64,000 nucleotides of DNA. Origin: Metabacillus dongyingensis (lineage in GTDB: Bacteria > Bacillota > Bacilli > Bacillales > Bacillaceae). The translations under genes were made by a program, and so were the position numbers. How positions within the stretch are numbered: the first letter of the stretch is position 1; each line of letters starts with the position of its first letter. The notes under the pieces were generated by a model. The model saw only the letters and a list, made by a program, of their open reading frames with translations. It made no database searches and was not told where the DNA came from. The stretch spans positions 3,536,001-3,600,000 of the forward strand of contig NZ_CP082944.1 in the NCBI RefSeq assembly GCF_019933155.2. The letters run 5' to 3'. Of this stretch, positions 1 through 64,000 are shown in pieces.

Positions 1-4
1 TCAT

Positions 5-340
5 ATGATTGGTGAACGCATCCGTAAATACCGTAAAGAACGAGGACTTTCTCTATCAGAGCTTGCCGATCGCGCTGGTGTTGCTAAATCATATTTAAGT
101 TCAATTGAACGGAATCTGCAGTCTAATCCTTCTGTTCAATTTCTTGAAAAAGTCTCATCCGTACTGGGAGTATCCATGAATACCCTAATATTAGACGAAT
201 CAATTTATGAGACAAAAAAAGATAATCTTGATAATGAATGGGCAAACCTTGTTAAAGAAGCGATGGATTCTGGTGTAACGAAGGATCAATTTCGTGAATT
301 TCTTGAATTTAACCGGTGGAAAATGAACCAAGATAAATAG
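5..340 (+). CDS. sinR: SinR-type transcriptional repressor (biofilm/motility switch)
   Basis: A 111-residue XRE-family DNA-binding protein. The N-terminal helix-turn-helix (about residues 5-60, with SLSELADRAGVAKSYLSSIE) is followed by a short C-terminal helical domain (about 75-105, DNEWANLVKEAMDSGV and QFREFLEF) of the SinR/SinI dimerisation type. Length and sequence match B. subtilis SinR closely. In that species SinR represses matrix operons and is antagonised by SinI; sinI normally lies just upstream, which is outside this window. The usual downstream tapA-sipW-tasA targets are not here. The start lies 4 bases from the window edge, so its ribosome site cannot be judged. Confidence 0.95.
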   Translation: MIGERIRKYRKERGLSLSELADRAGVAKSYLSSIERNLQSNPSVQFLEKVSSVLGVSMNTLILDESIYETKKDNLDNEWANLVKEAMDSGVTKDQFREFLEFNRWKMNQDK

Positions 341-409
341 AAAGCTTGTGTACTTTTTTCGTTCTGTAATTTTATTTAGATTAAGATAACTAATCCATAC
401 ATTAAGTAG

Positions 410-440
410 GCGTTCTGGCATATTCCCAGAGCGTTTTAAT
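410..440 (+). terminator. Rho-independent terminator after sinR
   Basis: Stem CGTTCTGG / CCAGAGCG (one T-G pair) with a short loop, followed by TTTTAATTAT. It lies 70 bp after the sinR stop. Confidence 0.6.
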
Positions 441-640
441 TATGCGTATTTATTAAAATGCGGGGCTAATTTTGTTCCGTTCTTTGATAAATACTTTTCC
501 GGTTTAGGACTCGGCAAATTCAACGCTCGATTCGCTTTTATTTTTGTTAGATCATTTGTGCAGATTGGACAAATCCATCGTTCTGCCGGACAGCTGCTGA
601 ATGACGGCTGATAACAGCGATTGCAAAGTTTTTTATACAT
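440..640 (-). CDS. Small zinc-ribbon-like protein, unknown function
   Basis: A 66-residue protein preceded by a strong ribosome site (GGGGG, 8 bases before ATG). It carries C6-x2-C9 and C24-x2-C27 pairs plus C17, so the N-terminal half probably binds zinc as a ribbon. The C-terminal half is basic and proline-rich with no recognised domain. It follows the frameshifted DUF5658-like gene by about 17 bp and probably shares its transcript. I do not recognise a characterised homologue. Confidence 0.6.
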   Translation of the reverse strand: MYKKLCNRCYQPSFSSCPAERWICPICTNDLTKIKANRALNLPSPKPEKYLSKNGTKLAPHFNKYA

Positions 641-656
641 AAAACTGTCCCCCGCT

Positions 657-952
657 TTATATGAAAATTAAATGAATCCAATAAACATGCATCGCTAAAA
701 TAATCCCATAAGCAAAAAAAGCCGTATAAGCAATGAATTTTACTGCCAATGACGACGGCAAGCACCTGTAATAAATAAATACAGGAAAATGGAAAAAGAT
801 AGTTTAAAGCCTGCAAATAGCAGGGGATGTATCTCATAAAGCAACTTCATAAATGGATTAGCTTCAGCTATTAAATTGTAGTGAAGGCCAATAACAGTAA
901 GCACTGCATCTAATGCATTGACAACAGCCAAAAATATGAAAGCCTGTTTCAA
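657..952 (-). pseudogene. DUF5658-like membrane protein gene, frameshifted in a tetranucleotide repeat
   Basis: The first frame (TTG start at 952, 9 bases after AAAGGGG) encodes a membrane protein with NALDAVLTVIGL and EANPFMKLL motifs typical of DUF5658 proteins, then stops early at about 740. Another frame continues with a hydrophobic segment (FIAYTAFFAYGIILAMHVYW) to a stop at 657, which looks like the missing last transmembrane helix. The two frames meet at three AATA units (770-781, plus strand). Adding one 4-bp unit would restore a single frame (LYLFIYYR). The gene is either a recent pseudogene, a phase-variable gene, or a sequencing error in the repeat. Confidence 0.6.
770..781. repeat. 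(AATA)3 tetranucleotide repeat at a frameshift point
   Basis: Three perfect AATA units lie exactly where the membrane-protein reading frame breaks. Loss or gain of one unit moves the frame by one base. Confidence 0.7.
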
Positions 953-1251
953 GGGAGACATCCCCTTTATGGTTTACTGAATAGTATTCTTTATTAAGAA
1001 CATTTTGGCAGTAATTGATTACTAATAATCTATTGCATCATTTACTTTCGAGAAGTATTTTTAAATAGATCTATTAAATTATATGCCGTTAAAGGCAAAT
1101 AATATATTATCAAATACCGTCATTTTTTCGTTTTAAAGAACATTTTTCATGGATTATCTGCTATTCCCTCTCTTTTTCTTACTTTTTCATTACTTTATAA
1201 AGAACGTTTTTTCTGATATCTCCTTTTTTCGTACAAATAAAAAAAAGAATA
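953..1251. other. AT-rich intergenic region
   Basis: No convincing gene. It contains AAAGAAC heptamers at 1135-1141 and 1199-1205 and a near match (TAAGAAC) at about 995-1001; these resemble the reverse complement of the SinR operator unit GTTCTYT. Such heptamers also occur by chance in DNA this AT-rich. Confidence 0.4.
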
Positions 1252-1273
1252 AAGCCGCTCAGTAACGGCCTTA
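1238..1273 (-). terminator. Probable weak terminator
   Basis: On the minus strand a short GCCG/CGGC stem with loop TTACTGAG is followed by TTTATTCTTTTTTTT. It lies just after the small glycine-rich membrane protein gene. Confidence 0.5.
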
Positions 1274-1279
1274 CTCCGG

Positions 1280-1501
1280 TTAATCTCCCCCTCCTCCTCC
1301 GCCGTCACTGCCGCCTGAATCTCCTCCGCCTCCCCAGTCAAAAAAGCTAGAGTCCGTGTGATGACGATCATCCGAATCTGATCCTGCAAAAGGAAATATA
1401 GCGGAGGAATCAGAGCCTCTGCGCCTTTTATTACTTCTATACCCGTCTGTAATAATTGCAGCAATAAATAAAATAAAAAAGAAAATAATCACGAATACCA
1501 T
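1280..1501 (-). CDS. Small membrane protein with Gly/Asp/Ser-rich tail
   Basis: A 73-residue protein with a good ribosome site (GAAGGGGG, 7 bases before ATG). One N-terminal transmembrane helix (residues 2-18) is followed by a basic stretch (SNKRRR, which predicts the tail stays inside), an acidic serine/histidine segment, and a Gly/Asp run ending GGSDGGGGGGD. Tails of this kind occur in many short uncharacterised Bacillus proteins. The function is unknown. Confidence 0.65.
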   Translation of the reverse strand: MVFVIIFFFILFIAAIITDGYRSNKRRRGSDSSAIFPFAGSDSDDRHHTDSSFFDWGGGGDSGGSDGGGGGGD

Positions 1502-1585
1502 TTTATTGCCCCCTTCAGATAATAAACTCTTTTTGAATACCTGCTCCTGTTTTGGTAAAAATAACTAAAAAGGAAGGTGATACGT

Positions 1586-1909
1586 TTGAAAAAATCGATT
1601 GTTTTATTGCTTCTTCTCTTTATATACGGATTTACTCCCTCAATGGTTTCAATTTCCAGTACTGTTTCTGCCTCACAGCACACAGATTGGAAAGACTTTG
1701 CTGTCAAAGAGACGAAAAAGCGTTATCCTTTGTCACAGGTTCTATTTGCACAGAAGATTTGGGATAATACCAAAAAGAATCAAACAGTAAAACAATATAA
1801 GGTTACTGTACGTGAAGGAATGAAAGACATTGGTGTTTTTGTAACGATCTCTTATGATGCCAAATCAGAAAAAGTGAAAAAAATACAAGTGCTAGAAGAG
1901 GCAGATTAG
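1586..1909 (+). CDS. yqzG: YqzG-like secreted DUF3889 protein
   Basis: About 107 residues. I place the start at TTG 1586, 5 bases after AAGGAAGGTGA, rather than at GTG 1577, which overlaps that ribosome site. The protein begins MKKS followed by a hydrophobic segment and an Ala-X-Ala-like site (STVSASQ), a signal peptide. The mature part (WKDFAVKETKKRYP, VREGMKDIGVFVTISYD) resembles the DUF3889 family of B. subtilis YqzG. In B. subtilis yqzG lies between tapA and yqzE, and here it is likewise close to yqzE. Molecular function unknown. Confidence 0.8.
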   Translation: MKKSIVLLLLLFIYGFTPSMVSISSTVSASQHTDWKDFAVKETKKRYPLSQVLFAQKIWDNTKKNQTVKQYKVTVREGMKDIGVFVTISYDAKSEKVKKIQVLEEAD

Positions 1910-1965
1910 AGCATACAGGAACGATTTGACCGAACAGTAATAAATGACACGAACATCCTGATAAA

Positions 1966-2002
1966 AACCAGAAAAGGTACCCAAAGGGTACCTTTTCTGG
2001 TT
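1966..2002. terminator. Bidirectional terminator between yqzG and the phosphatase remnant
   Basis: Perfect 17-bp inverted repeat (AACCAGAAAAGGTACCC) around an AAA loop. It serves the converging genes on both strands. Confidence 0.8.
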
Positions 2003-2420
2003 AATCAAGCAGATTTTGTTTTAGCTTCTCTATATGATCCTGATTAAGCCCGCAAACCATTCCAGCATAATTTTCAATTGTTCCGTACTTTTTTAAGATT
2101 TCCTCATCCACTTCAAGTAAATATTCCCATCTCACTTCTAATACAGGCTTTAATTGTTCAGACGACACACGGAACAAGCTAAAGTATCTAATAAAGCGCT
2201 CACTCTTTTTCATGCGCGGCCCAATAAACCCGTTTGATAAAAGAAATTGATCGGTTACATCATTAATAGATGCACCTGCCAGAAGCTGAATCAAAGCTAA
2301 AACAAAACCTGTTCTGTCTTTTGTGCTGCAAGAATTTCCTGAGTAAAGTCAAACCTTCCACGCATTTCCTTCTCTCTATTTTCAGGATCACATAGTCCGT
2401 CTTCTAATGTTCATATTTGT
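2001..2420 (-). pseudogene. Remnant of an IphP-like tyrosine-protein phosphatase
   Basis: An open 97-residue segment reads on from KDRTGFVLALIQLLAG and includes WEYLLEVDEEILKKYGTIENYAG, the C-terminal half of the Y_phosphatase3 (IphP-like) family. Upstream, the frame holds SCSTKDRTGF in place of the expected HC(S/T)xGKDRTG. The P-loop histidine is lost and one residue is missing between Cys and Arg, so CX5R is broken. A different frame (GLCDPENREKEMRGRFDFTQEIL) precedes it and ends at a TAG at 2297-2299. The first 100 or more residues of a normal family member are missing. I judge the gene inactive. Confidence 0.7.
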
Positions 2421-2498
2421 ATTGTAAGATTGAGCAAACATTTTTGTATCGCCTACTAAACATTGAATTCAAAAAAAAAGTGCTGTACTGCAAGCACT

Positions 2499-2678
2499 TT
2501 ACCTTTTCTTCCTCATGAAAAACATGACAGCAAATGGCAAAATTCCGAACCATCTGTTTGCCAAAGGGCTCCGTTCTGTTTTACGGATTGACTTTTTTGC
2601 TTTTCGTTCTTCCTTTGGTGTATCCATGTAACGAACTAATTGCTGAGTCATATATTTCACATAATCATTTGTAGACAA
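2499..2678 (-). CDS. yqzE: YqzE-family small protein
   Basis: About 59 residues beginning STNDYVKYMTQQLVRYMDTPKEERK, the signature of the YqzE family that sits next to comGG in Bacillus. I choose TTG at 2678, 6 bases after AGGTG; GTG at 2687 overlaps that ribosome site. The middle is basic and the C-terminus carries one hydrophobic stretch (WFGILPFAVMFFM). It follows aroK at the end of the comG cluster. Function unknown. Confidence 0.8.
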   Translation of the reverse strand: MSTNDYVKYMTQQLVRYMDTPKEERKAKKSIRKTERSPLANRWFGILPFAVMFFMRKKR

Positions 2679-2702
2679 AACAAACACCTCATGTACACTT
2701 TT

Positions 2703-3221
2703 TTATTCAGTATAGCCAGTGTCTTGTCTTTCTAGTCTCCCAATAATTTCTTCAGTAATATCATTAATTGATTTTCCTGTCGTATTTATCATAAATGAAC
2801 AATCCTCATAAGCTGTTTTGCGGGATAAAAATAATTCAGTAAGCTCATCTTTTGAAGCATGTAAAGCAAGCGGCCGATTTTCATCCTGCTTTAGCCGTTC
2901 AAAAATGACATCCAGATCAGTATGCAAAAAAACGACAGTTCCATTCTCCATCATATACTTTCGGTTTTCTGTGCGGACAGGAAGCCCGCCTCCAGTTGTA
3001 ATAACAACATCCTTCAGAGGGAGCAACTGAATGTATTTTGTTTCCAGATCTCTGAATACTCCCTCTCCCTGTTCTTTAAAGATTGTCTTCACTTGTTTTC
3101 CAGTCTTTTCTGCAATGAATTCATCAATATCATAAACAGGTAATTTCAGTTTTTCAGCCAATGCTTTTCCGATTGTGGTTTTTCCAGTTCCCATAAAGCC
3201 TGTTAAAAAAATAGCTTTCAC
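2703..3221 (-). CDS. aroK: Shikimate kinase
   Basis: Phosphorylates shikimate with ATP in the chorismate pathway. The P-loop GFMGTGKTT lies near residues 8-16, the shikimate-binding DIDEFI at about 32-37, an FRDLE motif and the GGG loop (ITTGGGLP) in the middle, and the lid arginine region (DENRPL) further on. Length (about 172) is normal. I place the start at the second GTG (3221), 9 bases after GGAG; the first GTG (3227) is only 3 bases away. It lies between comGG and yqzE, so it may be carried on the competence transcript, although its housekeeping role argues for its own promoter. Confidence 0.9.
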   Translation of the reverse strand: MKAIFLTGFMGTGKTTIGKALAEKLKLPVYDIDEFIAEKTGKQVKTIFKEQGEGVFRDLETKYIQLLPLKDVVITTGGGLPVRTENRKYMMENGTVVFLHTDLDVIFERLKQDENRPLALHASKDELTELFLSRKTAYEDCSFMINTTGKSINDITEEIIGRLERQDTGYTE

Positions 3222-3296
3222 AAACACTCACTCCGCATTTTTTTCATAACTTTAACACAGATTTGCTCATAATGGGAGCTGATTTTCAACTATCCT

Positions 3297-3671
3297 TTAA
3301 TACACAGTCCAATAAACAATTTCCTCTTGGATTAAACTGTATTTATATTTAGCTGAAGTAAAGTTCTTATTTTCTGTTTCACAGGATAGTTCTACATAAA
3401 TATGTTCTGAATCATTTTTCGAGACATTATAAACAATTGTCCCGTTTTTTAATTTAATGAGCTGCTGTGCCGCATGATCTTCTTGAGTAATCTGATTTAA
3501 GGAGTGCTTAACCCCATACAGCATAAGATTTTCTAATAAAACGGTCTGGCTCCTTTCATGATAGAACTTTTTTTCTGTTAAATATAAAGCGGTATGATGA
3601 AAGATAACCATAAGGAAAAATAGAGCCAATATCGATACGGAAGGCAGAATATATCCATTTTCGTTTTTCAT
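3297..3671 (-). CDS. comGG: ComGG minor pseudopilin
   Basis: Last gene of the comG operon. About 124 residues with one hydrophobic helix near the N-terminus (ILPSVSILALFFLMVIF). ComGG has no classical prepilin cleavage site in B. subtilis and is thought to sit at the pilus tip. Sequence conservation is low, so the call rests on position, length and topology. It overlaps comGF by 4 bases, which suggests translational coupling. Confidence 0.85.
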   Translation of the reverse strand: MKNENGYILPSVSILALFFLMVIFHHTALYLTEKKFYHERSQTVLLENLMLYGVKHSLNQITQEDHAAQQLIKLKNGTIVYNVSKNDSEHIYVELSCETENKNFTSAKYKYSLIQEEIVYWTVY

Positions 3672-4135
3672 TTCATGACCTTCAGTTCATGAAAACTTCT
3701 GAGGCTGCTGCGGTATTCATTATCCGTCATGCTGGTAACTGTAAGGGATGCGCCGCCTGCAATTGGCTCAAATTTTATATTTTTGACATTTCTGAGACAG
3801 ATGATATGGCCAGTTCCATCCACTTGTCTGCGAATAAGATAGCCGTATTTTTCATATTCAATGATTCTTCCTGATTTTGATGTGAAAGAAATTCTTTGAG
3901 GCTCAACACTCAAATTCGTTCCTTCCCGCATTTCAATAACTGTCTGCTGCAGAAAAACTTCCCATTCAAGAAGATTCAAATCATTTTTCCTGTCAGATAT
4001 ACCATAAATGTAAGGGATAAGGATGGCCGAAGAGGAAACAATAATTAGGACTATGCTTAAAGAGAACATCATATTAAGAAATGTAAATCCTTTATTCTCT
4101 AAAAGAATACATGCATTCCTCCTTCGCAGCCTCAT
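3668..4135 (-). CDS. comGF: ComGF minor pseudopilin
   Basis: About 155 residues from the ATG at 4135 (MRLRRRNA). A type IV prepilin-like N-terminus is visible: NKGFTFLNMMFSLSIVLIIV, with the hydrophobic helix following. The start is uncertain. An upstream ATG at 4165 would overlap comGE by 74 bp, while a strong AAGGAGG lies inside the frame at about 4117-4123 and points at a rare ATT codon 9 bases later. Needed for the competence pseudopilus that takes up DNA. Confidence 0.88.
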   Translation of the reverse strand: MRLRRRNACILLENKGFTFLNMMFSLSIVLIIVSSSAILIPYIYGISDRKNDLNLLEWEVFLQQTVIEMREGTNLSVEPQRISFTSKSGRIIEYEKYGYLIRRQVDGTGHIICLRNVKNIKFEPIAGGASLTVTSMTDNEYRSSLRSFHELKVMK

Positions 4136-4421
4136 GGCTTTCCCACTTGATGCAAGCTTGATCAATTTCTTCCTCCTTGCTCCATGTTATCTTAAACTCT
4201 TGATTTTTAATGAAAAGGTTAACGTTCTCTTTTTCAAGATTTTCAAAATTTGAGAATTCAATGTGCTCTTTCAGGAGAACTAAGGCTTCATGGTAAACCT
4301 TGCTTTCTTCCCGCTCTTTTTTTAAATAGACCGATGCAGGAAGCAATATAAGAGAAATCATCGACCAAATGCTGAAGGCCATAAGTGTTTCAGCCATAGT
4401 AAAGCCTTTACTGTCCTTCAA
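4092..4421 (-). CDS. comGE: ComGE minor pseudopilin
   Basis: 109 residues starting MKDSKGFTMAETLMAFSIW, a type IV prepilin signal with Glu at the expected position after the cleavage site (KGF|TMAE). A single hydrophobic helix and a soluble domain with two cysteines (QACIKW, EECMYS) follow. It overlaps comGD by 14 bases. Member of the comG pseudopilus set processed by the prepilin peptidase ComC. Confidence 0.9.
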   Translation of the reverse strand: MKDSKGFTMAETLMAFSIWSMISLILLPASVYLKKEREESKVYHEALVLLKEHIEFSNFENLEKENVNLFIKNQEFKITWSKEEEIDQACIKWESHEAAKEECMYSFRE

Positions 4422-4878
4422 TTTTCATTCTCCCCATTCCCATATAAAAGATCATCTTGTACTTCTTATTGTGAAAGGTCACACTCATCGATCCGCTTGA
4501 TAATATTCCGCCTTCACTATTAAACTGGACGCGGGCATCCATTGTTAAGGGAGACATTTGAATCCCCGAATCATACTTAACAGTAAATAACCTTTTCGCA
4601 GGTATACCTCCCTCTACACCGATGTATTGATTTTTGGCCGTGTCAAATAGAATCATCACACCTATTTTATTTGAGATGGCATACTGCTGAGCATACAGGA
4701 CATCTCTTTCGAGCGCTTCAAAAAACAAGTCTGCTTTTTTTTGACTTTGAAAGGGCTGAATAAAAAGCATCGTTATCACCATCAGAACAGACATAATGCT
4801 CATCACCATAATCGTTTCTAACAATGTATAGCCTGATTCATTCTTCTGTCTTTTCAGCAACCTTGCCATCACCATCAA
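4408..4878 (-). CDS. comGD: ComGD minor pseudopilin
   Basis: About 156 residues. Prepilin signal ESGYTLLETIMVMSIMSVLM near residues 14-33, then a beta-rich GspH-like domain with AISNKIGVMILFD. Overlaps comGC by about 40 bases; several ATG/GTG/TTG codons lie in the overlap and the true start could be up to 15 bases downstream. Functions as a minor pilin in transformation. Confidence 0.9.
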   Translation of the reverse strand: MMVMARLLKRQKNESGYTLLETIMVMSIMSVLMVITMLFIQPFQSQKKADLFFEALERDVLYAQQYAISNKIGVMILFDTAKNQYIGVEGGIPAKRLFTVKYDSGIQMSPLTMDARVQFNSEGGILSSGSMSVTFHNKKYKMIFYMGMGRMKIEGQ

Positions 4879-5146
4879 TAATCAGCTCCGTTCCATTCGG
4901 GCAAACAGGGGATTCCTCAATATATTTCTCAGTCTTAAGATCCTCTATAGTGGGTACTGCTTTTTGTTCAATTTGATAGGCAGTTGACTGGGCCTGTACT
5001 GTATTTTTCAGCCCTTCGCATCCTTTTGCCTGAATATTCGAGTGATGCTTCGTAATGTTTGGAATGGTAATCAAAAGCAGGACAGAAATCACAAGCAATA
5101 CAATCAGCATTTCTATTAAAGTAAAACCTTTCTCATTTTTAACCAT
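4838..5146 (-). CDS. comGC: ComGC major competence pseudopilin
   Basis: 102 residues. N-terminal prepilin signal KGFTLIEMLIVLLVISVLLL with the invariant Glu5 of the mature protein, and a conserved cysteine in the soluble part (AKGCEGLK). The second cysteine (SPVCPNG) would allow the intramolecular disulfide known for ComGC. It is the main subunit of the pseudopilus that pulls DNA through the cell wall. Confidence 0.97.
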   Translation of the reverse strand: MVKNEKGFTLIEMLIVLLVISVLLLITIPNITKHHSNIQAKGCEGLKNTVQAQSTAYQIEQKAVPTIEDLKTEKYIEESPVCPNGTELIIDGDGKVAEKTEE

Positions 5147-5171
5147 GGCGGTCCCCTCTTTTTGACTGATT

Positions 5172-6206
5172 TTATAAAGCTTCCATCATATGATACATTG
5201 GCAAAATCATTGATAAATACATCATTAAGACCGTCATGCCGACTGCAAAATAAGCTGCGGGCTGTATCAGCACAATGCATTTCATTAATTTGTTTTCAAG
5301 CCGTTCTAGAACAAATTGACTGTAAGTATATAACTCCCTCGCTAAATGACCATTTGCTTGTCCATGACCGATTACCTGAGTCAGCTCCTTCTCATAAAAT
5401 AAGTTTCGCGCAACTAAACCTTCAAAACGTTCTCCTTTCTTTAGATGATCAATAAACCAGGAAGCTTCATCCCTGTAGAATGGGAGCAAGTTTTGATTTT
5501 CAAAGACAGTCAGGCTTTCATATATAGATAATCCGCCTTTCAGTAAATTGCTTAACTGCAAAGAAAAGTAATAACTGTTAATGAGGATCACAAATTTCTT
5601 CCAGAGCGGAATTTTTATTGCAATTCTCATTTTTTCCTGCGGCAGAAGCTTTTTAAAATAGCTCATGTAAAAAATGCTGCCAAGAACAAAAAGCACGAGG
5701 ATAAAAATGAGGAATAACTTAGTGCCCTGAAAGATCATAAAAAGAATTTCAGTTAGTATACTTGGCTTAATATTCATTGAATAATAGATTTGCTGAAACT
5801 GCGGAGCAATAACTGACTGAGAGATATACAGAAGAATACCAATCGTGAAAAAGAGGAAAAGAGGATATTGCAGAACTTTTTTCATTTTTTCGTGCTGCAC
5901 AAGCTTCCGGTTCAGCATTTCCCCCCCTTCTCTAAGAGCAATTTCAAGATCTCCATGCCTTTCTGCGAAGTACAAATAACTTATCACTTCATTATGGAAG
6001 CGCAGCTTTTCAAATGCTGTGCGGACAGGTACTCCTTTAGATAATTCCCTCAAGCAAAAGAAAACAGCTTGTTTCTTTTCCTCATTTAAATCAATTGAAG
6101 TGAACTTCATTGCTTCATTCAGCGTATATCCTTTCTCCAAAAGATCGCTGAGTCTGTTTAAGAACATTGCCTGATCTTTGATTAACCACTTTTTTTTAAT
6201 CTTCAT
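5172..6206 (-). CDS. comGB: ComGB competence pseudopilus membrane platform
   Basis: 344 residues, GspF/PilC family. Two T2SF domains (about 10-130 and 205-335) hold three transmembrane helices (FLFFTIGILLYIS, LFLIFILVLFVLGSIF and the C-terminal YFAVGMTVLMMYLSMILP). It is the polytopic base that ComGA drives. It overlaps comGA by 11 bases. Confidence 0.95.
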   Translation of the reverse strand: MKIKKKWLIKDQAMFLNRLSDLLEKGYTLNEAMKFTSIDLNEEKKQAVFFCLRELSKGVPVRTAFEKLRFHNEVISYLYFAERHGDLEIALREGGEMLNRKLVQHEKMKKVLQYPLFLFFTIGILLYISQSVIAPQFQQIYYSMNIKPSILTEILFMIFQGTKLFLIFILVLFVLGSIFYMSYFKKLLPQEKMRIAIKIPLWKKFVILINSYYFSLQLSNLLKGGLSIYESLTVFENQNLLPFYRDEASWFIDHLKKGERFEGLVARNLFYEKELTQVIGHGQANGHLARELYTYSQFVLERLENKLMKCIVLIQPAAYFAVGMTVLMMYLSMILPMYHMMEAL

Positions 6207-7263
6207 ATTGATAAATCCATTTATGCATTGACTGATTGGATAAATAGCCTAAAGCAATTCCTTTTTTAATAACATCTTTTAAGGTTATATAGTCACAATC
6301 CACTTCCTCTCCCTGGGCTTCTTTTAAGGCAAGGGTCAGATTTTTTCCATAAAGCATCTCGAAAACTCCAAGACGTCTGGACTTTCTCATCTTTTTGCAG
6401 TGAGGAGAGCATTCATTTGAGCAATAAGGGCATTTCATTGCTACAAGCCTTTGTGCCACAATAGCTAAAAATGTTTGTTCAATTTCAGAAAGACTGACAT
6501 CAAATTCAAGCATTCTGTAAATTGCTCCCTTTGCATCTCTTGTATGCATAGTTGATAACACCAAGTGTCCTGTCAGAGCTGCTCTTATGGCAATTTGCGC
6601 AGTTTCCCTGTCCCTGATTTCACCTACCATTATAATGTCCGGATCATGCCTTAGAATGGCTTTTAACCCCACTGCATAAGTAATTCCAGCCTTTTCATTT
6701 ACCTGTACCTGCAGGACTTCAGAGCTTTTCGTTTCTACAGGATCTTCAAGGGTAATAATACTGCGGTTAAAATTTTTTTTCGCATAATGAATCAATGAAT
6801 ATAAGGTGGTCGTTTTTCCTGAGCCGGTCGGACCGGTAAATACCATCAGACCATGAGAGTGGTTGATAAAGGAGAGAAGCTTATTTGCTGACTGTGGAAA
6901 CAGGGAGAGGTGCGCAAGTGACGGAATGACTTCGTTTGGAAGTATGCGGATAACAAGACTTTCTTCAAAGATTGTTGGCAGGGTAGACAAGCGAAGCTGA
7001 ACATCAATTGTTTCATTTGAAAGGGCTAATGCTCCATTTTGCGGCCTCCTTCTTTCTCCGATATCCATTGATGCCAAAAATTTAAAATGTGCGATGATCC
7101 GTTCACATACTTCTTTTCTAATGGTTCGATTTTCCACGAGGTCATCATCTATACGATATTGAATGACCGCATCCCGTTCTCTCGGGACAAAATGGATATC
7201 TGATGCATTTAATGAACACGCTTCTTCCACAATTCTTTCACTTAGTAGTTCGATTGAATTCAT
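6196..7263 (-). CDS. comGA: ComGA competence ATPase
   Basis: 355 residues, GspE/PilB secretion ATPase family. Walker A GPTGSGKTT at 144-152, an Asp box (ITLEDPVE), Walker B (IIMVGEIRD), His box (STMHTRDAKG) and a tetracysteine zinc motif (C278, C281, C285, C289). It powers pseudopilus assembly and in B. subtilis also has a role in growth arrest during competence. First gene of the operon. A ribosome site (GGAGG) precedes ATG. A ComK-like AT-box lies 65 bp upstream. Confidence 0.97.
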   Translation of the reverse strand: MNSIELLSERIVEEACSLNASDIHFVPRERDAVIQYRIDDDLVENRTIRKEVCERIIAHFKFLASMDIGERRRPQNGALALSNETIDVQLRLSTLPTIFEESLVIRILPNEVIPSLAHLSLFPQSANKLLSFINHSHGLMVFTGPTGSGKTTTLYSLIHYAKKNFNRSIITLEDPVETKSSEVLQVQVNEKAGITYAVGLKAILRHDPDIIMVGEIRDRETAQIAIRAALTGHLVLSTMHTRDAKGAIYRMLEFDVSLSEIEQTFLAIVAQRLVAMKCPYCSNECSPHCKKMRKSRRLGVFEMLYGKNLTLALKEAQGEEVDCDYITLKDVIKKGIALGYLSNQSMHKWIYQYED

Positions 7264-7327
7264 GACATCCTCCTTTCTGATCAGTTATACACAGCGTACT
7301 TGAATTTCTTTCAAAACGCACATCCTT

Positions 7328-7382
7328 AAAATGAAGTTTTATCATCCATTTTAACTGCTTTTCCGCCTGAAAATTTCATTAT
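7328..7382 (-). promoter_or_regulatory. Candidate ComK binding site upstream of comGA
   Basis: A perfect AT-box AAAA-N5-TTTT lies at 7328-7340, 65 bp from the comGA start. A second imperfect box (AAAA-N5-TTAT) lies at 7370-7382, 29 bp away. ComK sites in B. subtilis are paired AT-boxes with 8, 18 or 31 bp between them, so this spacing is near but not exact. The comG operon is a classic ComK target. Confidence 0.5.
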
Positions 7383-7460
7383 CTTTTATAGGAAATAAAT
7401 AATTACGGACCGAACTGCATAATTTTTCATCTTCTGTCAATAATGTATAGAGATTTTCAT

Positions 7461-7532
7461 TGGGCTATAGCCAAGCGGTAAGGCAACGGACTTTGACTCC
7501 GTCATGCGCTGGTTCGAATCCAGCTAGCCCAG
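7461..7532 (+). tRNA. tRNA-Gln(TTG)
   Basis: A 72-base cloverleaf. Acceptor TGGGCTA pairs with TAGCCCA, the D-arm is GCCAAGCGGTAAGGC, the anticodon stem-loop ACGGA-CTTTGAC-TCCGT carries anticodon TTG, the T-arm is GCTGG-TTCGAAT-CCAGC, and the discriminator is G. CCA is not encoded. Confidence 0.95.
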
Positions 7533-7544
7533 TTCATTAAATAG

Positions 7545-7574
7545 AAAAAACCTGCGAAACTTCGCAGGTTTTTT
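7545..7574. terminator. Bidirectional terminator between tRNA-Gln and the next gene
   Basis: Stem AAAAAACCTGCGAA / TTCGCAGGTTTTTT with a two-base AC gap at the apex. Confidence 0.8.
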
Positions 7575-7823
7575 CTATGCTTCTCTTTTGGCGTAATAAA
7601 TATATGGTTTACGCTTGGATTTGAGTAATGAAGGTTTTATATAATATACCCGGTAACCGCTGTTTAAGATTTCATGATCAATGTATTTCAATTTGTTCTT
7701 TTTAGCGAATTCCTTTGATGCTTTCTCAATGCTCATCTCACCGGAAATGTAATTTGGACTTGAATAATCTGTTGCAACGTTTCGATTGCCAATGCCCTCT
7801 AAAAAGAATTGAATTTCTGTCAT
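7575..7823 (-). CDS. Small conserved-looking protein, unknown function
   Basis: 82 residues with a clear ribosome site (GGTGGAG, 5 bases before ATG). Mixed alpha/beta, no signal or membrane segment, strongly basic C-terminus (KSKRKPYIYYAKREA). Lies between tRNA-Gln and mgsR with its own terminator. I do not recognise the family. Confidence 0.6.
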   Translation of the reverse strand: MTEIQFFLEGIGNRNVATDYSSPNYISGEMSIEKASKEFAKKNKLKYIDHEILNSGYRVYYIKPSLLKSKRKPYIYYAKREA

Positions 7824-8010
7824 TTTTGCTCCACCTTTTCGTTCTTTATAATGAATTATTTCTATTCACTATACAAATAAAATGGCGGAAAGAAAATTTC
7901 TAAAAATGGGTGATTTTCTCATATATATCACCTTTACTTAGTATTTCTGAAGATTACTCTATTTTTCATAGAATTACGTTTCCTATAAAGAACAAATCGT
8001 TCTTAATAAA

Positions 8011-8391
8011 TCATGAAACGGATTTATGAATTTCCTTTTTCTTTGCAAGTTTTGTAAGTGACTGGGGATTATAACCTACAACAAGCTTTTTTCCGTCTGT
8101 TATAATCGGTCTTCTTAAAAGCTTCGGTTCTTCAATGATTAATTTTATTACATCTGACAACGGAAGATCATCAATATTTAAATTTAAGTCTTTATACGTT
8201 TGGCTGCGGGTAGCTAAGATCTCATCCATGCCATCTGTTGTAAGCTGGAGAATTTTCTGAAGTTCTGTATAAGAAGGAGTTTCACGAAACAAATGCTTTT
8301 CACTGAAATCGATGTTATGTGCTTTTAACCAATGCTTCGTTTTTCTGCATGATGTACAGCTTGGATAACTATAAAAAATTAACTCATTCAT
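8011..8391 (-). CDS. mgsR: MgsR, Spx/ArsC-family stress regulator
   Basis: 126 residues of the Spx/ArsC thioredoxin-like fold. The redox pair C12-T-S-C15 follows YSYPS, and the family motif LLRRPIITDG with the conserved basic residues is present. It resembles YqgZ/MgsR, which in B. subtilis modulates part of the SigB general stress regulon through RNA polymerase. Its position next to yqgY agrees with that. I saw no clear SigB promoter in the upstream region. Confidence 0.85.
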   Translation of the reverse strand: MNELIFYSYPSCTSCRKTKHWLKAHNIDFSEKHLFRETPSYTELQKILQLTTDGMDEILATRSQTYKDLNLNIDDLPLSDVIKLIIEEPKLLRRPIITDGKKLVVGYNPQSLTKLAKKKEIHKSVS

Positions 8392-8585
8392 TGTTCTTCA
8401 TCTCCCATTTTTGTATAAGGTTTGTTTAAAAATAACTTTCAGATCCCAGCAATTCTTAATATTTAATTTTATTGTACAGCATTTGTTTAACTTTTGTACA
8501 GAAATAACCACTCTAAAAACAATCATTTTTTTATAAAAAGTTTACACTTTGTTACATAAATGGCACTTCTAGAATGTAAACGCTA

Positions 8586-8615
8586 TTTACAATGGTATTG
8601 GACGTACATTATAAT
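8586..8615 (+). promoter_or_regulatory. Likely SigA promoter of yqgY
   Basis: TTTACA (8586-8591), an 18-base spacer and TATAAT (8610-8615), 46 bases before the yqgY start. A GTTTACA/TGTAAAC inverted repeat (8540-8546 and 8575-8581) lies just upstream. Confidence 0.6.
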
Positions 8616-8661
8616 AAAAAAAGTGATGGACTTAGGGACTAAACAAAGGAGGGATTGACAT

Positions 8662-8907
8662 ATGGATCGCATGTTCCGAGTATTAGGCTTTTGGACTGGC
8701 ATCTTTGCTGTCATGTTTTATTTGGGAGATATGAAAACGACTTCATTATTATTCTTCGGACAGACTGGATTTTTCGTGCTTTTATCTTATTTAAAATTAT
8801 CTGAACGGATGTATATTTACATTTTTGGAGCATATTTAACTGTTTTCTTTGTTGGCTTTACATATTGGACGACGTTTATGATGGTGCCTGGACAGGGCGG
8901 GCATTAA
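8662..8907 (+). CDS. yqgY: YqgY, DUF2626 membrane protein
   Basis: 81 residues with a very strong ribosome site (AAAGGAGGG). Three hydrophobic helices (LGFWTGIFAVMFYLG, TSLLFFGQTGFFVLLSYL, IYIFGAYLTVFFVGFTYW). Matches the DUF2626 family in length and sequence. Monocistronic between a promoter and a strong terminator. Function unknown. Confidence 0.88.
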   Translation: MDRMFRVLGFWTGIFAVMFYLGDMKTTSLLFFGQTGFFVLLSYLKLSERMYIYIFGAYLTVFFVGFTYWTTFMMVPGQGGH

Positions 8908-8912
8908 TAATT

Positions 8913-8951
8913 AAAAAAGGGTGAGCTGCCAGTGGCAGCTCACCCTTTTTT
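8913..8951. terminator. Bidirectional terminator after yqgY
   Basis: Perfect stem AAAAAAGGGTGAGCTGCC and its complement, ending in TTTTTT. Shared with the converging methyltransferase gene. Confidence 0.9.
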
Positions 8952-10041
8952 AATAGATATCTTTTCCATGAAGGTTTGTTCCCTTTTCATGTATATATAC
9001 TTGAAAAGAAGAACTCATCCCATCAGGCATAATTAAACTTCGAATTGCTCTATTTTGTTTCGCCGCTTCCCCAAAGGGATTGAGTTCTCCATTTTCCTTT
9101 AGATAAGAAAGGATTCCTGCATTCACTAAAAAAAGATCCTGTCTCTCTCTCTTCAGCAAAGTCCAGCCTAACTCCTCTGCTTTTTTTTCCAGTGCATCGA
9201 AATGGATGTGCGCAGTCAGGTCCATTTCAAATGGGCGTTCCAGCGGAGTCATCATTTTATGCCGGAAGTACCCCCGCAGGCTTCCTTCAAATCTTGCAGG
9301 ATGCTGCCATTCTTTATTAGAATATCCATAGTCAATTGTAACAATGACTGCCTGCTCAGCTAAAGCATTTATCTCATCTAAATATTCGAGCATCGCTAGT
9401 GGAATCTCAAAGCGCTGTCCTTCGCTGAGCTGGATATTCTGCCAATCTAAGTAATTTCTTATTTTATCATTTTTTAAGGGTTCAAGCTTTTCAACAAGTC
9501 CACTTTCTTGATTAACAGAAATATACACTTCAAACAATTGGTTATGTCTTTTTTCAATGACTTCCACAGGAAAGGCATCGAACAATTCATTTGAAAATAG
9601 AATGCCTCTGTATGGCTTTGGAAGCTCGTGTATGGACGAAACAGATGTATGGCGATGCAGCTTAATGCCGCTTAATTGAAGTTCTCTGTGAAATCCGCTT
9701 TTTTCAGCGGAATAGACATTCAGTATTTTAAATGTTTCAGGAGATAAATCCTGCCATTCATGGAGCATGGCTGATAAAAATCTTCCAGTTCCTCCACCCA
9801 ATTCACAAAAGGCAGGCTCAGCAGCTCCGCTTTTAACCAGCCGTGAAAACAGTTTGGCAAATACTTTTGCAAAGACATCAGAAACATTGCTTGAAGTATA
9901 GAAGTCCCCATCTTTGCCGATTTTCTGTTCATGCTTTGAATAATACCCGATCTCCGGATGATAAAGGACAAGATTCATGTATTCTGAGTAGGTAATGGCT
10001 CTGCCTTGTTTATGTATATAATCAATAACATTAGAAACCAT
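8950..10041 (-). CDS. MidA/NDUFAF7-family SAM-dependent methyltransferase
   Basis: 363 residues of the COG1565 family, relatives of mitochondrial NDUFAF7 (MidA), a protein arginine methyltransferase for complex I. N-terminal YHPEIGYYSK and GDFYTSSNVSDVFA are family landmarks. The SAM-binding motif is FCELGGGTGRFL (about 84-95), followed by SNELFDAFPVEV. The target in bacteria is not known. It overlaps yqgX by 11 bases, so the two are cotranscribed. No good ribosome site is visible before the chosen ATG, consistent with coupling. Confidence 0.8.
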   Translation of the reverse strand: MVSNVIDYIHKQGRAITYSEYMNLVLYHPEIGYYSKHEQKIGKDGDFYTSSNVSDVFAKVFAKLFSRLVKSGAAEPAFCELGGGTGRFLSAMLHEWQDLSPETFKILNVYSAEKSGFHRELQLSGIKLHRHTSVSSIHELPKPYRGILFSNELFDAFPVEVIEKRHNQLFEVYISVNQESGLVEKLEPLKNDKIRNYLDWQNIQLSEGQRFEIPLAMLEYLDEINALAEQAVIVTIDYGYSNKEWQHPARFEGSLRGYFRHKMMTPLERPFEMDLTAHIHFDALEKKAEELGWTLLKRERQDLFLVNAGILSYLKENGELNPFGEAAKQNRAIRSLIMPDGMSSSFQVYIHEKGTNLHGKDIY

Positions 10042-10663
10042 TTAAATATGGATTGCTTTCCATTTCAGTTTCTATTGTCGTTTCTTGTCCATGTCCAGGC
10101 AGAACAATTGTATCCTCCGGCAGAGTAAGCAGCTTTTGATGAATGCTTTTTATTAACTGCCCATGGTCACCCTGCGGCAAATCTGTTCTGCCAATGCTGC
10201 CTGCGAATAAAGCATCCCCTGAGACAACAAAGCCGCTTTCCTTAAAATAATAAGAAATGCTGCCTGGTGAATGTCCAGGCGTTTCGTATATTTGACACGA
10301 AAAAGAGCCAACCGTGAGCCTGTCTTCCTGGTCAATTAAGTGATCTGCATCACGTGCAGAAATGGACTGTGACATAAAAGCTATCGAACCGTTCATCGCC
10401 GGATTTGCAAGCCATTTCTTTTCTTTACGGTGAATGTATACAGGTATATTAAATTGATCGCGTACATCATCGACTGCGCCGATATGATCAAAGTGTGCAT
10501 GTGTCAGCAGAATAGCGATTGGCTTTAATCCTCTTTTTCTAATATGATGAATTAACTTTCCGCCTTCACTGCCAGGATCAATGACAAGACATTCTTTTAT
10601 AGAATTCGCAATTAGATAACAATTTGTTTGGAGAGGTCCTAAAGGCATCTGCTCCCATTTCAT
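10031..10663 (-). CDS. yqgX: YqgX, metallo-beta-lactamase-fold hydrolase (glyoxalase II-like)
   Basis: 210 residues. The dinuclear metal motif is T-H-A-H-F-D-H (about 54-60), with further ligands in ETPGHSPGS, SGDALFAGSIGRTD and LPGHG. Closest to the small hydroxyacylglutathione-hydrolase-like group. In B. subtilis yqgX has been linked to bacillithiol-dependent methylglyoxal detoxification as a candidate only. Confidence 0.88.
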   Translation of the reverse strand: MKWEQMPLGPLQTNCYLIANSIKECLVIDPGSEGGKLIHHIRKRGLKPIAILLTHAHFDHIGAVDDVRDQFNIPVYIHRKEKKWLANPAMNGSIAFMSQSISARDADHLIDQEDRLTVGSFSCQIYETPGHSPGSISYYFKESGFVVSGDALFAGSIGRTDLPQGDHGQLIKSIHQKLLTLPEDTIVLPGHGQETTIETEMESNPYLNGF

Positions 10664-10728
10664 ATGAACACCCCGATTGCATGTTTTTTCTTTCTATTCT
10701 ACACTAAACTTATCATGAACTAAATGAT

Positions 10729-11211
10729 ATGGGAGTGAAAAGTGGGTTGAAGGTGTATTATGGAATCGAATGGCACTCAGACGCGGATGTTAATGACATC
10801 ATTACCGATTATGAATACTGTGATAAAGATAACAGTATACTGATAACAGATTGTTTCAAGCAGGCAAGCCTCTTAAAAAATAACTTTATCTCCAAAAAGA
10901 TCTTTGAGGACATGCACCAATTAATTCTTTTGCACCCCACAGAGTTATATGGCTCTTATACAGACTACGGAATCATTGCAGATTCAGGGAATCACTACCT
11001 ATTCAAGGATATGGTTTGTCATTTTCACCTCAAGTCAACTGACTTCACGCAGATGAAGATGTGTATGCTGCAGCTTGAGGAACATTTAATCGCTGTCAGT
11101 GATAAAACATTTTATGCGGACAGAAACGACTCCGAGCTTGTTCGAAAAATTGCTGAATCATATGATGTAACGGCAGAAATCGACCTCGACAAAAAGAATG
11201 AAAACGTTTAA
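10729..11211 (+). CDS. Hypothetical protein, no recognised domain
   Basis: 160 residues on the plus strand between yqgX and yqgW. Soluble, acidic, rich in aromatic residues (KVYYGIEWHSDAD, LYGSYTDYGII). Codon use and length support a real gene. The start is unsure: ATG 10729, GTG 10735 or TTG 10747; the last has GGGAG about 11 bases upstream. No signal, membrane segment or catalytic motif that I can name. Confidence 0.6.
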   Translation: MGVKSGLKVYYGIEWHSDADVNDIITDYEYCDKDNSILITDCFKQASLLKNNFISKKIFEDMHQLILLHPTELYGSYTDYGIIADSGNHYLFKDMVCHFHLKSTDFTQMKMCMLQLEEHLIAVSDKTFYADRNDSELVRKIAESYDVTAEIDLDKKNENV

Positions 11212-11295
11212 AATATTAAAAGGAATATTTTGTTTTTCATTCTCAGTTTACATTTCGACTTAAAAAAAGACTTACATACGTCAGGGGGCTTCAAA

Positions 11296-11469
11296 ATGGG
11301 ATTAGTTATTATATTCGCTCTAGTTACATTACTGTCTGTATACGGACTTTACCGCTCGTTTAAAGGCAAAAACGTACTTGGCATTGTCTTTGCCGGAGGT
11401 ACTCTTGCAGTATTTGGATGGTTCACCGTTATGACAATCATCCATCATGGATTTCCTACTGCGCATTAA
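11296..11469 (+). CDS. yqgW: YqgW, DUF2759 membrane protein
   Basis: 57 residues starting at ATG 11296 after GGGGG. Two hydrophobic helices (LVIIFALVTLLSVYGLY and VLGIVFAGGTLAVFGWFTVMTII) separated by a basic loop (RSFKGKN). Matches the DUF2759 family. Function unknown. Confidence 0.82.
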   Translation: MGLVIIFALVTLLSVYGLYRSFKGKNVLGIVFAGGTLAVFGWFTVMTIIHHGFPTAH

Positions 11470-11470
11470 T

Positions 11471-11600
11471 AAGAAAAGCTCAAGGGGCCTTGTTCAGCTC
11501 CGTAAGCAGATAAGAATCAGCCAGAAAGGTCCTGGTTTGACTTTTTTGGCTGATCATTTCTGACCTGGAGTTTGGCGCATTGCTTGAAATGATTGCTCCA
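11471..11600. repeat. Dispersed imperfect repeat, copy 1
   Basis: Begins AAGAAAAGCTCAAGGGGCC then TTGTTCAGCTCCG, which matches copy 2 (46726-46815) almost base for base, and contains TTCTGACCTGGAGTTTGGCGC, matching TTCTGACCGAGGAGTTTAGGCGC of copy 2. An internal ATCAGCCA / TGGCTGAT inverted repeat lies between the two modules. Confidence 0.65.
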
Positions 11601-11629
11601 AATCTTATACACCTATAACCTAAAATAGG

Positions 11630-11690
11630 AAAAAGCGGCGAGAGTCTGTCTGCGTAAGCAGAAATAGATTCAGCCGCTTTTTCTTTTTTT
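11630..11690. terminator. Terminator with long branched stem
   Basis: AAAAAGCGGC pairs with GCCGCTTTTT and encloses an inner TCTGC/GCAGA hairpin. A T-run follows on the plus strand. Terminates yqgV on the minus strand and possibly yqgW on the plus strand. Confidence 0.65.
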
Positions 11691-11701
11691 GAAATTAACT
11701 A

Positions 11702-12013
11702 TTACCTTGAGTGAAGATTTACACTGTTCAATTTGCTTTCCATCGTTGAAGTTTTATCTCTGCGGTCATCGATGCGGATATTTGTGGCCACACGCTTAAT
11801 CCCCTTCTCAAACGGTGATTCATGAATGGTTTTAATAACGTCAAGCAAGGTTGATAACTCACCCTCAATTATTGTATTCATTGGAGTCAGCTGAAATTTA
11901 ATTTTGCCCTCGCGTTCATATTCTTTTAGAATTGATTGAACTGCGGCTACATATTCACTTACACTTGCTGTTTCGGTGCCTATCGGGATAATGGTTACGT
12001 CTGCAATTGCCAT
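11702..12013 (-). CDS. yqgV: YqgV, MTH1187-type thiamine-binding-like protein
   Basis: 103 residues of the DUF77/YkoF-like small ferredoxin-fold family (ADVTIIPIGTETASVSEYVA at the start, TPMNTIIEG in the middle). Family members bind thiamine or hydroxymethylpyrimidine and often form tetramers; the physiological role is not settled. Sits between yqgW and yqgU as in B. subtilis. Confidence 0.85.
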   Translation of the reverse strand: MAIADVTIIPIGTETASVSEYVAAVQSILKEYEREGKIKFQLTPMNTIIEGELSTLLDVIKTIHESPFEKGIKRVATNIRIDDRRDKTSTMESKLNSVNLHSR

Positions 12014-12040
12014 ATATTCTTACCGCCTTTTAAGATGTTT

Positions 12041-13150
12041 TCACTTTACAATACCTTTAATTTTGTAGTCTTTCAAGTTAATCACATTTTCTAAATAGGA
12101 TCCATATAAGGCAAGTTCCCCATTTGGAGACACTTTAATTTCGCTGTTATCAATATTTTCTAACACGGCTTCCGTTTTTTTGCTTTTAGGATCGACAGCT
12201 GTTAAATTGAATTTATTTTCCACAGTTCCAGGAACAAAGGTATAGAATAAACCGCTTCTGCTGGAATAATCAAATTCAGGTACAAGCCATTCCGAGTATA
12301 GTGGCAGCAGCTCCACATCAAAAGAATAAATAATATCCTCATAATTTCCATTATAAAAAGTATAAGAACCTATTGATTCTTCTTCATTCTCAACCTGAAC
12401 AGCAAATGAATAATCTTTAAAATTCGCGTGAGAAATAATATGTTCTTCAATCAAAACTTTCTTCTTACTTACTAATGAATGCTTATATAAAGGAGCTGTT
12501 AATTGCGGTTCGGCTTCATTCCATTTTAGATACGTTACTTCCCCATCAGACAGCCACTGTATAAATGGAATTTCCACAGGATTTTTATCTAATGAAAAAT
12601 CACTCATATTCAATATGAAGGTTTGAAACGTCCAGTTTTCATCAAAAGAGGTCAAAAATAATCGTTCCCCTGTCGGACTCCATGAAAATGTAAGCTCAGA
12701 AGAGGGAATTGTCCGTTTCGTTTTCACATTTCCCATTGGATCGATAATCGTAATTTCTGCTTCAAAGCTTGATGGACTGGCGTGAACAAGAATTAAATTT
12801 TTTTCAGGATTCAATTCGAGCTGCACGATAGAAGCTGATGATTCAAAAAGTATTTCTTTTTCACCTGTAAAGAGATTATATTTATAAGCCGTTGATTTTT
12901 CCGCATTTTCGCTCAAGTAAAGTATATGCTGGTTATCAAGCCAGCCTTCAACTGAAAAGAAATCCTCATCCGATAAAGGAATAAGGTTTTTTTCCTCAAG
13001 AAAATCAACAGAGATATACCGTTCTTCTATTCCTGGCTTTCTTAACTCTGCAAGTTCAGAAACACCATGAGGTTGATGAGATTGCTGCGAACAGCCAGTG
13101 ATTAATATTGCCGTTATGATTGCTAATAGTGTTACTCTGAATCTCATCAA
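12041..13150 (-). CDS. yqgU: YqgU-like lipoprotein with beta-propeller-like body
   Basis: 369 residues. Type II signal peptide MRFRVTLLAIITAILITGC with lipobox L-I-T-G-C, so it is anchored on the outer face of the membrane. The body has repeating WD40/TolB-like strands (TFSWSPTGERLFLT, IKVSPNGELALYGS). B. subtilis YqgU is an uncharacterised lipoprotein in the same place. Confidence 0.82.
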   Translation of the reverse strand: MMRFRVTLLAIITAILITGCSQQSHQPHGVSELAELRKPGIEERYISVDFLEEKNLIPLSDEDFFSVEGWLDNQHILYLSENAEKSTAYKYNLFTGEKEILFESSASIVQLELNPEKNLILVHASPSSFEAEITIIDPMGNVKTKRTIPSSELTFSWSPTGERLFLTSFDENWTFQTFILNMSDFSLDKNPVEIPFIQWLSDGEVTYLKWNEAEPQLTAPLYKHSLVSKKKVLIEEHIISHANFKDYSFAVQVENEEESIGSYTFYNGNYEDIIYSFDVELLPLYSEWLVPEFDYSSRSGLFYTFVPGTVENKFNLTAVDPKSKKTEAVLENIDNSEIKVSPNGELALYGSYLENVINLKDYKIKGIVK

Positions 13151-13211
13151 CGAATGCTCCCCTCTACTGTCTCACAACTTGTATTACGTTTTATTCAATC
13201 AAATTGTTTCA

Positions 13212-14351
13212 TCATTTTAAAGAATATAATGAAGCCCAGAAAATCCCTCTGCTCTTTTCATATATCTCATCAAATTGATTTAGCGGCAGCGGATTGACAC
13301 CAATGCCAAGTTCTATGGTGAAACCGCATTTTTTCTTTTCATAAATAAACCAATCCCGGAAACCCGCATGACTGTCTAAATTCTTTATAGCTTTATATCC
13401 GCTGAGGCGGCTGTATTCAGTCACAATGGACAATGCTTCCTCCGGTTCACAGTTCATGTACCCCCAATAGATCTCCTCACCCTGGGTATGTACAGCCACT
13501 ATGAGGTCAAATTTTCCAGCATCAGCAAGTTTAGCCATTGCAATAGATTCCGGTTCGGTAAGGGGAGCATCTCCAGGATAATCTCTCGAGGCAGGAAATT
13601 TAGGGATCTTTCTTTCCTTTTCTATTTCCCAGAATGCAGGATACTGATTATTCAGATCTACTCCATTAATATTGGCTTTCCATTGCTCAAAATCTAAACT
13701 GTTGTTATTAATAAACATAACAGATTGGTAATGGGAATGCTCTGGCGGCAGTCCATTAATCACCAGCTGGACCCCATCAGGATTAACCATTGGAACAAAA
13801 GATAAAGTCGTATTTTGATACAGATCCATCGCAGAATGCCCTTCAAATGTACCCCCATCTACTACTGCTTCCAGGTACTCATGAAGCCAGCACATTAATA
13901 CGGATGTTGTAATCCATTCATTAGCATGAAATGATCCATTCATGTGAACCTTTTTTGTGCCGGTTCCAATCAGAAGTTCAAAAATAGGAAGACCGAGTAC
14001 ACTTTGTCCGATCGGCCGCTTCTCTATAAACGGAAAAGCTTCCGTTACTTTTTCCAGATCTTCAAGAAGAACATTGTAATCATATGCCCGTTTTTTTTGG
14101 ATAAACTCGGATGTTTTTTGCAGACAGTCATTACTCTCATAAAAGTCTATTATATTCCTAACCGGGGCCTTATTGGAAGTGGACGATATGTGACATTTCA
14201 ATTTTTCAGTATAAGGAATATTGAATGTTTCACCAGACTTTATGAACGTTGATTTCAAAAGGGGATTTGAATCATAAAGCAGCTGCTCATGAACGTTCAA
14301 TATATTTGACAGTTCTTTTAGATTTGTGTTTTTTTCTGCTCTGACTTTCAT
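13212..14351 (-). CDS. yqgT: YqgT, M14 gamma-D-glutamyl-L-diamino acid endopeptidase-like
   Basis: About 379 residues from ATG 14351, which has GGGAGG 8 bases upstream; the longer reading back to 14468 lacks support. The N-terminus (LKELSNILNVHEQLLYDSNP) is LysM-like and could bind peptidoglycan. The catalytic part is a zinc carboxypeptidase with H-x-N-E-W (FHANEW), a later HTQGEEIYWGY histidine and the C-terminal FTIELGIG glutamate. Relatives cut between D-Glu and diaminopimelate in muropeptides. No signal peptide, so it may act in the cytoplasm or spore. Confidence 0.85.
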   Translation of the reverse strand: MKVRAEKNTNLKELSNILNVHEQLLYDSNPLLKSTFIKSGETFNIPYTEKLKCHISSTSNKAPVRNIIDFYESNDCLQKTSEFIQKKRAYDYNVLLEDLEKVTEAFPFIEKRPIGQSVLGLPIFELLIGTGTKKVHMNGSFHANEWITTSVLMCWLHEYLEAVVDGGTFEGHSAMDLYQNTTLSFVPMVNPDGVQLVINGLPPEHSHYQSVMFINNNSLDFEQWKANINGVDLNNQYPAFWEIEKERKIPKFPASRDYPGDAPLTEPESIAMAKLADAGKFDLIVAVHTQGEEIYWGYMNCEPEEALSIVTEYSRLSGYKAIKNLDSHAGFRDWFIYEKKKCGFTIELGIGVNPLPLNQFDEIYEKSRGIFWASLYSLK

Positions 14352-14445
14352 CCTGATTCCTCCCTGATGTTTGGTTATTATTAGCATATGATTCAACTTC
14401 CCTATTCTTGTTAAACGCATTAAAACAGTCAGAAAGACTGACAAA

Positions 14446-14475
14446 AAAAGCTTTGGCCTAAAGGCCAAAGCTTTT
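14446..14475 (-). terminator. Terminator of the LtaS-type gene
   Basis: Perfect stem AAAAGCTTTGGCC with a 4-base loop and a T-run on the minus strand. Confidence 0.85.
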
Positions 14476-14481
14476 GATCAT

Positions 14482-16386
14482 TTATTTATTTGTTTCTTCC
14501 TGAGTTTCTTTCTCATCTTTTCCATTTTTCATTTCATCATAGAAACGCAATAAATCTCCATAGATGATTTTATCTGAGTAATTTAATTCCTGCTTCGCTT
14601 TTTCCATATACGGCTCACATGCTTTATTATCTTCAGCCGGTTCGCCGGTTGATTTATCGTAGCATGTTCCGCTCGTATATACGAATTTGTCTGTAATGAA
14701 GCTTCCATCACGCAGTACGGTAAAAGGCAATTTGTCTTTTGAGAATAAATCTTTGCCGAATTCAATTTCATCATTCGTCTCAATTCCTAATAAATGCATA
14801 AGTGTTGGACGAATGTCTATTTGACCTGAGACATCTGAAATTGTTTCAGGATTTTTATCTGTTACACCTGGAATATGAACAACAAACGGAACTCTCTGCA
14901 GCTGGATTTCATCAAAAGGCGTTACTTCTTTTCCTAAAAACTGACCCATTGCAGCATTATGGTTTTCTGAAATTCCATAGTGATCACCGTATAAAACAAT
15001 GATAGAGTTTTCATATAACCCTTCATCTTTAAGCTTTTGAATGAAATTTTTCAAAGCTTCGTCCTGATAACGGACAGTCGGGAAGTAGTTATTCAATGTT
15101 TTGCTATTTGAATTAAATTCATCTACCATTTTGTCTTCTTCATTCAGTTCGAATGGGAAGTGATTTGTAAGTGTAATATGCTTGCTGTAAAATGGCTGCG
15201 GCAACTCTTTCATATGATCAACAGATTGTTCAAAGAATTCCTTGTCTTTAAGTCCCCAGCCGACAGAATTTTCTGCGTTTACTTCGTAATCATTCACATC
15301 AAAGAATCTGTCATATCCTAAAGCCTGATACATGATATCACGATTCCAGAAGCTTTTATTGTTTGCATGGAAGACAGCCGAGTAGTAGCCTTTATTTTTC
15401 AATAATTCCGGAGTAGCTACATATTCGTTATTGCTGTTTGTGAAAAAAACTGCACCGCGTCCAAGAGGGTAAAGGGAGTTATCCACGATAAACTCTGAAT
15501 CCGATGTTTTCCCCTGGCCAGTCTGATGATAGAAATTATCAAAATTGTAGCTTTCTCCAATAAAGTCATTAAGGAATGGTGTAATCTCTTTTCCATTAAT
15601 TTTTTCATTGATGACAAAGCTCTGTGTAGATTCTAATGAAACCATAATCACATTTCGGCCTTCAGCAATGCCGAACATTTCATCATTAGGCTCTTTTTTA
15701 TTAGCTTTTACATAGTTTTCAATTTCAGTAAGACTGTTGCTGTCAGCGAGTGCACGCTGAGCAGACGTTTTCGACTGCAGAACCCCGTCGTAAATATGGA
15801 AGTTATAAACACTGATATTTTTAACAAGCATTTCTCTATCGAAAGATCGTGTTAATAGCTGCGGACGCTCTGTTTCAGCAAGTCCAAGGTTGAAGAAAAA
15901 GACACCAGCTACTAGTAGATAGAAAGCTGTTTTTTCTTTTCTTGTCACAGCTGCCTGAGTTTGGAATCTTGGACGCTTCATAAGCCAAAAAAGAATGACA
16001 ATATCAACTAAAAGCAATAAATCAATTGGTTCAAACAGTGAAGAAATACTGCTTCCAAGATCCCCCATATTGCTGGTCTGAAATAATACAGGAATTGTTA
16101 AGAAATCATTAAAGAATCGGTAGAAAACAATATTGGCAATAAGGACAGCCGTAACAATGATGCTTGCCCCCAAAATGTACCTGTTTCGATTCTTCTCTTT
16201 CATAAACAGTCCAAAACCAAAAATGAACAGCAGAAAGCTTAATGGGTTTATGAAGAGGATAAATTCCTGTGTGAAGTTTTCAATTTTAATGTCAAAGCTA
16301 GTTTTGTAGACAATGTATGTTTTCACCCACAGTAACAATGTCGCAATTAGTAAAAATGAAATTTTAGAAAGTGATTTAATACGCAT
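14482..16386 (-). CDS. yqgS: LtaS-family lipoteichoic acid synthase (YqgS)
   Basis: 634 residues. Five N-terminal transmembrane helices (about 10-185) are followed by an extracellular sulfatase-fold domain. [10 protein letters not shown] contains the nucleophilic Thr of LtaS enzymes, and the metal ligands lie in that motif and in YGDHYG with a downstream HIPG. It polymerises glycerol phosphate from phosphatidylglycerol. B. subtilis has several paralogues (LtaS, YfnI, YqgS, YvgJ), and position argues for YqgS. A good ribosome site (GAGGAGG) precedes ATG. Confidence 0.92.
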
Positions 16387-16422
16387 TTCATAACCTCCTC
16401 ATACGTTAGAACCTGCGTAACG

Positions 16423-16451
16423 ATTATATTCCATTTATTTATTTTCCATAA
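16423..16451 (-). promoter_or_regulatory. Likely SigA promoter of yqgS
   Basis: On the minus strand TTATGG, a 17-base spacer and TATAAT, about 37 bases before the yqgS start. The remaining AT-rich stretch to 16650 shows nothing else I can name. Confidence 0.5.
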
Positions 16452-16650
16452 ATTAGGCTGATATGAAACAACTAAATCATATCTTAATACTTCTTTAACA
16501 AAAAATCAATCGTTTTTAACATTGCCCTTACAATAGGATGATAGAATAATAATGTTCAGCTTATTCCTTTTACCCTATAGTTAGACGTATAAAACCTAAA
16601 AAAGTTTCAAATTTGCCGAAATAAAATTATTTAGAATATTCAGGAATAAT

Positions 16651-16685
16651 AAAGGAGCCTTATCTCACAAAGATAAAGCTCCTTT
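16651..16685 (-). terminator. Terminator after glcK
   Basis: Stem AAAGGAGCYTTATCT around CACAA, then TTTATTATTCC on the minus strand. Confidence 0.75.
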
Positions 16686-16718
16686 ATATTATGACTTATT
16701 ATATTATTTATATGTGCA

Positions 16719-17687
16719 TCACACTGTTGAAAGCTTTGTTTTCACAAGCCAAGCTCCGCCGATGACTCCTGCATCATTGCCTAAAGTAGCAATTGAAATG
16801 GAAGCTCCCTCTGCCACGCGGGGAAAAGCAAAACGCTTAAAATATTTTTCTGTACTTTTTCTTAAATGTTCGCCCGCTTTTGAAACACCTCCGCCAATGA
16901 CAATCTTCTCCGGGTTTAAACCGTTGGATAAATTGGCAAGAGCAAGTCCCAGTTGTTTTGTAATATACTCAACAACCTCTGAAGCAACTAAATCGCCTTG
17001 TTCAGATGCTTCAAAAACATCTCTTGACGAAATAGTTCCATTTTCCTCATATAATTTTCTAAGAGTACTAGGTGAATCGCTCTCATTCAGCTTTTCTACA
17101 GCAAGCCTTACAATTCCGGTTGCAGAAGCAATTGTTTCAAGACATCCTTCTTTGCCGCAATTACAAGGGGCCCCTCCCTCTACTACAGAAGTTATATGGC
17201 CGATCTCACCGCCAGCTCCATTCACACCATGCACGACAATGCCATTTGAAATGATGCCTCCGCCTACTCCTGTACCTAAAGTTACACATATAACATCTTT
17301 CGCTCCGTCGCCGGCACCTTTCCACATTTCTCCGATAGCAGCAATATTTGCATCATTGTCGATCACCGCTTGTAAACCTGTTTCGATTTCAAGATGATGC
17401 TTTAGCGGGTAGTTCTTCCAGCCTAAGTTTACTGTTTCATAAACAAGGCCTGTTTCTAAATTCACAGGACCTGGGGCTCCCATGCCGATTCCGGCAAGTT
17501 TTGACTTCGTTTGTCCGAGTTCGGCAAGTTTAGCATCGATTGCTTTTGCAATATCTGTTGTTATCGTTTTCCCGCTTTTATCTGTCGGTATTTCCCATTT
17601 TTCGAGCATTTCGCCATAATGGCTGATAAACGCCATCTTAATTGTTGTGCCGCCTAAGTCAATTCCTACTAGCCATTTATCTGTCAT
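16719..17687 (-). CDS. glcK: Glucokinase, ROK family
   Basis: About 322 residues. ATP-binding [10 protein letters not shown] near residue 9, catalytic region NDANIAA, and the ROK zinc-type cluster [18 protein letters not shown] (CxCGxxGCxE). It phosphorylates glucose using ATP. ATG 17687 is preferred because the first ATG (17699) lies inside the ribosome site AAAGGATG. It follows yqgQ and gluP on the same strand, the order known from B. subtilis. Confidence 0.95.
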
Positions 17688-17754
17688 TGTCTCTGTCATC
17701 CTTTGTTTATATTATTCTAAGAAACCGCTTGCACAATTCATTGAACGGTTTGCT

Positions 17755-17955
17755 TTAACTTTTTTTCCTCACGCGCTGGCCCTCTTGTCTTAAAAGCAGC
17801 ACAGCCATCTGATAATCCTGAACTTCGATAAGATTTGAGTCAAACAGCTGTCTGACTTCCATTTCCATAAGTTCTAAATCAGCTGAACGATCTCCAATGT
17901 ATATGATTGTTCCGTACTTTTTTAAAAGCTGCTGAATATCATAGATTGTTTTCAC
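17755..17955 (-). CDS. yqgQ: YqgQ, DUF910 protein
   Basis: 66 residues starting with GTG after AGGTGGG. The sequence MKTIYDIQQLLKKYGTIIYIGDR is the signature of the DUF910 family, a small three-helix protein with no known activity. Lies directly upstream of glcK. Confidence 0.88.
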   Translation of the reverse strand: MKTIYDIQQLLKKYGTIIYIGDRSADLELMEMEVRQLFDSNLIEVQDYQMAVLLLRQEGQRVRKKS

Positions 17956-18122
17956 TTTCCCACCTACTCATTTGAAACTTAATCTAACTACATTAAAGTA
18001 TAAAGGAATGTCGTAGTGCGTCAAGAGAATTATCTGTAAAAAAGGAAATATCCGTAATGATAGAAAAAATTAGGAGGTTTATTAATGTGAAAAAGAGCAG
18101 TTTCCTGCCCTCCTGAAGTTTT

Positions 18123-19289
18123 TTAGTATACCTGTCCATTATAGAATCCATAAAAGTAGGCAAAAACCACAAACAGAATGGACAGTAAGGCTCCAATCAG
18201 CCTCAGTCCCCATTTGTGCTGTTTTGGCAGCTGAACAATCAGCGCAGCTAAAAAGCCCCCAAACAATCCTCCAAGATGACCTGCATTATCAATATTCGGC
18301 ACAGCAAATCCAAAAAGAAGATTCAGCACAATTATGAAAATTAAATTTGAGCCAATCGTTCTGAAAAACAGCTTTGGATTACTAATTCCTAAATAAAGCA
18401 ATGCACCGAAACATCCAAAGATGGCTCCTGAAGCTCCTGCAGATATGGAAGGACTCAGAGCAAAGCTTGCAAGCGTACCTGCTGCACCTGCAAATAAGTA
18501 AATGACTAAAAATTTAACAGAACCGTACATTTTCTCAACTGCGCTGCCAATATAAATTAATGCCAGCGTGTTCATCAAGAGATGAAGCATGCCAATGTGG
18601 AGAATAATTGGGGTAAAGAAACGCCACCATTCACCGCTAATAATAGAGGGGTTGTATTTAGCGCCAAACTGAATTAAGGTTTGTGTGTTTTGACTTCCGC
18701 CTGCTGCTTCTAAAAGCATAAACATAAAGATTTGGACCGCAGTAAACGTGTAGGTGAAAATTGGTTTTCCAAAATTGAAAATTTGTTTTTCTTCCTTTAT
18801 TCTGCGATTTGAGTGTGAAATGGCTTCACTTTTTAAAATGGCAGTGTGAATTGTATCTGATGTTTTAACAGATAGGCTTACTCCAAGCAGCTTTTCAAGG
18901 TAAAAGAGGATCTCCTCTTCATTATCTTTATGAACGACAACTGATTTTAAAGTGGTTTGTCCCTCATGATAAGGTTTTTCAATTCGAAACTCCCAATGAT
19001 CTACCGGAGGATAAGCAGAAATATACACATTTAATAATTGTATGGGATGCTTCCAGGACTGTTTGCGGATGCGGTCTATGTGCATCGCTATTCTTTCAAT
19101 ATCCTGCTGCAGCTGACTGCCCCAATCAAGGTCCTTTCTAATAAAGCGAACAATTTGAAACTCTTTATTGTTGTATGGACCAAGCAAGACTTCCTGCTCA
19201 TCATCTGATAAACGGATCATCTGATAATCATGCTTCGTGACAACATCATGGATTAACTTCCAGAAAAGCTCATCCTGCTTAATTCCCAT
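18123..19289 (-). CDS. gluP: GluP-type rhomboid intramembrane serine protease, short form
   Basis: 388 residues. A cytoplasmic N-terminal domain (about 1-180) precedes a six- or seven-helix rhomboid core. The catalytic serine is in GASGAIFGCFG and the histidine in NAGHLGGLFGG, with the HIGMLHLLMN motif in helix 2. B. subtilis GluP has about 507 residues with TPR repeats at the C-terminus. Here the protein ends right after the last helix, and no TPR coding is seen in the 170 bp before yqgQ. Confidence 0.9.
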   Translation of the reverse strand: MGIKQDELFWKLIHDVVTKHDYQMIRLSDDEQEVLLGPYNNKEFQIVRFIRKDLDWGSQLQQDIERIAMHIDRIRKQSWKHPIQLLNVYISAYPPVDHWEFRIEKPYHEGQTTLKSVVVHKDNEEEILFYLEKLLGVSLSVKTSDTIHTAILKSEAISHSNRRIKEEKQIFNFGKPIFTYTFTAVQIFMFMLLEAAGGSQNTQTLIQFGAKYNPSIISGEWWRFFTPIILHIGMLHLLMNTLALIYIGSAVEKMYGSVKFLVIYLFAGAAGTLASFALSPSISAGASGAIFGCFGALLYLGISNPKLFFRTIGSNLIFIIVLNLLFGFAVPNIDNAGHLGGLFGGFLAALIVQLPKQHKWGLRLIGALLSILFVVFAYFYGFYNGQVY

Positions 19290-19363
19290 ATTCTTCTCTC
19301 CGAACTTTTTATCAATAGTATATCAACTAAAATGGATGTTGTTAAAGAATTGTGCTTTTCAAA

Positions 19364-19392
19364 TAAAAAAACACCTGTTTACCAAACAGGTG
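19364..19392 (-). terminator. Terminator after the YqgO-like gene
   Basis: Stem CACCTGTTT / AAACAGGTG around ACC (plus strand), then TTTTTTT on the minus strand, next to the stop codon. Confidence 0.75.
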
Positions 19393-19396
19393 AGCG

Positions 19397-19573
19397 TTAA
19401 CGAAAAGCACGAAACATAAATTTTTCCCTGATAAATGGAATTCTCATAGACAGCTGAATAAAAAAGTGGCGAATATTCGGCTGACTGAGCACAACGTTCA
19501 TCAGACGGTAGCGATACTGGTAAAAAGCAAGCATTCCGAGCACCATAAGAAGTATAGAATTTAATTTTCGCAT
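19397..19573 (-). CDS. Small YqgO-like protein
   Basis: 58 residues from ATG 19573, 6 bases after a strong GGAGGG. One N-terminal hydrophobic segment (ILLMVLGMLAFYQYRYRL) and a basic C-terminus (FIREKFMFRAFR). Position between gluP and yqgN fits yqgO of B. subtilis, but I cannot confirm the identity from sequence. Probably a membrane-associated microprotein. Confidence 0.6.
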   Translation of the reverse strand: MRKLNSILLMVLGMLAFYQYRYRLMNVVLSQPNIRHFFIQLSMRIPFIREKFMFRAFR

Positions 19574-19631
19574 CTTCATCCCTCCTAGTGATACTTTTTG
19601 CCGGGATCCCTTTTTTTATCCGTATTTTCTT

Positions 19632-20402
19632 TCAGTATATAAGGACCGCTAACAAAGAAGCCGCAAGAATTGCTGAAAAATTAACTGCATCATTGTTTAA
19701 TAATCCTTTTATTTTATTGCCCTGTTGCTGACAATGCGAGTATCGTTCTGTTTTTTTCCCGCAGGCAGGACATTGATATTGCACCTGAATAGAAGCCCCA
19801 AGCACCGTATCTATCAAATTGCCCATGAATCCAAGCAAAATGATAAGCAGTAAATCCACAGCTTGAATTGAAAGAACCAAATAAGCTGAAACTCCTATCA
19901 GGCATGCACCGGAGAGTGCTGATGCAGTTCCAAGAGTACTTACTGCTCCTGATGTTCCTTTCTTTACCTGCTTCAAAGTAAAAATCATTCTTGGCATTTT
20001 TTTGCTGAGCGTTCCTATTTCAGATGCCCATGTATCTGCGTTTGCTGCAGCGATAGAAACGCCGTAAACCGTGAAACTCCCGTCAAATGGCATAAAAGCA
20101 TTTACTATGCTGATGAATGCAGAAACACCTCCATTTGCCAACACTTGGATGGCGTCTCTCTGATCCCCTTTTACAAGTAAATCGTCTACACTCTTTTTTT
20201 GATCACGCTTAAACTTGCTCCAAAAACTTGAGCTTCCAAAGAAAATCCCGAGTAAAATCAATCCAGGATAGCCGAAGCCTGCAAAAATAGAAATACCAAT
20301 AAAGCATGCAGCAACAGCTCCGCTGAATGTTAAAGACTTCATCTTCAGTCCTGCAAATGAAATCAGGAGAATAAAGGATATGGCAAGAAAATGATCACTC
20401 AC
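19632..20402 (-). CDS. DUF92 integral membrane protein
   Basis: 256 residues with six or seven hydrophobic helices. The DUF92 (TIGR00297) landmarks are present: AANADTWASEIGTLS, KKGTSGAVSTLGT and GFMGNLIDTVLGA, near a two-CxxC-like segment (CPACGKKTERYSHC). Eukaryotic relatives include phytyl-phosphate kinase (VTE6), so a lipid or prenyl phosphate kinase role is possible but unproven. The GTG start overlaps the end of yqgN by 8 bases. Confidence 0.85.
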   Translation of the reverse strand: MSDHFLAISFILLISFAGLKMKSLTFSGAVAACFIGISIFAGFGYPGLILLGIFFGSSSFWSKFKRDQKKSVDDLLVKGDQRDAIQVLANGGVSAFISIVNAFMPFDGSFTVYGVSIAAANADTWASEIGTLSKKMPRMIFTLKQVKKGTSGAVSTLGTASALSGACLIGVSAYLVLSIQAVDLLLIILLGFMGNLIDTVLGASIQVQYQCPACGKKTERYSHCQQQGNKIKGLLNNDAVNFSAILAASLLAVLIY

Positions 20403-20961
20403 TTGTTATAATCACCTCATTTTCCGTCAAAATTTGATGGACAGGCACATCATGTGCTTCAGCAGGAATACATGAAACCAATTGAGCTTCAAAAGCCAGT
20501 GAAACCGTTAAACCGCTGTATTGTGTCAAGTACCTGTCATAATAACCCCCGCCATAGCCAATTCTATAGCCATTTTTGTCATAGCATATCCCAGGAACTA
20601 AAAGAAGATCGATTTCATCAGGGGAAACTGGGTCTGTTTTTGAAACAACAGGCTCTTTTAAGCCAAAATAAACAGTTTCAAGCTGCTCGATTGATTGAAA
20701 CGTCCGAAATTCCATTTTCTTTTGCCCTGGATAGCATTTAGGAATTGCCACTCTCTTATTTTGCTTTAAGGCCTCTTGAATGATCAGGCTCGTGTCCACT
20801 TCTTTTCCATTTGAAATGGTAATGGCTATTGTCTTGCTCTGCTGCCAGAAGGATTGCTTAAAAAGTCTTTTATTTATACGTTCGCAATTCTTTTTGTATG
20901 TATCGAAGTCTAAAGATTCGAGCTTGCGTTTTACGTCATTTCTAAGTTCTGTTTTCAGCAT
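20395..20961 (-). CDS. yqgN: 5-formyltetrahydrofolate cyclo-ligase
   Basis: About 188 residues. ATG 20961 follows AAGGAGAGAG, so the longer reading to 21012 is not used. Converts 5-formyl-THF to 5,10-methenyl-THF with ATP. Family motifs are the N-terminal basic helix (ELRNDVKRKLESL), DLLLVPGICYD and the glycine-rich GYRIGYGGGYYDRYL. It follows rpmG after a terminator-like hairpin. Confidence 0.93.
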   Translation of the reverse strand: MLKTELRNDVKRKLESLDFDTYKKNCERINKRLFKQSFWQQSKTIAITISNGKEVDTSLIIQEALKQNKRVAIPKCYPGQKKMEFRTFQSIEQLETVYFGLKEPVVSKTDPVSPDEIDLLLVPGICYDKNGYRIGYGGGYYDRYLTQYSGLTVSLAFEAQLVSCIPAEAHDVPVHQILTENEVIITSE

Positions 20962-20996
20962 GCCAATAACTCTCTCCTTGAACAATATTTGTATGT

Positions 20997-21030
20997 ATAA
21001 AAAAAACAGCAAGGAAATAAATTCCTGCTG
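20997..21030 (-). terminator. Terminator or attenuator after rpmG
   Basis: On the minus strand CAGCAGGAA-TTTA-TTCCTTGCTG (one bulge) is followed by a run of eight T residues. It lies between rpmG and yqgN. Confidence 0.7.
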
Positions 21031-21031
21031 C

Positions 21032-21181
21032 TTACTTTGTTTCGCGGTGTAATGTAACCTTTTTCTCTCTAGAGCAATATTTTTTAAGCTCCATACGATC
21101 CGGGTTATTACGTTTATTCTTTTTAGAAATGTAATTACGTTCGCCGCACTCTGTGCAAGCTAATGTAAGATTAACGCGCAT
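21032..21181 (-). CDS. rpmG: 50S ribosomal protein L33
   Basis: 49 residues, read directly from the sequence: begins [17 protein letters not shown] and ends LHRETK. GGAGGG precedes ATG. C9-x2-C12 is present while the second pair is reduced to one Cys (KKYCSR), as in several Bacillus RpmG proteins. Adjacent to yqgN as in B. subtilis. Confidence 0.95.
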
Positions 21182-21299
21182 GTTGATTTCCCTCCAAACT
21201 AAAAAACTTATACTAAATCAGACTTAACTATAATAGCATTTTTAAAAAAGAAATTCCACATTATTTTATTTTTTTCTTCAATCTATGAAAAGAAGAGAG

Positions 21300-22349
21300 T
21301 TAAGAATCCCTTTTCGTATATTCTCTCCAGGCATTAACCGTCTCATCATTCATATCTGCGAGCGCTGAATGATCCTGAATCTGACAGTGGCCAATCATCC
21401 CGCCTAAGCTGCAGGACTTTCCCACATAGCTATTTTCCCATAAAATCGAATGGGTAATTTCCGATTTTTCATGGATAATAGCAGACTCTGAGAGAACCGT
21501 CTGCGGACCTACTATAGCGCCTTCATGAATAATCGTGTTCCTGCTTATATAGATCGGTCCTTTTAATGTCACATCATCATGAATGGTCACACCATCCTCC
21601 ATCCAGATGCCTTTAGCTATCTCTTTGCCCTTAGAAGGAAGATTGACTTTATGATGGAGCATATCAAACTGAGCCTCGCGATATGTTGCTAGTGTCCCAA
21701 TATCAGACCAATATCCCTCAGCTTCAAAAATACTGATTTTCTCATTATGCTTTAAGATTGCAGGAAACACATCTTTACTGAAGTCATAATGAGTGAAATC
21801 TTCGAGATAGGTAAATATCTTTGGGTCAAGAATATAAATCCCCGTATTAATAGAATGTTTAGTGAGGTCGCTCCAGTTTGGCTTTTCGAACATCTTATCC
21901 ATTTTTTTATCTGCGGACAAAAGCACTCCATATTCGATTGGCAAATCCAGCGGTTTTGTAAAGATTGTCGCTGCTGCAAGCTGGTCCTCATGATGCTGTA
22001 TTCCTGCACTCAAATCAAAATCAGTCAGAATATCTCCGCTTATAACAAGAAATGATTCCGTCAGCATTTGCTCTGCCAGTTTTACACTTCCTGCTGTACC
22101 GAGAGGCATTCCGTCTTCACTGTAAGTAATGGTGACACCCCATTTAGAACCGTCCCCAAAATGGGACCGGATAGAAGATGACAAATAATGCACAGTCATA
22201 ATAATATCAGTGATTCCATGTCTTTTTAATAACTCAATGCTATATTCCATGACAGGCTTGTTTAATATAGGGACCATTGGTTTTGGACAATGATTTGTAA
22301 GAGGTCTAAGCCTGCAGCCTTCTCCGCCTGCGAGGATCACAGCTTTCAC
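21300..22349 (-). CDS. Sugar-phosphate nucleotidyltransferase with left-handed beta-helix tail
   Basis: About 349 residues from GTG 22349 (AAGGAG 9 bases upstream). The N-terminal nucleotidyltransferase has [13 protein letters not shown] and [15 protein letters not shown], and a GDILTDFD metal site. The C-terminal third has hexapeptide-type repeats ([23 protein letters not shown]). Similar to the mannose-1-P guanylyltransferase / glucose-1-P nucleotidyltransferase group; the substrate cannot be decided. It follows the GH57-GT4 gene by 13 bp, so it likely supplies the nucleotide sugar for that enzyme. Confidence 0.85.
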
Positions 22350-22362
22350 ATTTTTCAGCTCC

Positions 22363-25005
22363 TTATCTTTTATGATAAAGCACTTCATACTCTTGAATAA
22401 TTTTTTTCACGATATGTTCATAGGCAAATCGGCTCAAAATTTCTTTATATCCCTGTTGAGCCAGACGGTCTGCCCGCTCTTTATGTTGGAGTGCCTCTAG
22501 GATAGCTGATGCCAAAGCTTTTGAATTTCCCCGCTCAAATAGGAGGCCATTTTCATTGTGCTTGATAATCTCTTTTAACCCGCCGGTATTTGCAGCAATT
22601 GTCAGTTTTTTCGCTGCCATGCTCTCCAGTGCAACAATTCCAAATGGTTCATAATAGCTCGGAATGATATTCATCTCACAGTGCGTAAGGAGTATATGTA
22701 TAAGGTCTTCATCTATAAAACCAAGGAATGTTACATTTTCATGAACGTTCAATTCTTTCGCTTTTTTCTCATATTCGTTGCGATGCGGTCCATCTCCTGC
22801 TATTACAATGCGGATTTTAGGAAAACGCTTCAAAATACCCGGTATGGCGGATAACAGCACATCAAAACCTTTTTCTGCGACAAGTCTTCCCATCGAGAAA
22901 AGATACGGCTGCCCAGTCAATGATAGATCATTGCGCTTTTGTGAATTTTTAACATACATATTATTTTTTAAAAGATTTATTCCATTAGGGATTACAGTTA
23001 GTTTTTCAGAAGGTATGTGAAATTGCTCCTTGACCTCTTTCAACATATAGTCACTGCACACAATCACCTGATCTGCAGCTTGCACCAGCAGGCATTCTTC
23101 CCTTTGTATATACTTCTGCAGAGGGGTCACGATCTCGCCGTTCCTTCCCAGTTCTGTCGCATGAATCGTTGCAATCAGCGGCACTTTAAACAGCTTTTGT
23201 ATAGATCTTCCCGCCCCTGCTGTCAGCCAATCATGAACATGCACTAAATCATATTTGATGTGACTATTCTTTATTAGAAATTGAACAAATGCACTATTGT
23301 AATTTATTGCCCACTCAGAGAGCGACTGATGCTTTTGCTGAATAGACTGTATGCGGTATATATGCAGGTTGGGAACTGGATTCTCATATAATGGGAGTTC
23401 TTCATCAGAAGCTATTGTAAGAAGCGCAACTTCATAATTTTGTCCAGCAAGTGCATTTGTCAGCTTATCTACATGCCTTCCAAGCCCCCCGACTAGATTT
23501 GGGGGATATTCTGTAGACACCATCAGTATTCTTGGCCTGTCAGCAAACGCTTGTAACTCAGATGTGTTTCTTTTCAATGGAAGAAATGTAAATAAATCTG
23601 GTTCCGGGTTATAGGTTTCTAATTCTTCATCCGATCGTCCGCTCAGTTCGTAATAATTATTTAGGTGCTTTTTAATACGATAATGTCCATAATCAGCAGA
23701 AGTGCCGTTTCCAATCATGAATGTCCAGTCACTGCTTGCGGCAAGCATCCATTCCTTAATTAGGCACCATTTTTTCCTTGTATTCATTTCCCGGGAATTT
23801 ACAGAAGGGTTGAATAACTGTTTCTCGATTAAATGAAAGTGCTGAAAGTATTCCGCTGTTTTTTCATTCAGCCATATATCACCGTACCCATTTCTTCCCC
23901 ATGTAGAAAAAGCTAAGCCGTCGTGGCCGCTGACATTATTTTTGTTTCCCAGCCAATCAGAAGGGAGAACAAACGGGTTTTCCTTCTTTAACAGCTCAGA
24001 AAGAAAGGCAGGACCCTCAAACCACCAATGGCCGAATAACTCAAAATCAAATGGAAGCACAATAAGCTCTGTTGCAGGACGCAGCCTCTCCAAAAAATTA
24101 TGTGCATCATTTCCAGCTTGTTCAAATGCCATTTCATCATTATAAATCTTTTTATCCTCTGTCTTTCCAGTTATACTCCAAAGTTTCAGTCCGGTATTGA
24201 TTCTTGTCTTTTTAAGAAATGCAAACTCTTTAATATCTTCCCAATTCCTAGTCAACCCGACATCCCGGTAATATTCCCGATATACATGATGTGCAGGGTA
24301 TCCCCTATGCTTATCCCATACAGCGTTAGCTTTTTCTCTGTTCCGTTTAAAAATTGTGAGGCCCTTATAGTTCAAAGCAGGGCCATTTATTTCAGGTGAA
24401 TCGGCAAACGTGTATGTAATTCCTTGTTGAGTGAGAATCTGCACGGTCTGGTCATTTATCGCCATCTCCGGCAGCCAAAACCCTTTTGGAGCTGTTCCGA
24501 AATGGTGTTCAAACACTTTCATTCCTGTTTCCACTTGCATTTTCATGCCTTCATCCGTGCAATGAAAAGGGAGAATTGCATGTGTTGCACATGTAGTGAT
24601 AGCCTCAATTTTTCTTTTTTTAAATAGATCAATATATCCTTTTAAAATATTGCCCTTAAATTCTTCAAAGGTTTGGATGATCTTATTGTAATGAGATAGA
24701 TAAAAGTGTAATACTGATCGCTCCTCATTAGTTGCCCTGCTGAATTCTGATCTGATTAACAAAATCATTTTATCCAAGTGACAGCGGTATTTTTCCTGGG
24801 TCTTCTTATCGGTCAGCATTTCCATAAGAGTAGGGGAAAAAGAGATAGTGATGGACGGATTGTCCAAACCGTTTAAACTCCAAAGCATTGGAATATAGGA
24901 TTCTGACAGAGCTTCAAAAAGCCAGAGCTGTTCATATTCTGTATTTGTATAGTCAGTTATGAAAGGCAAGTGGGCATGAAGAATGATCATGCTGTTTTTC
25001 ACCAT
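22363..25005 (-). CDS. GH57/DUF1957 - GT4 fusion protein
   Basis: 880 residues in two enzymes. Residues 1 to about 480 form a GH57-type domain: the N-terminal HAHLPF, GFWLPE with the putative nucleophile E180, and [12 protein letters not shown] with the putative acid D320, then a DUF1957 helical part ([11 protein letters not shown] near 418-427). These are the residues used by GH57 branching enzymes. From about residue 491 a GT4 (GT-B) glycosyltransferase begins: [35 protein letters not shown] and the EPFGIVALE acceptor motif at 786-794. Glycogen-synthase-like GTs and GH57 branching enzymes are usually separate proteins, so this would be an elongating and branching enzyme in one chain. Glucan product is inferred, not shown. 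No signal peptide, so cytoplasmic. Confidence 0.85.
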
Positions 25006-25020
25006 GTGCTGATACTCCTT

Positions 25021-25467
25021 CTATTTGTCATATACCGTATAAGCTGAGAATTGCTTTTCCCAGGATTCAGATTCCTCTTTATAGGCTGTCCAGTCAGCAT
25101 CTCTGCCATCAGTATCCGTCATTTTCAATTCATTTGACTTCAGAACAGTCAGTTTAACATTTTCAGATGTTTGCAAAATTAATTCAGTATAGTAGCTGGC
25201 AGCTGCTCCTATGCCTTTAATAAAAAGATAAGTTTGTTCATCTGTGATATCAAAATCTTTATAGAAAAGAGTGCCATTCTTTTTTTGATAAAGTCTTAAC
25301 GTTTTTTTTAGAGAAGAAAAAGGCTCCCTGCATAAAATGGAGAGGGCAATTTCAGTTTTAAACCCTACATTCCACTGTAAATACAAAACAGATGGATTTT
25401 TCATTATAAGAGTCATTGCATCTCCATGCAGATGGTTTATTTGATCCATTGAGGGCTGATTTATCAA
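25021..25467 (-). CDS. DUF4912 protein
   Basis: 148 residues. TTG start 5-6 bases after AAAGGGATG. Core features match DUF4912 (a WNVG segment, an aromatic YYTELILQTSE segment, and DADW near the C-terminus). No catalytic motif known. First gene of a three-gene unit with the GH57-GT4 fusion (15-bp gap) and the nucleotidyltransferase; in other bacteria DUF4912 genes often lie beside GH57 genes, so I infer a carbohydrate-binding or regulatory role. Confidence 0.75.
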   Translation of the reverse strand: MINQPSMDQINHLHGDAMTLIMKNPSVLYLQWNVGFKTEIALSILCREPFSSLKKTLRLYQKKNGTLFYKDFDITDEQTYLFIKGIGAAASYYTELILQTSENVKLTVLKSNELKMTDTDGRDADWTAYKEESESWEKQFSAYTVYDK

Positions 25468-25638
25468 GGGGCTTCATCCCTTTCATCGTTCATTGCTGTT
25501 ATTATTATGACATAAGTATAATCTATGAGAAAATCGCTTAAATTAAGACATTTTTCGACAATTTACATATTATCCTTTAGAATGTTTCAAATCTATGATA
25601 TAAAGAAAAAGGGAAAAAATATTAGAAGGTGAATAAAT

Positions 25639-25986
25639 ATGGAGATTATGATCATTGCCCTGTTTGTAGTCAGCATTCTTTTAATTGGCATCTCTTTCTT
25701 TCAGAGAGATCACTTAAAAGATATTGAACAGGAAGTTGAACACCTGTCGGTTTCTTCTATGCAAGAAATATACAAGCTGAAGAAAAAAGTCAGAGTGCTT
25801 GAAGAAGAAATTCTTCAAAATGATCTGGAGCTAACTGATAATGATTCGATTGACCCTCAGACGCTTCAGCGTATCATTTTGAAACATAATCAAGGCTTAT
25901 CCACTGAAGCAATTGCAAGATCTGAATACTTAAGCGAAGAAGAGATCGGAACCATTCTTAGAAAGAATGAGAGGGTCTTAACATGA
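25639..25986 (+). CDS. yqzD: YqzD-like membrane-anchored coiled-coil protein
   Basis: 115 residues. One N-terminal transmembrane helix (IMIIALFVVSILLIGISFF) followed by a coiled coil (about 25-65) and a small helical domain (LQRIILKHNQGLSTEAIARSEYLSEEEIGTIL) that resembles a helix-turn-helix. It overlaps yqzC by four bases (ATGA). Identity is based on position before yqzC and phoU/pst. Confidence 0.75.
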   Translation: MEIMIIALFVVSILLIGISFFQRDHLKDIEQEVEHLSVSSMQEIYKLKKKVRVLEEEILQNDLELTDNDSIDPQTLQRIILKHNQGLSTEAIARSEYLSEEEIGTILRKNERVLT

Positions 25987-26459
25987 GCAAAAAAGGATTA
26001 CAATCATTCGCAGCCGGAATGATTTTGTCTACTTCTGTTCTTGCAGCTACATATTTCATAAGTAACAGCAATGAAAAAACAGCTGCTCCTGTAAACAATG
26101 CAGTTTCCGAGAATGATATTAAAGAATTTTTAATAAAAAGCGGACAGACAGCGATCGATACAAAAGAGTATGACGAGCTTATTGCGTTTAAAGAAACAAC
26201 GCTTATTGAAAAACAAAAGCAAGCCGAAGCCCCTATTGAAGAAAAGCCTCAAAATGAAAAGTACACGTTAAAAATTGTAGAAGGCATGAATACAGGTGAT
26301 GTTTCTGACATCCTTGAACAAGAAGGCGTCATTGCCTCTGCAAAGGATTTTAACAAATTTGTCATTAATGGGAATTATCACACAAAGGTGCGCATGGGAA
26401 CTTTTGAACTTACTAAAGGCATGAGCTTCAGCGAAATTGTCAATGTACTTGTTAAATAA
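25983..26459 (+). CDS. yqzC: YqzC-like protein with MltG/YceG-type N-domain
   Basis: 158 residues. N-terminal membrane segment (MILSTSVLAATYFI), a linker rich in Glu and Pro, then a LysM-like module as found in MltG: KYTLKIVEGMNTGDVSDILEQEGVI and GTFELTKGMSFSEIVNVLV. It lacks the MltG catalytic domain, so it is probably a peptidoglycan-binding membrane protein. Followed by a strong terminator. Confidence 0.78.
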   Translation: MSKKGLQSFAAGMILSTSVLAATYFISNSNEKTAAPVNNAVSENDIKEFLIKSGQTAIDTKEYDELIAFKETTLIEKQKQAEAPIEEKPQNEKYTLKIVEGMNTGDVSDILEQEGVIASAKDFNKFVINGNYHTKVRMGTFELTKGMSFSEIVNVLVK

Positions 26460-26498
26460 TAAAAAAAGCGCAGAAAATTAATACTGTCTTAAAACTTA

Positions 26499-26536
26499 GA
26501 AAAGAGCTTGTCACTCATGGGTGACAAGCTCTTTTC
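26499..26536. terminator. Bidirectional terminator between yqzC and phoU
   Basis: Perfect 16-bp stem GAAAAGAGCTTGTCAC around a 6-base loop; serves two converging genes. Confidence 0.88.
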
Positions 26537-26538
26537 GT

Positions 26539-27198
26539 TTATGCATTTAAATCATATCTTCTGCCTTTAACTAGATATAATACACTTTCAGAAATATTGG
26601 TTGCATGATCTGCCGTACGCTCAATATATCTGCAGACAAACATTAATTGAGTAATCTGCTGCATAAGCTCTTTGCGCTCAGGCATGATTTCGAGAAGCTC
26701 TCTGATTGTTTGTCCATAATAATCATCTACTTGATCGTCCATATCAGCAACTCTCTTAGCTAATAGGACATCTTCATCGTTGTATGCCTTAACAGAAAGA
26801 GAAAGCATTTCTACAGCAAGCGCATGCATTTTTTTTATTGTTTCAATAGGTTTGAATAAAGGTTCATCACCGATTCGAATCGTTGATTTAGCAATATTAA
26901 CAGCAAAGTCAGCCATTCTTTCGATATCATTAGAAATTTTAATGGCAACGATAATACGTCTTAAATCAATCGCAACAGGCTGCTGTTTTGCAATAAGAAG
27001 AATCGCCAAATCATTGATTTCCTCATCCAAATCATCAATGCGCTCATCGTTTTCAATGATTTCGAGCGCTGCTTCTACGTTTTTTGTTTCTAGGGCCTGG
27101 ATAGCTTCTGTTAAAGCCTGCTCAGTGAGTTGTGCAATTTCATTTAATTTATCACGCAGTAATTTTAAATCGTATTCAAATTTCTCTCTAACCACCAT
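26539..27198 (-). CDS. phoU: PhoU phosphate signalling protein
   Basis: 219 residues. Start at ATG 27198 with GGAGGG 8 bases before. Two tandem three-helix PhoU domains, each with the metal-binding pattern (IENDERIDDLDEEI and ISNDIERMADFAVNIAKS; VADMDDQVDD and CRYIERTADHATNISES). It acts as the negative regulator linking Pst transport to the Pho sensor kinase. Last gene of the pst operon. Confidence 0.95.
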   Translation of the reverse strand: MVVREKFEYDLKLLRDKLNEIAQLTEQALTEAIQALETKNVEAALEIIENDERIDDLDEEINDLAILLIAKQQPVAIDLRRIIVAIKISNDIERMADFAVNIAKSTIRIGDEPLFKPIETIKKMHALAVEMLSLSVKAYNDEDVLLAKRVADMDDQVDDYYGQTIRELLEIMPERKELMQQITQLMFVCRYIERTADHATNISESVLYLVKGRRYDLNA

Positions 27199-27306
27199 GT
27201 TTAATTCCCTCCAAATTTCCGTCTGTTTTTTTATGAAATATGATTGCTTAACTATATGGGAATAAGTCGTGCAAGTTTTCATTTGCACGACTTATTCCTC
27301 TAAATA

Positions 27307-28134
27307 TTATCCGAAACGTCCAGTAATATAGTCTTCTGTTCGTTTATCTGAAGGATTCGAGAATAAACGGTCTGTTTCTGAATACTCAACAACTTCACCA
27401 TTTAAGAAGAACGCTGTCCGATCAGAAATACGTGCAGCCTGCTGCATATTGTGAGTAACGATCACGATGCTGTACTGTTTTTTCAATTCCTGAACCAGCT
27501 CTTCTACTTTTAATGTTGAAATTGGATCAAGAGCAGATGTAGGTTCATCCATTAAAATAACATCCGGCTCAATCGCAAGACAGCGGGCGATGCATAGACG
27601 CTGCTGCTGACCGCCTGATAAACCGAAAGCATTTTCTTTAAGGCGATCTTTTACTTCGTCCCAGATGGCAGCTCCTTTTAAACTCTTTTCAACGATTGCA
27701 TCAAGAGTCTTTTTATCGCGGATCCCATGGATTCTTGGACCGTATGCAACATTGTCATAAATGGATTTTGGAAAAGGATTTGGTTTTTGGAACACCATGC
27801 CGACTCTTGTGCGCAAATCTTCCACTCCATAGCCTTTATCAAAGATATTTTTGCCCCGGTAAATGATTTTTCCAGATGTACGGACCGTAGGAATCAGCTC
27901 TACCATGCGATTTAACGTTTTAATGTAAGTAGACTTCCCGCAGCCAGACGGTCCTATAATCGCCGTAACTTCATTTTCATAGATATCCAGATCAATATTT
28001 TTTAATGCCTGATCGTTTCCGTACCAAAGGTTGAGATTATCTGTTTTGTAAACGATGCTTTTATCTTTTTTTGCATTCGTTTCAAATTCTTCGTTTTCCT
28101 CTCGCTCTTTCACAACATTTTTTGTCATTTCCAT
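27307..28134 (-). CDS. pstB: Phosphate ABC transporter ATPase PstB
   Basis: 275 residues. An N-terminal charged extension of about 25 residues, then Walker [10 protein letters not shown] (61-69), LSGGQQQRL signature, Walker [14 protein letters not shown] and the switch histidine VTHNM. RBS GAAGGAGG precedes ATG. B. subtilis has two adjacent pstB genes, here there is one. Confidence 0.97.
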
Positions 28135-28168
28135 TTTGTGAAACCTCCTTCATCCATTTCAAAAAATC

Positions 28169-29047
28169 TTAGTAGCGTTTTTGGAACTTGTTGCGTATTA
28201 ACACGGCAATTGAGTTCATAACGATCAAGAAAATAAACAATACGATAATTCCTGCAGCAGCAACATTCTGAAAGTCAGCCTGAGGCCTTGAAGCCCAGTT
28301 AAATATTTGAATTGGTATGGCTGTAAATGTGCTCATGAAACTTTCCGGAAGGTAATTTACAAATGCAAATGCCCCAACCACAAGCAGAGGTGCAGTTTCG
28401 CCAATTGCTCTTGAGAAAGCAAGAATACTCCCTGTTAATATACCTGGTATAGCAGCCGGCAAAACAACTTGACGGATGGTCTGCCACTTAGTAGCCCCCA
28501 TTCCATAAGATGCTTCGCGCATCTCTTTTGGAACAGCACGGATGGCTTCTTGTGATGCAACAACAATAACTGGAAGAACAAGCAGAGCCATGGTGAATCC
28601 ACCTGCGAGAATGCTTCTTCCGAGGTCAAAGAAACGCACAAAAACCGTTAGGCCCAATAATCCGAAAACAATGGAAGGCACACCAGCAAGGTTGGCAATG
28701 TTAATTTGAAGGAAATTTGTAAATTTATTTTTCTTTGCATACTCTTCCATATATAGTGCCGTCCCTACTCCCAATATTAATCCAGTTGGAATGACGACAG
28801 CCATCACCCATAACGACCCTGCTAATGCAGCTTTTATTCCAGATGCATTAGGTCTTCTAGAAGCAAAGTTTTGAAAGAATTCCGGAGTTAAATAACTAAA
28901 TCCTTGAGTGAATATCCGATATAAAAGAATCGCCAGTACAATTAGAGCAAAGCTTGTCGCTAATAGGAAAATACCTTTATAGATACCATTAACGGCCAAT
29001 CTGCTCCTCATTTTCTTTGCGACTGTATCTTTATTGATGTAGTTCAT
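28169..29047 (-). CDS. pstA: Phosphate ABC transporter permease PstA
   Basis: 292 residues with six transmembrane helices and an EAA loop (EAIRAVPKEMREASYGMGATKWQTI) that contacts the ATPase. Partner of PstC; two bases from pstC in the operon. Confidence 0.95.
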   Translation of the reverse strand: MNYINKDTVAKKMRSRLAVNGIYKGIFLLATSFALIVLAILLYRIFTQGFSYLTPEFFQNFASRRPNASGIKAALAGSLWVMAVVIPTGLILGVGTALYMEEYAKKNKFTNFLQINIANLAGVPSIVFGLLGLTVFVRFFDLGRSILAGGFTMALLVLPVIVVASQEAIRAVPKEMREASYGMGATKWQTIRQVVLPAAIPGILTGSILAFSRAIGETAPLLVVGAFAFVNYLPESFMSTFTAIPIQIFNWASRPQADFQNVAAAGIIVLFIFLIVMNSIAVLIRNKFQKRY

Positions 29048-29048
29048 T

Positions 29049-29990
29049 TTAATATTCCTCCCTAAAGCGGCGAGAAATGAACTGCGCCAGTAAATTCATC
29101 AGCAATGTAAAGAGGAACAGCGTCATTCCGACAGCGTATATACTATAGTAGATAGTTGTGCCATAACCTGCATCCCCTGAACTTACTTGAACAATATAAG
29201 CAGTCATCGTCTGAATGGATTCTGTCGGATCAAATGTCAGCTTAGGTGTAGCTCCGCCTGCAAGAGTAACAATCATTGTTTCACCGATTGCTCTTGAAAT
29301 AGCTAATACAAATGATGCGACAACACCTGATACAGCAGCTGGAAGAACAACTTTTATCGCTACCTCAAATTTAGTAGAACCCAGTGCTAAGGCACCTTCC
29401 CGCATTGATTTAGGGACAGAAGTCATTGCATCTTCAGAAAGAGATGCAATCATTGGAATAATCATGATTCCTACAACAATACCCGGACTAAGCGCATTGA
29501 AAAAACCTAAGTCTGGCATCATTGACTGCAGCAATGGCGTCACAAATGTAAGAGCGAAGAAGCCATACACAATCGTCGGAATACCAGCTAATACTTCTAA
29601 TATCGGTTTAATAATTCTTCTTACTCGATCTGAAGCATATTCACTCAAATATATAGCAGAAGCTAATCCTATCGGTAAAGCCACTACCATAGCTATTACA
29701 GCTACAAGAAGGGTTCCTGAAATTAAAGCAATAATTCCATATGACGGATCGCTTGCAAAGAATGGGTACCAATCTTTTTGTGTAATAAAGTCAATAATCG
29801 GAACCTGGCTAAAAAAGGTAAATGTTTCAACGATCAGTGTAAAAACGATTCCTACCGTAGTAAGGATGGATATAATGGCTGTCAGCAGTAAAAAAGCAGG
29901 AACCATTTTCTCTGTATATCTTATCCAAGATTTTTTCTCTTTTTTTTCTCTGATCAGTTCACTGACAGAGCGGCTAGTTTCAGTTGCCAT
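29049..29990 (-). CDS. pstC: Phosphate ABC transporter permease PstC
   Basis: About 313 residues from ATG 29990, 9 bases after AAAGGGG. Six transmembrane helices and an EAA loop (EDAMTSVPKSMREGALALGSTKFE). It forms the channel with PstA. The intergenic space to pstS contains a perfect stem-loop that may set the relative expression. Confidence 0.95.
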   Translation of the reverse strand: MATETSRSVSELIREKKEKKSWIRYTEKMVPAFLLLTAIISILTTVGIVFTLIVETFTFFSQVPIIDFITQKDWYPFFASDPSYGIIALISGTLLVAVIAMVVALPIGLASAIYLSEYASDRVRRIIKPILEVLAGIPTIVYGFFALTFVTPLLQSMMPDLGFFNALSPGIVVGIMIIPMIASLSEDAMTSVPKSMREGALALGSTKFEVAIKVVLPAAVSGVVASFVLAISRAIGETMIVTLAGGATPKLTFDPTESIQTMTAYIVQVSSGDAGYGTTIYYSIYAVGMTLFLFTLLMNLLAQFISRRFREEY

Positions 29991-30020
29991 ATTGTGAAAA
30001 CCCCTTTCCAAAACATGGGA

Positions 30021-30048
30021 AGATGAGAAGCAGTTATGCTTCTCATCT
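30021..30048 (-). promoter_or_regulatory. Intercistronic stem-loop between pstS and pstC
   Basis: Perfect 11-bp stem AGATGAGAAGC around a 6-base loop. No T-run follows on the minus strand, so it is more likely an mRNA-processing or stability element than a full terminator. Confidence 0.6.
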
Positions 30049-30062
30049 ATTAGATTTTGAAA

Positions 30063-31037
30063 TTATTTTAAACCTTCGATTGTTTTAAGCTGTTCTGTAT
30101 ACTTTTCATCTGGAAGGCTTACATAGCCAACTTCCTCAGCTAATGCGCCAGCGTTTTCCAAGTAGAATTTAACAAACCCGGCAACTTGTGGCTTTTCTTT
30201 CATAGATGCGTTATTTACATAGATGTAAAGCGGGCGTGAAAGCGGGTTGTACTCGCCAGACTCAACTGATTCGTTTGTTGGTTCAACAGCTTTGCCTTCT
30301 TCGTTCACGATAGGAACTACTTTCAATGTATCTTTATTTTCTAGGTAGTAAGCATAACCAAAGTAACCCATTGCATTTTTATTGCTTTGTACACCTTTAA
30401 CTAAAACATTGTCATCTTCAGAAAGAGTAGCTGCTTTGGCAACAGGCTCTTCGTTAAGAATTACTTCATCGAAGTAATCATATGTCCCAGAATCTGTACC
30501 AGGTGAGAATAATGTAATTTTTTCTTTAGGCCATTCAGGGTTAATGTCAGACCACATTTTTTCTTTGCCGTCTTCAACCCAGATCTTTTTCAAGTCTTCT
30601 ACAGTTAATTCTTTAATGAAATCATTTTCTTTATTAACTACTACTGATAAACCGTCAAATGCAACTTGTAATTCTGTATATTCAATTCCAGCGTCTTTCG
30701 CTGCTTTAGCTTCTTCATCTTTAATCGGACGTGATGCTTGAGAAATATCTGTTTCACCAGCTACGAATTTTTCAAAGCCGCCGCCAGTTCCTGATACGCC
30801 GATTGGAGCTTTAACATCTTTATTTTCCATAGCGAATTCTTCAGATACTGCTTCACCGATAGGAGCAACAGTTGATGAGCCGTCAATTCCAACTTCACCT
30901 TCTAATTGAGCTGCTTCTTCAGAAGATCCAGTTTCTGAACCGTTGCCTTCTGAACTTTCACCATTTCCACAAGCTGCTGCGAATGCAAGCAATGATGAAA
31001 TCATAATTGTCATGGCTAAAAATTTGAAGCTTTTCAT
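30063..31037 (-). CDS. pstS: Phosphate-binding lipoprotein PstS
   Basis: 324 residues. Type II signal peptide (SLLAFAAAC lipobox, Cys23) followed by a Ser/Glu-rich linker, then a PBP-like fold with phosphate-binding segments [18 protein letters not shown] and [12 protein letters not shown]. First gene of the operon, directly behind a PHO box. It captures Pi at the cell surface. Confidence 0.96.
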
Positions 31038-31099
31038 ATTTCTTAATTCCCCCTAAAAAGTGGTGTTTTTGTCCTACAAGTAATAGAATAACGCTAAAG

Positions 31100-31138
31100 T
31101 GTTAACATGGTTTTAATCGAATGTTAAGGTTTTGTAAA
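31100..31138 (-). promoter_or_regulatory. PHO box (PhoP binding site) upstream of pstS
   Basis: On the minus strand four hexamers TTTACA, TTAACA, TTAAAA, TTAACA occur at exact 11-bp intervals, matching the PhoP box TT(A/C/T)A(C/T)A direct repeats. A -10-like TATTAC lies downstream. This predicts strong induction on phosphate starvation. Confidence 0.85.
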
Positions 31139-31185
31139 TGCATGAATAATTGTGTCGCCTTTTGTAGAATGATTTATACATAATA

Positions 31186-31211
31186 AAAAGCACTCTATTA
31201 AGAGTGCTTTT
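31186..31211 (-). terminator. Terminator after pbpA
   Basis: Perfect stem AAAAGCACTCT around ATTA with T-rich minus-strand tail (TTTTTATT). Confidence 0.8.
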
Positions 31212-31234
31212 ATTATTTTCCTTTGAATGGCTAT

Positions 31235-33403
31235 CTATTCATTTTCTTCTTCTTCAATCACCCTTGCATTCTCCGGCTGTCCTACACCTTCCTGAATGCC
31301 TTCTTTGCTTTGTTCGCTTTTCAGCTCATAGTATTTATCCATAACCCTTCTTCCGATCAGATTATTAATAGGATGTGAATTTTTGGCTGAATCATAAGCC
31401 CATGGCACTACTACAGCAAATGCAACCTCCGGATTATTGTGGGGGGCATATCCTACAAGTGTTAAGTTGTAGGTAGGAGACAGAAATTTGTCTTTATTGG
31501 GCCCATCATAAAAAGCCTGTGCCGTCCCTGTTTTTCCTGCAGGAAAATAATCTGCCCCTGAAAAATAACTGTAGGCTGTGCCATTTTTCTCCTGCGTTAC
31601 ACGCCTGAACCCTTCCTGTACCCTCTCAATGTACTCACTCTTCATATCAAGCCGGTTTAAAATTTCAGGGTTTATTGATTGAATGACAGAACCAAGATTA
31701 TCTTTAGGCGACGGCTCCCTGATCTCTTTTACAAGCTGAGGTTTCATGCGGTATCCGCCATTTGCTATTGTTGAAACGTATTGTGCCATTTGCAGCGGCG
31801 TATACGTATCATATTGTCCAATGGACAAATCAAGCAATAATCCAGGCGTCAGGTCCTGGCCTTTAAAGCCGGTTGCTTCATTAGGAAGGTCTATACCCGT
31901 TTTTACCCCTAATCCGAACTGACTATAATAATTACGGAGCACCGAGAAAGCAGACGTATCAAGGGGCAATGATTTGTTTCTTCTGTATTCCCCGTTTGCC
32001 ATTGCTATCGCAGTTTTAAACATATACACATTGGATGATCGCTGCAGAGCTTCAAGATCATCAATATTCCCCATAGTGCGATACGATTTTTTGGGAGGAG
32101 ATCCTTTAATATATAAAGGTTCATCAAGCTGGACAGTTCCGGGTTTAATGGCACCGGACTCAAAGCCGGAAAGTACTGTAGCTCCTTTAACTGCAGATCC
32201 CATTGTATATGAGCTGGTCATTGCTCCTAATGCATAATCTTCAAGAACCGTTTTTCCGTTTTCATCTTTTTTAATTTGCTTTCCAGCCATTGACAGCATT
32301 TCGCCATTCCTGGGATCCATCATTACGACAAATGCGCGGTCAAGTAAAGCTGTACCTGATTTTTTCTTAGCAGCAAGCAGTTCTTCCTCAATAATCTTCT
32401 CAACCTCCTGCTGAAGCTGTACATCGATTGTCATGATCAGGTCCTTGCCGCTTTTTCCTTCAGATATAATCTCTGTTTCAAGAATATTGCCGGACTTATC
32501 AGTAATATTACGGGCTTTTGCTTTTTGTCCTTGAAGAATATCTTCATATTGATATTCTAAGTAGCTTTTCCCCACCCGGTCATTTCTGCTGTAATCACGG
32601 GATGTAAAATAATCCAAACGATCCTCTGGAATGCCTTCTTCTGAAGAGGAGATGCTCCCAATCAGCGTTCTTAAAGTTTTGTCAAAAACGTATTGGCGTT
32701 CCCAGTCCGTTGTAATATCCACTCCTGGTAAATCTTCCAGATGCTCGCTTATATAGGCAAATTCCTGTTCTGAAATATTGTCTTTTTTAATAATTTGCGG
32801 CGCTAATGCATACCCGCTGTCCATTTCTCTTTTTATCGAAAGTATTTTTAATTCATCGATCGATATCTCCTGTAAATCTTTTTCTGTTATCCGCTCGAGC
32901 TGAAGATCGTAGAGGTCATCATCGCTCATGGCTCCATCAAGCACTTTTTGTCTATCCGCTTTTGTAATTTTCTTTTCTGCTTCTTTTGGACGTGTTAAAA
33001 TCCAATAATCTTTTTTATCTCTGAGAGTGATTTTTTCTAACTCTTGTTTTAGTAGCTCCTGATCTTCTTTAGAGTCCGTTCTGTCCTGGTCAAAAATCTT
33101 TGCAAGTCTTGCTGCAACTTCTAAACGTTCTTCTTGTGAAGTAGTATTTGACCTGGTGTATGTAATGGCATTAATAGGTTTATTATCGACAATTGTATTG
33201 TAGTTTCGGTCAAAGATTTTCCCTCTCGGAACTGAAGTGCTGATATTCACTTCCTCATTCCGTTCAACTTCCTTGCGGTAATCCTCTCCGTATACAATTT
33301 GAACAATTCCAAGCCTTAATATCATTCCTGAAAAAACTAAAAAAACTAGGAAAAACAAAATGTTAAGGCGAAGCGGAACTGTTCTTTTCTTTTTCTTTGA
33401 CAT
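31235..33403 (-). CDS. pbpA: Penicillin-binding protein 2A (class B transpeptidase)
   Basis: About 722 residues from ATG 33403 (AAGGCGG upstream). One N-terminal transmembrane helix follows a basic KKKKRTVP. Then the PBP dimer domain ([15 protein letters not shown]), and a transpeptidase domain with SxxK (GSAVKG), SxN (RSSNVYM) and KTGTAQAF. It links peptides during sidewall growth of rods; B. subtilis pbpA lies at this position. Confidence 0.94.
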
Positions 33404-33433
33404 ATAGCACCGCCTTATTTTCATTAAAAAACA

Positions 33434-33462
33434 CAATAGACACCATTTTAAGGTGTCTATTG
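33434..33462 (-). terminator. Terminator after yqgE
   Basis: Stem CAATAGACACC / GGTGTCTATTG with a T-rich tail on the minus strand (TGTTTTTTAATG). Confidence 0.75.
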
Positions 33463-33534
33463 TTATAGTTTATGAAAAAAACCGACGAATTTCTATCAAA
33501 TTCGACACTTGTAACATGATTGTCATATGTGATG

Positions 33535-34821
33535 CTAACTGCTTTCTCCATCTACAAGATTCGGTTCGGGCATATTTTTTTGACCGTTATCATTTATGGG
33601 CTCATTAGATTCCAATAAAGTCACTTTTCGGATAAAGAAATAAATAAAGCTGTGTCCAGAGCCAATAACCGCAAGCAGAATGGGAATACTCTGCTTTTCA
33701 TCAAAGAGAGTGACGGCAAGAATGAATAAAAGAATGGATGAGATTCTGCCCAAGTTTAAAAATATTTCTCTTACGACGATATATTCAATTCTCGCTTCAG
33801 CTGCATTCCACGACCGTCCAATCACATCGTAAGTCAGGGAGATATAAGGAACCAGCAGCATGGGATATGCAATCGCAATTGAAATAGCATACATAATCAG
33901 CTTTGGATATGTAAGGTCAAACAAAAGCAAAAAGATGGAAGCGTATAATAATATTCCCCCGATTAAAATAGATTTTTTTCTCATTTTCTTTGTAATCAGC
34001 CGTGTTGCCAAATAGTAAAAAACAAAGGCTACAGCAGAGTTAATCAGGCCATATTTACCAAGAGCAAACTCGCTTCCGGTAGTAATAAATACAAGGACGC
34101 CAATGACGAAAATGAATGTTCCTTCCCTAATACCCTGAAAAAAGTGGGCGTTTGTAATCATTCTCCAATTGACATTCCGTTTTCTTTCCTTCAATACTTC
34201 AAGCAGCAAATACCTGCCGTGTGCATGTCTTCTCTTTAAAAAAAGGCTTAATATAACGGCACAAAAAAATAATCCGAGTGAAATAGAAAAGATTGACTTA
34301 TACCCAATATCACCTGCAAATCTTGAGATCACAAAACCTGCGACAATAGGACCGATCATTCCAGCAGAGGATGACATGATTCCTAAAAATCCGTTAAAAA
34401 AATCTCTTGTCTCAGGTTCTGTAATTTCAAATGTAAGCACATTAAAAGACAGCCAGTAAAACCCCGATCCAATCCCAAGCAGCCCTCCAAGCAAGATGAT
34501 ATTATCCGCTGCATCATTCCCTATTAAAAGGACCGATAAATAAAATACAGCTAAAAAAGCAACACCAAGCCTGAAAACTATTACACGATCAATTTTTTTT
34601 GCCCATCTTCCTGCAATAACAAACGTGACTGGCTGCATAATTGCAATGGACAAATTATAAATACCCAAATCCAGAAAACTGCCTGACTGTTTCCAAAGAT
34701 ATACATTGACAAAAGCGTTAGAAAGGGCGATTCCCAAAGAATATAATCCTCCAATAATCAGCAAAAGGATTAGTTCCTTATTGACTTCTACATCTCCAAA
34801 TAATTTTTGCAACTTTGACAT
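33535..34821 (-). CDS. yqgE: YqgE, major facilitator superfamily transporter
   Basis: 428 residues with about 12 transmembrane helices, MFS fold. N-terminal VEVNKELILLLIIGGLYSLGIALSNAFV and a central charged loop. Substrate unknown. The C-terminal tail is hydrophilic (NDNGQKNMPEPNLVDGESS). Sits between pbpA and sodA as in B. subtilis. Confidence 0.88.
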   Translation of the reverse strand: MSKLQKLFGDVEVNKELILLLIIGGLYSLGIALSNAFVNVYLWKQSGSFLDLGIYNLSIAIMQPVTFVIAGRWAKKIDRVIVFRLGVAFLAVFYLSVLLIGNDAADNIILLGGLLGIGSGFYWLSFNVLTFEITEPETRDFFNGFLGIMSSSAGMIGPIVAGFVISRFAGDIGYKSIFSISLGLFFCAVILSLFLKRRHAHGRYLLLEVLKERKRNVNWRMITNAHFFQGIREGTFIFVIGVLVFITTGSEFALGKYGLINSAVAFVFYYLATRLITKKMRKKSILIGGILLYASIFLLLFDLTYPKLIMYAISIAIAYPMLLVPYISLTYDVIGRSWNAAEARIEYIVVREIFLNLGRISSILLFILAVTLFDEKQSIPILLAVIGSGHSFIYFFIRKVTLLESNEPINDNGQKNMPEPNLVDGESS

Positions 34822-34898
34822 ACTTTAAAACTCCCCTTTATTAGCTAACCATTAGTCTGTCTTTATGAGGTGGAGTTATGTATCCTAAATTTAACAGA

Positions 34899-34933
34899 AA
34901 AAAGCAGGAGATCTTAATAGATCCCCTGCTTTC
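34899..34933 (-). terminator. Terminator after sodA
   Basis: Imperfect stem AAGCAGG-GATC with its complement around TTAATA, then TTTTTT on the minus strand. Confidence 0.75.
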
Positions 34934-34948
34934 ATTTGCGAAAAAAAA

Positions 34949-35557
34949 TTACTTTGCTTCTTCGTAGCGTCTTGTTACTTCTTCCCAATTGACTACATTC
35001 CAGAATGAAGAAATGTAATCAGGTCGGCGGTTTTGGTAATTCAGGTAGTATGCATGCTCCCAAACGTCAAGTCCAAGAATAGGCGTTTTGCCTTCCATTA
35101 AAGGAGAATCCTGATTAGGAGTGCTTGTTACTTCTAATTCGCCGTTATTGACAACCAGCCAAGCCCAGCCAGATCCAAAGCGAGTTGCTCCTGCTTTTGC
35201 AAATTCTTCTTTGAATGTTTCAAAGCTTCCAAATTTGCTGTTGATTTTATCGGCAAGCTCACCAGACGGAGCTCCTCCTCCATTTGGGGAAAGAATTGTC
35301 CAGAAAAGGCTGTGGTTTGCATGTCCGCCGCCATTGTTGCGGACTGCCGTACGTGCTGCTTCAGGAACTGCATCCAAGTTTGATACCAGTTCTTCAACGC
35401 TTTTGCTGAGAAGATCATCCTGGCCTTCTAATGCTGCGTTTACGTTTGTGATATACGTGTTATGATGTTTCGTGTGATGAATGTTCATTGTTTCCTTATC
35501 AATATGAGGTTCTAATGCATCGTAAGCATAAGGCAATTGCGGTAGTTCGTAAGCCAT
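34949..35557 (-). CDS. sodA: Manganese superoxide dismutase
   Basis: 202 residues. Metal ligands are His27 ([12 protein letters not shown]), the NHSLFW histidine, and Asp/His in [18 protein letters not shown] and [13 protein letters not shown] are typical of Mn enzymes. RBS AAGGAGGAG. Removes superoxide in the cytoplasm. Confidence 0.97.
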
Positions 35558-35694
35558 TTAAATCTCCTCCTTAAATTGTATGTAAATGATGAAGCTTATT
35601 TTTTCATAAGCCTTTCACTTTAAGATTACCAAAATTGTCCGATTGTTTCAATTTAAAAGCATTAAATATGTTTTGTTTGCGTTTTATATCTTCT

Positions 35695-36198
35695 TTATAG
35701 AACCACGAATAAAAAATAACCAATCATAATCAGCTGAATGATTGTTTTTGCAAACACACCGGATATAAATCCGATCAGTGATCCAAGACCTATTTTAACT
35801 GATTCTTTCATATCCTTTTTATGAACAAGAAGCTCTGCAATAACTGCACCAATGAATGGTCCAATAATAATTCCTGCAACCGGAATAAGAAACGGACCTA
35901 TCAATAAGCCTATTGTACTTCCCCAGATAGCAGCCTTGCTGCCGCCGACTCGTTTGATCCCCATTAAGTTTGACACATAGTCCGCCGCAAATAAAACCGC
36001 AACAAACACGCCTTCAATCAACCAGAATTGGTATCCGTATTCCTGAAAGCCAAAAAATGCACCATAGAGAAGAAATCCTCCAACTATAAAAATGACGCTG
36101 GGTATAATTGGATAGATCAATCCGGCAAATGCAATGATAAACATTAAAATAATCAGTGCCCAGTAAATAATCTCCACTGCCATCCACCACCATTCCAT
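35695..36198 (-). CDS. yqgC: YqgC, DUF456 membrane protein
   Basis: 167 residues, four or five transmembrane helices, glycine-rich loops ([28 protein letters not shown]) typical of DUF456. The start is uncertain: ATG 36198 has a weak ribosome site, ATG 36183 follows GGTGGTGG. Function unknown. Confidence 0.85.
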
Positions 36199-36218
36199 GA
36201 TCTCTTATAAAACTGATG

Positions 36219-36251
36219 TAAAAAAAGCAAGAGCAAAAGCCCTTGCTTTCA
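36219..36251 (-). terminator. Terminator after the Na/Pi transporter gene
   Basis: Stem AAAGCAAGGGC / GCTCTTGCTTT (one mismatch) with TTTTTTT on the minus strand. Confidence 0.75.
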
Positions 36252-36279
36252 TTATAACTGAATCATTCTTTTTTAAACA

Positions 36280-37911
36280 TTATTTACGATAGCCTAAAAC
36301 TGCCTCTGCAATGTTTACAGAATGATCACCGATTCTTTCAAGATTGCTGATAATATCTACAAACACAATGCCTGCTTGACCAGTACAGCTTCCTTCATTA
36401 ATGCGGAGTATGTGTTTTTTGCGGAGCATGCGCTCCATTTTATCAATTTGTTCTTCAGACTTCATAACCTTTGCTGCTAAAGATGTGTCTTTGTCATCTA
36501 ATGCCGATATGGCATCTTTTATTGTTTGAATGGTTAATGCAAACATTTCCTCCAGATCTGCATATGCAGAATCTGTCAGTTTCACTTTATTTGTTAATTG
36601 ATAATCAACAAGCTCAACGATATTTTCGAAATGATCACCCACGCGCTCAATATCTCTTACAGCATCCATTAATGCAGAGTGTTCTTCAGATTCATATGCT
36701 GACATTTCTGCTCTTGAAATGAGTACAAGATAATCTGTAATTTTGCGGTCAAGATTATTGATTGCATCCTCGATTTGATAAGCAGTATCTGAATGTTTTT
36801 GCTGTTGGGTTTTTAGATATTGATTTGCTTCTTCAAGTCCTAAAGCTGCGAACTGACCCATTCGCAGAATTTCCTCTTTAGCCTGTCCGAGTGCTATTGA
36901 TGAAGATTGTTCAATAAAAAGAGGATCTAGATGCTTTGCTTTGTATTCCATCATTGGATCTTCTCCGGGAATCAGCTTTGTAACTATGTATACAAGCCCA
37001 CCGATAAACGGCAGCTGGATTATAGTATTTGTAATATTGAAAGTTCCATGGGCAAATGCAATGGTCATTTCTGGATTCAATCCTAAATTCATTTTCAGCA
37101 TTCCTATAAAAGTTGTAAAAGAAGGCAAGATCACTAAAAAGATTGCCGTACCTATTATGTTGAAAAGTACATGTGTTAACGCAGCCCGTCTTGCAGCTAC
37201 TGTAGCACCAATTGAAGCAAGAACTGCAGTTATAGTTGTACCGATATTATCTCCAAACAGCACAGGCAGCGCAGCGTTAATATCAATCAGCCCCAAGCTA
37301 TACAATTCCTGCAGAATTCCAATGGTTGCACTGGAACTTTGGACGATTACTGATAATACAGTTCCGATTACTACACCAAGAAGCGGATTATCGCTCATGC
37401 TTACTGTCAATTCTTGAAATGCTTCTAAATAACGCAAAGGCTTCATGCCGTCTCCCATAAGTTCCAATCCAAAGAAAAGAGCTCCAAAACCAAATATAAT
37501 TTGACCAATATTGTGAATTTTTTTATTTTTAAAAAAGAAAAGTAATACAGCCCCTGTAAATAGGACAGGAAGCGCGTACTCAGAAATTTTAATACCGATA
37601 ATAAATGCCGTGACTGTAGTACCAATGTTTGCTCCCATTATCACACCGATTGCCTGTCTTAAACTCATAAAGCCTGCACTGACGAGACCTATTGTAATAA
37701 CAGTCGTTCCGCTGCTTGACTGAATGAGGATGGTAACAAATATACCTGCAAGAACACCCATAATTGGATTTGTTGTAAATTTATCTAGAACATCCCGAAG
37801 TTGGTCACCTGCTGATTTTTGCAGGCCGTCTCCCATGAATTTAATACCAAATAAGAAAATTCCCAGACCGCCAACAAATTCAAATATCATTTTCTGTATA
37901 TCTAAATCCAA
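36280..37911 (-). CDS. Na/Pi-cotransporter family protein with PhoU-like domain
   Basis: 543 residues. Two inverted Na_Pi_cotrans repeats (about 1-310) with the QSSSGTTV and QSSSATIG motifs and GDNIGTT, then a PhoU-like helical domain (about 335-540, DIERVGDHFENIVELV and LERIGDHSVNIAEA). Relatives (E. coli YjbB) export or control phosphate. TTG start after GGGGG. The B. subtilis map as I recall it has no such gene between yqgC and yqgB, so it looks like an insertion near the pst locus. I saw no PHO box upstream. Confidence 0.85.
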   Translation of the reverse strand: MDLDIQKMIFEFVGGLGIFLFGIKFMGDGLQKSAGDQLRDVLDKFTTNPIMGVLAGIFVTILIQSSSGTTVITIGLVSAGFMSLRQAIGVIMGANIGTTVTAFIIGIKISEYALPVLFTGAVLLFFFKNKKIHNIGQIIFGFGALFFGLELMGDGMKPLRYLEAFQELTVSMSDNPLLGVVIGTVLSVIVQSSSATIGILQELYSLGLIDINAALPVLFGDNIGTTITAVLASIGATVAARRAALTHVLFNIIGTAIFLVILPSFTTFIGMLKMNLGLNPEMTIAFAHGTFNITNTIIQLPFIGGLVYIVTKLIPGEDPMMEYKAKHLDPLFIEQSSSIALGQAKEEILRMGQFAALGLEEANQYLKTQQQKHSDTAYQIEDAINNLDRKITDYLVLISRAEMSAYESEEHSALMDAVRDIERVGDHFENIVELVDYQLTNKVKLTDSAYADLEEMFALTIQTIKDAISALDDKDTSLAAKVMKSEEQIDKMERMLRKKHILRINEGSCTGQAGIVFVDIISNLERIGDHSVNIAEAVLGYRK

Positions 37912-38131
37912 CCTATTTCAACCCCCAGCATCTTTAATCGACAACATAATCCATTTCTAGAACCTCCCCAATTATTATCGAATTGTGGATTACATGTAAA
38001 GGTTTTTAGCCATATTTTCTTAAATATTTACAATTTCTTAATATTAATTTAGACACTGTACCTTTAGCCTTGTTTCTTTCTGCTGGGATGTATAAAATGA
38101 AAGCTGGATTATAATGAAGGAAGTGTAATAA

Positions 38132-38902
38132 ATGAACATTTTTAAACAGTTTGCTAAAAGTTTATACTCTCCAAAGTCGATTTCCATGTTTAGATTTCAA
38201 GGAATAGGCAAAACCATTCTTTATGTGTTTTTACTAACCCTTCTTGCGACTCTCCCCATGGCGGTCTACATGTCTACCGGCATTTCAGGGCTGTTGAAAG
38301 GATTGGATTCTACCCTGCAGGAAGACCTTCCTGACTTTAAAATAGAGGAAGGCACCCTAATTGCAGAAACAGCAGAACCGCTTGAATTTAAAAAAGATGA
38401 TTTATTTATTGTTTTCGATCCAACTGGGGCCTTTACAGCAAGCGAGATTGAAAATAAGCAAAACGGAATTGGCCTTCTAAAAAATGAATTTGTTTATGCA
38501 GTTGCGGGCCAAGCTCAAAGCTATGATTATTCCATGCTGAATACTATGACTTTAACAAAAGAAGACTTATCCCAGTACTCCTCTCAATTTGAAAATGTAC
38601 TTCCAATTGTTTTGAGTGTTGTCATTGTCATGCTGTTCCTATTTACAGCAGCTTCTAAATTTATTGAAATTACTTTTTTAGCTATAGTCAGCATTCTTTT
38701 TAAAAATAGTTTGAAGCGAAACGTTAATTTTAAACAACTTTGGGTCATGTCGGCATATGCTGTTACTCTTGCCACTGTTTTCTTTTTTATCATGGAGTTT
38801 CTTCAAGTTTCCGTGCCGAGCGGAATTTTCGTTAACTGGTTTGTTAACCTGATCATGCTGTATCTTGCTTTAAAAGAAATTCCTGCAGCCAGAAAAAAAT
38901 GA
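38132..38902 (+). CDS. yqgB: YqgB, DUF1189 membrane protein
   Basis: 256 residues, plus strand, RBS GAAGGAAG. N-terminal LYSPKSISMFRFQGIGKTILYV and a helix (LLTLLATLPMAVYM), an extracellular region of about 120 residues, then three or four C-terminal helices. This layout defines DUF1189. Function unknown. Confidence 0.86.
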   Translation: MNIFKQFAKSLYSPKSISMFRFQGIGKTILYVFLLTLLATLPMAVYMSTGISGLLKGLDSTLQEDLPDFKIEEGTLIAETAEPLEFKKDDLFIVFDPTGAFTASEIENKQNGIGLLKNEFVYAVAGQAQSYDYSMLNTMTLTKEDLSQYSSQFENVLPIVLSVVIVMLFLFTAASKFIEITFLAIVSILFKNSLKRNVNFKQLWVMSAYAVTLATVFFFIMEFLQVSVPSGIFVNWFVNLIMLYLALKEIPAARKK

Positions 38903-38909
38903 AACACTT

Positions 38910-38946
38910 AAAAAGCGAACCCCTTTATCAAAGGGGTTCGCTTTTT
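38910..38946. terminator. Bidirectional terminator between yqgB and the chemoreceptor gene
   Basis: Perfect stem AAAAAGCGAACCCCTTT around a 3-base ATC loop. Confidence 0.9.
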
Positions 38947-40651
38947 AACTCACTTTGTATTCTTTTGTGGTACTTGAAAGATTTCTGGATAAATCCGTTA
39001 ATTTTTGCCCTATTTGATGAGTCCTGTTCATCTGAGCAATTTGCTCTTCTGAAGCTGCGAGCATCTGTTCAGCACTCGCAAGGGTTTCCTGAGAAACAGA
39101 TGCAAAGCTTTCTGCCGATTTTTCCATTAAAGGAAGAGAACCGTTTAGATGCTGAATATGCTTTTTCATGCCGGACAGCCTGCTGTTCACGATATCAATC
39201 TCCATCATTAATTCATCAAATGATATTCTGGATTGGGCGGCCACATCAAGATGGGAATGAATGTTAGAGAGCATATGTTCAAATTCCTTTGATGCTTTTG
39301 AAGATATATTCTCCATTGATAAGATCGATTTAGTAATGTCTTCTGTCGCCTTTGATGACTGTTCAGCAAGTTTTTTAACTTCACCTGCGACCACGGCGAA
39401 TCCATTTCCAGCTTCGCCAGCCCGAGCTGCTTCAATCGTTGCATTTAAAGCAAGAAGCTTAGTCTGTTCAGCAATGGTTTGAATAATAATTACTACATTT
39501 GCAATAGATAAAGAGTGCTCCTTTACCCCCCTGATTGTATTTGTCATCTTTTCAAATTCCTGTTCGAATGAATTCATTGTCTGAATCATATGAGATATAT
39601 TTTTTTCACCGCGATATGCTGACTGGTTCATGTCAGCGGCGCTGCTGAATAAAAATTCCATACCCTGAAAAACAACCTTTAGCTCGTCTCTCATTTGGCC
39701 AAATGCATGAATGCTGTGATCTGAGCTTGATGCTGTCTGCACAGCTCCAGCTCTTACTATCTTTATCGCCTCAACAAGCTGACTATTATGTACGATCACA
39801 TCATCAGTGGCTTCTCTGAGCTGCTCCCCCGTTACTGACAAATCCCCTGTAGTATTATTTATGTTTCCTACCATCTTCTGCATTTGCGTCATCATTTGGT
39901 TAAAGCTTTTCATAAGTGAATTTATTTCAGGAATCGATGTTTCTACATGGATATGTTTTGTTAAATCTCCCTCTCTTACTTCCCTGATCGTTTTTCTTAA
40001 CATTGCTAAGGGTTTAGTCAAACTGCGAATCGCGAAAATAAGCACGGCAGTTGTAATAACTGCACTTAAAAGAACTGTCCAAGCAGTAAAAGCGGCAAGT
40101 TCTCTTGTTGTTTTCATATATGTTTGTGTAGGAACCGCTATTAAAAACTGTCCTTTTAATTCTTGAACTTGTTTAAATGACAATGTATAGTCTATTCCGT
40201 TTATCACTTTGTGAAAAATCCCATTATCTTTTTCCATAATGTCGCTGATCAGCTGATCAGAAAAAGCAACTTTTGAATTTTCACTAACTGAAAATGGGGC
40301 TGCCTCATTTTCTTTAACTAAAAAAAAGTCAGCACTCAGTCCATCCTGAATGAGCTCTGAAGATTGATTCGTAAGCACAACTTTGTTAAATCTCTCTAAA
40401 AATTCTTCATCTTCCCCAAGATAGGCAAACATTAAATTACCTGCAATTTCACCAGTTGTCTTTACCTCCCGGTGCAGGCGGTCTTCAATAATATTCATAG
40501 TCGCAGCTTCTGATTTTACGTAAGATGTGTAGCCCACTGCCACAACAGAGGCAATCAATAAGGACAGGACAAGTATCAGCAGTCTCGTCTGCAGACTGAT
40601 TTTAGAAAAAAGAGGTTCAGTAACTTTTAATTTTATAAATGATAATTTCAA
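38945..40651 (-). CDS. Methyl-accepting chemotaxis protein
   Basis: 568 residues. TM1 about 25-45, an extracellular sensor domain of about 145 residues (50-190), TM2 about 190-210, HAMP ([21 protein letters not shown]) and a cytoplasmic signalling hairpin with the highly conserved tip [30 protein letters not shown]. It signals through CheA/CheW. The ligand is unknown. Located between yqgB and yqfZ. Confidence 0.92.
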
Positions 40652-40854
40652 TTTGTTTCATCCTTCCCATAGATCTATGAAAATTATCCCAAATAAGTAT
40701 TAAGCAAATGTAAAGCTGCCATTAATTTAATGAAAAAATACCTATATTATAGAAGGAACTGGGGACTTTTTACCTCTTTCCACTAAAAAAAGGACATATT
40801 TGAATGGGACAAGCATAAAAATAACTATCGTGAATTTACTGGGAGATGATTTTG

Positions 40855-41193
40855 TTGAAGCGTCTTATGATCTTCATTTTATTTATATTTCTGATCTATA
40901 TCGTCTACTATGATATGAACAGCGGTACGATTGCCATAAACTCTCCTCTTGCGGCAATAGAAGCTCCTGCTGCAGAAACAAAATCCTCAGGTTCCAAGCC
41001 ATACACCGAAAAAAAGATCAGTCAGGGAGAAACCGTTCTTACAATTGTCGAACAGCTTCATAAGCAATTTCCAGTCCCCATTGATCAAATCAGGAAAGAT
41101 TTTGAAAAGCTTAATCCAAGTGTAAAAGCTGACACGATTCAAGTAGGAAAAACATATAAATTTCCACTTTATGAAAAAGAAGTTGCTTCATAA
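40855..41193 (+). CDS. yqfZ: YqfZ-like LysM membrane protein
   Basis: About 112 residues. TTG start at 40855 (or 40852) after GGGAG; ATG 40846 overlaps that site. One N-terminal transmembrane helix, then a LysM domain (ISQGETVLTIVEQLHKQFPV, KLNPSVKADTIQVGKTYKFPL) that would bind peptidoglycan outside the membrane. B. subtilis YqfZ has the same plan next to ispG. Confidence 0.82.
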   Translation: MKRLMIFILFIFLIYIVYYDMNSGTIAINSPLAAIEAPAAETKSSGSKPYTEKKISQGETVLTIVEQLHKQFPVPIDQIRKDFEKLNPSVKADTIQVGKTYKFPLYEKEVAS

Positions 41194-41321
41194 TTCTTGT
41201 CAATATTAAGCATCCACTGTTACAATATGTGAGGGAAAGCACAATTTCTCGCATTGATCGATAAAAATGGTTAACATGATAATATAGAACCATGATTATT
41301 AATTTAAGGAGCGATTTACAC

Positions 41322-42437
41322 GTGAGTGAAATCATACATCGTACCAAAACCCGTCCTGTTAAAGTTGGGAATTTAACAATTGGCGGAAACAATGAATTAG
41401 TCATCCAAAGTATGACAACAACGAAAACACACGATGTGGAAGCTACGGTCGCTGAAATCCTGCGATTAGAAGAAGCAGGCTGTCAAATTGTTCGTGTCGC
41501 CTGTCCGGATGAACGTGCAGCTGATGCTATAGCAGAAATAAAGAAACGCATTAACATTCCACTTGTTGTAGATATTCATTTTGATTATAAGCTTGCGCTT
41601 AAAGCAATTGAGGGCGGAGCAGATAAAATCAGAATCAACCCAGGCAACATCGGCAGACGCGAAAAAGTAGAAGCCGTTGTAAAAGCTGCAAAAGAAAAAG
41701 GTATTCCAATCCGCATTGGGGTTAATGCCGGTTCATTAGAAAAGCGTATTATTGAGAAATACGGTTATCCGACAGCAGACGGCATGGTTGAAAGTGCCCT
41801 TCATCATATTAAAATTCTTGAAGATTTGGATTTTCACGATATTATCGTATCGATGAAAGCATCTGATGTGAACCTTGCGATTGAAGCATATGAAAAAGCT
41901 GCAAAAGCTTTCGATTATCCGCTTCACTTAGGCATTACAGAGTCGGGCACCCTTTTTTCAGGCACTGTAAAGAGTGCTGCAGGCCTTGGCGCCATCCTAA
42001 GCAAAGGCATCGGAAATACTCTGCGCATCTCGCTTAGCGCTGATCCTGTAGAAGAGGTAAAAGTTGCAAGAGAGTTATTAAAATCCTTTGGACTGTCCTC
42101 GAACGCAGCAACACTTATTTCATGTCCTACCTGCGGACGGATTGAAATTGATTTAATCAGCATTGCAAATGAAGTTGAAGAGTATATTTCAACGATTAAG
42201 GCCCCAATCAAAGTTGCGGTTTTAGGCTGTGCGGTTAATGGACCTGGAGAAGCACGGGAAGCCGACATTGGAATTGCGGGTGCAAGGAAAGAAGGGCTAC
42301 TTTTTATGAAAGGGCAAATTGTCCGAAAAGTGCCTGAAGAAACAATGGTTGAAGAATTGAAAAAAGAAATTGATAAAATCGCGGCAGAATATTATGCAAA
42401 ACAGGAAGCTGAAAAAGCAGCTGCAGAAATTCAATAA
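41322..42437 (+). CDS. ispG: (E)-4-hydroxy-3-methylbut-2-enyl-diphosphate synthase (flavodoxin)
   Basis: About 371 residues from GTG 41322 (AAGGAGCGA 7 bases upstream). Converts MEcPP to HMBPP in the MEP isoprenoid pathway. TIM-barrel N-part ([35 protein letters not shown]) and a C-terminal [4Fe-4S] domain with the cysteines in SCPTCGR and [10 protein letters not shown]. ispH, the next step, is in the same window. Confidence 0.97.
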
Positions 42438-42470
42438 AACAAGCTTGGCATTTTATGCCAAGCTTGTTTT
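42436..42470. terminator. Bidirectional terminator between ispG and yqfX
   Basis: Perfect stem AAAACAAGCTTGGCAT around TTT. Confidence 0.9.
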
Positions 42471-42479
42471 ATTATTTCC

Positions 42480-42872
42480 TTAAAAGAAGGGCAGAATAAA
42501 TATTCCAAGAATTAATGCGACGATACCAATACCAATCGCCCATCCGCCTAACCCTTCTGCTCCTCTGCGGCGTGCAATAAATCCTACAATAATCCCTGCT
42601 GCTCCTAAAATAACAGGGAAAATAAATAATGAAATGACTGAGAGGACGATGGCCAAATAGCCCATTCTTCGTCCGTCATCAACTGTCCCGTCCTTTTCAT
42701 CGCGACGATCATGGTCTGCATCTCTTCTCAATGTTGCAGGTGCTGCAATTTCAGCCGCTGTTTCTTCTTTGTAATCATCGCGCATATCTGGTCTGTTGTA
42801 GCCAACTTCATCTTCACGGAGGTCATATTCTTTAATATTTCCGTGATAATCATAATTTTTCTCATCTGCCAT
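42480..42872 (-). CDS. yqfX: YqfX-like membrane protein
   Basis: 130 residues from ATG 42872 (GGAGGG upstream). An acidic and tyrosine-rich N-terminal half, then two hydrophobic helices (LAIVLSVISLFIFPVILGAAGIIVGFI and WAIGIGIVALILGIFILPFF) joined by ARRRGAEGLGG. Function unknown. Lies divergent from yqfW. Confidence 0.8.
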   Translation of the reverse strand: MADEKNYDYHGNIKEYDLREDEVGYNRPDMRDDYKEETAAEIAAPATLRRDADHDRRDEKDGTVDDGRRMGYLAIVLSVISLFIFPVILGAAGIIVGFIARRRGAEGLGGWAIGIGIVALILGIFILPFF

Positions 42873-43018
42873 GCGTGATCCCTCCATTCATATAGTAAAG
42901 GAACATTTATAGTATGAGCCGCACATCCCTTGAGTATAACTGTCAAAGATTACTGTGATTGTAAGCACGGATTATGATACACTAACTAGTATAGTTCAGA
43001 CAGCAAGGGAGAGAGTAC

Positions 43019-43597
43019 ATGATGCTGCAATTAGGGATTGATATCGATGGAACCGTCACTTCGCCTGAAACATTCGTTCCATATTTAAACAAATCATTCG
43101 GCATAAACATTACGCTTGATGATATGAAGGAATATGATTTAACTAAATTACTTAACATTTCTGAAGAGGACTTTTGGAAATGGATGGATGAGCAAGAACC
43201 GCTGATTTATCAAGAAGCACCTATGGCGCCAGATGCAAAATTAGTGCTGGATGAATGGAAGAAAACCCATAAACTTTTATTTATAAGTGCACGGAGAAGC
43301 CATTTGCAGGATGTGACATTTGACTGGTTTAAGCGCAATGAATTATTTTATCATCAGATTGAATTGATTGGCACTCATGATAAACTTGGCGCTGTCAGAA
43401 AAAACAATATTGATGTTTTTTTTGAGGACAAGCATGATAATGCCTGCATGATCAGCGAGGAATTTAACATACCCGTTATTTTATTTAATACCCCATATAA
43501 TCAGGATCCTATCCCAAAAGGAGTTATCCGTGTGAAAAATTGGCTTGAAGCAAGGGATTGGGTCAATGCCTACCAGAAACGTACAGTACTCCGGTAA
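43019..43597 (+). CDS. yqfW: YqfW, HAD-superfamily 5'-nucleotidase-like protein
   Basis: 192 residues, HAD fold of the 5'(3')-deoxyribonucleotidase type. Motif I is DIDGTV, motif II S/A in LLFISARR, motif III/IV FFEDKHDNA. RBS AAGGGAGAGAG. Probably dephosphorylates a nucleotide; the substrate is not known. The symbol follows B. subtilis by position. Confidence 0.85.
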   Translation: MMLQLGIDIDGTVTSPETFVPYLNKSFGINITLDDMKEYDLTKLLNISEEDFWKWMDEQEPLIYQEAPMAPDAKLVLDEWKKTHKLLFISARRSHLQDVTFDWFKRNELFYHQIELIGTHDKLGAVRKNNIDVFFEDKHDNACMISEEFNIPVILFNTPYNQDPIPKGVIRVKNWLEARDWVNAYQKRTVLR

Positions 43598-43603
43598 TAG
43601 AAT

Positions 43604-43640
43604 AAAAAAGCTTGCGAAACACGTTCGCAAGCTTTTTTTA
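43604..43640. terminator. Bidirectional terminator between yqfW and zur
   Basis: Perfect stem AAAAAAGCTTGCGAA around ACACG with T-runs at both ends. Confidence 0.9.
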
Positions 43641-43646
43641 TACAGC

Positions 43647-44069
43647 TTAAACAATCTGTACATGGCACTCAGGACAAGTGCCATAAATCTCAAATTTATG
43701 TCCGCTGATTTCATATCCGCTTAAATTTTCTTTTAATTTTTCCATTGGGCACGAGGCAATTTCTTTCGTCTTGCCGCAATTCAGGCAAATAAAGTGATGA
43801 TGATGATGTTTCGTCGAACATGTAAATCGAAAATGCTTTTCCCCTGACAGCTCTGTTGTTTCGAGAATACCCATTTCAGCAAACAAAGAAAGATTGCGGT
43901 AAATGGTATCAAAGCTTAATCCCGGATAGTCAGCCTTCATTTTGTCCAAAACATCTCTTGCTGTTAAATATTTATTTGATTGAGCAAATAATTCGAGCAT
44001 TTCCTCACGTTTACTTGTGTACTTATATCCTTTTTCCTTCATAAGGAGAAGAGCTTCTTGAACATTCAT
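43647..44069 (-). CDS. zur: Zinc uptake regulator Zur (Fur family)
   Basis: 140 residues. N-terminal winged helix ([30 protein letters not shown]), C-terminal dimerisation domain with [14 protein letters not shown], a structural zinc site of two Cys pairs (C-L-N-C and C-P-E-C). Represses zinc uptake when zinc is plentiful. Cotranscribed with znuC and znuB, which it probably regulates. Confidence 0.92.
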
Positions 44070-44070
44070 C

Positions 44071-44907
44071 TTACTGACCCCTTTTTATTTTGGTCCATAG
44101 TATCGACAGTATCAGGATGACGACTGAAAGCATAACGATCGTGCCTCCTGGTGCTAGATCTAATTGATAGGCCAGCACTAATCCAATAATAACAGAGATT
44201 TCTCCAAAGAGTACAGAAAAGAATATTGCCTGCTTAAACCCTTTGGCAATCCGGATACTTGCTGCAACCGGCAGCGTCATCAGAGAAGATACTAATAAAA
44301 TGCCGACGATTCTCATGGAAGCAGCTATCACAAGTGCAACCGTTAAAATGAAAATAAAGTGAATCCACTTAGAATGAATGCCTGATGCCGCTGCATGTTC
44401 TTCATCAAAGGACAGCAAAAAAAGTTCCTTAAATAAGGCAAAAATAACTATCAGGACAAAAACTGAAATGGCAGCAATCACCCATAGATCTGTTCTCGTT
44501 ACCGCACTGACACTTCCAAAAAGATAATTAAATAAATCCGTATTAAATCCATCAGCAAGAGAAATAAAAATAACGCTCAGCCCTACTCCTGCCGAAAGAA
44601 TTATCGGTATTGCGAGCTCCTGAAAATGCTTATAGACAGCTCTCAGCTTTTCTATAAATAACGACCCTGCCACAGAAAATCCCATTCCTAAATAAATCGG
44701 ATTCAGCCCCGACATGCCAAGTACTTTTTTCTCAAGCAGCAAGCTTGCTGCGATTCCTGCCAAAGTCACATGACTCAGGGCATCAGCTATTAAAGAAAGT
44801 CTTCTAACGACTACAAAAACTCCAAGAAGCGGAGCAATCAGGCCGATGAGAATTCCTGCCATGAATGCATTTTGTAAAAATTCATAATTAAGAATACTAT
44901 TTATCAT
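44071..44907 (-). CDS. znuB: Zinc ABC transporter permease (ZnuB/ZurM type)
   Basis: About 278 residues from ATG 44907 (GGGGGAAGG upstream). Eight or so transmembrane helices of the ABC-3 family; [25 protein letters not shown] is the family signature. Imports zinc with the ATPase. One base separates it from the zur gene and from the ATPase gene. Confidence 0.92.
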
Positions 44908-44908
44908 T

Positions 44909-45682
44909 TTACCTTCCCCCATGACCATGGTGATCGTGAGTTAATACATGAACAGAATGACCATAAAAGTCAGACATATCAGAGTTTTGCAGGCTTTCAA
45001 ATTCCTGTGTATTTCCGTGGAAATGCAAATGTTTATTTAAACAGGCTACGTGTGTTACTTTATCTGTAATTGTCCCTACATCATGTGTGACAAGAATTAA
45101 AGTAATCCCCATTTCAGTGTTTAAATTTTTCAGCATTTCGTAGAAGCTCTGAACTGTTTGAGCATCAACTCCTACTGTCGGCTCATCAAGTATAAGCAAT
45201 TTCGGATCACTTACAAGCGCCCTTGCAATAAATGTCCGCTGCTGCTGACCTCCTGATAGTTCACCGATATTTCGTTTTGCCAGCTGATCTAAGCCAACAG
45301 CCTTAATAGCAGCTTTTACTTTTTGATGATGCGCCGGTTTCAGCATTTTAAATAAACCCAATTTAGATGTCAGACCGCTTGCAACTACTTCGTACACAGA
45401 TGCCGGAAAGCCTGTATTAAAGCTATTAGCTTTTTGTGAAACAAAGCCGATTTTATACCACTCTTTAAATTTGCGGATGTCTTCACCGAAAAGCAAAATT
45501 TCTCCCTCATCAGGTTTTAATAGACCGAGAAGACATTTCAGCAGTGTTGTCTTCCCTGATCCGTTTGGTCCGACTAATCCCAGAAAGTCGCCCTCTCTTA
45601 CTTTAAAATGTATATCTTCAAGCACTTTAGTACGGTCATATGTGAATGATAAATGACGGATATCAATAATAGGCTGATTCAT
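44909..45682 (-). CDS. znuC: Zinc ABC transporter ATPase (ZnuC/ZurA type)
   Basis: About 257 residues from ATG 45682; the GTG at 45691 lies inside the ribosome site AGAAGGTGA. Walker A GPNGSGKTT, signature LSGGQQQR, Walker B LLILDEPTVGVD, His switch LVTHD. The histidine-rich C-terminus (GHSVHVLTHDHHGHGG) is typical of metal transport ATPases. No substrate-binding protein gene is present in this cluster, so the lipoprotein partner lies elsewhere. Confidence 0.93.
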   Translation of the reverse strand: MNQPIIDIRHLSFTYDRTKVLEDIHFKVREGDFLGLVGPNGSGKTTLLKCLLGLLKPDEGEILLFGEDIRKFKEWYKIGFVSQKANSFNTGFPASVYEVVASGLTSKLGLFKMLKPAHHQKVKAAIKAVGLDQLAKRNIGELSGGQQQRTFIARALVSDPKLLILDEPTVGVDAQTVQSFYEMLKNLNTEMGITLILVTHDVGTITDKVTHVACLNKHLHFHGNTQEFESLQNSDMSDFYGHSVHVLTHDHHGHGGR

Positions 45683-45698
45683 TCGTTTCACCTTCTAG

Positions 45699-45721
45699 TT
45701 TAAGAATCGTTCCGATTTAAA
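45699..45721 (-). promoter_or_regulatory. Candidate Zur operator, weak match
   Basis: AATCG-TTC-CGATT inverted repeat inside a 23-bp near palindrome, 17 bp before znuC. The Bacillus Zur consensus separates its AATCG and CGATT ends by nine bases rather than three, so the fit is poor. Position in front of znuC supports a regulatory site. Confidence 0.3.
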
Positions 45722-45730
45722 TTCGTAAAA

Positions 45731-45758
45731 AAAGATCAGAAACCAATGTCTGATCTTT
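45731..45758 (-). terminator. Terminator after yqfU
   Basis: Stem AAAGATCAGA / TCTGATCTTT with TTTTTTT on the minus strand. Confidence 0.8.
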
Positions 45759-45822
45759 AACATAGAGATTATACAAGATTGTATAGAAAAGAGCAAGAAA
45801 CATGTTTAAAGTCTAAAAAAGT

Positions 45823-46704
45823 TTAATGAATTGCTGACTTGAAATTTGTCCCTTTTGTTTCTTGTGTATTCATTATTGTAATAAATGCATTTGTATCGAT
45901 TTCATGAACAATTGATTTTAGTTTTGTCACTTCGAGTCTTGTTACAACTACATAGATGACTTCCTTTTCGTCATCTGTATAGCCGCCTTTGCCTTTTAAT
46001 TTTGTAGTTCCGCGACCAAGTCTTTGAAGGATAGCATCAGATACATCTTCGTAATAATCAGAAACAATGATCACTGCCTTTGTTTCGTCTAATCCCTGAA
46101 TGACAGTATCAATCGTTTTAAAAGCAATATAGTAGGCCATCACCGAATACATAGCTTGCTCTGCTCCAAATACAAATGCTGCCCAGGCAAAGATGAAAAT
46201 ATTAATAAACATGACAAATTCCCCTACTGAAAACGGCAGTTTTTTTGTAAGCAATATGCCTAAAATTTCTGTTCCGTCCATTGATCCGCCGTTTCGTATG
46301 ACCAGCCCTACACCCACACCAAGGATCAGCCCTCCAAAAACAGTAGCTAAAATCGGCTCTGCCGTGAACGCTTCAACATGGTGCAGCATGCTTTCTATGA
46401 TTGCCAGAAAGACTATACCAAAAATCGATGATAACATAAATGTTTTTCCTATCTGTTTATAACCATAATACATAAACGGCAAATTTAAAATGACGACCAG
46501 TGTTCCAAAATTGATGAACGAAAGACTGTCAGGTGTGATGTGGTCGACAATCAGCGATATGCCGATTATCCCTCCATCAATAATCTGATTCGGAATAAGG
46601 AAGAGTTCAATTGAAACAGCTGAAAGCGCTGCACCGATAATAATCAAAATCAGTCTTGTTAATAATCGTCCTGTACTTTCTTTTTTATGCTGCTTTTTTG
46701 TCAT
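45823..46704 (-). CDS. yqfU: YqfU, YitT-family DUF2179 membrane protein
   Basis: 293 residues. Five or six transmembrane helices with [13 protein letters not shown] and [15 protein letters not shown], then a cytoplasmic DUF2179 domain ([26 protein letters not shown]). Family function unknown; some members are linked to stress resistance. Confidence 0.9.
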
Positions 46705-46725
46705 TTGAATGATTCCCCTCTCATA

Positions 46726-46815
46726 AAGAAAAGCGCAGGCGCCTTGTTCAGCTCCGAATAGCTGAACCGTTCTGACCGAGGAGTTTAGGCGCAGGAGCTG
46801 AACATCAATGCGCGA
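46726..46815. repeat. Dispersed imperfect repeat, copy 2
   Basis: Contains AAGAAAAGCGCAGGCGCC then TTGTTCAGCTCCG and later TTCTGACCGAGGAGTTTAGGCGC. TGTTCAGCTCC (46745-46755) is a perfect inverted repeat of GGAGCTGAACA (46794-46804), so the element folds into a stem-loop. Related copies lie at 11471 and 61009. Confidence 0.7.
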
Positions 46816-46979
46816 AATTTTATACTATTTTATCATTTAAGATGATAAGGATCATACAGAAGTGTCTTGTGCTTCCCCTTGCCATTAAAGCTAAAAAATT
46901 TTATCCTATTCAATTACTAAAAAAATAGGCACTTTTCCTAAATCTTCACCATACATTGAATGGTGAAGGAGGTATGTAC

Positions 46980-47234
46980 GTGATTTTATTTCAAAAGATC
47001 GTTAACCAGAAACTCAATTCATTGGATACAGATGGATTGCTTCAGCTTGCCAAACAGAACAGCCTTTCAATCAAAAGAGCACAGGCTCAGGAAATCGTGA
47101 AAATCATCCGCGGCAAAAACATTAATATCTTTAATGATGCAGAGCGCATCAGCCTATTAAAAAAGGTGGCTGCGATTACTTCGCCTGCCACTGCACAGCA
47201 AGTGAACCAATTGTTTCAGCAGTTTATAGGCTAA
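46980..47234 (+). CDS. yqfT: YqfT, DUF2624 protein
   Basis: 84 residues from GTG 46980, 6 bases after GAAGGAGGT; earlier starts overlap that site. All-helical (QKIVNQKLNSLDTDGLLQLAKQ), with AQEIVKIIRGKNINIFND typical of DUF2624. Function unknown. Confidence 0.82.
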   Translation: MILFQKIVNQKLNSLDTDGLLQLAKQNSLSIKRAQAQEIVKIIRGKNINIFNDAERISLLKKVAAITSPATAQQVNQLFQQFIG

Positions 47235-47262
47235 AAAGCTGTCGATTACTCCGACAGCTTTC
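47235..47262. terminator. Bidirectional terminator between yqfT and nfo
   Basis: Stem AAAGCTGTCG / CGACAGCTTT with flanking A and T runs. Confidence 0.85.
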
Positions 47263-47266
47263 TTTT

Positions 47267-48163
47267 TTATGCCTGATTTCGGATTCGTTCCAGCAGATCA
47301 GAATTGAATTCTTTCCCCCGCAGCATTTCAATTTCAAAACGGTATGGCGGTTTTTTATCTTTCTTTTCTTCACCTACATAAGGAGTTTCAAGAATTTTAG
47401 GCACATCTGCAAGCTGCGGATGATGAACGATTTCATTCAATGCCTTAAATCCGATATGGCCAAATCCGATATTCTCATGACGGTCCTTCCGGGCTCCAGA
47501 AATATTTTTGCTGTCATTAATATGAAGCACCTTCAATCGATCCAGGCCGATAATGGAATCAAATTGCTGCAGGACTCCATCAAAATCATTGATGATATCA
47601 TATCCTGCATCATGTGTATGGCACGTATCAAAGCATACTGAAAGATGCTCATTATGAGTGACACCCTCAATGATCTGTGCGAGTTCTTCAAATGAACGGC
47701 CGCACTCAGAGCCTTTTCCGGCCATTGTCTCAAGAGCGATTTGAACATTTTCTTCTCTATCAAGAACTTCATTGAGACCTTCGATGATTTTTTTTATGCC
47801 TGCTTCTGATCCAGCTCCAACATGAGCACCTGGATGAAGCACAATTTGTTTTGCTCCAAGTGCGTGAGACCGGTCAATTTCAGATCGCAAAAATTGCACG
47901 CCTAGTTCAAATGTTGCCGGATTTGTTGTATTGCCGATATTGATGATATAAGGTGCATGAACAACTATATCAATTATCCCATTTTCCCTCATATGAGCCT
48001 GTCCGGCTTCAATATTCAGTTCCTCAATCTTTTTACGTCTAGTATTCTGAGGTGCTCCTGTATAGATCATGAACGTATTCGCACCGTAAGATACTGCTTC
48101 CTCACTTGCAGCAAGCAGCATTTTCTTTCCGCTCATTGATACATGTGATCCTATTTTCAGCAT
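47267..48163 (-). CDS. nfo: Endonuclease IV (AP endonuclease)
   Basis: 298 residues, TIM barrel with three zinc ions. Zinc ligands lie in [36 protein letters not shown] and LHINDSKN, with ETPY near the end. Cuts abasic sites in base excision repair. Eleven bases separate it from cshB. Confidence 0.96.
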
Positions 48164-48174
48164 CTATTCTCCTC

Positions 48175-49491
48175 CTACTTGCGCTTTTGATTTAATCTTC
48201 TTTGACGTTTTTTAATTTCATCCATTTCTCTCGTCATTTTCTTTTTGTATCCAGGTTTTACACCTTTTGGCTTTTTAACCTTGCTTTTCGCCATTTGGTC
48301 AACGCCATCTGATGGCCTTACGCGTTTTTGTCTTCGTTTGCGGTCCTCAACTTTTTTCCACTCGCCGTCAACGAGATCCTGATTTTCAAATTCTATCCCT
48401 AATTTTTCGAGGGTTATTAACGCATCTTCATTTTCCGGCTCATAGATCGTCGCTGCAATACCTGAATAGTCTGCACGTCCCGTACGTCCAACACGGTGAA
48501 TGTAAAAGTCGAGATCACTTGGAAGCTCAAAATTGATGACATGGCTTACTCCGTCAATATCAATGCCTCTTGAAGCCAAATCTGTCGCTACGACATACTG
48601 ATAATCAAGATCATTGATTTGCTTCATCATTTTTTTGCGGTCTCTTGGTGATAAATCGCCGTGAATGCGTCCAACTTTGAGGCCTTTTGCAATCAGTCCG
48701 TCCGCTACCTCATCCGCTTTTTTCTTTGTGTTTGTAAAGACAATAGCTAAATAAGGATTGTAGTTTTTCAGCATTTCAAATAAAAGATTTGTTTTATTAC
48801 GGTGGCGCAGCGGCACCAGCACGTGTTTAATTTTCTTGGCAGTTGCCTGCTTTGGTGCAACGTGAGTAAATTTAGGGTTTTCCATATATTTTTTCAGGAA
48901 AGGTTTTAATTTCTCGGGAATCGTTGCAGAAAAAACAAGAATTTGCAGTTTTTCAGGCATATTGCCGCCAATTTTATCAACATCTTCAATGAATCCCATA
49001 TCAAGCATGAGATCCGCTTCATCAACAACTAATGCTTTTGCCTGATGAACGAAAAGAGCTTTTTCGGCAATTAAATCCTTAATTCTGCCCGGTGTTCCGA
49101 TGACAAGCTGAGGCTGGCTTTTCAGTTTATCAATTGTCCGCTGCTTGTCTGTACCGCCAATAAAACATTTAGCAGAAATCGTTTCATTTTCCGGTGCAAA
49201 TTTAAGAACATGCAGAGCATCCTGGTAGATTTGATTGGCTAGTTCTCTTGTAGGGGCAGTAATAACAACTTGTACGTTTTCATTTGAGGGATCAATCCTT
49301 TGAATAAGAGGCAATAAATAAGCATGCGTTTTTCCTGTGCCTGTCTGTGATTGTCCTATAGCTGTTTCCCCTTTTAAAAGTGAAGGGAATAAGCGAGCTT
49401 GTATTTCAGTCGGTTCATAAAAACCCAGCGCTTTGACAGCATCTATAATAAAAGGCTTAAATGGAAACTGATTGAACTTTGTTTGTTCCAT
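48175..49491 (-). CDS. cshB: DEAD-box RNA helicase
   Basis: About 438 residues from ATG 49491 (AAGGAG upstream). Motif Q (FKPFIIDAVKALGF), I (SQTGTGKT), Ia (PTRELA), II (DEAD), III (SAT), V and VI (HRVGRTGR). A basic C-terminal tail (PKGVKPGYKKK, KKRQRRLNQKRK) would bind RNA. B. subtilis CshB (YqfR) is cold-shock induced and sits beside nfo. Confidence 0.92.
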   Translation of the reverse strand: MEQTKFNQFPFKPFIIDAVKALGFYEPTEIQARLFPSLLKGETAIGQSQTGTGKTHAYLLPLIQRIDPSNENVQVVITAPTRELANQIYQDALHVLKFAPENETISAKCFIGGTDKQRTIDKLKSQPQLVIGTPGRIKDLIAEKALFVHQAKALVVDEADLMLDMGFIEDVDKIGGNMPEKLQILVFSATIPEKLKPFLKKYMENPKFTHVAPKQATAKKIKHVLVPLRHRNKTNLLFEMLKNYNPYLAIVFTNTKKKADEVADGLIAKGLKVGRIHGDLSPRDRKKMMKQINDLDYQYVVATDLASRGIDIDGVSHVINFELPSDLDFYIHRVGRTGRADYSGIAATIYEPENEDALITLEKLGIEFENQDLVDGEWKKVEDRKRRQKRVRPSDGVDQMAKSKVKKPKGVKPGYKKKMTREMDEIKKRQRRLNQKRK

Positions 49492-49801
49492 GTTCATCAT
49501 CTCCTTGATGAGTAAGTTAATAAAAGGCTTCATTTTAAGTTGTTGCTGTTTTCATTTATACACCTTATTAGAAAAGAGCACGATTTCCTAATAAAGGATG
49601 TTCAAATTCATCTTTTTATGAAGAGCAGCAATTCTTGCGATAACAGCCAAAAAATAAGACACGGTTGTCCATCAAAACATTATATACGATTTGAGAGAAA
49701 AACTCCAATCGATTCCGCCTATTCTTAAAACCATGCAAACCTTTAAGCAGATTCTGCATATTGTGTAGGTAGTATACACGTTAGTTTAAAGGAGGATCAT
49801 C
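49492..49801. other. Intergenic region between cshB and yqfQ
   Basis: About 310 bp, AT-rich, divergent. It should carry promoters for both flanking genes. A GTGTA/TACAC inverted repeat lies about 25 bp before the yqfQ ribosome site. No gene or RNA recognised. Confidence 0.4.
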
Positions 49802-50458
49802 ATGTTTCAGCAAAGACCTATGCCTCCAATGCCTTCTAGAGGATTCCAGCCTCGAAGAATGCAAATGGGCGGTCAGCCGTTTTCAAACCAGCCTTTTGGA
49901 AATCAGCAAGCAAGGGGATTTGGACCAACTCGTTCTTTCCAGCCGTTTGGGCAGCAAATGGGACCTTTTTCATCACAGTTTGGACCGCCTGGATTTGGCG
50001 GTCAGCAATTTGGACAGCAGGCAATGGGAAGAGGCGGCGGCATCAAAGGCATTCTCTCAAGATTTTTGCCTGGAGGCGGCCAAGGTGCTGCAAATGCAGC
50101 TCAGGGTCTGCAGGGAATAACCAATCCCGCCAATTTATCAAGCATGCTTGGAAACGTACAGAAAGTTCTCGGCATGGCTCAGCAGGTCACCCCTATGGTT
50201 CAGCAATATGGCCCGCTTGTCAGAAATCTGCCTGCCATGATTAAAATTTACAGTGAATTAAAAGGCGGAGGGTCAAGCGTTGAAGAAAGCACAGGATCAG
50301 ATGGATCTGATGAATCAAATACCGCGTCCGACGTTTCCGCTTCAGCACAGTCTGATGCAGACACAGCTGTTATTGAATCACCTAAGAAGACAGTAAAAGA
50401 AGGAATGGAGAAAGCAGCTCCTGTAAAAGGCGTATCTGCTCCAAAGCTGTATATTTGA
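49802..50458 (+). CDS. yqfQ: YqfQ/VrrA-like Gln-Pro-Phe-Gly-rich protein
   Basis: 218 residues, RBS AAAGGAGG. Residues 1-75 are low complexity: repeated PFGNQ, FGPxGFGGQQFGQQ-type units. The middle (IKGILSRFLPGGG, MAQQVTPMVQQYGPLV) is conserved among YqfQ/VrrA proteins, and the C-terminus is acidic and Ser-rich. In B. anthracis the homologue vrrA carries a variable repeat. The role is unknown, though it is linked to spores in some species. Confidence 0.85.
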   Translation: MFQQRPMPPMPSRGFQPRRMQMGGQPFSNQPFGNQQARGFGPTRSFQPFGQQMGPFSSQFGPPGFGGQQFGQQAMGRGGGIKGILSRFLPGGGQGAANAAQGLQGITNPANLSSMLGNVQKVLGMAQQVTPMVQQYGPLVRNLPAMIKIYSELKGGGSSVEESTGSDGSDESNTASDVSASAQSDADTAVIESPKKTVKEGMEKAAPVKGVSAPKLYI

Positions 50459-50510
50459 CATTCTTCTTTGTATTCTACTGCAGTCTCCGCTATAATAATA
50501 AGAGATTACG

Positions 50511-50540
50511 AGAGCCAAAAGCCTTTTTCTTTGGCTTTTT
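50511..50540 (+). terminator. Terminator after yqfQ
   Basis: AGCCAAA / TTTGGCT stem followed by TTTTTTATA. Confidence 0.65.
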
Positions 50541-50579
50541 TATATTCTCTCTCGAACTTCTCTCTAGGAGGACCCTTCA

Positions 50580-51524
50580 ATGGAAGTTATTAAGATTGCA
50601 CCGCGGGGATATTGCTATGGTGTCGTTGATGCCATGGTTATTGCAAAGAATGCCGCTTTAGATAAAACTTTGCCAAGGCCTATCTATATATTAGGCATGA
50701 TTGTTCACAATAAACACGTAACAGACGCTTTTGAAGAAGAAGGCATTATTACTTTGGATGGCAGCAACCGTATGGAAATATTGGAAAAAGTTGAAAACGG
50801 CACCGTTATTTTTACAGCTCACGGCGTTTCTCCAGAAGTGAGGAAGATCGCTTCTGAAAAAGGCCTTGTCACTCTTGATGCAACATGCCCTGATGTTACA
50901 AAGACCCATGATTTAATCCGGGAAAAGAAAGCTTTGGGCTATCATGTGATCTACATTGGGAAAAAGTCGCATCCAGAACCTGAAGGAGCTGTCGGTGTAG
51001 CACCTGATATTGTCCATTTAGTAGAAACAGAAGAAGATGTTGATGCTCTTACTTTCCAAAATGATAAAATTGTCGTCACAAACCAGACAACAATGAGTCA
51101 ATGGGATGTATATGACATTATGGAGCGTGTGAAAGAAAAGTATCCTCATGTAGAATATCATCAGGAAATCTGCCTGGCTACTCAAGTAAGGCAGGAGGCT
51201 GTTGCAGAGCAGGCAAAAGATGCTGACCTGACAATTGTCGTTGGAGATCCGAAGAGCAACAATTCAAACCGTCTTGCACAGGTTTCTGAAGAAATTGCCG
51301 GAACAAAAGCATACAGAGTATCAGATATAAGCGAAATAAAACTAACATGGTTTGAAGGTGTTAAAAAAGTCGCGATTACTGCAGGAGCCTCAACTCCTAC
51401 ACCAATTACAAAAGAAGTCATTCAATTCCTTGAAAAGTACGATCCGGAAAATAGTCTGACATGGAACATTGAACATAATGTTCCTCTTCAAAAAATCCTG
51501 CCTAAAGTAAAAGCAGTCAAATAA
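50580..51524 (+). CDS. ispH: 4-hydroxy-3-methylbut-2-enyl diphosphate reductase
   Basis: 314 residues. [4Fe-4S] ligands C12 (GYCYGV), C103 (ATCPDV) and C198 (EICLAT); substrate residues in [21 protein letters not shown] and [11 protein letters not shown], and the [10 protein letters not shown] loop near the C-terminus. Last step of the MEP pathway giving IPP and DMAPP. RBS TAGGAGG. Confidence 0.97.
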
Positions 51525-51533
51525 AGAAAAACA

Positions 51534-51562
51534 AAACCGCTGGGGATCAACACCAGCGGTTT
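51534..51562. terminator. Bidirectional terminator between ispH and yqfO
   Basis: Stem AAACCGCTGG / CCAGCGGTTT around a 9-base loop. Confidence 0.85.
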
Positions 51563-51567
51563 ATTAA

Positions 51568-52689
51568 TTAAACAAATGTAAATGGATCTGTATGAATCTC
51601 TGAAGGGAAAATACTTACTTCAAATTTCTTTTCCTCACACATAGAAAGAAGCAAATCTGTTACCCCTTTTTTCATGACTTTCTCTACATTGTGTCCTGGA
51701 TCAATCACATTTAAGCCCATCATCATGGCATCGTGCGCTACGTGATAATAAAGATCCCCGGTAACATAGACATCAGCCCCCTTACGCTTTGCCTGATGGA
51801 TGTATTTATTTCCATCACCCCCGAGCACAGCAACTTTCCGTATCTTTGCATCCTTATTTCCTACCATTCTTACACAAGGAACATCGAGCGCTTCTTTCAC
51901 ATGCCGGGCAAATTCAGACAATGTCATGTCATGCCCAAGTATGCCTATGCGTCCCAATCCTAAAGCTTTGCCCTGCCCTTCAACTGGATAAATATCAAAT
52001 GCAGGTTCCTCATATGGATGAGCTTTTAGCATAGCAGAAACAATCTTTCGCTGCTTACTTCCCGGAATGATCGTTTCAATTCTTTCTTCTTCCACAAACT
52101 CAATTTTTCCTGATTGTCCTATATAAGGATCTGTTCCCTCAAGAGGCAGAAAGCTTCCTGTTCCATTTGATGAAAATGTGCAATGACTGTACATACCAAT
52201 ATGGCCTGCACCTGATTGTCCCAGAACAGCCCTTATTTCGTCCGCATGGTCTTTAGGTACATAGACGACCAGCTTCTTCATTTCCTCCAGATAGGTGTCA
52301 GCGAGAACCTCTGTGTCCGTTAATTGAAGTGCCTCTGCAAGTAAATCATTGACTCCTCCGGCTGCAACATCTAAGTTGGTATGTGCCGCATATACAGCAA
52401 TATTATGTTTAATGCATTTTTCAAGCAGTGCTCCGCCTGGCTGATCCGTTGCTAAATTTTTAAGAGGACGGAATATTGGCGGATGATGGGCGATAATTAA
52501 ATTCGCATTTTTTTCTATTGCTTCATCCACTACTTCATCGAGAACATCGAGGGCGACTAATACACCGTGAACCGGTTTATTCAGCGTTCCAATTTGCAGG
52601 CCGATCTTATCGCCTTCCATGGCATATTCTTTTTTTGAAAACGATTCAAACAGTTGGATGATTTCGTATCCGTTAGGTATTTTACTCAT
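51568..52689 (-). CDS. yqfO: YqfO, Nif3-like dinuclear metal centre protein
   Basis: 373 residues. Nif3/DUF34 core split by a PII-like insertion (about 140-240). Metal-binding motifs are IAHHPPIFRP, YAAHTNLD and the C-terminal DPGHNVEK. Often linked to GTP cyclohydrolase-like or nucleotide metabolism but the function is unproven. Overlaps trmK by 4 bases. Confidence 0.9.
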   Translation of the reverse strand: MSKIPNGYEIIQLFESFSKKEYAMEGDKIGLQIGTLNKPVHGVLVALDVLDEVVDEAIEKNANLIIAHHPPIFRPLKNLATDQPGGALLEKCIKHNIAVYAAHTNLDVAAGGVNDLLAEALQLTDTEVLADTYLEEMKKLVVYVPKDHADEIRAVLGQSGAGHIGMYSHCTFSSNGTGSFLPLEGTDPYIGQSGKIEFVEEERIETIIPGSKQRKIVSAMLKAHPYEEPAFDIYPVEGQGKALGLGRIGILGHDMTLSEFARHVKEALDVPCVRMVGNKDAKIRKVAVLGGDGNKYIHQAKRKGADVYVTGDLYYHVAHDAMMMGLNVIDPGHNVEKVMKKGVTDLLLSMCEEKKFEVSIFPSEIHTDPFTFV

Positions 52690-53399
52690 TTTCTGGTAAC
52701 CTCCTCAAGCATTGCAATCAAATCGTGAAGCTCTCTTTTCTTCCCTTCATTCCCGGGGCTCACTGCCGCACTTTCTATACTTGTTAATATCCTTTTGAAA
52801 TGTTCGATCTCCTGGGTCCATTTTTTTATAAACGGTTTTGTTTTATCTTTCATCAAAAAAGGACCCACAAGTAAACCTTTTTGCAGTGAAGTATGCTGGT
52901 AAGGAGCTTTCGGCTCACCCTTTTCAGCAATAAGAACCTCATAGATCTTGCCGTCTTCCTCTAATATTTCTTCATTTACCAGTTCCCATCCGTTTTCAAG
53001 CAGCCATCTTCTTACATGATGTGCATGAATATTAGGCTGGAGAATCAGACGCTTGACTCCTGCTAATTTTTCCTTTCCGGCTTCAAGAATCTTTTCAATT
53101 AATGCCCCGCCCATTCCTGCAATCGTTATGCACGTTGCTTCATTAGGATCAATGACATCGAGCCCGCTTCCTAACCGCACGGATATGACGTCCTCCAGTC
53201 CGCTTTTTTGGACTTGCTTCTTTGCAGACTGAAACGGTCCCTGGACTACTTCACCTGCAACAGCAGAAGCTGCCAGTCCGTTTAAGATCGCATAGCAGGG
53301 CAAGTAAGCATGATCTGAGCCGATGTCTGCCAGCACAGCGTTTTTAGGTATATAATCAGCTACTGTTTTCAGCCTTTTTGATAAATTAACATCATTCAT
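52686..53399 (-). CDS. trmK: tRNA (adenine-N1-)-methyltransferase (A22), TrmK
   Basis: 237 residues from ATG 53399 (GTGGTGG upstream). Rossmann-fold methyltransferase with SAM motif ADIGSDHAYLP near residue 24 and AGMGGALI. It methylates A22 in bacterial tRNA. Downstream yqfO is the conserved partner gene. Confidence 0.9.
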   Translation of the reverse strand: MNDVNLSKRLKTVADYIPKNAVLADIGSDHAYLPCYAILNGLAASAVAGEVVQGPFQSAKKQVQKSGLEDVISVRLGSGLDVIDPNEATCITIAGMGGALIEKILEAGKEKLAGVKRLILQPNIHAHHVRRWLLENGWELVNEEILEEDGKIYEVLIAEKGEPKAPYQHTSLQKGLLVGPFLMKDKTKPFIKKWTQEIEHFKRILTSIESAAVSPGNEGKKRELHDLIAMLEEVTRK

Positions 53400-53448
53400 T
53401 TTAAACCACCACATTCTTATGTACTTTTAATTAGATCTCTCTATATAA

Positions 53449-53486
53449 TAAGAAAAGTCCTCCGCAGATGCAAAGGACTTTTCTTT
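53449..53486 (-). terminator. Terminator region after cccA
   Basis: Stem AGAAAAGTCCT / AGGACTTTTCT with T-rich flanks on both sides. Confidence 0.65.
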
Positions 53487-53530
53487 TTCGTTCAAAAGGA
53501 ACGGATCATTTTAACTCTTTTGTTTAAGAA

Positions 53531-53893
53531 CTATTTGACTTTAGAAACCCATTCTGCCATTTCGTCCAGTTTTTCATCAGGAACTAAACCGGCAGGCATG
53601 TTTCCCCGGCCATTTTTAATCGTTTCTTTAATTCCGTCAACGCCGAGCCTGTCCCCAGCTCCTTTAAGAGCTGGACCAGCACCGCCTTCGTAATTCTCGC
53701 CATGACAAGAAATACAGCTTTGCTGGTAGATTTCCTCTGGTGAAGCGTTTGCAACTTCTTCCGATTTATCTTCCTCTTTACCTTCTCCAGCCATTTCTTT
53801 CATATCGCCGAGCCCTTTAATAGATAAGAAAAACATAAGGCCGATTCCGATTACGGCAACTAAAGCAAATGGAATAAGTGGATTGCGATTCAT
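53531..53893 (-). CDS. cccA: Cytochrome c-550 (membrane-anchored)
   Basis: 120 residues. N-terminal transmembrane anchor (PFALVAVIGIGLMFFLSI), a Gly/Glu linker and a class I cytochrome c domain with heme motif CISCH and an axial Met in GNMPAG. B. subtilis CccA is of this size. Ends the sigA region order. Confidence 0.95.
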   Translation of the reverse strand: MNRNPLIPFALVAVIGIGLMFFLSIKGLGDMKEMAGEGKEEDKSEEVANASPEEIYQQSCISCHGENYEGGAGPALKGAGDRLGVDGIKETIKNGRGNMPAGLVPDEKLDEMAEWVSKVK

Positions 53894-54025
53894 TATGTAA
53901 CCTCCCTTATGTAAAAATCTTGAAATGCAGGTAAACGATAGATTTAAACAATCTCTATTTTACTTCAAAATTTGAGGAAGTAAAAGACTTATTGTATAAG
54001 TTGGACTATTTTTCAAAAATTAGTC

Positions 54026-54062
54026 AAAAAAACCTCATCAATAAAGATGAAGTTCCTTTTTT
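54026..54062 (-). terminator. Terminator after the acyl-CoA dehydrogenase gene
   Basis: Stem AACCTCATC / GATGAAGTT with one mismatch and a T-run on the minus strand. Confidence 0.6.
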
Positions 54063-54067
54063 AATCG

Positions 54068-55207
54068 TCAGCAGCCAATCTGTCTTGCAATAACCATCCG
54101 CTGAACTTCACTAGTGCCTTCGCCGATTTCAAGCAATTTAGCATCACGCAAATATCGTTCAACATGATATTCTTTCATATAGCCATAGCCGCCGTGAATT
54201 TGAATGGCCTGATTTGTCACTTCTGTACACATCTCGGATGCAAACAGCTTGCAAAAAGAGGCTTCTTTCGTAAATGGCTTTCCCTGATCCTTTAACCAGG
54301 CGGCTTTATAAACCATTGTACGTGCCAAATCGATTTTCATTGCCATATCTGCAAGCTTGAATTGAATGGCCTGGAACTCACTTAGTGTTTTTCCGAATTG
54401 TTTTCTTTCTTTTGAGTAAGCTAATGCTTTTTCAAAAGCTGCCTGTGCTATTCCGACTGCCATAGCACCAATTCCTATTCTTCCTCCATCTAATGTCATG
54501 AGGAACTGCCTGAAGCCATTCCCCTTTTTACCAAGAAGATTCTCTGCTGGAACGACAACATCTTCTAATATCAATTCAGTTGTATTAGATGCATTAAGTC
54601 CCATCTTTTCATAATTATCTATTACTTTGAACCCCGGTGCATCAGTTGGGACAATAATGGCGCTTATCTCCTTTTTACCTTCTGCGCGATCCGTGATAGC
54701 CGTCAGAGCCAGAAATTTTGCGTAAGATGCATTCGTAATGTAACACTTGTTACCATTTATAGTAAACTGCCCATCCCTCTCAACAGCTTCTGTCAGTGTG
54801 CCCCCTGCATCCGACCCTGCATTTGGCTCAGTCAGACCAAAAGCGCCCATTGATTCTCCCGAGCAGATTTTTGAAAGATACTTTCTTTTTTGCTCTTCTG
54901 TACCAAACATATTAATCGGAGATCCGCCTAATGAAATGTGTGCTGAATATGTAATGCCGGTTGAACCGCATGCTTTGCTTAGTTCTTCCGTTACAATCGC
55001 GAAACTGATCGTATCTGCGCCGCTTCCGCCGTATTCTTCCGAAAATGGCAGACCAAGCATTCCCATTTCACCAAGCTGCTGAAAAATTTCTGCTGGAAAT
55101 TGCTTTGTTTTATCTCTTTCATAAGCTCCTGGTTCAACTACTTCTTCTGCAAATTCTTTAATGGTTTTCTGAATCATGCGCTGTTCTTGTGATAGTTCAA
55201 AATTCAT
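54068..55207 (-). CDS. Acyl-CoA dehydrogenase
   Basis: 379 residues, normal length. N-terminal helical domain (EQRMIQKTIKEFAEEVVEPGA), beta domain with AFGLTEPNAGSDAGG and CYITNA, C-terminal domain with RKQFGKTLSEFQAIQFKLADM and the FAD/adenine and base region IHGGYGYMKEYHVERYLRD, whose Glu is the likely catalytic base. Catalyses the first beta-oxidation step; short- or branched-chain substrate not decidable. A near-consensus cre site lies 17 bp before the start, which predicts catabolite repression. B. subtilis has no such gene here to my recollection. Confidence 0.9.
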   Translation of the reverse strand: MNFELSQEQRMIQKTIKEFAEEVVEPGAYERDKTKQFPAEIFQQLGEMGMLGLPFSEEYGGSGADTISFAIVTEELSKACGSTGITYSAHISLGGSPINMFGTEEQKRKYLSKICSGESMGAFGLTEPNAGSDAGGTLTEAVERDGQFTINGNKCYITNASYAKFLALTAITDRAEGKKEISAIIVPTDAPGFKVIDNYEKMGLNASNTTELILEDVVVPAENLLGKKGNGFRQFLMTLDGGRIGIGAMAVGIAQAAFEKALAYSKERKQFGKTLSEFQAIQFKLADMAMKIDLARTMVYKAAWLKDQGKPFTKEASFCKLFASEMCTEVTNQAIQIHGGYGYMKEYHVERYLRDAKLLEIGEGTSEVQRMVIARQIGC

Positions 55208-55223
55208 TTTATCCCTCCGTTTT

Positions 55224-55237
55224 GAATACGCTTACAT
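55224..55237 (-). promoter_or_regulatory. Candidate cre (CcpA) site of the acyl-CoA dehydrogenase gene
   Basis: TGAATACGCTTACA matches the cre consensus TGWAANCGNTNWCA at 13 of 14 positions (T at position 5). It lies just upstream of the gene start, where a bound repressor would block transcription. Confidence 0.5.
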
Positions 55238-55566
55238 ATTAAATTATAAAGTGAAATGGTCTATTTTCACAACTTTTTAAATTTTTTATTTAATGAAAAA
55301 ATATTTTTGTTCTACTTTGTTTTGTAAAAAGCTTCCCCTTATTTTGAATACATTCTTATGTATTTGTCAGTAATTTCAAGGTTTTTTCTAAGAAAAAGAA
55401 AGGAATTATGCATAAAATTCTGAAGATAAAATGACGGAAATGGTGCAAAGTTAGGCGTAAAATTTTATGAGGGTGATTTGCAAATTAAATAACAATTAAG
55501 TAAAATAAATGAAAAGATGATGTAATATGAAATTTGTTGTTAACGCTGTCAAAAATAAATAAACAA
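55238..55566. other. Intergenic region upstream of the acyl-CoA dehydrogenase gene
   Basis: About 330 bp, very AT-rich. Contains an AATACAT-TCTT-ATGTATT inverted repeat at 55347-55364. No gene seen. Confidence 0.4.
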
Positions 55567-55592
55567 AAAAAGCGAACTAAAAGTCCGCTTTC
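55567..55592 (-). terminator. Terminator after sigA
   Basis: Stem AAAGCGGAC / GTTCGCTTT (one mismatch) and TTTTTTTG on the minus strand. Confidence 0.75.
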
Positions 55593-56704
55593 TATTCTAA
55601 GAAATCTTTTAATCGTTTGCTTCTGCTTGGGTGGCGCAGCTTACGAAGTGCCTTTGCTTCAATTTGACGGATACGTTCTCTAGTAACGCCAAATACTTTC
55701 CCTACTTCTTCAAGTGTTCTTGTACGGCCGTCATCCAGTCCGAAACGAAGACGCAGAACGTTTTCTTCACGGTCAGTCAATGTATCCAGTACATCTTCAA
55801 GCTGTTCTTTTAACAGCTCGTAAGCAGCATGTTCGGAAGGAGAAGTTGCATCTTGATCCTCAATAAAATCTCCAAGATGTGAATCATCTTCTTCACCAAT
55901 TGGTGTTTCAAGAGATACCGGTTCTTGAGCAATTTTTAGAATTTCTCTTACTTTATCAGGAGTTAAATCCATATCTTCTGCAATTTCTTCCGGAGATGGT
56001 TCACGTCCTAAATCCTGAAGAAGCTGACGCTGAACACGAATTAATTTATTAATTGTCTCAACCATGTGAACCGGAATACGAATGGTTCTTGCCTGATCAG
56101 CTATGGCTCTTGTTATAGCCTGGCGAATCCACCAAGTAGCATAGGTACTGAATTTAAATCCTTTGCGGTAATCGAACTTCTCTACAGCTTTCATTAAGCC
56201 CATATTGCCTTCTTGGATAAGATCCAAAAACAGCATACCACGGCCGACATATCTTTTAGCGATACTTACAACAAGACGAAGGTTTGCTTCTGCGAGTCTT
56301 CTCTTCGCTTCTTCATCGCCTTCTTCAATGCGGTTTGCAAGCTTAATTTCCTCATCTGCGGTTAAAAGATCTACCCGGCCAATTTCTTTCAGATACATAC
56401 GGACAGGATCATTAATCTTAACACCTGGAGGCACGCTTAAATCATTTAGATCAAATTCTTCTTCCTTCGCCAGCTGCTGTATATTAGGATCATCAGTCGA
56501 TTCATTATCACCAACTAATTCAACGCCCTGCTCGCCAAGGTATTCATAATACTCATCCATTTGGTCTGATTCAATTTCGAAGCCAGACATGCGCTCAGCA
56601 ATCTCTTCGTATGTTAAAACTCCACGTTTTTTTCCGATTTCAGTTAATTGGTCTTTTGCTTGTTCCAATGTCAATTCAGAATCATGGGTTTGTTTATCAG
56701 CCAT
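55592..56704 (-). CDS. sigA: RNA polymerase primary sigma factor SigA
   Basis: 370 residues from ATG 56704, behind GGAGGGG. Region 1.1 at the N-terminus, region 1.2 ([11 protein letters not shown]), region 2 ([51 protein letters not shown]), region 3, and region 4 with the -35-binding helix-turn-helix ([21 protein letters not shown]). Housekeeping sigma factor. Follows dnaG as in the macromolecular synthesis operon. Confidence 0.98.
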
Positions 56705-56820
56705 TGGATCCCCTCCTTCCAAACTCTTGCAATTAATGATTTATGTGAATGTGCTAAATGATTTATGAAACCGATTAGCCTCAATGAATCTCTACGTGTT
56801 GCGCAGTCATTCGTCAGCCC

Positions 56821-58626
56821 TCATTTAAGATCGCGCTTAAGCCTTATGACTTCCATGGCGATATTGGCAGCTTTGACGAAATCCTTTTGGCGCTCTGCTT
56901 CATGCTTTTCAGCTTCTTTTTCTTTTATCATTAACCAATTTTGGTGATTCAACACCTGTTTAATATAATCTGACAGCTCCCGTTCAGATATTTCTTCATT
57001 TACCGAGAGCATAGCTATATCTGAAACAAACTGATGAAGCTGATTGTCAGGCAGTTTTCTAAGAAACGAGCTGACATTTGCTTCATTTCCATCTTCGTAA
57101 TAAGCATATAAGTACGTAATGATCGCTCTGTGCTCTTCTATATTGAATTGAAGTCCTATACGGTCAAGCACTTTTTGTGCAATGTCCCTATTGCGCAGCA
57201 TATGCGCTATAAGAAGTCTTTCAGCATTATGAAATGCCGGCAGAAGCCTTCTTTGCGCAGGTTTCATCACATGCTGGACAGGAGCGCTCTGCTGCTCCTT
57301 TTTTCGCTCAGGCTTTTGGCCTGTTCTTTTATCCTGGATTTGACTCTTCAGAACATCCATCGATAATGAAAATTCTCCGGACAGCTGTTTTAAATACAGT
57401 TCGATTTCCACTGGATTTTCAAGGAGGCTGAGTTCTTTCAGTATGTCTTCTATATACTGCAGTCTTTGTCCTTCATCTTGAAGATTTTTTCCTTTGCGGA
57501 AAACCTGCATTTTAAAAGCCATTAACGTAATGCTTGCCCCTATTACATCTTTTTTGAACTTTTCTGCACCGAATGTACGGATGTAGTCATCAGGGTCAGT
57601 TCCATCAGGCAGCGCGGCAACTCTCATTTTGCAGCCGGCAGCAGCAAGTGTTTTAGAAGCTCTTAATGTTGCTTCAAGTCCTGCAGAATCAGAATCATAA
57701 CAGATTATAACATCTCCGGCGTTTCTTTTGATGATTTTTGCCTGAGCTTCTGTCAGTGATGTTCCCATCGTTGCAATCGAATGCTGCACATCTGAACGTA
57801 CAGCAGAAATAACATCTGCAAAACCTTCAAATAAGACAACTTGCTGATTTTTTCGTATATGTACTCTAGCTTGATGAAAATTATAAAGAACTTTGCTTTT
57901 GTTAAAAATAGGTGTTTCGGGACTATTAAGGAATTTAGGCTGTTCTTTTCCAAGCACCCTCCCTGAAAATGCAATGGTCCGGCCGATATGATCCAGAATA
58001 GGAAACATAATCCGATTGCGAAAACGGTCCAGATATCCATCAGAGGAGTTTTTCTTAACAAGCAGCCCTGCTTTTTCCATCATCTCAGGATTGTAACCCC
58101 GTTTAGTCAAAAACTTGGCGACGAAATCCCAGGAATCAAGAGCATAGCCAATTTCAAACTGTTCAATTGTTTCTTTGGTAAACCCTCTTGCTGTTAAATA
58201 ATCGAAGGCAGCTTGCCCTTCTTTTGTGTTTACTAGTAAATGATGATAAAACTTCTTCAGCAGTTCATGTGCTTCGATCATTTTTTCATCATCGCTGTTT
58301 GCATCTTTTGGCTGAACTGCGTTAAGCTGATCCGGAAGATCAATATGCAGTTTATCAGCGAGTGCCGAAGCTGCTTCAACAAATGAATAGCCTTCAATTT
58401 GCATCAAGAATGAAAAGACGTTCCCGCCGGAGCCACATCCAAAGCAATGGTAGATCTGCTTATCATGTGAAACGGAGAACGATGGTGATTTTTCGCCATG
58501 AAATGGGCAAAGCCCAAAATGATTTCTTCCCTGCTTCTTTAATTGAACATATTCACTGACAACATCAACGATGTCTGCCGATTGCTGAATTTTATCGATT
58601 ATTTCATCGGGAATTCGATTTCCCAT
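56821..58626 (-). CDS. dnaG: DNA primase
   Basis: About 601 residues from ATG 58626. N-terminal CHC2 zinc domain (C40, H43, C61, C64), TOPRIM domain with EGFADVIS and [10 protein letters not shown], and a C-terminal helicase-interacting domain. Makes RNA primers at the fork. The start follows CGGAG. Confidence 0.97.
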
Positions 58627-58658
58627 ACCAACAACTCCGTGATACAAATATTCGCGAT

Positions 58659-59132
58659 TTAACCACTAATTCCTGCATCTTTCGACAAAATCTTTTCCAG
58701 TGTGAAAATAAAACTGTCTCTGTCTGATTGGGTAAACTTTTTGGGGCCTTTTGTATGCTTTCCGCCTCGGCGTTCTTTCGCAGAAAGATACCTGAACTCA
58801 AGCGCCATCTCAATATTTTCTTCTGTATACTGTTTACCCCGAGGTGTCATGACTATAACCCCTTTTTTCAGAAGCAGACCTGCAAGACCAATATCCTGCG
58901 TCACAACCAGATCATGACGATAAGAATGATTAACGATGTATAAATCAGCAGATTCCTTGCCGGTGTCCACATAAACCCAATCATATCCGTATGTATTTGA
59001 TGTTTTATGGTTATAAGACGCAACAAACAGGACGTTGATTTGATAATGGGCAGCTAGATCAGCAATTTCCTGTTTAACAGGACAGGCATCTGCATCGACA
59101 ATTATCTGCATCTTTTTTTCGTCATCTTTCAC
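58659..59132 (-). CDS. yqxD: YqxD, YaiI/DUF188 family protein
   Basis: 157 residues. The family signature [29 protein letters not shown] and [12 protein letters not shown] are all present. PIN-like fold suggested for the family, activity unproven. The GTG at 59132 has a distant GGAG; ATG 59111 is an alternative. Sits between yqfL and dnaG as in B. subtilis. Confidence 0.88.
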
Positions 59133-59427
59133 TATTCTACATCACTCCGATAGATTCCTTCTTAACCTTTTAGAAAAGATCGTGAGGAAAACAAGACTGA
59201 ATTTGTCGAATTATTTTTCACTTCTTCACTTGACAGATCACAATAAATAGTTTATTCGTTCTTAGTCAAGTCTAAACCTAAAATAAGTAATTTTATCACA
59301 ATTTTTTATTATAATACAAAGTCTTTCATTTTTCCATTCTTTTTCATGAACTTAATTTGTTAATTTCAGGACATATATAAAACTCAGAGCTTTTGTTTCT
59401 CTGAGTTCATTATTAGTGCACTGATCT
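59133..59427. other. Intergenic region between yqxD and yqfL
   Basis: AT-rich, holds the yqfL terminator and presumably the promoter of the yqxD-dnaG-sigA genes. No further element recognised. Confidence 0.4.
59381..59407 (-). terminator. Terminator after yqfL
   Basis: Perfect stem AACTCAGAG / CTCTGAGTT around a 9-base loop; TTTTATATA follows on the minus strand. Confidence 0.7.
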
Positions 59428-60240
59428 TCAGTTATATCCATTCATGATATTTTGGATCATGTTTGCCGTTTCCTCAACTGCTTTATTAGATACATCAATT
59501 ACCTGACAGCCAATTTTATCAATAACCTTTTCAAAGTATTCAAGCTCCACTTTGATTCTGTCGATATTAGCATAAATAGCTTTATCATTAAGTCCAAGTG
59601 AAATTAATCTTTCTTTTCTAATGTCATTTAATTTATCAGGGCTGATTTTAAGTCCGATGCATTTTTTTGGAGAAACTTTAAATAGTTCCTCTGGAGGTTC
59701 GACTTCAGGAACAATCGGCACATTCGCAACCTTAAAGCGCTTATGAGCCAAATACTGAGACAGCGGTGTTTTAGATGTTCTGGATACTCCCACAAGAATA
59801 ATGTCTGCTTTCATGATGCCTCGCGGATCACGGCCGTCATCATATTTTACAGCAAACTCAATGGCCTCTACCTTTTTGAAGTAATCTTCATCAAGTTTAC
59901 GGACTCTTCCCGGTTCATATTTTGCATTAATCCCATAAGCAGATTCCATTTTGTCTATTAATGGGCCGATGATATCATAGTAGACAACACCTTGTGAATT
60001 TGCTTCTTCAATCAGTCCCTGCCTGAGCTCAGGAACGACAAGTGTAAAGCACACAATTGCCTGCTCCAATTTGGCCAGTGCCACCACTTCTTTAATTGTG
60101 CCTAAATCTTCAACGTAAGGAATTCGTTTAATTTTTGTGTCAGCTGCATAGCCGTTAAATTGGCTGATAGCTGCTTTTATAACCAGTTCAGCAGTTTCGC
60201 CTACAGAATCTGATACAACATAGACATAACGATTGTTCAT
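59428..60240 (-). CDS. yqfL: YqfL, DUF299 pyruvate-phosphate-dikinase-type regulatory protein
   Basis: 270 residues. DUF299 kinase/pyrophosphorylase family. P-loop-like [10 protein letters not shown]-terminal [13 protein letters not shown], and DDGRDPRG. B. subtilis YqfL modulates CcpN activity and lies in the ccpN operon. Family members in other bacteria reversibly phosphorylate PPDK or PEP synthase. Located 18 bp after ccpN. Confidence 0.9.
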
Positions 60241-60258
60241 ACCATTCCCCTCCCCCAG

Positions 60259-60897
60259 TTAGATGATTTCATTCTCAGCTAGTCCGACCAATATCTTCGT
60301 CATATTTGTTTTTGTAATTCTGCCCGTTACTTCAAATCCTTTTTCCGTCTCTTTAATGACTGGAATGGCATCTATTTGCTTGTTTATTAAAAACTTCGCG
60401 ACATCCATGATGTAATCCTCGCGCCTGCACATTGTAATGTTCGGCATTCTTGTCATAATAATATTCACAGGTATGGATGCAAGTTCCTGCTTTCCGATGC
60501 TTGCTCTGAGCAAATCTTTTCTGGACAATACTCCAACGAGAATAGACCCCTGATCCACTACAAATAAAGTTCCGACATCCTCCAGGAACATCGTAACGAT
60601 TGCATCATAAACCGATACATTTTCATTTACTACGACAGGGATTGATTGAAAATCTTTAACCTGCAGTTTTTTCAGTTTATCTGACAGAAGTCCGGCTCCT
60701 GTTTTGCCTGTATAAAAATACCCAACTCTCGGCCTCGCTTCAAGATACCCCGCCATAGTCAGTATAGCGAGATCAGGCCGAAGAGTCGCTCTTGTTAAAT
60801 TCAGCTGATCGGCAATATGTTCACCAGTAATCGGTCCATTGTCTTTTACAATTTGCAGAATGTGTTCCTGTCTTTTATTAAGTTCGATTGTACTCAC
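60259..60897 (-). CDS. ccpN: CcpN, catabolite repressor of gluconeogenic genes
   Basis: About 212 residues. N-terminal winged helix-turn-helix (NKRQEHILQIVKDNGPITGEHIADQLNLTRATLRPDLAILT) and two CBS domains that bind nucleotides. It represses gapB and pckA on glucose in B. subtilis. I take GTG 60897 by analogy (ST-IELNKRQEHI); GTG lies close to AAGG, and an ATG at 60918 also reads in frame. Confidence 0.92.
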   Translation of the reverse strand: MSTIELNKRQEHILQIVKDNGPITGEHIADQLNLTRATLRPDLAILTMAGYLEARPRVGYFYTGKTGAGLLSDKLKKLQVKDFQSIPVVVNENVSVYDAIVTMFLEDVGTLFVVDQGSILVGVLSRKDLLRASIGKQELASIPVNIIMTRMPNITMCRREDYIMDVAKFLINKQIDAIPVIKETEKGFEVTGRITKTNMTKILVGLAENEII

Positions 60898-61008
60898 CGC
60901 CTTAAGGTTCCAATACATGTATCCGCGTTCTAATTCCCGATGGTTAAATAGGTTATACTATATAAAAATATTATATACTATTTGGACGGATTGAAAAGAA
61001 CCTTTGGA

Positions 61009-61168
61009 AAAAGAAATGCGGAACCGACCGTTTAGACCCGGCAGACAGATAAGGATCCGACAGAAAAGGCGCTTTTTGCCTTTACTGGCGGAGCCGTTCT
61101 GGCCGAGGGGCTGGGAGGTGAAGCTGGACAACAAGAAATGCGGAACCGACCGCTAAGACGCAAGAGAA
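61009..61168. repeat. Dispersed imperfect repeat, copy 3, with 20-bp direct repeats
   Basis: AAGAAATGCGGAACCGACCG occurs exactly at 61011-61030 and 61133-61152. Between them lies GTTCTGGCCGAGGGGCTGGGAGGTGAAGCTGGACA, which resembles GTTCTGACCGAGGAGTTTAGGCGC and the following bases of copy 2. Confidence 0.65.
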
Positions 61169-61212
61169 TGCCTATCATTTTTACTTATTAAAATTCAATC
61201 TTTATAAAATGA

Positions 61213-61249
61213 AGCAGACGATTGCCCTCTTTCAGGCAACCGTCTGACT
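61213..61249 (-). terminator. Hairpin after glyS, probable terminator
   Basis: CAGACGGTTGCC / GGCAATCGTCTG stem (one mismatch) close to the glyS stop; the following minus-strand tail is T-rich (TTCATTTTATAAA). Confidence 0.55.
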
Positions 61250-61252
61250 TTA

Positions 61253-63316
61253 TCACTTTACAATGACAGCATCCATATTAGCAAAGGATTCAATCAATAC
61301 AGCAAGATTTTTCATTTGTGCAAGACGATTATTTTTCAAAGCATCGTCTTCAGCCATAACCATTGTTTCGTTAAAATATGATTCGATAAATGGCTGCAAT
61401 GTACGGAGGGATGCAAATGCAGAATTGTACTCACCGACGGCTGAATGTGTTTCATACTCCTCTTTCACCTGCAAATATTGATCATATAGCTCCTGCTCCT
61501 CTTTATTTTTAAAGAGCTCTGGATTAACAGCTTCCCCGATTGCTTTTTTCGAGATATTTTGAACTCTCGCAAAAGCTTCCATAATACCCTTAAAGCTTTC
61601 ATCTTTAGCTGCATTTTCTAAAACTGCTGCTTTGTTCATGATGGCTGTCAGTTCCATTTGGCCTGCGCCAAGCACTGCATCAATAATATCATATCTGATT
61701 TTCTTCTCATCAAGAACATGCTTTACTCTCATTTTGAAAAATGCGAGGAGTTCATTTTTTACTTTATTTTGATCAATTTCATTAAAAGGCGCAAGAGCAA
61801 TGTCAAATAATTCTTCTAAAGAAATAGTCCACTTTTTCGCTAAAAGGATTTGAACAATACCGCTTGCCTGGCGTCTAAGGGCGTAGGGATCCTGTGAACC
61901 AGTCGGAATGACGCCGATAGAGAAGAAACCTGCAATCGTATCAAGTTTATCTGCTAATGCCACGATCGCACCTGCAGTTGTTGCAGGTGCTGAATCTTCA
62001 GCATGCCGCGGCATGTAATGCTCATTCACAGCCGCAGCAACTTCTTCTGCTTCACCAAATGCCTTGGCGTACTTTTCACCAATTATCCCCTGCAATTCAG
62101 GAAATTCATAAACCATGTGAGTAACAAGGTCAAATTTGCAAATCTCAGCTGCCCGCAAGGCATGTATTTTTTCTTCGGAGGAAACATTAAATCGCTCAGC
62201 TAGAGTTTTTGACAGGGCAGTCATTCTTCTGACTTTATCTCCAGTAGATCCAAGCTCTTCATGGAAAACAATTTTATCAAGTTTTTTCACATTATCCGAA
62301 ATCACAAGCTTTTGGTCTTCATTGTAAAAGAATGCTGCGTCTGACAAACGTGCGCGCAAGACTTTTTCATTTCCTCTTGCCACATTTTCAATATGATTGT
62401 GGTCACCATTTCTTACTGTTACAAAATAAGGAAGCAATTGTCCTTCCGCATTTTTTACAGGAAAATAACGCTGATGTTCTTTCATCGTTGTCACAAGCAC
62501 TTCTTCCGGAAGAGACAGGTATTCTTCTTCAAATTTTCCAAATAAAGCAGTAGGATACTCAACCAGATTTGTCACTTCTTCTAATAAATCTTTGTCGATT
62601 GGAATGTTCCACTTATTTTCTTCTTCAATATGATGCAGCTGAGTTAGAATAGCTTCTTTTCTTTTTACAGGAGAAGCAATGACAAACTGTGAAAGAAGAG
62701 CCTTTTCATACTCAGATGGATGATCAATGATTTGATCTGAGCCTAAAAAACGGTGTCCTCTTGTTTCTTTTCCTGTTTGCACGCCAGTAATGTTAAAAGG
62801 AATCACTTCCTGGCCGTACAGAGCGATCATCCATTTTATCGGTCTTGCAAATCTCAGGTCCTGAGATCCCCAGCGCATATTTTTAGGAAACGTAAGGCCG
62901 GTAATGATCTCTTTTATATCTGCTAAGAGCTCATTCGTTTCTTTTCCTTTTATGAACTTATGGACATGAGCATATTCAATGCCGCCAATTTCTTTAAAGA
63001 AAATATCTTCAACACTTGCTCCCTGTCCTCTAGAAAATCCGACAGCAGCTTTTGACCAGTTTCCGTCTCCATCAAGCGCAATTTTCTTGGCAGGTCCCTT
63101 AGCTTCTTCCTCGATATCATCCTGTTTAGCAGCAACACCCTCGATTTGCACCGCAAGTCTTCTTGGTGTTGAAAAAACATTTACTTCACCAAAAGTGATA
63201 TTTTTCTCTTTCAGCCAGTTCGTTACTTTTAGAGAAAGCTGATTCATTGCATCCGTTACAAATCTTGCAGGCAATTCCTCAAGTCCGAGTTCAAGCAGCA
63301 AATCATGTTTACTCAT
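61253..63316 (-). CDS. glyS: Glycine-tRNA ligase beta subunit
   Basis: 687 residues, the usual length. N-terminal [49 protein letters not shown], ending with an anticodon-binding/DALR-like region. Works as an alpha2-beta2 enzyme with GlyQ. Overlaps glyQ by 8 bases. Confidence 0.97.
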
Positions 63317-64000
63317 CTGTTTTAGCCTCCTCTTTTTTCAGCATTGGAAATCCTAGTTTTTCTCTTTCCTCATAAAACGTTTTTGCCACTTTTCTTGCTA
63401 AGTTTCTTACACGTCCAATGTATCCCGTTCTCTCTGTTACAGAAATGGCTCCTCTTGCATCAAGGAGGTTGAATGTATGGGAGCATTTCAAAACATAGTC
63501 ATAAGCGGGATGTACGAGTCCTTCGTCCATTTGCCGATGCGCTTCTTTTTCATAGATCGAAAATAGATTAAACAGCATATCAGCGTCTGACGTTTCAAAT
63601 GTATATTTTGAATGCTCATATTCAGGCATCAAGAAAATATCGCGAACGGTAAATCCATCTGTCCATTCTAAGTCAAATACATTTTCTTTATCCTGGATAT
63701 AGGAAGCAAGGCGTTCAATGCCATATGTGATCTCAACAGATACGGGTTTGCACTCAATTCCGCCCACTTGCTGGAAATAGGTAAACTGAGTAATTTCCAT
63801 TCCATCAAGCCAGACCTCCCAGCCAAGTCCAGCACAGCCAAGTGAAGGGTTCTCCCAGTTATCTTCAACGAAACGGATATCATGTTTCAGCGGATCAATT
63901 CCCAAAGCTTTTAATGAATCCAAATACAATTCCTGAATATTGTCAGGAGACGGCTTTATGATAACCTGGAATTGATGATGCTGATAAAGGCGGTTTGGGT
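63309..64000 (-). CDS. glyQ: Glycine-tRNA ligase alpha subunit (5' end outside window)
   Basis: The minus-strand reading runs off the window edge; about 230 C-terminal residues are seen. [19 protein letters not shown] near the edge and [37 protein letters not shown] are alpha-subunit signatures holding the adenylate site. Frame continues upstream without a stop to base 64000, so the ATG at 63929 is not the true start. A glycine T-box upstream is expected but outside the window. Confidence 0.97.

Follow-up and report, generated by a model that had tools for sequence, protein, structure and literature searches.

Introduction

Among GH57 enzymes, AmyC of Thermotoga lacks the tyrosine loop and branches only weakly, at 10.5 mU/mg compared with 480 mU/mg in the Thermococcus enzyme (PMC6616209, PMC10346327). 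Its hydrolysis reaches up to 30%, and of the three GH57 enzymes compared it has the strongest α-1,4 transfer. AmyC nevertheless does branch, forming 8.5% α-1,6 bonds (same papers). Figures from the GH57 loop survey (PMC9291813) are quoted here as given in PMC10346327. In mycobacteria, PMC2674218 and PMC4981310 place Rv3031, a putative branching gene, next to Rv3032, a GT4 α-1,4-glucosyltransferase, in the methylglucose lipopolysaccharide cluster, where the GT4 enzyme elongates α-1,4-glucan oligomers (PMC2674218). GH57 “branching-enzyme-like” proteins without one or both catalytic residues have already been described, 60 in one group (PMC6037648). In the portions of the literature that our search returned, no paper linked DUF4912 with GH57 or described a GH57-GT4 fusion, and the sole DUF4912 paper dealt with cotton callus.

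Here, we describe a cluster of three genes in a 64,000-nucleotide stretch of Metabacillus dongyingensis DNA (the window). It is about as likely as not that the cluster represents one form of an ancient cytoplasmic α-glucan module with four parts, namely DUF4912, GH57, GT4 and a nucleotidyltransferase, the last joined by a phosphomutase in many relatives.

Organization of the Cluster

Reading of the open reading frames (ORFs) agreed with the first-pass annotation, which had proposed a compact minus-strand trio with 15 and 13 bp spacing: a DUF4912 gene (25021..25467; 148 aa, with an uncertain TTG start), a GH57-GT4 fusion gene (22363..25005; 880 aa) and a sugar-1-phosphate nucleotidyltransferase with a left-handed β-helix tail (21300..22349; 349 aa), identified by Pfam and by a 183-bit match to PDB 8x7s. 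The GTG start was used for the nucleotidyltransferase, whereas a mechanical ORF list puts the start upstream at 22388, overlapping the fusion. Pfam detected both proposed domains in the fusion, which consists of a GH57 half (residues 1–470; 23596..25005), a linker of low model confidence (residues 471–490; 23536..23595; pLDDT about 47–55) and a GT4 half (residues 491–880 plus stop codon; 22363..23535), all on the minus strand. In the predicted structure of the 880-residue protein (pTM 0.60), the linker is unsure. Twenty full-length fusions, 97 to 33% identical, align to that of the window, and both domains are present in 120 of the 120 nearest proteins among the matches listed, so that the fusion is widespread; its database names are domain names alone. 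The occurrence of homologous loci in many genomes rules out chance or mis-assembly.

On its upstream side, the conserved slot is bounded by a yqzC-like gene (25639..25986, plus strand), a homologue of which adjoins the cluster in all 20 fetched loci. Just downstream of the cluster lies rpmG (L33; 21032..21181, minus strand), seen in one locus only (L143) in a listing that left out ORFs shorter than 60 aa. By gene order, the slot is flanked by yqzC/yqzD and pst genes on one side and by yqgN and yqgO on the other. Predicted promoters (21 versus 15.8, sd 4.1) and terminators (2 versus 3.8) were about as frequent in the window as in shuffled sequence.

The GH57 Half

The Pfam GH57 domain spans residues 7–339 and BE_C residues 415–455. 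In alignments with GH57 branching enzymes of known structure, the two catalytic candidates coincide with the catalytic pair, and in 61 aligned fusions they are invariant: E180, the nucleophile (codon 24466..24468, minus strand), matches the Glu of WLPE/WLAE in TT1467, TK1436 and AmyC, and D320, the acid (24046..24048, minus strand), the Asp of F/YDAELFGHWW. The half has the family fold, with its catalytic Glu on strand 4 and Asp on strand 7. All 12 active-site residues examined are retained, as are the gatekeeper-type tryptophans, and the residue after the nucleophile is Met instead of Cys, as in TT1467.

The difference lies in a catalytic loop, identified from alignments at residues 203–213 (24367..24399, minus strand). 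Between these alignment columns the window's clade has nine residues. Other fusions and AmyC have about 20 there, and are themselves without the extra 11–12 residues. The flexible catalytic loop with a tyrosine at its tip, characteristic of the high-branching type, is absent from the window's GH57, and none of the listed NCBIfam models reached its cut-off (198 versus 920 for the Thermus branching enzyme). Because 11 residues of the branching-linked loop are missing, we expect this half to cut or to carry out α-1,4 transfer, rather than to branch. Of the earlier suggestion that the fusion elongates and branches one glucan, the glucan pathway is therefore plausible, while the branching appears doubtful on account of the nine-residue loop. 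A compact synthase plus branching enzyme making a branched, glycogen-like polymer would be consistent with the retained catalytic residues, tryptophans and BE_C, with the AmyC loop length of most fusions outside the window's clade (AmyC branches), and with the glgC-like genes that adjoin DUF4912-GH57 pairs in L027 and L084, loci from two phyla far apart. We nevertheless consider it unlikely, since the window's clade lacks the further 11 loop residues, AmyC, the loop-less enzyme compared, branches little (PMC10346327), and the glg operon of the same genome already supplies a GH13-type branching enzyme.

DUF4912

The DUF4912 protein matches PF16258 with 32.5 bits, above the gathering cut-off of 29.4. 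As anticipated, the genes recur together: among 71 named loci, drawn from many phyla, 56 have DUF4912 immediately before GH57, on its upstream side; nine of 80 named loci without GH57 at threshold had been dropped beforehand. The profiles used were made from ORFs of the same loci; in a re-check with curated Pfam, eight of ten proteins were above the cut-off, and L027 and L151 were significant but below it.

One family member (L017), only 16% identical to the window's DUF4912, models as a fibronectin-III-like β sandwich, and DUF4912 is therefore probably an adaptor. By homology, the window's protein may have an FnIII-like domain as well. The window's protein ends in the aromatic tail WEKQFSAYTVY. 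A strict form of this motif, defined by eye after viewing the sequences, was matched by 48 of the 98 ORFs for DUF4912, among which a few loci appear twice. A looser ending (S-Y-Y, T-Y-Y) is present in most of the remaining 50, and those without even the looser tail include L206, L215, L235, L237, L238 and L241. In three genomes of one genus, just the tail is retained, attached to the N-terminus of GT4. The window's DUF4912 evolves fast (dN/dS 0.32–0.69), a rate that lends no support to tight constraint on an adaptor.

Loss of GH57 in Relatives and the B. subtilis Slot

Homologous loci were matched in 93 of 249 genomes of the order; the other 156 had no match at the thresholds used, nor did 46 of 80 genomes at the family level. 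In the 92 loci analyzed (one genome, G296, was left out), GH57 was intact in 28, short-looped in four, a remnant without the catalytic pair in 35, and absent in 25; these classes come from a single MAFFT alignment and are less certain where remnants are most eroded. The GT4 site was intact in 92 of these 92 matched loci. In two congeners, DUF4912 is fused directly to GT4 and GH57 is wholly gone; the eight DUF4912::GT4 loci were classed manually, and in six the score for DUF4912 was weak (8–18 bits). Loss of the active site, or of the GH57 half as a whole, has thus occurred repeatedly in relatives, while GT4 stays intact where the gene survives.

A GH57-less state is found in the presumed B. 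subtilis slot: the same neighbors as in the window, a DUF4912-like gene and a GT4 (27–30% identical to the window's GT4 half), which we take to be yqgL and yqgM, respectively. Unlike the window, the five loci read have neither GH57 nor nucleotidyltransferase. The genus was presumed to be that of B. subtilis from gene order and from a named B. subtilis control that matches PF16258. The five loci were picked by PF16258 match; in an unselected count of 44 genomes, 16 had a DUF4912-like gene adjoining a GH57-less GT4 and 28 had no DUF4912-like gene, while GT4 was matched in 17 (including a 132-aa fragment in G014 and a split gene in G015) and had no match in 27. Because 16 of the 44 carry the GH57-less pair, GT4 is the element common to both slots, and it is the GH57 half that comes and goes. 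The placement of the cluster at yqgM, suggested earlier, thus held, with the same flanks, but fusion to or replacement of yqgM is doubtful, and orthology of yqgM with the GT4 half fits better. It is not a broken C-terminal piece of GT4, having 359–377 aa and all seven checked GT4 residues in the five loci. Since the cutter half is repeatedly dead or absent in relatives while GT4 is intact, the yqgL-yqgM pair looks like a stripped-down form of a larger machine.

The GT4 Half, the Nucleotidyltransferase and the Glucan Context

The Pfam GT4 domains fall within residues 505–854, and the half combines a GT-B fold with the E-x7-E motif of the family, EPFGIVALE (residues 786–794; 22624..22650, minus strand). 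In 61 aligned fusions, E786, P787, F788, G789, L793 and E794 are invariant and I790, V791 and A792 nearly so. The best NCBIfam glycosyltransferase model among those listed was glgA_Coryne/GlgM (TIGR02149), at 155.7 bits versus a cut-off of 302.4. In structure comparison, MshA, sucrose-phosphate synthase, BshA and HepE, which are not known to make glucans, gave about as good a match to the fold.

The nucleotidyltransferase has an NTP_transferase domain (Pfam, 173 bits), and its top PDB relative is a UTP-glucose-1-phosphate uridylyltransferase. None of the best 25 of 38 NCBIfam matches reached its cut-off (top, 196.5 versus 292.1 for Arch_glmU; man1P_GTase_Rv, 175.7 versus 440). With no curated cut-off among the listed NCBIfam models reached by either protein, these models do not assign the donor sugar. 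In many relatives, a phosphomutase is fused to the nucleotidyltransferase (NTP::PMM), which fits the precursor-making role proposed for it in the first-pass annotation. Of 15 loci read in other genera within the family, 12 have no nucleotidyltransferase gene beside GT4.

The same genome has a glgB-C-D-A-P operon at about 4.02 Mb on contig C1, in which the glgD-like ORF has a β-helix domain only. The three-gene cluster is therefore a second glucan-type system of the genome and need not be its main glucan pathway; a role as the main glycogen pathway is less likely with a separate glg operon present. Neighbors of α-glucan type (phosphorylase, GH15 and glgC-like) occur in some relatives, as judged from locus clusters with Pfam run on one or two representatives each.

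GT4 might instead glycosylate something other than a glucan (a lipid, teichoic-type or small-molecule acceptor), with GH57 trimming or proofreading the glycan. It does occur without GH57 in the 25 loci noted above and without the nucleotidyltransferase in the presumed B. subtilis slot, MshA and BshA are among its closest folds, and mannose-1-phosphate guanylyltransferase gives a good score with the nucleotidyltransferase. However, GH57 is an α-glucan family, α-glucan enzymes adjoin the module in part of the sampled loci, and the uridylyltransferase is the top structural relative of the nucleotidyltransferase, which together make a non-glucan product improbable.

Selection on the GH57 Half

In four genome pairs from the window's lineage, dN/dS was 0.128, 0.203, 0.168 and 0.153 for GH57 and 0.114, 0.168, 0.167 and 0.166 for GT4. 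In eight pairs whose GH57 is only a dead remnant, two of these pairs sharing one genome, the values were 0.117–0.310 and 0.040–0.108, respectively. The window's GH57 is constrained like its GT4 half, by similar purifying selection, and with both catalytic sets kept, the halves both appear active, as first supposed. Decay of the window's GH57 into a binding or structural domain is very unlikely: although its loop is short as in family f6 (L206 and L215), where W28 and R221 are also lost, and two congeners have dropped GH57 altogether, its GH57/GT4 dN/dS ratio is 0.9–1.2, versus 2.1–7.7 in the dead-remnant pairs, and 12 of 12 site residues remain.

A Proposed Model for the Module

The four-part α-glucan module draws on gene order, conservation, intact catalytic residues, purifying selection, synteny and the repeated loss of GH57 in relatives; glucan extension, cutting and re-attachment, tethered editing and the holding role of DUF4912 are what we infer from these. 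The nucleotidyltransferase would make an NDP-glucose donor, from which the GT4 half would lengthen an α-1,4-glucan-type chain. The GH57 half would cut this chain and then release or re-attach the piece, mainly through α-1,4 bonds, as the loop for branching is absent. Tethering would allow the cutter to edit chain length during growth, and DUF4912 might keep enzyme and glucan together, touching GT4 with the aromatic tail at its C-terminus. The editor would be dead or gone in many Bacillales, where GT4 would work without it (the yqgM state), while others would have lost the whole cluster. Several points weigh against the module. AmyC still branches despite a similarly shortened loop, and of the 92 loci, 25 keep GT4 with no GH57 at all and 35 keep it beside a dead one. 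The unreached NCBIfam cut-offs, the comparable fit of MshA and similar GT4 folds, the glg operon of the genome, the loci with no nucleotidyltransferase beside GT4 and the fast evolution of DUF4912 also count against it.

More tentatively, and with somewhat less than even confidence, we suggest that the fusion is a tethered synthase plus editor for an unrecognised Bacillales α-glucan or glucan oligosaccharide. GH57 would edit the nascent GT4 chain, the FnIII-like DUF4912 adaptor would dock its tail on GT4, the editor would have been inactivated or deleted several times independently, and yqgLM would be the end state.

The α-glucan module joins three uncharacterised things in one testable unit: the GH57-GT4 fusion, DUF4912 and, by position, B. 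subtilis yqgL/yqgM. Its short-looped yet constrained GH57 is a good test of whether the loop separates branching from cutting and α-1,4 transfer. The graded series of intact, short-loop, dead and deleted GH57 beside an intact-site GT4 amounts to a natural mutagenesis of the cutter's effect on the builder.

Comparison with Known Systems

The GH57 half is closest to the GH57 glycogen branching enzymes AmyC of Thermotoga maritima (2b5d), TT1467 and TK1436, from which it differs in being fused to GT4; the loop region of AmyC is 11 residues longer. The GT4 half shares its fold with GlgM, the actinobacterial “GlgA” (TIGR02149, 6tvp), and scores below the cut-off of that model.

Rv3031 and Rv3032, the former presumably also a GH57, are two separate genes, in contrast to the fused halves of the window. 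Their layout, with GH57 and GT4 genes side by side, is shared by the actinobacterial-type loci L018, L020, L021 and L042, in which profile search found neither DUF4912 nor the nucleotidyltransferase. (The taxonomy label of L021 is Cyanobacteriota, but its title says Rhodococcus.) The window's three genes include no methyl- or acyltransferase, unlike the methylglucose lipopolysaccharide cluster (Rv3030-Rv3037c).

The GH57-like proteins of PMC6037648 had to show five conserved sequence regions, whereas the remnants described here have decayed much further, have mostly become shorter and are joined to a GT4 that is intact. A clostridial-type split module, in which GT4 and NTP::PMM genes are convergent with DUF4912 and GH57 (L025, Carboxydocella; L081, Desulfovirgula), brings the same parts together in one locus; there, unlike in the window, GH57 and GT4 are unfused and the phosphomutase is present.

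Distribution and Apparent Decay of the Cluster

The cluster is a real module and is deeply conserved, and the GH57-GT4 fusion itself is already in databases and widespread. Within the window's own family, 34 of 80 genomes gave matches at E 1e-60 or better and 46 gave none. The full fusion is found in five of seven congeners; the remaining two (G046 and G050) have a direct DUF4912::GT4 fusion of 561–578 aa in its place, accompanied by a nucleotidyltransferase that is still 81% identical. Matches to GT4 only were found in 27 genomes of other genera. Fifteen other-genera loci, picked where GT4 or PF16258 had given a match, were read, and all had a DUF4912-like gene and a GT4 gene without GH57 beside yqzC, with yqgN next in 14 (L146 stops at the contig end) and the nucleotidyltransferase present in three. 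A GH57 profile search gave some match in 76 of the 80 genomes, the best outside the five fused congeners reaching just 39 bits over 85 profile positions.

In the genus presumed to be that of B. subtilis and its kin, the DUF4912–GT4 cluster seems to be in decay: 16 of 44 genomes have a DUF4912-like gene, 17 have a GT4 match and 27 have neither; the two genes adjoin by coordinates in all 16 genomes that have both. The GT4 of one genome there (G014) is a 132-aa fragment, and that of another (G015) is split over two frames.

Across the order, 93 of 249 genomes matched, and 92 loci were classified as intact long-loop GH57 (28), short-loop GH57 (4), remnants without the catalytic E/D pair in which 0–3 of 12 site residues remain (35), GT4 only (17) or DUF4912::GT4 (8). 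All seven GT4 residues checked were retained in every classified locus. The careful GT4 tree (IQ-TREE, 65 rows) required seven changes between active and inactive GH57 (bootstrap 5–95% range, 6–7), three of them forced by the well supported branches alone, and none of 200 bootstrap trees could manage with only one. In a quick tree with 103 rows and six states, 19 changes were counted. The direction, gain versus loss, is not readable from the GT4 tree alone; remnants, however, can only derive from intact domains.

Three loci (L203, L204 and L207) lack a DUF4912 gene and carry a fused DUF4912 C-terminal tail at the N-terminus of the GT4 ORF. A second apparent DUF4912::GT4 direct fusion, with weak DUF4912 scores of 8–18 bits, occurs in family f11 (L240, L243–L247), in a genus that also has a full-length (L189) and a shortened (L242) dead GH57.

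Selection on the Two Halves

Codon comparison of the window with four congeners gave dN/dS values of 0.128, 0.203, 0.168 and 0.153 for the GH57 half and 0.114, 0.168, 0.167 and 0.166 for the GT4 half. The nucleotidyltransferase was tighter (0.034–0.065) and DUF4912 much looser (0.32–0.69). Eleven pairs of relatives were tried, of which one intact pair was saturated; the GH57/GT4 ratio was near 1 in one intact and one short-loop pair. In eight dead-GH57 pairs, two of which have one genome in common, dN/dS was 0.117–0.310 for the N-terminal part versus 0.040–0.108 for GT4, the former evolving 2.1–7.7 times faster. Since their rate of change is still below neutrality, the dead remnants probably persist as folded domains without catalytic activity.

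The GH57 Catalytic Loop

In some GH57 branching enzymes a long loop bears a tyrosine at the tip, and branching is reduced when the loop is shortened or the tyrosine altered, according to PMC6616209 and PMC10346327. The same papers describe AmyC, whose loop has 11–12 residues fewer, as still branching, if weakly, with hydrolysis of up to 30% and the strongest alpha-1,4 transfer among three GH57 enzymes compared. In fusions of other genera, alignment columns 203 and 213 enclose ~20 residues, about AmyC's length, whereas the window's clade has nine. The first-pass annotation had proposed a branching-type domain; given this loop and AmyC's weak branching, we do not class the window's GH57 as a high-branching enzyme. 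Extrapolating from AmyC, the better guess would be that it cuts glucan or carries out alpha-1,4 transfer. In family f6 (L206, L215) the loop is likewise down to nine residues, and W28 and R221 are changed.

Neighbouring Genes

A nucleotidyltransferase gene with a phosphomutase-profile part is present in six of 12 named fused loci (L009, L010, L011, L016, L017 and L024) and in 14 named loci with separate GH57 and GT4. These two-part genes encode 739–930 aa; in L009, the sole one checked, Pfam confirmed PGM_PMM domains. The window's 349-aa protein corresponds to the first part only, lacking the phosphomutase part. Among proteins of solved structure its closest relative, at 183 bits, is a UTP-glucose-1-phosphate uridylyltransferase, mannose-type enzymes coming next, and no curated cut-off was reached among the matches listed.

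A GH15 gene family (Pfam in L016) recurs near fused GH57-GT4 genes (L009, L016, L017, L022 and L024). The DUF4912 protein of a Caldiserica genome (L027:5360-5983) has an N-terminal Rho_N domain, and two others (L038:5241-5957 and L077:11579-12274) have, by eye, a possible membrane helix at their start.

Proposed Function

The window's own genome has a canonical glycogen operon (L158, G000:C1:4016000-4035000) with a GH13-type branching enzyme, glgC, a glgD-like gene, a GT5 glgA and a phosphorylase. In the literature searched, we found no description of the link between DUF4912 and the fusion, of its graded erosion in Bacillales, or of its orthology with the yqgLM slot. A 2024 Chem Rev review (PMC11046441) points to GT4 genes that neighbour GH57 genes in archaea and may encode unknown glycogen synthases. 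According to PMC2674218 and PMC4981310, mycobacterial Rv3032 extends alpha-1,4-glucan oligomers and contributes little or nothing to bulk glucan. Based on these archaeal neighbours and the Rv3031/Rv3032 precedent, the reading we prefer is a specialised module for an alpha-glucan or an oligosaccharide, acting alongside the canonical glg operon, in which the GT4 half would build glucan and the GH57 half would edit it. For the function of such a GH57 and GT4 module, the mycobacterial Rv3031/Rv3032 pair is the best precedent.
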